A stretch of DNA of 35,598 nt, from the NCBI GenBank assembly GCA_020052615.1, contig JAGVOT010000086.1, positions 1 to 35,598 on the forward strand, read 5' to 3'. Position numbers and translations under genes: made by a program. The first letter of the stretch is position 1; every line of letters begins with the position of its first letter. Origin of the DNA: Nitrospirota bacterium (lineage in GTDB: Bacteria; Nitrospirota; UBA9217). Below the pieces are notes generated by a model. It ran no database searches. It worked only from the letters and a program-made list of their open reading frames with translations, and was not told the DNA's origin. Positions 1-35,598 of this stretch are shown piece by piece.

Positions 1-245
1 AGCAATCTCGTCGTTAATCTTTTCAAGCACTACGGGATTGCTTCGTCGCTCACGCTCCTCGCAATGACAGCTAAAGAGGCCTTTTTCAACAGCCTGTTAG
101 ACGCTGAGACAAAATCTGCATTGCAGTATCCGCAGTTATCAGGCTTTTTATCGGTGAATATCTGTGTCAAAGGTCCTGTTGATCCTGTCTGATGTTGAAG
201 CGAATCAGGTTGACCCGAACTTCCCAAACAGGTTATTATCCCCGC
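1..245. other. Intergenic stretch upstream of the aldehyde oxidoreductase gene
   Basis: No gene is recognised here. The only structure seen is a short palindromic repeat near its left end (listed separately). No convincing promoter for the downstream gene was found, and the ribosome binding site in front of the likely ATG at 246 is weak. Confidence 0.5.
36..67. repeat. Short palindromic intergenic repeat (GATTGC...GCAATGAC type)
   Basis: The stretch opens with GATTGC and closes with GCAATGAC, so its ends can pair (ATTGC with GCAAT) around a TCGTCGCT-rich centre. A related but diverged copy lies at 17229-17266. Repeats of this appearance are common between genes in many environmental bacterial genomes; the family assignment is from memory. 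Confidence 0.5.
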
Positions 246-1943
246 ATGCATGCATGGCACGGGAATATGCTCGTCGTCGATCTTTCCGCCGGGAGAACGC
301 GCAGTGAACCGCTCGACGAAGAAATGCTCAGTGCCCGGCTCGGCGGCAGGGGGCTGGGCGTCCATCTGATGAAGGACTTCATCGCCCTCGATCCCTTCGA
401 TGAGCGGATGCCGCTCATATTCTCCGTCGGCCCGCTCTGCGGGACCGCAGCTCCCACCTCGTCCCGCATGTCGCTCGTCTCCCGCTCGCCGCTGACCGGC
501 ACGATCTTCGACTCCTCGGTGGGCGGAACGTTCCCTCTCAAGCTCAAACAGGCAGGCTACGATGCCGTCATGATCACCGGCAAGGCACAGGACCCGGTCT
601 ACCTCGAGATCAACGAGTCCCGGCCTGTGATCAGGGACGCCTCGTGGCTCTGGGGAAAAGGGTGCATCGAGGTGAACAAGCTCTTCGAGGGCTCCGGCGA
701 GGTGGCCAGCATCGGGCCCGCCGGAGAACGGCTGGTCAGGATGGCGAACATCATGGTCGGTGGCGCGAATTCCGTCGGCAGGGGCGGCATGGGCAGTCTC
801 ATGGGCGCGAAAAATCTCAAGGCCATTGTGGCGGCTGGCGGCTCGAAAAAGCCGACCATTGCTGACCAGGCGCTCTTCCAGAAGGCCTATGAAGACGTCA
901 TGCGGCTGCTGCGCGCCTCGCCCGTCGTGATGGGCGAGCTGGGCCTGTCGGAGTACGGCACGTCAGCGCTCGTGGACATCGTGGGCCAGCGCAGGATGGC
1001 GCCGACGGAGAACTTCCGGAAGACGTGGTATCCCCAGGCCCACCTCTATTCGGGACCGGCCCTGAAGAAGGCATTCGGCTTCAAAAAGGAGGGGTGCGCT
1101 GTCTGCCCCATCCAGTGCAAGAAGATCACCACCTGCGGCAGACCGATCCCCGAGTACGAGACCCTGTCCCATTTCGGCGCGCTGAACGCCAATCCCGACG
1201 CGGAATCCATCATCCGGGCCAATATCCTTTGCAATAACGTGGGCCTCGACACGATCTCGACGGCAGCGACCATAGCGGCCTACGGCGAGGCGCGTGGGGC
1301 GTTCCTGATCTCCGATGACATCCTCGACATGGTCAGAAAGATCGCCTACCGGGAAGGGGACGGTGACAAGCTGGCCGAGGGCTCGAAGCGGTACTGCGAG
1401 TCCATCGGCAGGCCCGGTCTCTCCATGACCGTCAAGGGCCTTGAAATGCCGGCCTACGATCCGCGTGGCTCCTACGGCATGGCCTTGGCCTACGGCACGT
1501 CCAACCGCGGCGCCTGCCACCTCCGCGCCTATCCCATCAGCCAGGAGATCCTCCGCAAACCTGTTGCCACGGACCGTTTCAGCTTCGACGGCAAGGCGCG
1601 GCTCATCAAGATCTCCGAGGATACGAATGCCGTCGTCGATTCGCTCTCGGTCTGCAAGTTCGCTTTCCTCGGCGCGTCCATCGAGGAATACGCCCAACTG
1701 CTGGCCGGGGCAACAGGCATAGCCTACACGGGCCAGGGGCTTTTGAAGACGGGCGAGGAGATCATCGCCCTTGAACGGGAATACAACGAACGGAACGGCT
1801 TCGGCGAGAAGGACGATCTCCTGCCGGAACGGTTTTTCACCGACGGGGGAAGCTCAGGAGAGGGTATCGATGTCCCCGCCCTCGACCGGGCGCGGTTCAC
1901 TGAAGAGATGCAGCGGTATTACAGGATCAGAAGTAAGAAGTAA
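246..1943 (+). CDS. Aldehyde:ferredoxin oxidoreductase family protein (tungsten enzyme)
   Basis: Tungstopterin enzyme that oxidises aldehydes to carboxylic acids and passes electrons to ferredoxin; the exact substrate cannot be told from sequence. I start it at the ATG at 246, giving 565 residues that begin MHAWHGNMLVVDL, the usual start of the family; an in-frame ATG at 192 would add 18 unrelated residues. The 4Fe-4S ligands appear as C-x2-C-x3-C at residues 284, 287 and 291, with the distal fourth cysteine at 470 in DSLSVCKF. The stretch DPRGSYGMALAYGTSNRGAC before it is the conserved pterin-binding region. The family normally has about 600 residues, so this is full length. No partner gene (ferredoxin, MoaD-like protein) lies next to it. 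The family call is firm, the substrate open. Confidence 0.93.
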   Translation: MHAWHGNMLVVDLSAGRTRSEPLDEEMLSARLGGRGLGVHLMKDFIALDPFDERMPLIFSVGPLCGTAAPTSSRMSLVSRSPLTGTIFDSSVGGTFPLKLKQAGYDAVMITGKAQDPVYLEINESRPVIRDASWLWGKGCIEVNKLFEGSGEVASIGPAGERLVRMANIMVGGANSVGRGGMGSLMGAKNLKAIVAAGGSKKPTIADQALFQKAYEDVMRLLRASPVVMGELGLSEYGTSALVDIVGQRRMAPTENFRKTWYPQAHLYSGPALKKAFGFKKEGCAVCPIQCKKITTCGRPIPEYETLSHFGALNANPDAESIIRANILCNNVGLDTISTAATIAAYGEARGAFLISDDILDMVRKIAYREGDGDKLAEGSKRYCESIGRPGLSMTVKGLEMPAYDPRGSYGMALAYGTSNRGACHLRAYPISQEILRKPVATDRFSFDGKARLIKISEDTNAVVDSLSVCKFAFLGASIEEYAQLLAGATGIAYTGQGLLKTGEEIIALEREYNERNGFGEKDDLLPERFFTDGGSSGEGIDVPALDRARFTEEMQRYYRIRSKK

Positions 1944-1955
1944 GAAGTCAGGGAC

Positions 1956-2171
1956 CTACCGGGCGGTCCACGTTGTTGTCCATTTCAGGAACAGCATGAA
2001 CCACGGCGTTGCGTGCATGAAGAGGTCGAACCAGTCGACGGGCCGCTTGAGCGTGCCATGCTTCAGCATCACGAGCTTCTCCCACAGATGGGGCGGATTG
2101 TAGGGCGCGAGCCCCAGGGTCAGACAGAGAAAGACGTACATAGCCCAGGGCTGTTCGGCGATGAAACGCAT
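1956..2171 (-). CDS. Small two-helix membrane protein, paralogue 1
   Basis: A 71-residue protein of unknown function. It has a hydrophobic segment near the N-terminus ending in CLTLGLAPYNPPHLWEKL, a conserved polar loop containing RPVDWFDLF, and a second hydrophobic segment at the C-terminus. The ATG at 2171 is chosen because AGGAGG lies seven bases upstream. It is clearly paralogous to the protein at 3394-3615 over its whole length. From memory, such proteins are often labelled 'RND transporter' in databases by neighbourhood only; they are far too small to be RND pumps. It converges on the aldehyde oxidoreductase gene with only about 12 bases between the two stop codons. Confidence 0.8.
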   Translation of the reverse strand: MRFIAEQPWAMYVFLCLTLGLAPYNPPHLWEKLVMLKHGTLKRPVDWFDLFMHATPWFMLFLKWTTTWTAR

Positions 2172-2339
2172 GGCGGCCTCCTGACAGTTCATTATACCTG
2201 AAAAGGCGTGCTCTCGCAGCCGACAGTAGGCGCCTCCAGGCGAGCCGCAATGCAAAGAAAAGCCTGAAAAAGAGGCGTTTTTTTATGAACATGCAGTAAA
2301 GCAGTCTTTGCGGCTTTGCGAGAGAAAATGATTTTAAGA

Positions 2340-2390
2340 TTACTCTGCGTTCTCTGCGCCTCTGCGAGAGACGATCTTGATCGTCGGTTT
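2340..2390. repeat. Repeat remnant and 7-bp hairpin upstream of the selenoprotein gene
   Basis: The stretch CTCTGCGTTCTCTGCGCCTCTG belongs to a repeat type also seen at 26634-26772. It runs into a perfect hairpin: GACGATC at 2370-2376, loop TT, GATCGTC at 2379-2385. The hairpin lies just upstream of the ATG at 2403 and could influence that gene, but no mechanism is visible. Confidence 0.35.
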
Positions 2391-2402
2391 TAGGATCATC
2401 TC

Positions 2403-2855
2403 ATGAAAAATCAGAATACAGATAATAACGTCGACCAAGCTTTGTCGACATTCCTTGAAGGTTTTTCCTGAGCCCAGGCCATCCTGTCGGTCTACGGCGG
2501 GCGGTCCGGTCTGGACCGCGAAACAGCACTCCGGGTCGCAGGCGCATTCGGTGCGGGCATGGCACGGACCGGAGAAACCTGCGGCGCCGTGACGGGCGCG
2601 CTCATGGTCATCGGGCTGAATCATGCCAAGATGCGGAAGGACGATGATGACGGCCGCGAGCGGGCCTACGCGCTGGCGCAGGAGTTCATGGATGCCTTCC
2701 GGGAGCGCAACGGGGCTCTTCTTTGCCGGGAACTGCTGGGCGTCGATGTAAGCACGCCGGAAGGAATGAGGGCGGTTCGCGAGAAGGACCTGTTCAGGAG
2801 TGTCTGCCCGAAGTTCGTGAGGGACTCAGCGGAGATCCTGGAAGGGCTGCTGTGA
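2403..2855 (+). CDS. C_GCAxxG_C_C family redox selenoprotein (in-frame UGA as selenocysteine)
   Basis: Reading from the ATG at 2403 gives a 150-residue protein interrupted only by TGA at 2469-2471 (residue 23). Family members have cysteine there: EGFxC-x-QA is normal, here EGFS-UGA-AQA. The flanking residues on both sides match the family, and the frame continues through AFGAGMARTGETCGAVTGALMVIG. The remaining conserved cysteines are C60, C108 and C135. A gene call starting at the ATG at 2559 would lose the first third, including the redox centre. A possible bacterial SECIS hairpin follows the UGA at once. The family is a putative small thiol redox protein with no settled reaction; selenocysteine members are known. 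An upstream AGGA at about nine bases supports the start. The gene sits between two paralogous membrane proteins on the other strand. Confidence 0.87.
2469..2502 (+). promoter_or_regulatory. Candidate bacterial SECIS element
   Basis: UGA at 2469-2471 is followed directly by GCCC (2472-2475), two unpaired bases and GCC (2478-2480). These pair with GGC (2496-2498) and GGGC (2499-2502) around a 15-base apical region containing GGTC. A GC-rich stem immediately 3' of the UGA with G residues in the loop is what SelB needs. Folding was done by eye only. Confidence 0.55.
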
Positions 2856-3000
2856 TTGGATAAACTATCGATCTATATTGAGCATTGCTACGGGCAACAC
2901 AATCCTGTCGAATTCAACCTGCAAGTCTCTAAGTTCAATCAGCACATACATCATCGAAACAGTGGTCCATAACGCCTGGTCAGCAGCGCGGCGCCGGCGA

Positions 3001-3162
3001 TCAGACTGCCTTTCGAGTCGCTTTATCGCCAGAAGAGGTGGTTGAGCTGTCGTTCGTCCCGGTCTGCTGCGTAAAAGCCTCAAATCCGAGAAAATCAGTC
3101 TCGCCATGGACGCGTTCATGCCGCCGGAAGAGCAGTTCCAGGATGAAGAAAATATGTCTCAT
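3001..3162 (-). CDS. Possible small protein of 53 residues, function unknown
   Basis: A short reading frame starting MRHIFFILELLFRRHERVHG. Its one strong point is an excellent ribosome binding site, GAGGAGG six bases before the ATG at 3162. The product is basic with a short hydrophobic N-terminus and a Ser/Thr-rich tail, and resembles no family I recognise. It may be a real small protein, or the intact start of a decayed gene: the remaining 130 bases to 2870 hold nothing coherent. Confidence 0.35.
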   Translation of the reverse strand: MRHIFFILELLFRRHERVHGETDFLGFEAFTQQTGTNDSSTTSSGDKATRKAV

Positions 3163-3393
3163 AGTACCTCCTCGGTCTCTCGTTATCAAATCATCGGCTC
3201 ATCCAAGTGACAGACTGTTGTTGTGCACCTCGCAACAGTGTATAAAATGACAAGGATTTTCTACGAGTATAGCAGAGCTGTGCTGCGATCGTTTACAAAT
3301 CAAATTAATTTACCGCAGATGAGCGTTTCCATGCAGGATGGTGAGAAAAATGCGCAGGATGACTGTTGGAACTTTCGGTCTGCGATTCGGAGA

Positions 3394-3615
3394 TCAGGAT
3401 GTTCTCTTTTTCAGAGCCACAGCGGCCTTGATGATCAGCAGCAGCCAGGGGACGCCGTGATAGAACAGGTCGAACCAGTCGATGGGCCGGGATAGTTCAC
3501 CGTTCTTCAGCATTACCAGCTTCTCCCAGATATGGGGAGGTGCGAAGGGCGCAAGTCCCAGGGTCAGGCATCCGGCGATCACCAGCCCCCATGGCAGTTT
3601 TCTGATGAAATTCAT
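3394..3615 (-). CDS. Small two-helix membrane protein, paralogue 2
   Basis: A 73-residue paralogue of the protein at 1956-2171. Shared features are LPWGL near the start, CLTLGLAPF-x-PPHIWEKLVMLK, RPIDWFDLF and a C-terminal hydrophobic helix followed by a basic tail (KKRTS). The start at 3615 is preceded by a GGAGG motif. The two genes are also similar at DNA level, so the duplication is fairly recent or conserved by selection. Both lie on the minus strand either side of the C_GCAxxG_C_C selenoprotein. Function unknown; the conserved loop between the helices suggests a binding role, but that is a guess. Confidence 0.8.
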   Translation of the reverse strand: MNFIRKLPWGLVIAGCLTLGLAPFAPPHIWEKLVMLKNGELSRPIDWFDLFYHGVPWLLLIIKAAVALKKRTS

Positions 3616-3739
3616 AGTGTTGCCTCCTTTTTTTGTGCTCTCGCCCTGCCATCCTCGTTGGAGCCAGGAGCGAGCGCTTCCCCGCGGCTTGCTGCGGCTT
3701 ATCGAGCGATGTGAATAATTAGTTCAACCTTGAGGATCG

Positions 3740-3773
3740 AAGCTCCATGCAGTTTGCTGCGGGGAGCTTAACC
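3740..3773. repeat. Palindromic intergenic repeat
   Basis: AAGCTCC and GGAGCTT form the arms of a hairpin around a GCAGTTTGCTGC centre. It lies between the minus-strand small membrane protein and the next plus-strand gene. It has the look of a dispersed repeat; no T-run follows it on the plus strand. Confidence 0.4.
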
Positions 3774-3849
3774 GATCCGATCCGTCTTCCTGTCGACGAA
3801 ACGCGGCAACGTCCGCCCTGTCTGCGCCGGCGAGGCCCCTTTGCCGCGG

Positions 3850-3858
3850 TGGTATAAT
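3850..3858 (+). promoter_or_regulatory. Extended -10 promoter for the gene at 3901
   Basis: TGG followed by a perfect TATAAT (3853-3858) makes an extended -10 element, about 42 bases before the ATG at 3901. No good -35 hexamer is seen at the right distance, which extended -10 promoters do not need. Confidence 0.5.
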
Positions 3859-3900
3859 AGGAGTAAGGGCGGTTACCGACATGTTGCGGAGGTGAAAGCT

Positions 3901-4122
3901 ATGTGGCTCAAGATCACACCCGATATGGACCTGATGATGGAGGTCGACCTTCAGGGGATCGACGAACGGTCGAGAGATTACGATGTTCAGCTCTTTGAAG
4001 AAGTCGTACACGACGCATTGATGGAACGGCTGAAAAAGGTCTTTGCCGAAGAAGACATCGCTCTCCATTTTGTGAATGTGGGCATTGCCCGGGAGAAGTA
4101 TATCAAGGCGAAGGCGGCATAG
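3901..4122 (+). CDS. Conserved-looking small protein, 73 residues, function unknown
   Basis: A small acidic protein beginning MWLKITPDMDLMMEVDL. The start at 3901 is chosen because GGAGGTGA lies six bases before it; an in-frame ATG at 3841 would add 20 residues with no binding site and would cover the promoter. No cysteines, signal peptide or membrane segment. The middle (DVQLFEEVVHDALMERLKKVFAEE) reads as an amphipathic helix. I do not recognise the family. Confidence 0.65.
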   Translation: MWLKITPDMDLMMEVDLQGIDERSRDYDVQLFEEVVHDALMERLKKVFAEEDIALHFVNVGIAREKYIKAKAA

Positions 4123-4341
4123 ACAGTGGATGGTCTCAAGCTCGTCTGATGAGGACAGCCGGACATCCGTTCGGGCCGGTTATTCTTTCCTCTTCGCATC
4201 CCTGACAGCGCGCGCCTGGTGACTTACTTTCGTTCCAGCACAAGGACCTGCCGTGGCGTCTCGGGTTTGTATTGCCGTGCCTCTAGGGTTGGTCCTCCAT
4301 CATTCCGTACATGTACATATAGATATGTCTAGATATGTCCC
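4123..4341. other. Intergenic stretch, possible gene remnant on the minus strand
   Basis: No intact gene. On the minus strand a short open stretch ends PETPRQVLVLERK then stop (about 4222-4300), which looks like the C-terminus of a lost protein, but it is too short to assign. A 10-base unit, TAGATATGTC, is repeated in tandem at 4320-4339. Confidence 0.3.
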
Positions 4342-4730
4342 GTGAAGCAGCCGGGATTATTCTTCGTCCTCTTCGGCGCGCTGTATCTTGCCTGCTATCA
4401 GAGTAAGCAGCCCGCTACCGGCAGACAGCAGGTCCGCAACCTCATCTTCTACGCCGGTGGTGCGCTGCTACCGTTGTGCCTCGTCGTCATCTGGAGCGCC
4501 CTTTCCGGATCGATCGACCGCTTCTGGTTCTGGACCGTCACCTACGTGCGGGAATACGGGACCATGGTCTCCTGGACCGTCGCCCTCTCCCGGTTCACCG
4601 TCGGGGTCTCCCGGCTGGTCGATGGCTTTACATGGCGCTCGGCGGCGCGCTTGCGCTGATCACCGCCCTCGCGAAAAGAACCGTCCTGTCCTCTCTTTTG
4701 AAGAAGTATGCCTTTTCCGCATACAGGCCT
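4342..4730 (+). pseudogene. Glycosyltransferase (GT39/ArnT-like) fragment, internal part
   Basis: An open stretch encodes KQPGLFFVLFGALYLAC followed by membrane-spanning sequence and the motif DRFWFWTVTYVREYG, typical of the middle of polytopic dolichyl-phosphate-mannose-type (ArnT-like) glycosyltransferases. It loses frame near 4635; a further helix-like stretch (LYMALGGALALITAL) continues in another frame. The N-terminal, catalytic part is missing here and lies on the opposite strand at 4756-4953. This is a broken gene, not an expressed enzyme. Confidence 0.6.
4622..4633 (+). repeat. 12-base direct repeat, copy 1
   Basis: ATGGCTTTACAT occurs here and again at 4952-4963. The copies bracket the inverted glycosyltransferase fragment and may mark the rearrangement that broke the gene; chance cannot be excluded. 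Confidence 0.4.
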
Positions 4731-4755
4731 AGGGCCACGGCAAGGGTGAAGAGCA

Positions 4756-4953
4756 AGGGGGAACCCCCTGCAGAAAGAGCTGGCCCATGTACGCATACTC
4801 GCCTTCGTCACGTTCCAGCGGAATGTCGAGGAGGCGTATGCGTACGGCAACGACGAAGAGAAGCACGATAGCGAGCGCGATCCAGGCGCGGTCCGGGAAC
4901 GGCCTGGATGACTCGACCGGTAGTGCCTGTATCTTTCCGGGGCGTTTGCTCAT
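4756..4953 (-). pseudogene. Glycosyltransferase (GT39/ArnT-like) fragment, N-terminal part
   Basis: Reading from the ATG at 4953 gives one membrane helix followed by RLLDIPLERDEGEYAYMGQ, the first periplasmic loop with the Asp-Glu catalytic motif of this glycosyltransferase family. Homology stops after LFLQGVPP and the frame soon ends. It is oriented against the other fragment of the same family at 4342-4730, so the gene has been cut and inverted, with much of the middle lost. Confidence 0.6.
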
Positions 4954-4963
4954 GGCTTTACAT
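4952..4963 (+). repeat. 12-base direct repeat, copy 2
   Basis: Second copy of ATGGCTTTACAT (see 4622-4633). It overlaps the start codon of the minus-strand glycosyltransferase fragment. Confidence 0.4.
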
Positions 4964-5009
4964 AACGAAGGAGGTTTGCGGCGGCTTCATGAAGTTGCAC
5001 CGGTGATGC

Positions 5010-6239
5010 TTATCGGCGCTTTTTCTCCGCCATCCGGAAATACTCCTCGCGGCACCTGTTCTCAGCCTCCGCCATCTTCATGAAAGCGTCGCGGAAGTCC
5101 TTTTCGCCTGCGGCGAATATGCCGTGGCCATAGACGATGCAGACGCCTTTTTGTTTCATTGCCTCCGGGACGGACCTTGCCATGCCGCCGGCGCCGGTCT
5201 CTCCCGCCACGATGGGCACGCCGCAGACCGAGCGGGCGCGGTCACAGAGGCGGTTGCAGTCCCGGATCGTGCAGTTCTTCTCATCACACAGCATGGAAAG
5301 CACGATGCTGAACCGGGGATGGCCGTGCAGTACGGCTCGCCAGGCCGAGTCCCGGTAGATGGCGCGGTGTGTAGGCAGCTCCGACGAGGCCGAGAGCCCG
5401 GCGGTGGAGGAGCCGTCGACCGGCACGGGGTCGATGAATCCCTCAAGCTCGTCGAGGGACGACGTTGTCTGGCTGATATAGATCGTCTTCCCGTCAAAGT
5501 AGCTGATGTTCCCGAAGAAGGAGTCCACATAGCCCTTCTCGACGGTATACCGGCCCGTGCGGCAGATCTCCGCGTAGATCCGCTCCCTCGCCCCCTGGGG
5601 GAGAGGGAGCGAGTTCGGGGAACGGCGGAGACCGGCGCTCCCTTCCAGCGGACCTTCCGCAAAGGTCAGGCCGCTCAGGTCGGGCGACTTGTTCCATTTC
5701 TGCTTGAACCCTTCGAAGATAATATGTTCGTTCGGCAGTTTGAACCCGTCGGTCAGGACATCGAGACAGTATTTGACGAAGGTGGTGTGGAAGATCGTGG
5801 AGAAACCGATGTAGGCCTGCTCCACGGTGACCCCGCCGGCCGAAACGACGCCGAGGCCCTCGATGATCACTGCCTTGCGCTCTTTGAGGCGCCGGACGAT
5901 CATTGTCGTAACGTCGCTTGTCGGCGCGCCTTCCCACTCCTGCTTCCTGATGAAGGGGATGTCATGGAGAAATCCCTTGGTCTCGCTGTCCTTGGGCACG
6001 AGGCGGTCCGTTCCGGGGTCCGCCCGCGCAACGAGCAGGTCCGCGAAAGGGAGGGTGGGCCTGGCGAAGAGCAGGGCCGCGATATCCAGCCCCTCGAAGA
6101 CCGAACTGAACAGGGGCAGCCATTCGTCCTGTCTGTTGGACGATACGATGTCGTCGAGGCGGTAGAACCGGATGCTCGCCGGGACCGCGGTCCGGTCGCG
6201 CAGCAGTTTTAGGGTGTATTTTTCTATCTGATCATGCAT
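5010..6239 (-). CDS. Class II aldolase/adducin family protein with two aldolase-like domains
   Basis: A 409-residue protein with two related domains. The C-terminal half has the zinc-site signature of class II aldolases: HGH in AVLHGHPRFS and a third histidine in VYGHGIF. The N-terminal half (about 1-205) looks like a degenerate copy with IIEGLGVVSAGGVTVEQAY and no HxH pair. Such enzymes cleave or epimerise phosphorylated sugars; the substrate is not predictable. Between the domains, around residues 210-220, the residues LPLPQGARER are encoded by a palindromic repeat (5581-5611) whose relative lies intergenically at 6337-6372. The insert keeps the frame and sits in a probable linker, so function may be kept. 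Ribosome binding site is modest (AGAAGG close to the ATG). Confidence 0.8.
   Translation of the reverse strand: MHDQIEKYTLKLLRDRTAVPASIRFYRLDDIVSSNRQDEWLPLFSSVFEGLDIAALLFARPTLPFADLLVARADPGTDRLVPKDSETKGFLHDIPFIRKQEWEGAPTSDVTTMIVRRLKERKAVIIEGLGVVSAGGVTVEQAYIGFSTIFHTTFVKYCLDVLTDGFKLPNEHIIFEGFKQKWNKSPDLSGLTFAEGPLEGSAGLRRSPNSLPLPQGARERIYAEICRTGRYTVEKGYVDSFFGNISYFDGKTIYISQTTSSLDELEGFIDPVPVDGSSTAGLSASSELPTHRAIYRDSAWRAVLHGHPRFSIVLSMLCDEKNCTIRDCNRLCDRARSVCGVPIVAGETGAGGMARSVPEAMKQKGVCIVYGHGIFAAGEKDFRDAFMKMAEAENRCREEYFRMAEKKRR
5581..5611. repeat. Palindromic repeat inserted in frame in the aldolase-like gene
   Basis: CGCTCCCTC (5581-5589) and GAGGGAGCG (5603-5611) form a perfect 9-bp stem around a GCCCCCTGGGGGA centre. 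This is the composition of a common intergenic repeat (see 6337-6372), yet it lies inside the coding region at the boundary of two domains. Confidence 0.6.
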
Positions 6240-6336
6240 GGCCTTCTCTGGGTTATAGCGGTATTCAGAAAATATGTCAAGGTCGTCCGCGGCTCATTGA
6301 CTCCCCGAGCAAAACTGCTACAATGAAATCAATTCA

Positions 6337-6372
6337 CCCTCACCTTCCCTCTCCCCTCAAGGGAGCGGGATG
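6337..6372. repeat. Intergenic CCCTC-type repeat
   Basis: A CACCCTCACCTTCCCTCTCC stretch followed by CAAGGGAG. It resembles the palindrome inside the neighbouring aldolase gene. It lies directly upstream of the selenocysteine reductase gene and ends about ten bases before its ATG, so it may contribute the untranslated leader. Confidence 0.45.
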
Positions 6373-6382
6373 AAAGGCACAC

Positions 6383-7789
6383 ATGAAAGAATACGACATC
6401 GTCATCATCGGCTCCGGCGCGGGAGCGAACCTGATCGGGGACGCGCTGGCCCAAAACAGGACCGTGGCGCTCGTGGACAAGGGGCCTGTGGGCGGGACCT
6501 GCCTGAACACCGGCTGAATCCCCACGAAACTGCTCGTCTATCCGGCGGATAGGCTCATGGAGATCAGGGAAGCGGGGAGGTTCGGCATTACCGCGCAGAT
6601 CACTGCCGTGGACTTTCCGGCCATCATGGAGCGGATGCGGAAGATTGTCGCCCGGAGCCACGACCGCATGAAAGATGCCCTGGAGAAGGCCGAGGACTTC
6701 GATTTCTACGGCGGGGAGGCGCGGTTCACCGGGGACCACACCCTGGAGGTGAACGGGAAGACCGTCAAGGGCAGGGACATTTTCATCGTTGCCGGCGTGC
6801 GTCCGATGGTGCCCGCCATCAGGGGGATCGAGAGCGTCGAGTACCTGACGAACGAGAGCGCCCTCAGGCTTACGGAACTGCCCGGCAGCATGGTCGTCAT
6901 CGGCGGGGGATATATCTCCGCGGAGTTTGCCCACTTCTTCGAGGCCATGGGCACGAACGTGACGATCATCCAGCGGAACAAGCGGCTTGTGCCGGACGAG
7001 GAACCCGAAGTGTCGGAGCTGCTCAGGACCGCGCTTTCACGGCGCATGCAGATCCATGTGGATACGGAGGTGACCGAGGTCAAACAGACCGGTAAGATCG
7101 TCACGGTCACGGCAAAAGAACGCCACAGCGGCAAACAGCTGGAATTCACTGCAAGCCATCTGCTCGTCGCCGCGGGCAGAAGGCCGAACACCGATAATCT
7201 CATGGTCTCGAACACGGGGGTAAAAACGAACGAAAAGGGCTTCATTGTCGTGGACGAGTTCTATGAGACCTCGAAGAAGGGGATCTGGGCCTTCGGGGAC
7301 ATCATCGGCAGGAAGATGTTCCGGCACACGGCGAACCACGAAGCCGAACTGGTCTGGCACAACGCGGTCCACGGGAAAAAGTCCCGCATGAACTACCTCA
7401 CGGTGCCCCATGCCGTGTTCTCCTACCCCGAGATCGCCTCGGTGGGGCTGTCCGAGGCCGAGGCGGTGAAGCTCATGGGCAAGCAGGAGGTCCTGGTGGG
7501 AAAGGCGATGTATACCGATGTGGCGCGGGGAGAGGCGATGATGGAGACCGAGGGATTCACGAAAGCCATCGTGCACCGGAAGACCGGGAAGGTCCTGGGC
7601 TACCACATCATCGGGCCCCAGGCGTCCATTCTCATCCAGGAGGTCGTGAATGCAATGGCCGCTGACGGGAACATCTGGACCGTCGCCAAGGGCATCCACA
7701 TCCATCCGGCGCTGTCGGAAGTGGTGCTGAAGGCCTTCGGGAAGCTGGAACCGGTGGACGGCGAGCACCATCATCACCACGACCGGTAG
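6383..7789 (+). CDS. FAD pyridine-nucleotide disulfide oxidoreductase with selenocysteine in the redox centre
   Basis: Reading from the ATG at 6383 gives 468 residues of a dihydrolipoamide dehydrogenase/mercuric reductase-type flavoenzyme with one in-frame TGA at 6515-6517 (residue 45). The N-terminus has the FAD fold IIGSGAGAN, then [15 protein letters not shown]; relatives have C-x4-C, so UGA replaces the second cysteine, the one that forms the charge-transfer complex with FAD, while C40 is kept. The NAD-binding motif is [15 protein letters not shown], the second FAD motif is WAFGDIIG, and the C-terminal His-Glu catalytic pair appears in HIHPALSEV. The tail ends in five natural histidines. 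A start at the ATG at 6557 would delete the FAD fold and redox centre and is rejected. Its substrate is unknown. An all-cysteine paralogue lies at 10040-11404. Confidence 0.9.
6515..6553 (+). promoter_or_regulatory. Candidate bacterial SECIS element
   Basis: Twenty bases after the UGA (6515-6517) lies a hairpin with a perfect 6-bp stem, CTATCC (6538-6543) and GGATAG (6547-6552), loop GGC, extended by one T-G pair. The loop G residues and distance are within what bacterial SECIS elements allow, although slightly farther out than in E. coli fdhF. Folded by eye. Confidence 0.5.
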
Positions 7790-7905
7790 CCATATCGGCA
7801 TCGCAAGGCATTCCCGGTAGGCGGCTGAAGCGGTCCCGGCAGGTGGGATTTCGCGCGGAGAAGCGCCTGGTCGCTGTCCGAAATCTTGTTTTTTCCATAA
7901 TTTCA

Positions 7906-7935
7906 TTGACTTTTGCCTGCCTGCCATGGTATAAA
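7906..7935 (+). promoter_or_regulatory. typA: Sigma-70-type promoter for typA
   Basis: TTGACT (7906-7911) and TATAAA (7930-7935) are separated by 18 bases, about 100 bases upstream of the typA start codon. Confidence 0.6.
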
Positions 7936-8036
7936 ACCCAGCTTCGCAACAACTCCATAGCGATCCACGAACATTCCCTTCATCAGGAAACCTCTTCGAG
8001 TAATTCGTGCTTTTCGCGGCAAAAAAGGGACAACCC

Positions 8037-9857
<1,821 letters not shown>

Positions 9858-9948
9858 GAAGAAGACAGACGCGGCGACAGTGGGACGCGGTGACGCGGAG
9901 AAATAGACAAAACAGAGAGCAGTACAGATTACCTGTCATAGAATGTTT

Positions 9949-9986
9949 ACAGCTCAGGCCGCCTCCAACGAGGCGGCCTGAGCTGT
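9949..9986. terminator. Perfect 17-bp hairpin between convergent genes
   Basis: ACAGCTCAGGCCGCCTC (9949-9965) pairs without a mismatch with GAGGCGGCCTGAGCTGT (9970-9986) around the loop CAAC. It lies between typA and the convergent disulfide reductase gene and probably ends transcription from both sides, though no clear T-run follows on either strand. Confidence 0.55.
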
Positions 9987-10039
9987 TTGGAGGACTTTGG
10001 GAATGGTCGGTTGACACGGCGTTCAACGCCGTGATTCAA

Positions 10040-11404
10040 TTATCCAAGGTTGTCGAACGTTGCCGGTATGATGTTTGAAAGCGCGGGGAATATATGCATA
10101 CATCCGGTGACGGATTCAACATCAGCCTTGTGTATGATGGCATTGGCGACTTCCTGAATGAGCGTTGCAGCATGCGGGCCGATGATGTGAAAACCCAGGA
10201 TCCTCCTGGTGCCCTTCTCGACAACTGCCTTTGCGAAACCCGTGCGCTCCATCATTGCCTCTCCCATCACGGTATCGGAATATAGGGCGCGGCCCACGAG
10301 GATCTTGTGATCGTGCCGGGCCTGCCGCTCTGTCAGGCCCACGGATGCTATCTGCGGATGCGTATAGACCGCGTAGGGGACGGAGTCAAAATCCATGCTG
10401 ATCTGTTCTTTGTGCCTGGCGTTGTGCCATGCCAGTTCAGCTTCCTTGTCTCCGGCATGGGTAAACATTTTTCTACCGATGGCATCGCCAAGCGCCCAGA
10501 TGAGCTTTTTGTTCGTCCGGAGATACTTGTCAACCTTTATGAAACCGGCCTTGTCCGTCTCTATTCCGGCATTTTCCGTTTTCAGCAGGTCGGCGTTGGA
10601 TTTCCTGCCGGCATTGACCATTACGTGCGATGCAGAGATCCTTTTACTCCTTCCGGTTCCGGCATCCTTTACCACCACGGTATACCCATTGCCACCTTGT
10701 TGAATTTCCATTATCTCGACACCCATATGCAGTTCGATGCGTTTCTCCAATTCCTGTTTCAATAGCCTCGATATCTCCGGCTCACCAAAAGGCAAAAGCG
10801 CCGGGTTCCTGTCAATGAGCTTGACCTTCACACCCAGAGCAGAGAAGAAATGCGCATATTCAAGTGATATGAATCCGCCTCCGATTAAGACGATGTTGTC
10901 AGGCCTGCTTGCGAGTCCCAGGACGCTCTCGTTGGTCAGGAAAGGGGTCTTATCAAGTCCCTTGATCGGGGGGGCCAATGGCCGCGCACCGGTGGCTAGA
11001 AAAATCTGCTTGCCTCTGATCTTATGACCACCAGCTTCGAGGGTATGCTCATCGATGAAACGGGCCTCTTTGTTTATGAACTCGAGATTCCCGGACCCCT
11101 TGATCGCCTTTTTTATGGAATTTCTGCCCCTGGCGACGACCCTTCTCGTCCGCTCCATGACCGCGCTGAAGTCGACATCGATCCTTCCGGAACGGATGCC
11201 GAATTTTGTATTTTCCCGTGTTTCGATCATTCTGTCCGCAGTATAGATAAGCGTTTTAGAAGGTACACAACCGCTGTTAACGCACGTTCCGCCCGGATGT
11301 CCCTTATCGACAAGGGCAACGTTCAGACCTCCTGAAAGCGCTTTAAAGGCGACTCCCAGGCCCACGTCACCCGCGCCGACGACGATAACATCATATGCCT
11401 TCAT
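10040..11404 (-). CDS. FAD pyridine-nucleotide disulfide oxidoreductase, all-cysteine paralogue
   Basis: A 454-residue flavoenzyme of the dihydrolipoamide dehydrogenase/mercuric reductase family. It shows VVGAGDVGLG (FAD), GGTCVNSGCVPSK with redox cysteines C41 and C46, VLIGGGFISLEYAHF (NAD) and WALGDAIGRKMF (second FAD motif). It is a clear paralogue of the selenocysteine enzyme at 6383-7789. Unlike that one, its C-terminal motif reads HIFPALSNI, so the usual His and Glu of the catalytic pair are Phe and Asn; a different electron acceptor is likely. The start at 11404 has GGGGTGA upstream. It is the last gene of a minus-strand set that begins with a short peptide gene, 34 bases after the YceI gene. 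The substrate is unknown; reduction of a modified peptide or small disulfide is conceivable. Confidence 0.9.
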   Translation of the reverse strand: MKAYDVIVVGAGDVGLGVAFKALSGGLNVALVDKGHPGGTCVNSGCVPSKTLIYTADRMIETRENTKFGIRSGRIDVDFSAVMERTRRVVARGRNSIKKAIKGSGNLEFINKEARFIDEHTLEAGGHKIRGKQIFLATGARPLAPPIKGLDKTPFLTNESVLGLASRPDNIVLIGGGFISLEYAHFFSALGVKVKLIDRNPALLPFGEPEISRLLKQELEKRIELHMGVEIMEIQQGGNGYTVVVKDAGTGRSKRISASHVMVNAGRKSNADLLKTENAGIETDKAGFIKVDKYLRTNKKLIWALGDAIGRKMFTHAGDKEAELAWHNARHKEQISMDFDSVPYAVYTHPQIASVGLTERQARHDHKILVGRALYSDTVMGEAMMERTGFAKAVVEKGTRRILGFHIIGPHAATLIQEVANAIIHKADVESVTGCMHIFPALSNIIPATFDNLG

Positions 11405-11438
11405 GATCTCACCCCTTCACCGCAGCGGCAATGAACCT

Positions 11439-11972
11439 TTATCCCGTGACAAGATCAGCTTCCAGGTCTATAAAAAGCTGGACCTCCCTGCTCACCATGA
11501 TGCCGTTATTCGCCATCGGCTGGTTCCACATGATCCTATAGTCTTCACGGTTTATTATGGCTGATACTGCAAAGCCCATGCTTGATCCGTCGCCGAAGGG
11601 GTCGTTTACCGGCCCTGAAAACTCTACCGAGACGGTTATCTGACGCGTTATGCCGTGGATCGTCAGGTCGCCGCTCACTTGAGCCTGGTTGCCGTTCACT
11701 GAATGTACTCTCGTAGAGATGAATGAGATGGTGGGATATTTATCGACATCAAAGAAATCCGCGCTTTTCAAGTGCTCGTCACGTTTCAGGATTCCCGTAA
11801 ATATGCTTGAGGCGTCGATGGACAGTTCTATTGAAGAGTTGGTAATGTTCAGAGGATCAAAATAAACGGTCCCTCCAACTTTGCAGAACTGGCCCCGAAC
11901 ATTCGCGATCATCATGTGACGGACTGAAAATGCCGCTCCTGAGTGGTCAGGATCTATGATCCATTTCGTCAT
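11439..11972 (-). CDS. YceI family lipid-binding lipocalin-like protein
   Basis: A 177-residue protein of the YceI/TTHA0802 family, whose members form a beta-barrel that binds polyisoprenoids or similar lipids. It opens with WIIDPDHSGAAFSVRHMMIANVRGQF and carries the typical SADFFDVDKYPTISF and GDLTIHGITRQIT stretches. There is no signal peptide, so it is probably cytoplasmic, unlike E. coli YceI. It lies 26 bases after the radical SAM gene and 34 bases before the reductase gene, consistent with one transcript. A role in carrying a lipid or quinone for the neighbouring enzymes is possible but unproven. Confidence 0.9.
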   Translation of the reverse strand: MTKWIIDPDHSGAAFSVRHMMIANVRGQFCKVGGTVYFDPLNITNSSIELSIDASSIFTGILKRDEHLKSADFFDVDKYPTISFISTRVHSVNGNQAQVSGDLTIHGITRQITVSVEFSGPVNDPFGDGSSMGFAVSAIINREDYRIMWNQPMANNGIMVSREVQLFIDLEADLVTG

Positions 11973-11998
11973 TTCTCACATCCTTATTTATTGTTTTG

Positions 11999-13042
11999 CT
12001 AACGCAGAAAACACTGCGGATCCTCGGCCAGGTAAGTGGTCCTGCCATGAGCGTGTGCAAATTCATACGCTATCGCCCTGCAGCCCCTGCATGCCGACCA
12101 TTTGCTGCAGCTGCCGCATGTACCCTCATATAGGGACCTGTCCCTCAGCGAGGTCAAGACCTCTGATGTTGACCATATTTCCCGCAGGGAGTCTGTTCTG
12201 ACGTTTCCAAGGGAAACAGGAAGCCTTCTGCAGGGAGTGACTGTCCCGTCGGGCAGGATCGTCAGCCCCGAGACGCCTGCAGCGCATCCGCCGGATGGAA
12301 AGGAGCCGGCATCATTGTTACCCGCCGGACTTCTGAACTGTGACGCGACGGGATCACCGGTGACGATCTTCAGATTGCCGGTATTCAGTGAGAATATCCT
12401 GCCGTACAGATCTTCCAGGACCTCCTTCGTCAGCATCTTGTTCAAAAAATTTCTGCCGCTTCCCGACGGTACCAGCCTCGAAAAGCCCAGCTTCTGAACG
12501 CCCATCGAAGAGGCGAGGGCTATCACGTCGAGAAAATAGGCCGCATTTATGTCGGAAAGCGTCGTGTTCATGGTCACTTCTATTCCCGCGTCCAGGAGGC
12601 ATTGTATCCCGGAAAGGGAACGTTTCAGGCTTCCCTTGCCACGTATCGCGTCATGGATCTTCTCCGGACCCTCGATGCTTACCTGGACCCCTTTTACTTC
12701 CAATTGGGAAAGTACGTCAGCCTTATCCTTCGTGATGAGTGTCCCGTTCGACAATAGATAGACATCGAACCTTTTATCGGCAAGTTCTTCCAGTACGGAA
12801 AAAATATCCTGTCTCAGGAACGGTTCTCCGCCGGTGATATTGAAACTGGAGGAAAAGGCAACATCATAGGCCGCTGACCATTCCCCGAGCATATCAGCAA
12901 CTTCACCTATGACGCTTTGGACCTCTGCCAAGGACATCTCATCCGAGCTCTTTCCGGATTGATAGCAGTGCGTACATTTAAGGTTGCATCTTTCCGTAAG
13001 ATGCAGCTGAATGAAAAATTCCAGGGGAGTGTTTATCGACAT
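11999..13042 (-). CDS. Radical SAM enzyme with SPASM domain, probable peptide maturase
   Basis: A 347-residue radical SAM protein. The SAM-binding 4Fe-4S motif is C19-x3-C23-x2-C26 in TERCNLKCTHCYQ, followed by ITGGEPFLR. The C-terminal SPASM domain carries the ligands of two further clusters: GC...GTVTPC, then C-x2-C-x5-C-x2-C in CGSCSKWSACRGC, and DPQC near the end. SPASM radical SAM enzymes commonly modify ribosomally made peptides or enzymes. Directly upstream, on the same strand, is a short Cys/UGA-containing peptide gene, the usual arrangement of precursor and maturase. The bond it forms (for example thioether) cannot be told. I could not match it to a named maturase family; resemblance to SbtM of the proposed selenobiotic systems was considered and not supported. 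The ribosome binding site is weak (AAGAAG). Confidence 0.88.
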   Translation of the reverse strand: MSINTPLEFFIQLHLTERCNLKCTHCYQSGKSSDEMSLAEVQSVIGEVADMLGEWSAAYDVAFSSSFNITGGEPFLRQDIFSVLEELADKRFDVYLLSNGTLITKDKADVLSQLEVKGVQVSIEGPEKIHDAIRGKGSLKRSLSGIQCLLDAGIEVTMNTTLSDINAAYFLDVIALASSMGVQKLGFSRLVPSGSGRNFLNKMLTKEVLEDLYGRIFSLNTGNLKIVTGDPVASQFRSPAGNNDAGSFPSGGCAAGVSGLTILPDGTVTPCRRLPVSLGNVRTDSLREIWSTSEVLTSLRDRSLYEGTCGSCSKWSACRGCRAIAYEFAHAHGRTTYLAEDPQCFLR

Positions 13043-13111
13043 TGGCTTCTTGATGATCTGAATTCAGGATTTACAACGGACAGTATGGCCCTGCAGTAGT
13101 ATTGAAAGAAC

Positions 13112-13171
13112 AGGCAGATATGCTGATCGTGCCGATATCACCGGCAGGCATCACGCATATCTGCCTTTTTT
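13112..13171. terminator. Long hairpin between peptide gene and radical SAM gene (possible attenuator)
   Basis: AGGCAGATATGC (13112-13123) and GCATATCTGCCT (13155-13166) are perfect 12-bp arms. Inside them TGAT/ATCA and TGCCG/CGGCA can also pair, so the whole forms one long stem. On the plus strand it is followed by a T-run; in the minus-strand transcript the following bases are only U-rich. Placed between a short peptide gene and its maturase it may partly stop transcription and give more peptide than enzyme. Confidence 0.55.
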
Positions 13172-13211
13172 GGCTGCCGAACCGGCAACGTTAGCTCTTT
13201 CAGCCCTTTCA
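13172..13211 (-). promoter_or_regulatory. Possible SECIS hairpin at the end of the peptide gene
   Basis: Downstream of the second in-frame UGA (complement of 13200-13202), thirteen bases on, a GC-rich hairpin TGCCG-GTT-CGGCA forms (13175-13187). An outer helix GGCTG/CAGCC that reaches back to the UGA competes with or extends it. The loop contains GTT. This is compatible with a bacterial SECIS element, but such short hairpins are common, so support is moderate to weak. Confidence 0.35.
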
Positions 13212-13313
13212 CTTGCGGCATGTTTTCCCAGGATGGTCTTTTGCAGACTGTTTGAGATTATCCCAGAAAGCAGCCTCTTTCGAGAGATCTTTTGCCGACA
13301 ATGTCTTCTTCAT
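13191..13313 (-). CDS. Short peptide gene, possible Cys/selenocysteine RiPP precursor
   Basis: From the ATG at 13313 (first base) the frame encodes 34 residues, MKKTLSAKDLSKEAAFWDN onward, ending KTCRK before a TGA at 13211-13209. If that TGA and the next (13202-13200) are both read as selenocysteine, the peptide has 40 residues and ends HPGKTCRKUKGUKS before TAA: Cys32, Sec35 and Sec38 lie exactly three residues apart. The ribosome binding site GGAGGTGA seven bases upstream is the best in the neighbourhood, and an extended -10 promoter precedes it. It is directly followed by the radical SAM/SPASM gene, which suggests a leader peptide and a modified C-terminal core. If the first UGA is a plain stop, the product is a 34-residue peptide with a single cysteine. 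I recognise no family. Too short to be found by ordinary gene calling. Confidence 0.6.
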
Positions 13314-13371
13314 CCTTCTTTCACCTCCTTTCCGTCTATATGATCGCCCATACAGTATAGATGTTATCTTT

Positions 13372-13380
13372 ATTATAGCA
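13372..13380 (-). promoter_or_regulatory. Extended -10 promoter for the peptide/radical SAM operon
   Basis: On the minus strand TGC precedes a perfect TATAAT, an extended -10 element about 55 bases before the peptide start codon. No strong -35 box is seen. It lies in the 115-base gap after the zinc-ribbon gene. Confidence 0.55.
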
Positions 13381-13428
13381 TGGCTGATGCCCGGAGGTTC
13401 CGGTCAGCCATCTTGCCGCAACAGTACA

Positions 13429-13689
13429 TTATTCTGCATTTGGATCGGGGAGATCTTGAGCTTTCCGTTCGTTCCCTTTCTCTTCATCGCTGTAAAGGAT
13501 CCGGGATTCTCCGGTCTTTGTGTTCACCTCGACGCAATATTCTACCTCTTTCCCGTTCAGGTAGATCTTTGACCGTACGTACTTCGTCGTCTCGCATTGG
13601 GGACAGAATTCAACGTTTCCGCAATGCTGAATATCCCGTTGTTCCAGCTTGCCGCCGCATTTCTCGCACGCATTCATTTTGGTCTCCAT
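13429..13689 (-). CDS. Zinc-ribbon protein of unknown function
   Basis: An 86-residue protein with two CxxC knuckles, CEKCGG and CPQCET, spaced about 20 residues apart, so a single zinc ribbon at the N-terminus. The C-terminal half is acidic and polar. The start is either the ATG at 13689 (GGGA upstream) or the ATG four codons later (GGAG upstream); both are plausible. It lies upstream of the peptide operon on the same strand but is separated by a promoter, so it is probably its own unit. The role is unknown; such proteins often bind nucleic acid or protein partners. Confidence 0.65.
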   Translation of the reverse strand: METKMNACEKCGGKLEQRDIQHCGNVEFCPQCETTKYVRSKIYLNGKEVEYCVEVNTKTGESRILYSDEEKGNERKAQDLPDPNAE

Positions 13690-13903
13690 GTATTATTCCC
13701 TGACTCGAAGCACCGGTCCAGGAGTGCCTTGAGGAACGGTTTCACCGGGAGAAATGCATTCTCATATGATAACCTCATTCAAATTAAGAACCGGGCCTTA
13801 GATGCGTCACAGTTAGGTGGCTGGATCTAAAGTGACTATAATGGCTGTTTACTGCCCATGTCTTCCCCTGTTTACCCGGGTTGTCTTACCCGCTATTGCA
13901 TTA

Positions 13904-14152
13904 TCAGGGATAAATCGAAAGAACTATCCGCCAGATCACAAATAGCGCTCCGGGAAGCGCAAGAATTGCCGCAAGTCTGCTCCAAAAAACAGCCTTGGAA
14001 AATTGAGACGAGATATTGTCTTCTGCTGTTTTTTCCCGTTTGGACAGCTCAGACAATGCGCGTGTATAGAATTCGTGCTCTTCCGTGTATTTGGACAAAC
14101 AGGCATTCAATTCAGCGTTAGACTTTTTAGAAAATTCCGGATCGTAGTCCAT
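13904..14152 (-). CDS. Small C-terminally membrane-anchored protein, unknown function
   Basis: An 82-residue protein with a charged, helical, probably coiled N-terminal part (SNAELNACLSKYTEEHEFY onward) and one hydrophobic C-terminal helix (AAILALPGALFVIWRIVLSI). It should be tail-anchored with the N-terminal part in the cytoplasm. A strong GGAGG lies seven to eight bases before the ATG at 14152. Not recognised as a known family. Confidence 0.6.
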   Translation of the reverse strand: MDYDPEFSKKSNAELNACLSKYTEEHEFYTRALSELSKREKTAEDNISSQFSKAVFWSRLAAILALPGALFVIWRIVLSIYP

Positions 14153-14265
14153 ACATGGTCCTCCTTGTCGTGACGTAAAAAGAGCAGGGCCTGTGCAACC
14201 GCGCCATTAAAGTACAACAGAATCGACGGCTCAATTGCGTCTTGCCCGTTCTTGCTGGACAGAAA

Positions 14266-15138
14266 CTACGCGCGTAACGGCTTTTTGTGTTTGATGAACG
14301 TCCCGTTCCGGTATTCCTCGAAGGCCGTCTCCAGTTCCTCTTCGGTGTTCATCACGATCGGTCCGTACCAGGCAACCGGTTCGTTAAGGGGCTTCCCCGA
14401 GATGAGCAGAAAACGCACCGGTTCCCTGTCCGCCGTGATCACGCACTGGTCGCCGTCCTCGTAGAGACAGAGGCTCCCGTTCTTGATCTTGCCGCTCTTC
14501 TCCTTGTCGAAAGATCCCGTTCCCGCGATCACATACGCCAGGACCGTATGGACGCGTTTGGTGTCGTGGGTGAACTGCTTGCCGGCGGGCACGGTCACGT
14601 CAAGATACTCCGGATCGATTACCACGTCCTTTACCGGACCCTTGTGCTTCCCCACGGTTCCGCAGATGATCCTGACCGTCGCGCCGTTCTCCAACGTCAC
14701 TTCGGGCACCTGGTCGCGCTTGATGTCGCGGTAGCGCGGGTCCATCATCTTGTGCGACCGCGGAAGGTTTGCCCAGAGCTGGAATCCGCCCATGCGTCCG
14801 GCCTTGTCTCCCTGCGGCATCTCCTGGTGCACGATGCCGCTGCCCGCGGTCATCCACTGCGTGTCTCCGGCCGAGATGACCCCCTTGTTGCCCATGCTGT
14901 CGCCGTGTTCGACGCTCCCTTCGATCACGTAGGTGATCGTCTCGATGCCCCGGTGCGGATGCCAGGGGAATCCCGGGAGATAACGGGCAGGGTCGTCGGA
15001 CCGGAAATCATCGAGCAGGAGAAAGGGATCGAATAGGTGGGTCTCGTGAAAGCCGAAGACCCGGTTCAGGTATACACCGGCACCCTCGATCGTCGGTTTG
15101 CTATGGATGATCTTCTTGATCGTTCGCGTCTTCTTCAT
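14266..15138 (-). CDS. Pirin family protein (cupin)
   Basis: A 290-residue bicupin of the pirin family; bacterial members bind iron and some, such as E. coli YhhW, oxidise quercetin. The metal ligands appear in WHPHRGIETITYVIEGSVEH and later IVHQEMPQG, the standard two histidines, histidine and glutamate pattern. The start at 15138 is chosen for AGGAG seven bases upstream; the frame stays open about 37 codons further upstream without similarity. It is the last gene of a minus-strand set with DoxX and MarR genes, a combination typical of responses to electrophiles, quinones or oxidants. Confidence 0.93.
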   Translation of the reverse strand: MKKTRTIKKIIHSKPTIEGAGVYLNRVFGFHETHLFDPFLLLDDFRSDDPARYLPGFPWHPHRGIETITYVIEGSVEHGDSMGNKGVISAGDTQWMTAGSGIVHQEMPQGDKAGRMGGFQLWANLPRSHKMMDPRYRDIKRDQVPEVTLENGATVRIICGTVGKHKGPVKDVVIDPEYLDVTVPAGKQFTHDTKRVHTVLAYVIAGTGSFDKEKSGKIKNGSLCLYEDGDQCVITADREPVRFLLISGKPLNEPVAWYGPIVMNTEEELETAFEEYRNGTFIKHKKPLRA

Positions 15139-15270
15139 GTCATTACTCCTTATGAACAGTTCATATCTTGTCTTTTCTTGAACATGTCGTACGGGTTGGA
15201 GAGAAAAAGGGGGACCGCTCCCCAGCGGCCCCCCGTACTGCATTCCCACCTGGTTACTGCTGCTGCACTA

Positions 15271-15717
15271 CTACTTCCTGTCCGACAGCGCACGGTCCAC
15301 GGACAACGCGCCTCCGCCTTTGATGATCAGAGCGATCGCCATGGCGATCACGAGGAGATGAAACTCGAAGCCCTCTCCCTTCTGCTGACCGAACCAGTTC
15401 ATGAAGAACCCGTGCTGCCAGTGAAGCATGTAGACGGCCACCACCATGTTCACGCCGATCCCGAAGGCCGCCACCCGGGTCAGGAGCCCGGTGATGAGGC
15501 CCAGCGAACCCAGCCCCTCAGCCATGATTGCCAGAAAGGCGAAGATCACAGGGATATGAAGGGTATCGGTGAAGAACTCCATGGAACCCGTAAAACCATA
15601 GCCGCCGTACCACCCGAGCAGTTTTTGCATGCCGTGAGGGAAGAACACAACACCCAGCATGACCCTGATCACCGTGGTGGCAAGATCATTGTCCGTATTG
15701 ATCAGTTTCTTCCACAT
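15271..15717 (-). CDS. DoxX family membrane protein
   Basis: A 148-residue inner membrane protein with four hydrophobic helices. It carries the DoxX landmarks VIRVMLGVVFFPHGMQKLLGW, an ILA-like AIMAEGLGSLGLITGL segment and a C-terminal helix. GGAGG lies six bases before the ATG at 15717; the frame upstream of it overlaps the MarR gene and is not used. DoxX proteins are linked to thiosulfate:quinone oxidation in archaea and to redox stress in bacteria; the precise role here is open. Sits between marR-like and pirin genes. Confidence 0.9.
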   Translation of the reverse strand: MWKKLINTDNDLATTVIRVMLGVVFFPHGMQKLLGWYGGYGFTGSMEFFTDTLHIPVIFAFLAIMAEGLGSLGLITGLLTRVAAFGIGVNMVVAVYMLHWQHGFFMNWFGQQKGEGFEFHLLVIAMAIALIIKGGGALSVDRALSDRK

Positions 15718-15782
15718 GACGACCTCCTCTACCTTCTTTCGTAATCCTGCTGATGGCATATGCAAAGCGGTCATGAGACCGT

Positions 15783-16256
15783 TCAATTGCCGTTCCGCTG
15801 CTCCGGTCGTGCCGCTTGCAGCCCTAGCTTCTTGCACAGGGTACCCAATGCCTCCTGCTCGTCTCCGGACAGAACGCTCATTTCCTCGACGATCCGTACC
15901 ACGTGCTTTGGGAAGAACATCGCTATCAGGCCGGCGCCTTTGGGCGTGATCCCGACGGAATAGTGGCGGCGGTCACTCTCGTCGCGTGTTCGTTTGACCA
16001 GACCGCGCTTTTCGAGATTATCAATGACCATGGTGATGTTCCCAGTGCTTTTCAGGATCTTTGCGGCCAGGTTCTTCTGGTTGAGCGGACCGAGGTGGAA
16101 AAGTGCCTCGAGCACACCGAACTGGCTTACCGTCAGGCCGAGTTCGCTCAAATGCGCCTCAACCCGACCGGAGACGGATTGCGCTGCGCGTATCAGCTTG
16201 ATGAAGGCATTCAATGCCCGCGTCTCTTCTTTCGTACCTGTGTATTTCGAGCCCAT
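15783..16256 (-). CDS. MarR family transcriptional regulator
   Basis: A 157-residue dimeric winged-helix regulator. Recognition helix and wing are visible in NLAAKILKSTGNITMVIDNLEKRGLVKRTRDESDRRHYSVGITPKG, here cited as the region around residues 60-105 (key residues S70, N73, D96-R98). It is the first gene of the MarR-DoxX-pirin set and probably represses its own operon until a phenolic, quinone or oxidant ligand is present. A candidate operator lies just upstream. No conserved redox-sensing cysteine pair is obvious; cysteine is found only near the C-terminus. Confidence 0.93.
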   Translation of the reverse strand: MGSKYTGTKEETRALNAFIKLIRAAQSVSGRVEAHLSELGLTVSQFGVLEALFHLGPLNQKNLAAKILKSTGNITMVIDNLEKRGLVKRTRDESDRRHYSVGITPKGAGLIAMFFPKHVVRIVEEMSVLSGDEQEALGTLCKKLGLQAARPEQRNGN

Positions 16257-16277
16257 AGTAATCCTATATCAAACGAT

Positions 16278-16292
16278 TTAATATCAAATTAA
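16278..16292. promoter_or_regulatory. Candidate MarR operator
   Basis: TTAAT-ATCAA-ATTAA is an inverted repeat 22 bases upstream of the MarR start codon, in an AT-rich stretch that also carries two ATATCAA units (16266-16272 and 16281-16287). Size and place suit a MarR dimer site for autoregulation. Confidence 0.45.
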
Positions 16293-16368
16293 TAGTACCT
16301 GATTGATGACGTTCTGTCAAGACAGCCTTAATATGTGTATTATCAGTATGTTAATTGCATCAGGCGTG

Positions 16369-17127
16369 CTATATCTTTCCCGTCATCCCGTACCATAATA
16401 GGCTGATATATTCTGAAATCGCCGTGGAGGAGATTGCAAGGGCCTCGGACGAGGGGACATAGTCGGTATACGATGCATGCCTTGTCTGTGACAGGTAGCC
16501 TGCAGGCGCCGGCAGAACGGAAAAGCCCTGTTTTTTGAACATGGCGACGGAGCGCCGCATATGAAAAGCGGACGTGACGAGGACGATCGACTTTCCCGGA
16601 AGGAGCTTCCGAACTTCCTTGGCGTTCTCCCAGGTGTTTCGTGAGCGGTTCTCTATGACGATGTCCTTTTCGGGAATTCCGAGCCTCATCGCCACATTGG
16701 CCATGGCGTCCGCCTCCAGGACGGCGCCGGGCTTCGGGTCGCCGCTGCCGCCGCTCATCACGAGGGGCAGGTGATGTTTCCTGGCGAACTGGACCGCGTC
16801 CACCAGCCTTTCGAGGGAGCCTCGGGAAAGTTCCGGTTCTTTGGGCACCCAGGAAAGGTCTCGTGATCCGCCGCCCAGAACGACTATTGCGTCAGCCTTG
16901 ACCGGGCCTTCGGAAAGCGGCCGGTAGGAAGCCTCCAGGGGCCTGATCAACTGGTCAGCCACGGGACCCAGGCTCAGGACAGAGAGGAGGAGCAACCCCG
17001 CGGCGATAAGGGCCCTTCCCGCGCTCCGGTGCCGTCGCAGGAGGATAAAGCCCGTGAGCATAAGAAGGAGCAGGCTGGCCGGCGGCAGGAGAAGGTACAG
17101 AAGGAGCTTGGAAATGATGAATGCCAT
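16369..17127 (-). CDS. YdcF/ElyC-like DUF218 membrane protein
   Basis: A 252-residue protein with two N-terminal membrane helices (about 5-32 and 38-60) and a DUF218 domain. The domain shows DAIVVLGGGS, then VMSGG, then ENRSRNTWENA and VLVTSAFHMRRS, the usual motif series. Relatives such as E. coli ElyC act in envelope and peptidoglycan or lipid-carrier homeostasis. AAGGA precedes the ATG. It stands alone between the MarR operon and the efflux operon. Confidence 0.9.
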   Translation of the reverse strand: MAFIISKLLLYLLLPPASLLLLMLTGFILLRRHRSAGRALIAAGLLLLSVLSLGPVADQLIRPLEASYRPLSEGPVKADAIVVLGGGSRDLSWVPKEPELSRGSLERLVDAVQFARKHHLPLVMSGGSGDPKPGAVLEADAMANVAMRLGIPEKDIVIENRSRNTWENAKEVRKLLPGKSIVLVTSAFHMRRSVAMFKKQGFSVLPAPAGYLSQTRHASYTDYVPSSEALAISSTAISEYISLLWYGMTGKI

Positions 17128-17228
17128 GGCAGTTCCTTTCAGAAAATCGGCTTACAATATAGATACTCGCGTCTTGTAATGGCGGGGAGCGGTTGTTTCG
17201 ACGCGGCGATCCCGACGCAATTGTTCTC

Positions 17229-17266
17229 TTAAAACCGAGATTGCTTCGCTTTGCTCGCAAAGACGG
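17229..17266. repeat. Short intergenic repeat (second copy of the GATTGC type)
   Basis: GATTGCTTCGCTTTGCTCGC followed by AAAGACGGC resembles the element at 36-67. It lies between the YdcF-like gene and the end of the efflux operon. Confidence 0.4.
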
Positions 17267-17290
17267 CAAAACGTCTCTTTCAACGACCGG

Positions 17291-18826
17291 TTAATGTGCA
17301 GGCGGCGGCGGTCCCGTTTGTGCCGGGGCACGCTGCATCAGCAGCACCAGCGGGAGCATGCAGAGGATGAGCAGGCAGATGATCAGGAATGCGTCAGCGA
17401 AGGCGAGCGTCGTCGATTGCCGGACGAGCTCGCGGTACAGGACGCCGTCCGCGCCGGCGGCAGGCAGCCCCTTCTGGGTGAGCATCTCGCCGATACGATC
17501 CCGGCCGACCTGGTAGGACGGGTCGAAGGGGGACAACTGTTCCACGAGACGGGTCTGGTGGAGCTGGGAGCGCCGAGCCAGTATCGTTGTCGTGAAGGCG
17601 ATGCCGACGCTGCCGCCGAGGTTCCTGAGCAGGTTGTAGAGCGACGTCGCCTCGGTCATGTGTTCACGTTGTATGTGGGAGAGCGTCAGCGTCGTGAGGG
17701 GGATGAAGGTCATTCCCATGCCGAAGCCCAGGGCCACGCGCGGCCAGACGAAGGTCCAGAAATCCGTCGTCAGCGTGAACCGAGACATCAGGTAGGTGCT
17801 GAGGGAGCAGATCGAGATGCCCAGGAGGAGGAACCGCTTGGGGTCCACCCTTCCCATGAACTTGCCGACGAGCGGCATGGCGAGCATGGTAGCGATGCCG
17901 CCGGGGCCGAGCACGAGCCCTGCGTAGAACGAGGTGTAGCCCATCATCATCTGGAGGAAGATCGGCAGCAGGACGATGCTGCCGAAGAGGTTCAGGAAGA
18001 CGAAGAACATCACCACCGATCCGCTCGTGAAGGTCCTATCCCGTAAGAGTTTCAGGTTCACGATAGGGTTCTCGGAGTAGTACTCGTTGATGACCAGCAG
18101 GGTGAGGGCGATCGCCGAGACGACCGCGAAGCCGGCGATCAGGTGCGAGTCGAACCAGTCTTCGGACTCTCCCTTGTCGAGGATGAACTGGAGCGACCCG
18201 AGGCCGACGGTCAGGAAGATGAGTCCCCAGTAGTCGATCTTCATCTTCTGGCGCTGCATGTACGGCGGGTCCTCGATCACCAGGACGTTCATGACGATCG
18301 ACAGGATGCCGATGGGGATGTTGATGTAGAAGATCCAGCGCCACGACAGGGTATCGGTGATCCAGCCCCCCAGCAGCGGTCCGACGATGGGGCCAAGCAT
18401 GGCGCCGAATCCGAAGATGGCCATGGCCTGGCCGTGCTTCTCCCGGGGGAAGCTTTCGAGCAGGATGGACTGGCTGATCGGGACGAGGCCTCCGCCGCCG
18501 ATGCCCTGGAGGACGCGGAAGAACACGAGGCTGTTCAGGCTCCAGGCGGAGCCGCACATGAAGGAACTGAAGGTGAAGAGGGCGATCGAGGCGATCTGGT
18601 AATTCTTCCTGCCGATGAGCCTGGCGAGCCAACCGGCCATGGGGATGACGATGGCGTTCGAGACGAGGTAGGCGGTGATGGTCCAGGTCGATTCGTCGTA
18701 GCCGGCCGAGAGCGACCCGCGGATATGGTCGAGGGACACGTTGACGATGGACGTGTCGATGATCTCGATCAGTGTCGGCAGCATCACCGTGAAGGCGATG
18801 AGGCCGCGGCTCGTTCCTGGTTTCAT
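17291..18826 (-). CDS. DHA2-type drug efflux permease (EmrB/QacA family)
   Basis: A 511-residue inner membrane permease of the major facilitator superfamily with 14 predicted helices. It exports drugs by proton exchange together with the adaptor and outer membrane channel encoded upstream. Landmarks are LIEIIDTSIVNVSL in helix 1, the loop GRKNYQ, FFRVLQGIGGGGLVP and the motif C-like GFGAMLGPIVGPLLGGW. The start at 18826 yields the usual short N-terminus; the frame is open 52 codons further upstream, but that part runs through an intergenic repeat. It is the last gene of the operon, 170 bases after the adaptor gene; the gap contains a large inverted repeat. Confidence 0.94.
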   Translation of the reverse strand: MKPGTSRGLIAFTVMLPTLIEIIDTSIVNVSLDHIRGSLSAGYDESTWTITAYLVSNAIVIPMAGWLARLIGRKNYQIASIALFTFSSFMCGSAWSLNSLVFFRVLQGIGGGGLVPISQSILLESFPREKHGQAMAIFGFGAMLGPIVGPLLGGWITDTLSWRWIFYINIPIGILSIVMNVLVIEDPPYMQRQKMKIDYWGLIFLTVGLGSLQFILDKGESEDWFDSHLIAGFAVVSAIALTLLVINEYYSENPIVNLKLLRDRTFTSGSVVMFFVFLNLFGSIVLLPIFLQMMMGYTSFYAGLVLGPGGIATMLAMPLVGKFMGRVDPKRFLLLGISICSLSTYLMSRFTLTTDFWTFVWPRVALGFGMGMTFIPLTTLTLSHIQREHMTEATSLYNLLRNLGGSVGIAFTTTILARRSQLHQTRLVEQLSPFDPSYQVGRDRIGEMLTQKGLPAAGADGVLYRELVRQSTTLAFADAFLIICLLILCMLPLVLLMQRAPAQTGPPPPAH

Positions 18827-18866
18827 TGCAGTTCTTTCACAGTGAGAATAAGGTACAACAGAATTA

Positions 18867-18983
18867 TTGAACCGCGAGGGCGCGAAGAGCGCGAGACGGC
18901 AAAGGAAGTTACCCGATAGTAACATTAGGAAGAAAGACGTTGACCTGCTTTCCTTCGCGTCCCTTGCGCCTTCGCGGTTCAAT
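18867..18983. repeat. Large imperfect inverted repeat inside the efflux operon
   Basis: The left arm begins TTGAACCGCGAGGGCGCGAA and the right arm ends CCTTCGCGGTTCAAT. They can pair over about 30 bases with mismatches around a 50-base loop. This is a dispersed-repeat appearance (gene-free MITE-like unit). Its place between adaptor and permease genes could lower expression of the permease. Confidence 0.6.
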
Positions 18984-18996
18984 GTTGTCTTCTCTA

Positions 18997-19878
18997 TTAT
19001 TTTGCGAGCACCGTCGGGACGACGGACATCCCGACGCGGAGAAGGTGGTCCTTGTCCGCGTCCGGATCCAGCACGATCTTGACCGGGATGCGCTGTACGA
19101 CCTTCACGTAGTTGCCCGTCGCGTTCTCGGCGGGGAAGAGGGAGAAGCTGACGCCGGTCCCGGCCATGATGCTGTCCACTTTCCCGGTGAAGCTCTTTCC
19201 GGGATAGGCATCCACCCTGATCCTGACCGGCTGGCCCGGCTGGATGCGCTCCATCTCGGTTTCCTTGTAGTTGGCGATGACGTAGAGATTGTCCAGGTCG
19301 ACCACCGCCATCAGGGGCTGTCCGTCCTTTATCTGGTTGCCGGTCTGGACGGACTTCCGCGTGATGTACCCGCCTGCGGGCGCCGTGATCCGGGTATATC
19401 CCAGGTTGAGCTCCGCCTGCCGGAGCTGTTCCTCGGCGAGCTTCACCTGGGCCAGGGCGATCTCGTGGGCCGAGACCGCCTTGTCGAACCGGTCGGCCGA
19501 ATTGACATTCTCGTCATAGAGCGCCTTTGCCCGCTTGCGCTCGCTTTCGGCGAAGCGCAGGGTGGCGCGCTGGAGCTCCAGGTTCGCCCTGCTCGCCTCG
19601 GCCTTCGACCGGTAATCGGCGGGATCGAGCTCGACCAGGAGGTCGCCGCGCTTCACCTGCTGATTGTCCGCGACCAAAACGGTCTTGACGCTGCCGCCGA
19701 CGCGAGCGGAGACCGTATGAATGTTTCCCTCGATGAAGGCGTCATCGGTCGTGATGTGGGTCTTCCGGTAGGAATTGTAGACATATCCGATCAGCAGGCC
19801 GGCGGCCACGACAGCGCCGACGATCATAAAAGCCTTTTTCTTATTTTCGACCTTCGTTGCCGCCTGCTGCTCCGCCAT
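18997..19878 (-). CDS. HlyD/EmrA family membrane fusion protein
   Basis: A 293-residue periplasmic adaptor that links the inner membrane permease with the outer membrane channel. One membrane anchor lies at about residues 16-35, followed by ITTDDAFIEGNIHTVSARVGG, the first half of the biotinyl-lipoyl domain. A long alpha hairpin follows (about 95-160), then TRITAPAGGYI for the second half and a beta-barrel region. Good binding site (AGGAG) before the ATG at 19878. It comes 19 bases after the TolC-like gene, so translation is likely coupled. Confidence 0.94.
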   Translation of the reverse strand: MAEQQAATKVENKKKAFMIVGAVVAAGLLIGYVYNSYRKTHITTDDAFIEGNIHTVSARVGGSVKTVLVADNQQVKRGDLLVELDPADYRSKAEASRANLELQRATLRFAESERKRAKALYDENVNSADRFDKAVSAHEIALAQVKLAEEQLRQAELNLGYTRITAPAGGYITRKSVQTGNQIKDGQPLMAVVDLDNLYVIANYKETEMERIQPGQPVRIRVDAYPGKSFTGKVDSIMAGTGVSFSLFPAENATGNYVKVVQRIPVKIVLDPDADKDHLLRVGMSVVPTVLAK

Positions 19879-19897
19879 TCAGAAGCTCCTTGTCGCG

Positions 19898-21205
19898 TTA
19901 TTGATGGTTGTTGTAGGCGACAGCCAGGTCCCTGCCCATCGCGTACAGCAGCGCTGCCTCGGCCCGCCTGACGCCGAAGTTCGCTCTCCAGGCATTGGTC
20001 TCCGCCGTCGTCATGAGCGTTACCGCGTCCAGCACCTCCGTGGAGGTGCCGACGCCCTCCTGGTAGCGAAGACGCTGGAGCCGAAGGTTCTCCGCGGCCT
20101 GATCAACGGAGCTCATGGCGACCTGGACCTTTGCCGTGGAGCTCCGGTGATCCAGCCACGCCGCTTGCACCTCGAGCCGCACCGCGTCAAGGAGCTTCGC
20201 TCTGCTGAACCGAAGCGACGACAGCTCGCCTTTTGCCATGCCGACCCGTGAGGTCGTTGCGCCGCCGGCGGACAGGTTGATGTTCACACCGGCGATGACG
20301 GCCCAGTTGTCCGGGTGGACCTGATAGCGGTTCTCGCTGTATTCATATCCCCCCGAAACATAGACCGACGGGAGGTATTCCGCCCGCACCGAACTGACGT
20401 TCTCTTCCTTTGCCCGTACCCGTGCGTCGAGGTCCCTGAGGTCCGGGTTCGACTGCTCGGCTTCAGCCCAGGCCTGTTCCAGCGTAACGGTAAAAGGGGG
20501 AGTGCCGACGATCTCCGACGCATGGACCGGATCGTTCAACGGCCTCATCAGGAGGCTGTTGATCCTCGATGAACGGAGGGACAGGTTGTTCTCGGCAGTG
20601 AGCAGCCGCTGCTTCGAGTCCGCCAGCAGGACATCGGCCTGGAGCACCTCGTTCCGGGTCACCACGCCGGCCTTGTGGCGGGCGGCAGCGTCCTTGCGGT
20701 GCGCCTCATACCGCGTGACCTCCTCCCGGGCGACCTTCAGAAGCTCTTCCGCCTCGAGGAGATCGAAGTAGGCGATAATGAACTCCACTGCCGCCCGGTT
20801 CCGGGTGCGGAAGGTCCCGGCCTCACGCGCCTTCAGGCCGAATTGCGCGGCGCTGATGGACGACGATGTCTTTCCGAAATCATAGAGGAGCTGGGTCGCC
20901 TTGAAACCGTAGGTCGTGAATTGGTCCTGGGAGGTCGGAAACGAGCCGAGGTTGACCTTTGCTTCGGGCGTGTATTTCAGCCAGGTCTCGCGGCCGTACA
21001 GGTCGAGCTGGGGCAGCCAGGGCGACCGTGCCAGGGAAACCGCCTCCTTTGCAACCTCCTCGTCGGAGTGCGCGATGGCCACGTCACGCCCGTTCTCGGT
21101 GACGATCTTGAGGCCCTCCTGAAGGGTCAGGGCATCGGCCGTGGAAGGGGGGAAGAGCGTGAGGATGCCGATGAACATTGAGATCAAAGGTGAAGAGCGA
21201 CGCAT
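19898..21205 (-). CDS. TolC family outer membrane efflux protein
   Basis: A 435-residue outer membrane channel protein with a signal peptide (about residues 1-25, ending in STADA). Two related halves carry the long alpha-hairpin repeats of the family, for example SPWLPQLDLYG in the first and RAEYLPSVYVSGGY in the second half. First gene of the three-gene efflux operon, with its own promoter upstream and GAGGT before the ATG. Confidence 0.93.
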   Translation of the reverse strand: MRRSSPLISMFIGILTLFPPSTADALTLQEGLKIVTENGRDVAIAHSDEEVAKEAVSLARSPWLPQLDLYGRETWLKYTPEAKVNLGSFPTSQDQFTTYGFKATQLLYDFGKTSSSISAAQFGLKAREAGTFRTRNRAAVEFIIAYFDLLEAEELLKVAREEVTRYEAHRKDAAARHKAGVVTRNEVLQADVLLADSKQRLLTAENNLSLRSSRINSLLMRPLNDPVHASEIVGTPPFTVTLEQAWAEAEQSNPDLRDLDARVRAKEENVSSVRAEYLPSVYVSGGYEYSENRYQVHPDNWAVIAGVNINLSAGGATTSRVGMAKGELSSLRFSRAKLLDAVRLEVQAAWLDHRSSTAKVQVAMSSVDQAAENLRLQRLRYQEGVGTSTEVLDAVTLMTTAETNAWRANFGVRRAEAALLYAMGRDLAVAYNNHQ

Positions 21206-21307
21206 GGGTAACCTCGTGAGATCCTATCCGTGCTGCGGGGATCCGGTCCGCTGACGCGATCGTTCCGGGAGATGCAGGAAGAGAGCGGCAGGACATCCTG
21301 ATTTTTT

Positions 21308-21336
21308 AGTATAGTACAAACGGGGAAGAAAGTGAA
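21308..21336 (-). promoter_or_regulatory. Promoter of the efflux operon
   Basis: On the minus strand TTCACT and TATACT are spaced 17 bases apart, about 100 bases upstream of the TolC-like start codon. The rest of the 290-base gap to the next gene shows nothing I recognise. Confidence 0.5.
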
Positions 21337-21495
21337 GATAGAAGAAGCCATGTCCTGTGAGGCGGGAGGTATGACGCGGTTATCGCCGGAGCGAGGTCAA
21401 GACACGAAGGCGGCTGATCATGGCGGTGCCTCAGCTCTTGCCGCAGCTCACGGGCAGATCACGCGGAGGTGGGCCGCCTTCTGCGCATCGCGCTG

Positions 21496-22188
21496 TCAGC
21501 GGGCAGGCTGACCCGGACCCGGCTCCGATGCCTGGAGCCTGATGAGGTCGGTCCTGCTCAAGGTCGTCTGGACCGAGACCCGTGGCGCGTTCGCCAGGTT
21601 CCACAACACGTACTGTTCAGGATACAGGGTTTCGGAGGAGATCCCGTCGGCGGGCACGATGACGCGCATGCCCCGTAGCGCAGCGCCGCTGGCCGTATAG
21701 AGAACGGCGCCGTGGGCGGCGGTCCCGGCGACAATGACGGTCGCTATGTGCCTGTCCTTGAGGATCTTTTCAAGGTCGGTGCCGAGGAACTTGTCCGGGC
21801 CCGAGGTCACCACCGGATCTCCCGGAAGGGCGGCAAGCTCCCGGGCGACGTCGGTGATCGCGGCTCCGGCGGAAAGGCTGTAGATCACCGCGGCACCCTT
21901 GGCGCGGGCTTCGGTCAGGAGCTTTTTCATGATCGGTATCGTCGCGATGCAGCGCGGCCGGCGCTCGGCATTGCATGTCTGCTTGTTGAAGTCGAGCAGC
22001 AACAGGGCGGTCGTCTTCGGATCCGCCGTGACCGGCTTCAGCTCCGGAGCGGGCGGCGCCTTGACCGTGTCCCATGCATCAACGACGGTTTGGGCAGGGG
22101 ATGCGCTCAAAAGCCGAGTCAGGCTGAGCATCGCCATAAGGACGATCACGCCGGTGCGAACAGGTGATCCCGATCGTTTTTGTGCCAT
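21496..22188 (-). CDS. Exported isochorismatase-fold protein lacking the catalytic cysteine
   Basis: A 230-residue protein with a signal peptide (hydrophobic 13-28, cleavage probably after ASPA) and an isochorismatase/cysteine hydrolase domain. The catalytic Asp (LLLLDFNKQ) and Lys (SGPDKFLGTDL) are present. The cysteine normally found in GxATxxCV is Ala: GTAAHGAVLYTA. So it cannot work by the usual thiol mechanism, and may be a binding protein or use another chemistry. Family members with this substitution exist to my knowledge. GGAGG precedes the ATG. It is oriented like the efflux operon but has a 290-base gap to it. Confidence 0.85.
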   Translation of the reverse strand: MAQKRSGSPVRTGVIVLMAMLSLTRLLSASPAQTVVDAWDTVKAPPAPELKPVTADPKTTALLLLDFNKQTCNAERRPRCIATIPIMKKLLTEARAKGAAVIYSLSAGAAITDVARELAALPGDPVVTSGPDKFLGTDLEKILKDRHIATVIVAGTAAHGAVLYTASGAALRGMRVIVPADGISSETLYPEQYVLWNLANAPRVSVQTTLSRTDLIRLQASEPGPGQPAR

Positions 22189-22539
22189 GTTCTTCCTCCT
22201 TGCCGTTTTGTGTCAACCGCGGTGCGCTCAGTATCATGATCTGGCGAGATGGGCTTGAAATCAGCAGCTCTTGCCGGGGGTGAGGAGGACGACGATCTCT
22301 TGCATTGACGGCCTTTTTAAGGAGTGACAAGGTCGAAGCTCCTCCGGCGCGAGCATATGTTGAATGTAGCGAATGTATTCAGTAAAGTCAATACGAGACG
22401 GTCTCCTCGTAGCGCTATCGTGGACCACATCCTGTATCCATGGTCGGCAAGAACCACCTGATATTCCGGTATCTTACAGCCAAGAAGGGGCCGCTCCGGC
22501 GCATCATGCGGAAAAAACGGGGGAATTTTGAAAAAATAC
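22189..22539. other. Intergenic region between isochorismatase-like and helicase genes
   Basis: No gene is recognised. An 89-codon frame on the minus strand here has no binding site and no plausible composition. The region serves as divergent upstream DNA of both neighbours. Confidence 0.4.
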
Positions 22540-22567
22540 TTGCTTTTCATGAATGAACCTGTATAAT
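22540..22567 (+). promoter_or_regulatory. Promoter of the RhlE-type helicase gene
   Basis: TTGCTT (22540-22545) and a perfect TATAAT (22562-22567) are 16 bases apart. This implies an untranslated leader of nearly 290 bases, unusual for a housekeeping gene and reminiscent of cold-regulated mRNAs. Confidence 0.55.
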
Positions 22568-22763
22568 GCATCCGACTGAACAACAACGGGACAGGAAATA
22601 CAAGAAGCTCTTACGACCTTCCCCCCTTCCTCAGCGTCCCCTTTCATCGATCACTAACCCCCCTTGCTTTCCGTTTCTCTTAAACTGAAATTGCGGCGGT
22701 CCGTATGGTTGGCGAACGATGTGTTATGCCGGTCATATTGGTGCTGTCGCCGTCCTCGCTATC

Positions 22764-22784
22764 CAGGGACACGGTGTGTCCCTG
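22764..22784 (+). promoter_or_regulatory. Hairpin in the long leader of the helicase mRNA
   Basis: CAGGGACAC, loop GGT, GTGTCCCTG: a perfect 9-bp stem in the leader. A second small palindrome, TGTCCC/GGGACA, lies near 22830, close to the ribosome binding site. Together they could regulate translation, for instance by temperature or by the helicase itself. Confidence 0.4.
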
Positions 22785-22859
22785 CGGCGCGCACACAAAC
22801 CTCTTTCTGGTCTTGTACCGGACCCTTGTGTCCCGGGGACAGACCCTATAAGGAGCAGT

Positions 22860-24341
22860 ATGTCTTTTGACACCATGAATCTCGCACCAACGATCCTCAA
22901 GGCTGTGAACCTCTGCGGCTACACGTCGCCGACGCCCATTCAGGAGCAGGCGATCCCCCAGGCAATAGCCGGGAAGGACCTCATCGCTTCGGCACAGACG
23001 GGCACGGGCAAGACGGCGGCCTTCGTGCTGCCGGCGCTCCAGCGTCTCACCGTTCCCTCGACCGCCAAGGGAAAGGGCCCCCGCATCCTCGTGCTCACGC
23101 CGACACGGGAGCTTGCCAACCAGATCACCGAAGCGGTCCGCACCTACGGGAAGTTCATGCGCCTGCGCACAGGCGCCATCCTGGGAGGCATGCCCTATTT
23201 CGAGCAGCAGCGGCTCCTGTCCCAGCCGGTGGACATCATTGTCGCCACGCCGGGCAGGCTTATCGACCACCTCGAGTCGGGGCGCATCAGCATGGCCCGT
23301 GTGGAGCTGCTTGTCCTTGATGAGGCGGACCGCATGCTGGACATGGGTTTCAGCGAGGCAGTCAGCACCATCGCCGCGGCCACGCCTGAAGGACGCCAGA
23401 CGCTGCTGTTCACGGCAACCTGGGACGGGGCCATGGAAAAGCTGGCCAAGCGCCTTATGAAAGATGCGGTGCGGATCGCCGTCGCCGGGAAAAAGGCCAC
23501 GCTCGAACTGATCGAGCAGCGCCTCCACACCGCCGACGACATGCAGCACAAGAACCGTCTTCTGAACCATCTCATCGCCGACAGCGGCATGACGCGGGCG
23601 ATCATATTCTCGTCCACCAAGCGGAATGCCGATCAGCTGGCGCGCGAGCTCGCTTCCCGGGGCCACTCGGCCGAGGCCCTGCACGGCGATATGACCCAGG
23701 GCGCGCGCAACCGCACCATCATGAACATGCGGCGCGGCAAGATCCGCCTGCTCGTGGCCACGGACGTTGCGGCGAGGGGGCTGGACGTTACAGGCATCAC
23801 TCACGTGATCAACTACGACCTGCCGAAAAACGCCGAGGACTATGTCCATCGCATCGGCCGCACCGGCCGCGCCGGCGCTTCAGGCATCGCCATTTCTTTC
23901 GTGTCCTTCCGGGAACTCGACGAGCTCAGAAGGATCGAGCGGTATATCGGCCAGTCCCTGCCGCAGCTGGTGATCGCGGGCCTGGAGCCCGCCCGCCCCA
24001 TGCAGCAGGGGAGCGGCAGCAGGACCGGGTATAACGGAAGATCGACTGGCGGGAGGGGAACAGCGGCATCGGCAGGACGCCGCCCCTTCAGCAAGGCCCC
24101 CTCGTACCGGAGCGACGCCAGGCCTTCGACCGGCAGGAAACCCTATTCAGATTCCCGGAGCGATGCCAGGCTTTCGACCGACAGGAAGCCCTATTCCGAC
24201 TACCGAAGCGACGCCAGGCCCTCAACGGGCAGAAAACCCTATTCCGAAAGCTCCTTTGCGGGGAAGCGTGATGCGAAGAAGAGCGGATGGGCAGGGGATG
24301 CTCGAAAGACCGAGGCATTTCGCAAAGCCCGCTGGTCGTAG
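22860..24341 (+). CDS. rhlE: DEAD-box RNA helicase, RhlE type
   Basis: ATP-dependent RNA helicase of 493 residues, likely involved in ribosome assembly and RNA turnover. Motifs in order: Q motif GYTSPTPIQEQAIP, AQTGTGKTAAF (I), PTRELANQI (Ia), TPGRL (Ib), LVLDEADRMLDMGF (II), LLFTATW (III, usually SAT), IIFSSTKRNAD (IV), DVAARGLDVTGI (V), HRIGRTGRAG (VI). The C-terminal tail is basic and contains three 16-residue repeats (RSDARPSTGRKPYSDS type, about residues 415-465), probably disordered and RNA binding. The ATG at 22860 has AAGGAG upstream; the in-frame upstream stretch would cover the leader hairpins. A strong terminator follows. Confidence 0.93.
   Translation: MSFDTMNLAPTILKAVNLCGYTSPTPIQEQAIPQAIAGKDLIASAQTGTGKTAAFVLPALQRLTVPSTAKGKGPRILVLTPTRELANQITEAVRTYGKFMRLRTGAILGGMPYFEQQRLLSQPVDIIVATPGRLIDHLESGRISMARVELLVLDEADRMLDMGFSEAVSTIAAATPEGRQTLLFTATWDGAMEKLAKRLMKDAVRIAVAGKKATLELIEQRLHTADDMQHKNRLLNHLIADSGMTRAIIFSSTKRNADQLARELASRGHSAEALHGDMTQGARNRTIMNMRRGKIRLLVATDVAARGLDVTGITHVINYDLPKNAEDYVHRIGRTGRAGASGIAISFVSFRELDELRRIERYIGQSLPQLVIAGLEPARPMQQGSGSRTGYNGRSTGGRGTAASAGRRPFSKAPSYRSDARPSTGRKPYSDSRSDARLSTDRKPYSDYRSDARPSTGRKPYSESSFAGKRDAKKSGWAGDARKTEAFRKARWS
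24108..24250 (+). repeat. Three tandem 48-base repeats inside the helicase gene
   Basis: Units starting AGCGACGCCAGGCC recur at 24111, 24159 and 24207, exactly 48 bases apart, encoding 16 residues each. They differ by a few bases, so the array is old enough to have diverged, but copy number could still vary between strains. Confidence 0.8.
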
Positions 24342-24372
24342 AATCGACCAGGAAAAAAATATCGTTGCACTG

Positions 24373-24408
24373 AAAGAGCGCTTTGATCACAAGGCGCTCT
24401 TTTTATTT
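24373..24408 (+). terminator. Rho-independent terminator after the helicase gene
   Basis: AAAGAGCGC (24373-24381) pairs with GCGCTCTTT (24394-24402), followed by a T-rich tail. Confidence 0.85.
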
Positions 24409-24475
24409 CACTTTGTGAAACGACGCTTGTGCTGTTATGCGGGGGGCAGCTTTTCAAAGGGGAGAAGCAGACCTT

Positions 24476-24556
24476 TTGACAGGATAACAGGATGTACAGG
24501 ATGAATCAGGATTGATTTTTGTCCTAATTCGATCTCTATCCTGTAAATCCTGTCAA
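24476..24556. repeat. Palindromic repeat with TTGACAGGAT...ATCCTGTCAA arms
   Basis: The left arm TTGACAGGATAACAGGATG and the right arm ATCCTGTAAATCCTGTCAA form a long imperfect stem around about 40 bases. It lies between the convergent helicase and thioredoxin-like genes. Repeats of this type are widespread in environmental genomes (from memory). Confidence 0.6.
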
Positions 24557-24604
24557 GTATTGAGAGTCTTTTGCCTTTCGCTTTGGTTTGGCCATAGATC
24601 GCAA

Positions 24605-25051
24605 CTATGTTAAGAATTTCTCCACCCACGGGACGAGTTCAGCCGATTCCCGGGGAGCGCCGTCCATACGGCCGAGCTGCTTGGAGTTCCGGAACGCGAT
24701 GAAGGTGGGTGAGGCCTGGAATGAGAAGAGCTGGGCAAGAGCGGGCTCGGCGTCGACATCCACTTTGAGCACCTTTAGTTTGCCTGCCCGCGAGAAGGCG
24801 ATGTCGGCCACGACAGGTTCAACGGACTTGTACAACATGCTCTGCTTGTCCCAGAACACGACGAGCACCGTCTCGAACCATGAAGAAAGCTCCTGGTCAA
24901 AGGACGCGGCCGCAGCGTTCATCGCCTGGAAGGGGAAATCGAGAAGGGCCTTGCAATTGCCGCATAGGGGGTTCTGGCTGAGGCGCTTCGCCGGGACCCG
25001 GTTCAGGGCATTACAGGATCTGCAGCGGAGCAATGCGGAGTTGTTCGCCAT
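24605..25051 (-). CDS. Thioredoxin-like protein with lost active-site cysteines
   Basis: A 148-residue protein built like thioredoxin 2 (TrxC): an N-terminal zinc finger (CRSCNALNRVP...CGNCK) and a thioredoxin fold with VFWD, KVDVDAEP and the cis-proline loop SPTFIAF. The active site reads FWDKQSMLYKSVEP where the neighbour has FWSSWCLYCKIYEP, so both redox cysteines are replaced, by Ser (AGC) and Tyr (TAC), each one base from TGC. It cannot catalyse dithiol exchange but may still bind partners as a chaperone-like module. It follows the active paralogue by 48 bases. No Shine-Dalgarno sequence is seen. Confidence 0.85.
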   Translation of the reverse strand: MANNSALLRCRSCNALNRVPAKRLSQNPLCGNCKALLDFPFQAMNAAAASFDQELSSWFETVLVVFWDKQSMLYKSVEPVVADIAFSRAGKLKVLKVDVDAEPALAQLFSFQASPTFIAFRNSKQLGRMDGAPRESAELVPWVEKFLT

Positions 25052-25099
25052 AATCAGGAGGATGCCGGTTCCCCGGCCGATGAGAACATCGTACCGGGA

Positions 25100-25558
25100 T
25101 CAATAGCTCGTATAGTTGAGGAGATTCTCGATCCAGGTCTGGAATTCGCTCTTTTCCTTTGGTGCGCCGTCCATACGGACAGCGAACACGCCGTTCTTGT
25201 AAACGAGAAAGGTCGGCGTTTTCGTGACGGTGAACCGCTCGGCCAGATAGGATTCCGCTTCGATATCGACCTTCAGGACCTTGAGCCTGCCGGGTTTTCG
25301 GGCGATAAGATCGGAGATCAGGGGTTCGTAGATCTTGCAGTAGAGGCACCAGGAGGACCAGAAAAAGACAAGAAGGGTCTCCGGCCAGTATTCGACCTCG
25401 CGGTTAAAGCTTGCGGCTGTTGCCGGGAGAGGCTGCCGCGGGACCTCGATGACGTTCTTGCAGCTTCCGCAGCGGGGCCCCCTTTCCAGCTTTTCCTGGG
25501 GAACGCGATTCAAGCTCAGGCAATTCGTGCAGCGTACGATAAGAGGGGTCTCGGACAT
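25100..25558 (-). CDS. Thioredoxin 2-like protein (zinc finger plus active CxxC)
   Basis: A 152-residue thioredoxin of the TrxC architecture: N-terminal zinc finger with CTNCLSLNRVP and CGSCK, then a thioredoxin domain with WSSWCLYCK (active C-L-Y-C instead of the usual C-G-P-C), KVDIEAES and the cis-proline TPTFLVY. It should reduce disulfides in the cytoplasm; the unusual middle residues will change its redox potential. First of a tandem pair with the cysteine-less paralogue. No clear ribosome binding site is visible before the ATG at 25558. Confidence 0.9.
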   Translation of the reverse strand: MSETPLIVRCTNCLSLNRVPQEKLERGPRCGSCKNVIEVPRQPLPATAASFNREVEYWPETLLVFFWSSWCLYCKIYEPLISDLIARKPGRLKVLKVDIEAESYLAERFTVTKTPTFLVYKNGVFAVRMDGAPKEKSEFQTWIENLLNYTSY

Positions 25559-25697
25559 GTTTAGATAATTACTCTTGTTGGTGTGAGCCGCAGTGCTCGG
25601 ACAGGCAACAGTCGATCTTCATGGGAGCGGTAAGAAGAGTACCTGAAGTGCTCGCAGATTGCAATACCCTGATACTACCCTGAAGGGGCGAGGGGAG

Positions 25698-26021
25698 CTA
25701 TTTCTGTCTTCGCTTCGCCAGCACATCATCGACCCAGGACAGCGCTGCGGACACCGTGGGGAATCCGATAGTGCTGGTGAGCAGAATGATCGTGTGCTGG
25801 AGCTCGGCGGGTTTCGCCCCCGCCTCAAGCGCCCTGCGCGCGTGGGAATGGACGGAGCCCTCGGCGCGAATGGCGGCAGCCGCGGCCATCTGGACCAGTT
25901 CCGAGGTCTTTTTGTTCAGGGGACCCGCCGCCTTTGTCGCCTTGCCGAGCTTTTCGAGCGCTGCCATGACGCCTTTGTAACGCTTCATGATGCTGGTGTA
26001 TTGTTCGGGATATTTCGGCAT
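25698..26021 (-). CDS. Carboxymuconolactone decarboxylase (AhpD-like) family protein
   Basis: A 107-residue helical protein of the CMD/AhpD fold. Relatives active as peroxidase reductants have CxxCxxxHxxxA; here the region reads GSVHSHARRALEAGA, without either cysteine but with the histidine kept. So it is probably not an alkylhydroperoxide reductase partner; its chemistry is unknown. GGAGG precedes the ATG. It lies divergently from the PerR-like gene, with about 175 bases between them, and might share its control. Confidence 0.85.
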   Translation of the reverse strand: MPKYPEQYTSIMKRYKGVMAALEKLGKATKAAGPLNKKTSELVQMAAAAAIRAEGSVHSHARRALEAGAKPAELQHTIILLTSTIGFPTVSAALSWVDDVLAKRRQK

Positions 26022-26148
26022 GGATCCCTCCTTGTGATAAGAACGTGCGCTATCTGATCCCTAGCATACGGTAAGTGTAGAAAAAAGTATAGCATTAGTC
26101 AAGGTGATCGCGCGGCATCGGGGCGGCCCTGTGAGTAAGATAATTTAC

Positions 26149-26176
26149 TTGACAATAATCATTCTAAAGTGATAGT
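26149..26176 (+). promoter_or_regulatory. Promoter with PerR/Fur-type box
   Basis: TTGACA (26149-26154) and GATAGT (26171-26176) lie 16 bases apart. Between them CAATAATCATTCTAA (26153-26167) resembles the TTATAATNATTATAA consensus of PerR boxes, so the regulator likely represses its own gene. Confidence 0.55.
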
Positions 26177-26197
26177 ATTTCCACCCAGTAGAACTGT

Positions 26198-26614
26198 ATG
26201 GACCACCGCGGAGACAAATATCGGGACCTGGGGATCAAACTCACCCCGCAGCGGATCGCCATTCTCGACTACCTGGAGGGAAACCGCAGCCACCCGTCGG
26301 CCGAAGATGTGTACCGGGCGGTGATGCAGACGTTCCCGACCATGTCTTTCGCGACCGTCTACAATACCCTGCAAACGCTCAAGCGCTGCGGAATGGTCGC
26401 CGAACTCACCGGCGATCCGGAAAAGAAGCGGTTTGATCCAAACCCCCGGCCGCACCACCATCTGATCTGTACGAATTGCAGGAAGATCGTCGATGTCCAT
26501 GTGACGTACCGGCTGCCCGTTGCCGACCACGACCGGGCGGGATTCGATATCACCGGCAACCATATCGAGTTTCTTGGAACGTGCCCTGCATGCAAGAAGC
26601 GGAAATATACCTGA
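26198..26614 (+). CDS. perR: Fur family regulator, PerR-like
   Basis: A 138-residue metal-dependent repressor. N-terminal winged helix with LTPQRIAILDYL and FATVYNTLQTL; dimerisation domain with PHHHLICTNCRKIVDV and CPACKK, whose two CxxC pairs bind structural zinc. The regulatory-site residue before the histidines is Asp (KRFDPN), as in peroxide-sensing PerR, where Fur has Glu. So sensing of H2O2 through iron-catalysed histidine oxidation is likely. Located just upstream of rubredoxin and rubrerythrin genes, its natural targets. The RBS is weak. Confidence 0.85.
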   Translation: MDHRGDKYRDLGIKLTPQRIAILDYLEGNRSHPSAEDVYRAVMQTFPTMSFATVYNTLQTLKRCGMVAELTGDPEKKRFDPNPRPHHHLICTNCRKIVDVHVTYRLPVADHDRAGFDITGNHIEFLGTCPACKKRKYT

Positions 26615-26633
26615 TTGGAACAAAAAAAAGGGC

Positions 26634-26772
26634 TTCTCTCGCAGAGCACGCAGTCAAAAGTAGGCGCTTCTAAGCGAGGTCGCAGAGTTAAAAAACAAAG
26701 AATTATTAAGTCATTGTAATGATCCAGAATATGATCAGTTTTCTCTGCGGACGCTGCGCCTCCGCGAGAAAA
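26634..26772. repeat. Inverted repeat of the CTCTGCG type
   Basis: TTCTCTCGCAGAGCACGCAG on the left and CTGCGCCTCCGCGAGAA on the right can pair around about 100 AT-rich bases. A related single arm lies at 2340-2368. Confidence 0.5.
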
Positions 26773-26841
26773 TAGCTTCTTGGTTTAAAGATGACTATAT
26801 CCTTTCGTTTAGGTACTTTCGTTAGATTAAGGAGGTTCTCT

Positions 26842-27279
26842 ATGTGTATGGCACATGAAATGAAATGCAGTTGCGGCAGCCGATCCGTGTCGTTCCATTT
26901 CAAGGACAACATCATGCCCGAGCAGGTCATCAAGGGGCTGCATTGCCCGGCCTGCTCCAAAGAGGTAACGCTGGACCCCTCGACCATGGTCTCGGACAAC
27001 GGCTGGATCATCCGCTACGACATGGAAGCGGCGAAGTTCATGGGAGAAAAGCATATCAAGGGCGAGATCACCCCGGAACTGCTGCTCGTGCAGGGGTACT
27101 GCTCCTGGAACGGCGTGTATCCGGGCGACAACATCGACAGCGTGCGGGAACGGGAGAAGATCATCGCACTGGCAAAGACTAACCCCGTGGAATATTTCAA
27201 GCGGCTCAAATCCTGGGCCGTCGACAGAACGGAGAAACTGAAGCATGAAGGCTGGAGAAAAGCACAAAACGCGGCCTAA
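26842..27279 (+). CDS. Conserved zinc-ribbon protein, function unknown
   Basis: A 145-residue protein with two CxC/CxxC type knuckles (MKCSCGS and LHCPACS) followed by a conserved domain containing MVSDNGWIIRYDM, YCSWNGVYPGDN and a helical end. The start at 26842 has AAGGAGG upstream, better than the in-frame ATG at 26791. I recall similar proteins in sulfate- and metal-reducing bacteria, always uncharacterised. First of a run of small metal-binding proteins on the plus strand. Confidence 0.75.
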   Translation: MCMAHEMKCSCGSRSVSFHFKDNIMPEQVIKGLHCPACSKEVTLDPSTMVSDNGWIIRYDMEAAKFMGEKHIKGEITPELLLVQGYCSWNGVYPGDNIDSVREREKIIALAKTNPVEYFKRLKSWAVDRTEKLKHEGWRKAQNAA

Positions 27280-27436
27280 GCGGCAGGAAGGCTGTTTCGT
27301 GTCCGTGCCGGTCCTGATGACGGTCATTGCCTGTCCGTCCTGCGGGACCGGTGTGGACATTTGGACCGGAGAGGAAGAGACGCGCTGCTACGCATGCGAC
27401 CAGAGGATCTTCACTAAACAGCGGGTCAATCACTGA
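27245..27436 (+). CDS. Small zinc-ribbon protein, 63 residues
   Basis: It overlaps the end of the previous gene by 35 bases, so translation is probably coupled. The N-terminus is basic (MKAGEKHKTRPKRQ), followed by IACPSCGTGVDIWTGEEETR and CYACDQRIF: two CxxC knuckles forming one zinc ribbon. An internal ATG at 27317 could give a 39-residue form containing only the ribbon, but it has no ribosome binding site. Function unknown. Confidence 0.65.
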   Translation: MKAGEKHKTRPKRQEGCFVSVPVLMTVIACPSCGTGVDIWTGEEETRCYACDQRIFTKQRVNH

Positions 27437-27451
27437 GCGGCGGGAGGAAGA

Positions 27452-27931
27452 ATGGATATCGCGATCGAGAAGATCCCCGGAGGCGTGAGCGTCGACGGCC
27501 TTGAACTCAAGAACGGCAAGTGCGGCTGCACAGCGGTGCTCCCGTGCTGCTACAGCTGGTCCAAGGTGAAGCGGAACGGGGAGAAGATCTCCTTCGCTGC
27601 CAAGGCATCAGGGCCCGAATCAAAGGACACGTTCACCTGGGGCTATATCGTGAAGAAGGGACAATACGTGGTCGAGGTATTTTTCGACGATGCCAGGGAC
27701 AAAAGCATCTTTTCCGGCTACTACCCGCCGAAGCTCGAGGATTTTCTGGCGAAGGGCTGGGAACTGGTGAAGAAGGACGGCGACCGCGAGGATTTCGGCC
27801 TCTGGCGTTGCGCCGCCTGCCGCTGGCTCTACAAGGAAAAGGACCAGGGAGCGGCCTTCGAGAGCCTCCCTGACGATTGGAAGTGCCCTGTCTGCAAGGC
27901 AGGCAAGGGATCCTTCGAACAAGCGGCTTAA
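27452..27931 (+). CDS. Rubredoxin-domain protein with an unassigned N-terminal domain
   Basis: A 159-residue protein. The C-terminal third is a rubredoxin: WRCAACRWLYKEK and LPDDWKCPVCKAG supply the four iron-binding cysteines. The N-terminal part (residues 1-110) contains CGCTAVLPCCYSWSKVKRNG, with four cysteines, and a beta-rich stretch VVEVFFDDARDK; I cannot assign it. The combination suggests a small electron carrier or a rubredoxin-linked redox enzyme. Strong GGAGG before the ATG. Between zinc-ribbon genes and a stand-alone rubredoxin. Confidence 0.8.
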   Translation: MDIAIEKIPGGVSVDGLELKNGKCGCTAVLPCCYSWSKVKRNGEKISFAAKASGPESKDTFTWGYIVKKGQYVVEVFFDDARDKSIFSGYYPPKLEDFLAKGWELVKKDGDREDFGLWRCAACRWLYKEKDQGAAFESLPDDWKCPVCKAGKGSFEQAA

Positions 27932-27996
27932 GAACCCCCTTGCAATAATTTCTGCTACAATACCAACTAGAGATCACGATCGGAAAGGGAGACGCC

Positions 27997-28128
27997 ATGT
28001 GGCGATGTACCGTGTGCGGTTACGAGTATGACGAGGCAAAGGAAGGGACGCCTTTCGAGAAGCTGCCCGACGACTGGACCTGTCCGGTCTGCAACGCGCC
28101 GAAATCGGAGTTCGAGAAGGTGCGGTAG
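27997..28128 (+). CDS. Rubredoxin (43 residues)
   Basis: A very short gene, easily missed. It encodes [17 protein letters not shown], then [17 protein letters not shown], with the two CxxC pairs that bind one iron. It is somewhat shorter than the usual 52-54 residues, as is typical of the rubredoxins associated with rubrerythrins, which lack part of the loop between the knuckles. AAAGGGA lies six bases upstream. It probably donates electrons to the rubrerythrin 170 bases downstream for peroxide reduction. Confidence 0.92.
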
Positions 28129-28298
28129 CATAAAGTAAAGATCGCATCATGGGCAACAACGTATCACGAATGATACGAATGGGTACGAACGTCACGAGTA
28201 GAAGTGTGAAGGGTCAGGAGACTGAAGCGGGGGCGGCATTTCCCGCGGCACATCCTGCCGAGCAACAGAGTTTAAATATAAATGCATAAGGAGGCATC
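28129..28298. other. Gap with imperfect CACGAATGA-type repeats
   Basis: Between rubredoxin and rubrerythrin the units CACGAATGA, TACGAATGG and TACGAACG follow one another at about 28173-28195. No promoter stands out, but the AT-rich TTTAAATATAAATG just before the rubrerythrin RBS could contain one. Confidence 0.3.
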
Positions 28299-28793
28299 AT
28301 GTTAATGACGGAACAGCATCTGAAGGACGCATTCGCCGGTGAGTCACAGGCGAACAGGAAATACCTCGCTTACTCGAAGAAGGCCGAGCAGGAAGGCTAC
28401 AAGCAGGCGGCAAAGCTGTTTCGCGCCGCCGCCGCTGCGGAGACCATCCACGCCCATAACCATCTGCGGGAACTGGGCGTGGTAAAGTCGACGAAGGACA
28501 ACCTGATGGACGCCATCAAGGGCGAGTCCTACGAGTTCCAGAAGATGTATCCGCAGATGATCGCCGACGCGAAAGCGGAGGGCAAGGACGGGGCGCTCAA
28601 GAGCTTCAACTACGCCAACGAGGTCGAGAAGGTGCACGCGGCCCTTTACCAGAAGGCCCTGGACAGCATGAGCAAGGACGCGGCCGCTGATTATTATGTG
28701 TGCTCGGTCTGCGGCTATACCGCGGAAGGGCATGCCCCTGATGAATGTCCGGTCTGTAAATCGAAAAAACAGGCCTTCATGAAAGTGGAATAG
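28299..28793 (+). CDS. rbr: Rubrerythrin
   Basis: Peroxide-reducing non-haem di-iron protein of 164 residues. The N-terminal ferritin-like four-helix domain has the ligand motifs GESQANRKY, AAETIHAHNH, GESYEFQKM and NEVEKVHAALY. The C-terminal rubredoxin domain has CSVCGY and CPVCKSK. It takes electrons from rubredoxin to turn hydrogen peroxide into water, a key oxygen defence of anaerobes. AAGGAGG four bases before the ATG; a second ATG two codons later is possible. A strong terminator follows. Probably controlled by the nearby PerR-like regulator. Confidence 0.97.
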   Translation: MLMTEQHLKDAFAGESQANRKYLAYSKKAEQEGYKQAAKLFRAAAAAETIHAHNHLRELGVVKSTKDNLMDAIKGESYEFQKMYPQMIADAKAEGKDGALKSFNYANEVEKVHAALYQKALDSMSKDAAADYYVCSVCGYTAEGHAPDECPVCKSKKQAFMKVE

Positions 28794-28823
28794 GATCGCC
28801 TTGACCCGTGGTATAATATCGGA

Positions 28824-28854
28824 CGGCCGGTACGACAGTGCCGGCCGTTTTTTT
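28824..28854 (+). terminator. Rho-independent terminator after rubrerythrin
   Basis: CGGCCGG (28824-28830) pairs with CCGGCCG (28841-28847) around ten bases and is followed by seven T. Confidence 0.9.
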
Positions 28855-28947
28855 ATAAGCATCGACTCATATGAGATCATAAATATAGCAGCGACAATCT
28901 GCGTTGAATTGCATTTCTTATCTCATCAGAAAATGAGGACGCGTCCT

Positions 28948-29517
28948 ATGAAAGTCGTGGCGTTTTACGGAAGCCCCCGCGTCAAGGGAAACACCGACCT
29001 CCTGCTCGAGGAGGCGCTCAAGCCCATCGCGGAAGCGGGTCACGAGATCGTGTCCTTCAAGTTGAACTTGATGAACATCAGGCCTTGCCAGGACTGCGGC
29101 GGCTGCATGATGACCGGTGTCTGCGTCATGGACGATCCCATGACGGATATCTACCATGCGATCCGCGAAGCGGACCGGATCATTCTCGCCTCGCCTATCT
29201 TCTTCTTCAGCGTGAGCGCCCAGTCGAAGGCGATGATCGACCGGTGCCAGGCGTTCTGGTGCGAAAAATATCTTCTGAAAAAGACCGTCCCCGCCGGTCC
29301 CCACGGCAGAAAAGGGCTGTTGATCGTTGTGGGAGGCATGAAGAAGGAGGACGGCATTCACTGCTCCGAGACCACGGCAAAGGCATTCTTCCGGACCATC
29401 AGCGTGCCCGAGCATGCGACCGTGGGCTTTCTGGGTGTTGACGCCAAGGGAGACATCCTGAAACACCCTACCGCGATGCAGGATGTTTATGAGGCTGGCA
29501 GGAGATTGATATTGTAG
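28948..29517 (+). CDS. Flavodoxin-fold NAD(P)H reductase / iron-sulfur flavoprotein-like
   Basis: A 189-residue protein with the FMN-binding loop FYGSPRVKGNTDLLL and the cysteine cluster CQDCGGCMMTGVC (C-x2-C-x2-C-x5-C), as in iron-sulfur flavoproteins of anaerobes. The second flavin region reads LASPIFFFSVSAQSKAMIDR. It probably transfers electrons from NAD(P)H or ferredoxin to oxidants such as peroxide or quinones. The ATG at 28948 (GAGG eight bases upstream) is preferred over one at 28933. Its place after rubrerythrin fits an oxygen-defence role. Confidence 0.88.
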   Translation: MKVVAFYGSPRVKGNTDLLLEEALKPIAEAGHEIVSFKLNLMNIRPCQDCGGCMMTGVCVMDDPMTDIYHAIREADRIILASPIFFFSVSAQSKAMIDRCQAFWCEKYLLKKTVPAGPHGRKGLLIVVGGMKKEDGIHCSETTAKAFFRTISVPEHATVGFLGVDAKGDILKHPTAMQDVYEAGRRLIL

Positions 29518-29590
29518 GAGCGGCCCTGCGTGGCAGCTCGCATCAGTGCACCCATACAGGGTACCCTACCGGTTAGAGGCGGTGAATGCG

Positions 29591-30055
29591 GTGCTTCTCT
29601 ATTTGGTCCAGCACGCAGAAGCAAAGAGGGAAGTTGAGGACCCCACACGGGGCCTGACGGACAAGGGCTTCCGCGACATCGCGTTGACCGCCTTGTTCGC
29701 CCATGACCAGGGATTGACCGTGAGCAGTATCTATCACAGCGGGATCAAACGGGCGCAGCAGAGCGCGCAGGTCCTTGCCGATCAGGTCCATCCGAAAGAG
29801 GGCGTGTCCGAGGTCGGATGGCTCGCGCCCATGGATGACCCGCAGATAGGGGAGGAGCGTTTATCGCACATCCATGAGGATGTCATGCTGGTGAGCCATC
29901 TTCCCTATCTGGCGAAGCTGGCTTCCCTGTTATTATGCGGTGATGGTTCAAAGAACGTCGTGGATTTCAAAAATGCCGGAATCGTCTGCCTCAAGCGGTT
30001 CGACGACGGCCATTGGGCGGTGGAGTGGATGGTGCCGCCGGAGATGGCGGGATAA
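29591..30055 (+). CDS. sixA: Phosphohistidine phosphatase SixA-like protein
   Basis: A 154-residue histidine phosphatase superfamily member. The catalytic motif is LVQHAEA (RHG variant with Gln for Arg), with YHSGIKRAQQSA supplying an arginine and DVMLVSHLPYLAKL the second catalytic histidine. SixA removes phosphate from histidine phosphotransfer domains or related proteins. I start it at the GTG at 29591 (GGCGGTGA upstream) because the protein then begins at the first beta strand as usual; the ATG at 29546 would add 15 unrelated residues. Confidence 0.82.
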   Translation: MLLYLVQHAEAKREVEDPTRGLTDKGFRDIALTALFAHDQGLTVSSIYHSGIKRAQQSAQVLADQVHPKEGVSEVGWLAPMDDPQIGEERLSHIHEDVMLVSHLPYLAKLASLLLCGDGSKNVVDFKNAGIVCLKRFDDGHWAVEWMVPPEMAG

Positions 30056-30169
30056 CACATGAACGTAGTGCTCGCGTCCGCTTTGGTTTTATCGCGACGA
30101 GTTGAACGACCGCGCCCTGCCTGTGTGCAGTTTCCCTTCGATAACATCCCGTTCCAGTTCAACAGCATG

Positions 30170-30460
30170 CTTGAAGACCAGGCCGTCGAACTCGAAGAAC
30201 CCGCTCGGCGTCTTCCTCAAACTTCCGGTCTGTCATGTCCGGCCGTCGGAAGAGGGTCAATGCCAGTTCGCAGCTCGCTGCCGCTGCCGTTAGAAACGAA
30301 CCGCATGGGCGCATACACTTCAACACCCGGCGCAGCAGTGACATAGTGGTCAAGGACGCCGAGGTCGTTCCGCGGGGCAAGCCGGACCTTCACTGGCCCG
30401 TTTGGCGTATCAGCCACTCATTCGCCGTACTGGTATCGAAAAAGAAACGGCTAACCCAAA
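30170..30460 (-). pseudogene. SRPBCC family protein remnant, frameshifted
   Basis: The minus strand encodes pieces of a START/SRPBCC-like protein in different frames. One has PNGPVKVRLAPRNDLGVLDH continuing to PMRFVSNGSGSE; the frame then shifts near 30260 and goes on as LALTLFRRPDMTDRKFEEDA; a third frame before 30418 holds TANEWLIRQTG. The pieces align in order with a single ancestral protein, but the first half of the family is missing. It is decayed and unlikely to be expressed. The rest of the gap (30461-30604) shows nothing. Confidence 0.65.
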
Positions 30461-30604
30461 GTCCGGTTGACAAGAGAATGGGTAGTTTTCTATCTTTCCC
30501 GCAGCTATATCGGAAAATATCATCTCAAGTTAAAATCCGGAATTGTAATCCTTTTGGTTGCTTGCACTGCATGTATTCGACCCCGCCGGCGGGGATGATC
30601 GTAT

Positions 30605-31129
30605 TTAATGGGTGTTCAGATACTTTTCCACCACCGTTGCCCACACTTCATATCCCTTTGCCGACAGGTGCACACCGTCATCGGACAGAAGCCCTGATCT
30701 TGGTTTCCCGTTTTCGTCGACAAAATAGCTGTAGACATCGAGATACTCCGCATCTTGCTCCCGGGCCAGGTCTTCAAGATGGCGGTTGATGGTCCTGATG
30801 GTGTCATTGCTGATCCACGGCATGTCGACCGGGAGGAGGCTCTGGACCACGACCCTCGCTTCTTTGTACCACGTCGTCAGATTTCGCGCGATCTCGCGGT
30901 AGGGGACCGTGATGTCATAGCGCTCCGACAGGATGTTGTTGATGCCGGTCATAAGAAAGATGACGCTCGGATCCCGGACGCGCTCCCGGATATAGTCACG
31001 CCGGTCGAGCAGTTCTTCGACGGTTTCGCCGGAGATGCCGAGATTCGTCGCGCGGTACGCGGGGAAGCGGTCCTGCCAGTCGTACCACTCCGTCAGGGAG
31101 TCCCCGATGAAAACGAGATGTTTGATCAT
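30605..31129 (-). CDS. SGNH/GDSL-type hydrolase
   Basis: A 174-residue esterase-like protein without signal peptide. Blocks: FIGDSLTEWYDW (nucleophile Ser), NLGISGET (Gly of block II), LMTGINNIL (Asn of block III) and DDGVHLSAKGYEVW (Asp and His of block V). These are the catalytic residues of SGNH hydrolases that cleave acyl or acetyl esters; the substrate is unknown. I start at the ATG at 31129 because the first strand with GDS follows directly; a GTG at 31162 would add 11 residues. No ribosome binding site stands out. Cytoplasmic by sequence, unlike many relatives. Confidence 0.85.
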   Translation of the reverse strand: MIKHLVFIGDSLTEWYDWQDRFPAYRATNLGISGETVEELLDRRDYIRERVRDPSVIFLMTGINNILSERYDITVPYREIARNLTTWYKEARVVVQSLLPVDMPWISNDTIRTINRHLEDLAREQDAEYLDVYSYFVDENGKPRSGLLSDDGVHLSAKGYEVWATVVEKYLNTH

Positions 31130-31157
31130 ATTGATGATGTCGAAAAAGGTCACTTCT

Positions 31158-31325
31158 GCCACAGAGGCACAGAGACGCAGCGAAGGTCTTTATTTATGCA
31201 GTCATTCCGGACTTGATCCGGAATCCAGGGAGTTTTCAGAAAAACCGCTGGACCTCTGCTTGCGCAGGAATGACGTTCAAAGCGACTATACGAGGGCTTC
31301 TCTCTGTGAACTCTGTGCCTGGTGA
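31158..31325. repeat. Nested palindromic repeats
   Basis: Outer arms: CCACAGAGGCACAGAG on the left and CTCTGTGAACTCTGTGCC on the right. Inside lies a second palindrome: GTCATTCCGGACTTGATCCG starting at 31201 and its partner ending GCGCAGGAATGAC at 31274. This looks like one repeat unit inserted in another. They fill most of the 310-base gap between the hydrolase and peptidase genes. Confidence 0.6.
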
Positions 31326-31405
31326 ATACCAGGTCCTTTTGATTTTCTTGCGACAGTGTATGCCAACAGGCCGGGGGAGTCAAGCGAGCTCTCCAGCTGC
31401 GGCAA

Positions 31406-31434
31406 TTGACATCGACTCCGCCCTTGTGTTACGC
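31406..31434 (+). promoter_or_regulatory. Weak promoter close to the M28 peptidase start
   Basis: TTGACA (31406-31411) is followed after 17 bases by TTACGC, a poor -10. Transcription would start almost at the ATG at 31443, and there is no Shine-Dalgarno sequence, so a leaderless mRNA is possible. Confidence 0.3.
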
Positions 31435-31442
31435 TCTCCACC

Positions 31443-32300
31443 ATGGATACTCCATCGTACCTTCGTCTTGCCGTCACAAAACTCTCGCGTGAGATCGGCG
31501 TCAGGACCTACCAGGACCATGACCGGCTGGAAAAGACCGTAAAATACATCACCGGAGAGTTCGCCGCCTTCGGCTATCAGGTGAGCCACCAGTCCTTCAA
31601 GTTCGGCGGGAACACCTACCAGAACGTCATTGCCGAACTGAAGGGCCGTACGTCTCCGGAGAAGGTGCTCGTGGTCGGCGCGCACTATGACACGGTGCGG
31701 ACCACGCCGGGCGCCGATGACAATGCAAGCGGCGTTGCGGGCCTGCTGCGGCTGGCGAGGCTTCTCGCGGGAAGGCCGCTGGACAAGACCGTTCGCTTTG
31801 CGGCCTTTGCTCTTGAGGAGCCGCCCGCGTACCGCACGAAGCACATGGGGAGCTATCACTACGCCGCGGGCCTGAAGAAGAACCGTGAACAGATAGAAGG
31901 CATGATCTGCCTCGAGATGATCGGGTTCTTTTGCGACCGTCCGGGCTCCCAGCACTACCCGATCCCGTTCATGAAGCTCAGGTTCCCGAAGACCGGCAAC
32001 TTTATCGCCCTGGTGGGCAACAGGAAGTCGAAGAAGTTCACCAGGGAGATGGCCGAAGGGTTCCGGAAGGCCACGGACCTGCCGCTGGTCACCCTGAACG
32101 CGCCGGCGATCGTCGTGGGCATCGACTTTTCCGACCACTGGTCCTTCGGGAAGTTCGGGTACCCTGCCTTCATGGTCACCGACACGGCTTTTTACCGGAA
32201 TCCCAACTATCATGCACCTTCAGACCTCCCCGATACCCTCGATTACATCAGCATGGCAAAGGTCGTGGAGGGATTGGCAGGGGCGGTGGAGGGGTTTTGA
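31443..32300 (+). CDS. M28 family zinc aminopeptidase-like protein
   Basis: A 285-residue metallopeptidase of the M28 (aminopeptidase Y/S) type. Zinc ligands and catalytic residues appear in VVGAHYDTV (His81), PGADDNASG (bridging Asp), ALEEPP (Glu-Glu pair) and NYHAPSD near the end (last His). No signal peptide is seen, so it should act in the cytoplasm, perhaps in peptide recycling. The start is fixed by the protein fold only. No operon partner. Confidence 0.88.
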   Translation: MDTPSYLRLAVTKLSREIGVRTYQDHDRLEKTVKYITGEFAAFGYQVSHQSFKFGGNTYQNVIAELKGRTSPEKVLVVGAHYDTVRTTPGADDNASGVAGLLRLARLLAGRPLDKTVRFAAFALEEPPAYRTKHMGSYHYAAGLKKNREQIEGMICLEMIGFFCDRPGSQHYPIPFMKLRFPKTGNFIALVGNRKSKKFTREMAEGFRKATDLPLVTLNAPAIVVGIDFSDHWSFGKFGYPAFMVTDTAFYRNPNYHAPSDLPDTLDYISMAKVVEGLAGAVEGF

Positions 32301-32454
32301 TTGTGGATTGCGGATTGCGGAATAACTGCCTAAAATCCAGCCGCGCTTCGCGATATCTATTCTTACAACATGTCTTCCCCGGCCTTCCCCGGCGACGTGG
32401 ATACAGGGCCTTTAGCATTCCTGCTTTTCAATCCGCATTCCGAAATCCGCAATT
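32301..32454. repeat. Inverted repeat with GGATTGCGGA / TCCGCAATT arms
   Basis: The left arm TGGATTGCGGATTGCGGAAT (from 32304) pairs with ATCCGCATTCCGAAATCCGC (32431-32450) around about 110 bases. The right arm ends exactly at the -35 box of the next gene, so the element supplies part of its upstream region. Confidence 0.6.
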
Positions 32455-32481
32455 GACACGGCTTCCCCTCCATTGTATCCT
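32453..32481 (+). promoter_or_regulatory. Promoter of the acyl-AMP ligase fusion gene
   Basis: TTGACA (32453-32458), 17 bases, TATCCT (32476-32481). The start codon at 32527 lies about 45 bases further. The -35 overlaps the end of an inverted repeat. Confidence 0.6.
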
Positions 32482-32526
32482 GTTCCCACGCCCCTAGCCC
32501 TTTCCTCCGATAAAGCGAGAAAACCC

Positions 32527-35133
32527 ATGATCCTGACGAAGATCCAGGCATCGGCAAAGAGCTATCCCGACCATGTCGCCATTCAGTTCAAGGACGGGGA
32601 GCAGTACCGGAAATGCACCTACCGGGATCTCATCCAGACCGTCGCATCGGTCGCCCGCGCCTTGTCCCAGCAGGGGATCGCCAAGGGCGACCGGGTGGCG
32701 ATCCTTTCGGAAAACCGTCCCGAATGGGTCTTCGCGTACCTTGCCGTCACTTCGCTGGGGGCGGTCGCGGTGCCCATGGACGCCCAGCTCACGGACAAGG
32801 AGGTTGCCGTTCTTCTTGCCGATTCCGAGGCAAAGGCCGTGTGCCTGTCCGCCGCGACGAGGCAAAAGGTCCGTCAGGGCAGGGCGATCACGATCATCTC
32901 CTTCGATGCCGGTGACGGCGTGCTGTTCCATGACATGATGAAGGCCCATCCGGGAGCGCCGCTGCCGCCTCCGCCGGCCGACAGCGATCTTGCGGCGATC
33001 CTCTATACTTCCGGGACCACCGGCGACCCCAAGGGCGTGATGCTTTCCCACGGCAACCTCGTGGCGAACTGCACGAGCGCCATCAAGCTCGACATTGTCT
33101 ATCAGACGGACAACCTGCTCTGCCTGCTTCCGCTCCACCATACCTACCCGGCCATGGCCTGCATGCTGCTGACCTTCTCTCTCGGCGCCACGATGACGAT
33201 CCTGAACAGCCTCAAGGGCCCCGAGATCGTCGCCTGCATGCAGGAGTCCGGGGTGAGCGTCATGGTGGCCGTGCCGCAGCTCATGAACGCCCTGCGGCGC
33301 GCCATTTTCGAGAAGATCGACAAAAGCCCGCTGCCGATGAAGCTGCTCGTAAAGCTGCTCCTCGGACTGAGCAGTACCGTTCGCAGGGTCCTCGGGATCA
33401 ACATCGGCAAGCCGCTCTTCGGCAAGGTCCACGCGAAATTCGGTCCGCGGTTCCGGCTCTTTGCCAGCGGGGGCGCCCGCCTCGATCCGGACGTCTATAC
33501 GGACATGACGAACCTGGGATTCACGGTGATCGAAGCATACGGGCTCACCGAGACCTCACCGGCCGCCACGTTCAATCCCGTCGGCAGGCAGAAGGCGGGG
33601 TCCATCGGCGTTCCCATACCGGACGTCGAGGTCAGGATATCGGACCCCGACGCCGCGGGCATGGGCGAGATCGCCATCAAGGGGCCCAATGTCATGCTCG
33701 GCTACTACAAAAAGCCCGGCGCGACGGCGGAGGTCATCCGGGGCGGCTGGTTCTACACGGGCGACCTGGGATACAAGGACAAGGACGGCTATTTCTTTAT
33801 CACCGGCAGGTCCAAGGAGATGATCGTCCTGTCCACGGGCAAGAAGATCTTCCCCGACGAGGTCGAGAAATTCTACAAGCAGCTGCCCTCGATCAAGGAG
33901 ATCTGCATGGTCCAGACGGACCGGGGGCTTGAGGCCGCGGTGGTGCCGGACTTCGACTATCTCCGGAAGATGAACATCGCCAACGCCCGGGAGACCATCG
34001 CCTTCGAGATCGAGGACCTCGCCCGGGACCTCGCTCCCTACAAGCGCATATCAGGCCTCAAGATCTTCAAGGACTCTCTGCCGGTCACGCGGCTGGGTAA
34101 GCTCAAACGCGCCATGGTCAAGGAACTCTATGTTGCCGGCGGAGAGCGCGCCGAGAAGACGGTGCGCGATGAGGACGCGGAACTGCTGAACAGCGACGCG
34201 GGGAAAAAGGTGCTTGCCTGCCTTGCGCCCTTCTCGGTCAAGAAGCATATCGTTCCCGATGACAGCCTGGAGATCGATCTGGGGTTGGATTCCCTTTCCC
34301 GGGTCGAACTGGTGGTCAGCCTCGAGCAGACCTTCGGCATCGGTCTGCCCGATACCTTCGGGTCCGAGGTGTTCACGGTGAGGGAGGTCGTCGTCAAGAT
34401 GCAGGAACTGCTGGCATCGGGCACCGCGACGTCTGCCGGAGCGCATGTGCGCATGTCCTGGTCGGACATCCTGCGGCAGGAGCCGTCGGAGGAGGCGAAG
34501 GCGCTGGTGCGGACCGAACGGAACCCGCTCTGCGTGCTCGGCTGGGGCATGCTGCTGCTGTCCCTGAAGCTTTTTTTCAAGACCTATGGAAGAATGACCT
34601 TCAGGGGCGTCGAAAATCTGCCCCGGAAGGGCCCCTACCTGATCACGCCGAACCACCTGAGCAATGCCGACGCATTCTCGCTGGTCGCGGCAATGCCGTT
34701 CAGTGTCGGCAGGCAGCTCTTCGGTCTCGGCGATACGAAGTTCTTCGGCGGTCCGGTCTCGTCGCGCCTGGCGAAATTGACCCAGGTGATCCCCGTGGAT
34801 ATGGAGGCGAAGCTGTTCAACGCGCTGCAGCTGTCGGCCTACGTGCTCCGGCAGGGCAAAATCTTGTGCGTGTTCCCCGAGGGAAGCCGGTCGCGCGACG
34901 GCAGGATCAAGGACTTCAAGAAGGGCGTGGGCATCATCGCGAAGGAGCTGAACGTGCCGCTCGTGCCGGTCGCGATCACCGGGACCTTCGAGATGATGCG
35001 GCCGGGCCAGCTCTTCCCGCGGCCCGGGAAGGTGACCGTCACGTTCGGCAAGCCCCTCTCTCCGGGGGACATGACCTACGAAGAGATCACGAAGAAACTG
35101 TATGAAGACGTGGTGGGGATGCTGGAAAAGTAG
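32527..35133 (+). CDS. Acyl-AMP ligase / acyl carrier / acyltransferase fusion protein
   Basis: An 868-residue three-part lipid enzyme. Residues 1 to about 540 form an AMP-binding acyl-activating domain: LYTSGTTGDPKG at about 160-171, YGLTETSPAA at 338, GWFYTGDLGY and the hinge lysine region near LGKLKRA. About 560-640 is an acyl carrier domain with the phosphopantetheine serine S589 in DLGLDSLSRVEL. About 690-868 is a PlsC-type acyltransferase with NHLSNAD (H710-x4-D715) and FPEGSRSRDG at 783. It probably activates a fatty acid, loads it on the built-in carrier and transfers it to a lysophospholipid or similar acceptor. The start at 32527 begins the ligase fold; the ribosome binding site is weak. 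A patatin-like gene follows, so membrane lipid remodelling is likely. Confidence 0.93.
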   Translation: MILTKIQASAKSYPDHVAIQFKDGEQYRKCTYRDLIQTVASVARALSQQGIAKGDRVAILSENRPEWVFAYLAVTSLGAVAVPMDAQLTDKEVAVLLADSEAKAVCLSAATRQKVRQGRAITIISFDAGDGVLFHDMMKAHPGAPLPPPPADSDLAAILYTSGTTGDPKGVMLSHGNLVANCTSAIKLDIVYQTDNLLCLLPLHHTYPAMACMLLTFSLGATMTILNSLKGPEIVACMQESGVSVMVAVPQLMNALRRAIFEKIDKSPLPMKLLVKLLLGLSSTVRRVLGINIGKPLFGKVHAKFGPRFRLFASGGARLDPDVYTDMTNLGFTVIEAYGLTETSPAATFNPVGRQKAGSIGVPIPDVEVRISDPDAAGMGEIAIKGPNVMLGYYKKPGATAEVIRGGWFYTGDLGYKDKDGYFFITGRSKEMIVLSTGKKIFPDEVEKFYKQLPSIKEICMVQTDRGLEAAVVPDFDYLRKMNIANARETIAFEIEDLARDLAPYKRISGLKIFKDSLPVTRLGKLKRAMVKELYVAGGERAEKTVRDEDAELLNSDAGKKVLACLAPFSVKKHIVPDDSLEIDLGLDSLSRVELVVSLEQTFGIGLPDTFGSEVFTVREVVVKMQELLASGTATSAGAHVRMSWSDILRQEPSEEAKALVRTERNPLCVLGWGMLLLSLKLFFKTYGRMTFRGVENLPRKGPYLITPNHLSNADAFSLVAAMPFSVGRQLFGLGDTKFFGGPVSSRLAKLTQVIPVDMEAKLFNALQLSAYVLRQGKILCVFPEGSRSRDGRIKDFKKGVGIIAKELNVPLVPVAITGTFEMMRPGQLFPRPGKVTVTFGKPLSPGDMTYEEITKKLYEDVVGMLEK

Positions 35134-35181
35134 TCAGGAGACAGGGTCAGGAGCCAGGAGCCAGAAGAACGTCCGAAAACC

Positions 35182-35598
35182 ATGAACATCAGGAACATAT
35201 TCTCCCTTTTTTCCAAACAGCTGTCGATGCCGAAGATCGCTCTCGTGCTCGGCGGCGGAGCGGCGCGGGGCTTCGCGCACGTGGGTGTGATCCGGGCGCT
35301 GGAGCGTGAGCAGGTGCCGATCGATATGATCGTCGGGACCAGTGTGGGGAGCCTGATCGGCGCCATTTATGCCTGTGACGTCAACAGCTTTGAACTGGAG
35401 TGGAGCGCCTTCACCCTCCAGCGGGACGATGTCTTCGATTATGATCTGAGGACCGTCCTGAGCGGCATGGGCGCGGCAAAAGGCGAGAAACTGGAGGAGT
35501 TCGTCCGGGCAAAGGTCCCGATCGTCAACATCGAAGACCTGAAGATCCCCTTTGCCGCGGTCGCCACGGACCTGAACAGGGGCACGCGGGTCGTTCTG
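35182..35598 (+). CDS. Patatin-like phospholipase (partial, runs off the window)
   Basis: The first 139 codons of a patatin-like serine lipase, cut by the window end. It has the oxyanion loop LGGGAARGFAHVGV and the nucleophile motif GTSVGS, and the region AAVATDL typical of the RssA/NTE-type bacterial group. The catalytic Asp lies beyond the window. Forty-eight bases after the acyltransferase fusion, probably in one operon: one enzyme removes acyl chains, the other may put them back. The ribosome binding site is weak; GGAGCCAGGAGCCAG upstream is a short tandem repeat. Confidence 0.9.
   Translation, partial: MNIRNIFSLFSKQLSMPKIALVLGGGAARGFAHVGVIRALEREQVPIDMIVGTSVGSLIGAIYACDVNSFELEWSAFTLQRDDVFDYDLRTVLSGMGAAKGEKLEEFVRAKVPIVNIEDLKIPFAAVATDLNRGTRVVL

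Follow-up and report, generated by a model that had tools for sequence, protein, structure and literature searches.

Peptides with two in-frame UGA codons and a partner radical SAM/SPASM enzyme in Nitrospirota and Desulfobacterota: probably a new family of modified selenopeptides

The window analysed here is the whole 35,598-nucleotide stretch of contig JAGVOT010000086.1 from a Nitrospirota bacterium (assembly GCA_020052615.1). Its minus strand carries a short candidate selenopeptide gene and three larger genes downstream, with the following features:

13372..13380, minus strand: possible extended -10 promoter element TGCTATAAT (TGnTATAAT), from sequence only
13321..13330, minus strand: ribosome binding site AAGGAGGTGA; relatives have similar sites
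13191..13313, minus strand: candidate selenopeptide gene, MKKTLSAKDLSKEAAFWDNLKQSAKDHPGKTCRK-U-KG-U-KS-stop (TAA), from its sequence and a family of 61 distinct peptides
13313, minus strand: start codon (ATG) of the peptide gene
13209..13211, minus strand: UGA1 (putative Sec35), in frame; TGA in 67/67 first-set loci
13200..13202, minus strand: UGA2 (putative Sec38), in frame; TGA in 67/67 first-set loci
13191..13193, minus strand: stop codon (TAA) of the peptide gene
13173..13189, minus strand: SECIS-like stem-loop (GUUGCC-GGUUC-GGCAGC) immediately downstream of the stop codon, at 16-17 nt from UGA2 and 25-26 nt from UGA1, from covariation and the bSECIS model
13113..13165, minus strand: terminator-like hairpin, arms GGCAGATATGC / GCATATCTGCC, between the peptide and enzyme genes, from predicted folding
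11999..13042, minus strand: radical SAM/SPASM enzyme, probable peptide maturase (PF04055 and PF13186; pairing with the peptide)
11439..11972, minus strand: YceI-family protein (PF04264), a recurrent but not constant neighbour
10040..11404, minus strand: pyridine nucleotide-disulfide oxidoreductase (PF07992), a local neighbour

The first-pass annotation had described a 34-codon frame with a ribosome binding site, two in-frame TGAs and a TAA, and all of these lie where it placed them. Lys-Gly separates the two UGAs and Lys-Ser follows the second. It had also given the peptide gene its own extended -10 promoter: a TGnTATAAT element is indeed present at 13380-13372, but scanning for the sigma-70 consensus gave no complete promoter for this gene. 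Likewise, the downstream genes are on the same strand as described, and the gaps between the enzyme and YceI genes (26 nt) and between the YceI and reductase genes (34 nt) are short, but the peptide and enzyme genes are separated by 148 nt. Within this gap lie the SECIS-like hairpin and a second, strong hairpin that resembles a terminator, with a predicted fold of -34.5 kcal/mol and a T-rich tail; hairpins similar to the latter are present in many relatives.

Is the sequence beyond the first TGA conserved? A peptide model matched 59 of 396 sampled Nitrospirota genomes (E<1e-9), about a seventh of the sampled species, and each match has exactly two TGA codons. Hence, the window peptide stands beyond chance. 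The peptide also occurs in 16 genomes of a second phylum, Desulfobacterota, and the conserved form with exactly two TGAs was counted in 14 Desulfobacterota genomes; a phylum search from genome G398 returned largely the same genomes as the earlier sample. The first set comprised 67 peptide loci. The family consists of peptides of about 40 residues that end in C-x-K-U-x-x-U-K-S, and E13, W17, C32, K34, U35, U38 and S40 are invariant in a 41-row alignment (A2). All but one genome have a single copy. Weak second matches with two TGAs in G000, G218, G369 and G017 were judged to be chance once their sequences were inspected.

As expected of a selenoprotein, both in-frame UGAs are conserved across distant relatives (67 of 67 loci) and coding is conserved beyond them. 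Both positions are also kept in the homologues that adjoin relatives of the enzyme, as the first-pass annotation had anticipated, and in no relative is UGA1 replaced by a TAA or TAG that would end the peptide at CRK. Past K-S, all three ordinary stop codons occur (TGA 32, TAA 25 and TAG 10 among the first-set loci). The serine after UGA2 is maintained through AGC, AGT and TCN codons, with threonine as the main alternative. A cysteine codon had been proposed as a further sign, and one Desulfobacterota paralogue (L240, genome G592) has TGC at UGA1. It is the only such case, and no tRNA-Sec was found in its genome; an order-level search around it yielded no further Cys variants. The second G592 paralogue (L243) has TAA at UGA2, so that each of the two retains TGA at only one position. 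Conservation of both TGAs among homologues thus backs the proposal that UGA is read as selenocysteine, and an unannotated 40-residue peptide with two apparent selenocysteines is carried by many soil and groundwater bacteria.

Perhaps the peptide instead stops at UGA1, after CRK, and the conserved frame is a downstream one (V/M-K-G-L-K-E-L) whose start is overlapped by xTGA? In eight loci (L124, L192, L196, L198, L203, L205, L206 and L208), the reading frame of the enzyme extends upstream without a stop to an ATG or GTG that overlaps UGA1, and Leu and Lys are kept at several positions of the alternative frame. However, this frame fails to reach the enzyme gene in most loci, and its Leu codon becomes GTG or ATG in several Desulfobacterota loci. 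Frame 0, on the other hand, fits the Ser/Thr conservation through different codon families, all three stops after K-S, the Cys codon found at UGA1, the association with tRNA-Sec and the covarying hairpin described below. We consider a stop at UGA1 very unlikely. The other two frames through the UGA block were likewise rejected; the one in which some loci read the enzyme gene lacks conservation in the majority of loci, and L029 has a stop in it.

The genome of the window has both selenocysteine machinery (selB and two tRNA-Sec genes with anticodon TCA) and other Sec genes, namely Sec formate dehydrogenases (FdhA), as expected of a genome that makes selenoproteins. Within the Nitrospirota sample, tRNA-Sec was detected in 53 of the 59 peptide genomes versus 125 of the 337 others (Fisher 9e-15). 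In 10 peptide genomes, the search for it gave no hit. G313, a one-contig genome without a tRNA-Sec hit, still has a Sec-FdhA with an in-frame TGA and a GGUCU hairpin in the 1.2 Mb of chromosome read; hence, some of the absences are search misses.

The stem-loop past the stop codon has an apical GGU and lies 16-18 nt from UGA2 and 25-27 nt from UGA1. It covaries, with 42 double-change cells versus 15.6 expected. The published bSECIS model (PMC13188914) calls for a loop of 3-9 nt with G in its first two positions, a stem of 4-16 bp, a UGA distance of 16-37 nt and an MFE <= -7.5. In a strict test of 65 distinct loci, 44 conformed to it for both UGAs, versus 1.8% of shuffles. About a third of loci fell short of the strict energy threshold, and L025 and L190 lack the usual hairpin. 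The Sec-FdhA SECIS elements of the same genome (GUGGCC-GGUCU-GGCCAC and GGUGGCC-GGUCU-GGCCGCC, at 18 nt) share the apical GGU. No Rfam matches were found in the window; this says little, since bacterial SECIS elements are highly variable.

These distances raise the question of whether only one UGA (UGA2, at the usual SECIS distance, or UGA1) is efficiently decoded, giving a single Sec or mixed lengths. UGA2 is as far from the loop as in the FdhA elements of the same genome, and the G592 paralogues each keep TGA at one position only. Yet both UGAs are otherwise invariant and within the 16-37 nt of the model, decoding of UGA2 needs read-through of UGA1, and UxxU families are on record (PMC13188914). 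Efficient decoding of only one UGA is, in our view, improbable. Two UGAs six bases apart had been called unusual in the first-pass annotation; given those families, the arrangement is not unprecedented. The proposed insertion of selenocysteine at both positions is strongly supported by conservation.

We then considered the genes that accompany the peptide. The enzyme (347 aa, motif CNLKCTHC) scores above the gathering scores of PF04055 (75.2 bits) and the SPASM model PF13186 (45.4 bits). Its gene adjoins the peptide gene in 60 of the 67 loci; the genomes of the other 7 carry it elsewhere. This is the constant pairing of a short precursor with a peptide-modifying enzyme that marks a RiPP system. 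Among 118 relatives, the peptide is present in 11 of 12 enzyme genomes, and every peptide genome has the enzyme; in G004, the enzyme is present and the peptide was not detected. No such peptide was found near distant enzyme relatives of ~25-33% identity (L032-L102). An AlphaFold2 model of the enzyme (pLDDT 90.6) best matches the fold of SkfB, and its best fold matches (SkfB, SuiB, PqqE and anSME) are peptide-modifying enzymes. No NCBIfam model fits either partner (for the peptide, no match at E<=10 with U sent as C), and no family model predicts the reaction of this radical SAM enzyme.

The first-pass annotation had also suggested that the YceI protein or the reductase acts on the peptide. The YceI assignment is secure (PF04264, 157.2 bits versus a gathering score of 23.7); the best NCBIfam model for the oxidoreductase is dihydrolipoyl dehydrogenase, below its cut-off. 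Of the 67 loci, 12 have the YceI gene and only 4 the reductase gene; in L188 and L191, whose enzyme gene lies elsewhere, the YceI gene immediately follows that of the peptide. At this recurrence neither belongs to the core, and a role in maturation is doubtful.

Might the selenopeptide be a free metal or redox ligand rather than a substrate, with the enzyme using it to ligate a cluster or to carry electrons? C-x2-C-x2-C is a cluster motif, and the C-x2-U-x2-U of the peptide is similar to it. Moreover, a peptide Sec can bind the auxiliary cluster of PapB directly, according to work as cited in PMC10470005. Against this, the arrangement is the usual one for a precursor and its maturase: one SPASM enzyme paired with a short peptide, a strong ribosome site, and a terminator between the two. 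The fold matches also point to peptide modification. We regard a free ligand as unlikely.

We favour the reading that this is a ribosomal peptide that contains selenocysteine and has a radical SAM/SPASM enzyme dedicated to it, and we assign this reading a probability of about 78%. Translation of a short and probably abundant mRNA, which carries a strong ribosome site and a terminator of its own, would proceed through two UGAs, and SelB on one stem-loop just past the stop codon would insert Sec at both, giving the C-terminus C-x-K-U-x-x-U-K-S. The genomic pairing suggests that the radical SAM enzyme would then act on the peptide as its substrate and recognise it by its conserved N-terminal stretch (KEAAxW...). 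Modification would fall on the C-terminal Cys/Sec region, the likeliest form being a thioether or selenoether link or some related oxidation. More speculatively, a housekeeping role for the product, as a redox or metal-binding peptide or cofactor, is more likely than an antibiotic one, since the whole peptide, core included, is conserved across phyla and is single-copy in all but one genome. It is possible, and we say so tentatively, that it represents a new class of selenium peptide cofactor, its C-x2-U-x2-U tail cross-linked by the enzyme or serving as ligand of a metal or iron-sulfur centre. In many anaerobic or subsurface bacteria it would then fill a conserved cellular role, much as PQQ and mycofactocin do elsewhere.

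Because the peptide comes with its own radical SAM enzyme, a new family of modified selenium peptide is probable. Gene finders would stop the frame at 34 codons, so the peptide is easily missed. The peptide offers a clean test of how one SECIS past the stop codon serves two UGAs, and the peptide-enzyme pair is a defined system in which radical SAM chemistry on selenium can be tested. If the reading is true, two Sec lie within 40 residues, and the system is a second selenocysteine RiPP kind, unrelated by motif and family model to SbtA/SbtM, the only one seen in a 2026 selenoproteome review (PMC13188914).

SbtA/SbtM is described as a thio(seleno)oxazole RiPP, TIGR04081/TIGR04082 (Lewis et al. 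2021, as cited in PMC13188914 and PMC11002830). As in that system, a short Sec precursor adjoins a radical SAM/SPASM enzyme and a SECIS follows the UGA. The window peptide, however, ends in C-x-K-U-x-x-U-K-S in place of the SGUG of TIGR04081 (PMC13188914), lacks any NCBIfam match, TIGR04081 included, and has one SECIS past the stop codon for two UGAs. The window enzyme scores 137.6 bits with TIGR04082 against a cut-off of 350, and has 347 aa against 516 model positions. The ACGX system (TIGR04340) is similar in enzyme size and domain layout, and the nearest outgroup (L020-L022, 41-42% identity to the window enzyme) scores best with that model. The window enzyme reaches 154.6 bits against a cut-off of 400, and its peptide lacks the ACGX repeat. 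L022 adjoins a small protein with GCSGC repeats. Despite the scores with both models, we think it extremely unlikely that the locus belongs to either system, in agreement with the early impression that it was not SbtA/SbtM.

The best NCBIfam scores of the enzyme are with AhbD and NirJ2 of heme biosynthesis (TIGR04545 and TIGR04055; 172.1 and 171.6 bits), but both cut-offs are 500 and its constant genomic partner is a selenopeptide. Among solved structures, SkfB (6efn), one of the thioether-forming SPASM maturases, is its best match in both sequence and fold; identity is ~25%, the SkfB substrate is not a selenopeptide, and a thioether in the window peptide is our inference. Finally, the bacterial UxxU selenoproteins tabulated in PMC13188914 (FmdB-like, metal-binding and Prx-like) have two UGAs separated by six bases, as here. 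They are other protein families, whereas the window peptide has 40 residues and carries C-x2-U-x2-U close to its C-terminus.

The short frame reported in the first-pass annotation, with its ribosome-binding site and an end that reads TCRK-TGA-AAG-GGC-TGA-AAG-AGC-TAA, is present on the minus strand of the window (13313-13191). Genes for a radical SAM/SPASM enzyme, a YceI protein and a disulfide reductase follow it on the same strand, in the order proposed there:

13330-13321, minus: ribosome-binding site AAGGAGGTGA ahead of the peptide frame
13313, minus: start of the peptide frame, 34 codons to the first UGA
13211-13209, minus: UGA1, codon 35
13202-13200, minus: UGA2, codon 38
13193-13191, minus: peptide stop codon, TAA
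13189-13173, minus: stem-loop immediately 3' of the stop, in the peptide-enzyme gap
13165-13113, minus: long terminator-like hairpin, in the same gap
13042-11999, minus: radical SAM/SPASM enzyme, the next gene after the peptide
11972-11439, minus: YceI protein, after the enzyme gene
11404-10040, minus: pyridine nucleotide-disulfide oxidoreductase, after the YceI gene

The peptide-enzyme gap is 148 nt long and contains both hairpins. Upstream, a perfect 8-bp inverted repeat (ATGGCTGA...TCAGCCAT, 13411-13380) abuts the peptide gene's extended -10 and is possibly an operator or an upstream terminator. Also upstream is the gene for an 86-residue protein with zinc-ribbon-like Cys pairs (13429-13689, minus), for which no Pfam match was found. 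The window carries a second, related pyridine nucleotide-disulfide oxidoreductase on the opposite strand (6557-7789, plus), less than 5 kb from the first.

Homologous peptides lie just 5' of the enzyme's nearest relatives, first within the same family, then in other Nitrospirota, and also in records titled Syntrophobacterales and Desulfobulbaceae. At E<1e-9, a profile built from 17 peptides matched 59 of 396 Nitrospirota genomes, and every match had exactly two TGAs. In the phylum to which the Desulfobulbaceae record belongs, a wider profile, from a 41-row alignment, matched 15 of 395 genomes (E<1e-6); it also matched one further genome (G398). These relatives are known from assemblies only, a large number of them MAGs. 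The first set of 67 loci holds 61 distinct peptides, with the consensus MKKxLSKKALxKEAAFWxxLKKAxKENPGKVC[HR]K-U-K[GS]-U-KS; in the 41-row alignment, E13, W17, C32, K34, U35, U38 and S40 do not vary.

Perhaps the UGAs are ordinary stops? Ordinary stops would be expected to vary alike at all three sites. We counted codons in 67 loci (one of 68 rows, the first for locus L178, was dropped as a chance match). Both UGA1 and UGA2 were TGA in 67/67, a pattern that the first-pass annotation had named as support for Sec at positions 35 and 38, while the codon ending the frame after Lys-Ser was TGA in 32, TAA in 25 and TAG in 10. Lys-Ser or Lys-Thr is kept 3' of UGA2 despite switches between codon families (Ser as AGC, AGT or TCG in Nitrospirota; Ser/Thr as TCG, TCC, TCT, ACG, ACT or ACC in the second phylum, Desulfobacterota by record titles). 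At the second position between the UGAs, the first set uses six codons for Gly, Ser or Ala. This comparison of sequences strongly supports selection of UGA1 and UGA2 as Sec codons.

A Cys codon at position 35, also named there as support, occurs in one paralogue. Genome G592 has two peptide-enzyme pairs, one peptide ending CLK-TGC-KS-TGA (L240) and the other CLK-TGA-KS-TAA (L243); hence UGA1 was swapped for Cys once, in this single case. In G592 the peptide may have a sole U/C position, the second codon serving as stop. A search of this genome for tRNA-Sec found none, and the two pairs are a possible snapshot of Sec loss.

In nearly all loci, a stem-loop with a GGU apical loop lies directly 3' of the stop codon, usually 16-18 nt past UGA2 and 25-27 nt past UGA1. 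Some loci have longer spacers, two of them (L124 and L203) with an additional hairpin inside. Across 46 aligned sequences (nine loci with a long spacer or no clear hairpin excluded), 42 cells of the helix changed on both sides versus 15.6 in shuffles, and the signal collapsed when the helix was slid. Against the bacterial SECIS constraints of PMC13188914, both UGAs passed in 44 of 65 distinct loci, compared with 1.8% of dinucleotide shuffles; the single-UGA pass rate over all TGA triplets in the window was 4.9%. Two Sec-FdhA genes of the window genome carry the same kind of element 18 nt past their UGA (GUGGCC-GGUCU-GGCCAC and GGUGGCC-GGUCU-GGCCGCC). A third molybdopterin oxidoreductase there (L249) has an in-frame TGA at an FdhA-type Sec site and a different hairpin.

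The window genome encodes SelB, scoring above cut-off, and two tRNA-Sec genes (anticodon TCA). We found tRNA-Sec in 53 of 59 peptide genomes versus 125 of 337 others (Fisher 9e-15, uncorrected for kinship), and in 12 of 16 second-phylum peptide genomes. One single-contig genome in which tRNA-Sec was not detected, G313, has a Sec-FdhA gene with an in-frame TGA and a GGUCU hairpin; hence it decodes Sec, and the absence is probably a search miss.

The enzyme gene lies downstream of the peptide in 60 of 67 loci, and for the remaining seven loci the gene is found elsewhere in the genome; in one of these (G379) the contig ends. Among 118 relatives searched, 12 genomes have the enzyme at E<1e-115, 11 of which also have the peptide (the exception is G004), and no peptide genome lacks the enzyme. 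This co-occurrence, independent of linkage, is our main evidence that the two function together. The proposal that the reductase or the YceI protein acts on the peptide fared less well: YceI lies 3' in 12 of 67 loci, scattered across several families and in two cases right behind a peptide whose enzyme gene is elsewhere, and the reductase occurs in four. Both look like accessory neighbours. Six loci have a small membrane methyltransferase (PEMT/ICMT type) 3' of the enzyme on the same strand. In eight others the enzyme frame is open upstream to an ATG/GTG overlapping UGA1, so that termination there and translation of the enzyme might be coupled, possibly as a selenium-dependent switch. The terminator-like hairpin and its relatives keep AGATATG in the 5' arm; a CAGATATG-like pattern set matched 30 of 67 loci, AGATATG alone being expected ~0.012 times per region.

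The enzyme has radical SAM (PF04055) and SPASM (PF13186) domains. Its AlphaFold2 model (mean pLDDT 90.6) is closest in fold to SkfB, SuiB, PqqE, anaerobic sulfatase maturase and ChlB, superfamily members that modify peptides or proteins. This predicted likeness supports a peptide substrate and implies no specific reaction. For the nearest outgroup enzymes (L020-L022, 41-42% identity), ACGX is the top-scoring model, yet under cut-off; one of their genes (L022) lies beside a small membrane protein with terminal GCSGC repeats.

Comparative evidence thus supports a reading frame that runs on through two UGAs, a SECIS-like hairpin serving both and an enzyme co-inherited with the peptide. Sec would be inserted at both sites, and the peptide would be the enzyme's substrate, recognised through its conserved N-terminal part and modified in the C-x2-U-x2-U tail. 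Conservation of the core across phyla and one copy per genome make an antibiotic less likely and favour a role as a cofactor, in redox chemistry or in metal binding, though any such role is speculative.

How does this system compare with those already known? Neither the peptide nor the enzyme fits an NCBIfam model, and every enzyme score was far under cut-off (AhbD 172/500, NirJ2 172/500, ACGX 155/400, SbtM 138/350). In the open-access literature, the motif-plus-partner combination is absent from the table of a 2026 review (PMC13188914), as far as the part consulted goes, where TIGR04081 is the only Sec RiPP; the family may be described elsewhere. Precedents for Sec chemistry come from two further sources: SbtM yields thio(seleno)oxazoles (PMC11002830) and, in work that PMC10470005 cites, PapB forms selenoethers, with Sec bound to an auxiliary cluster.
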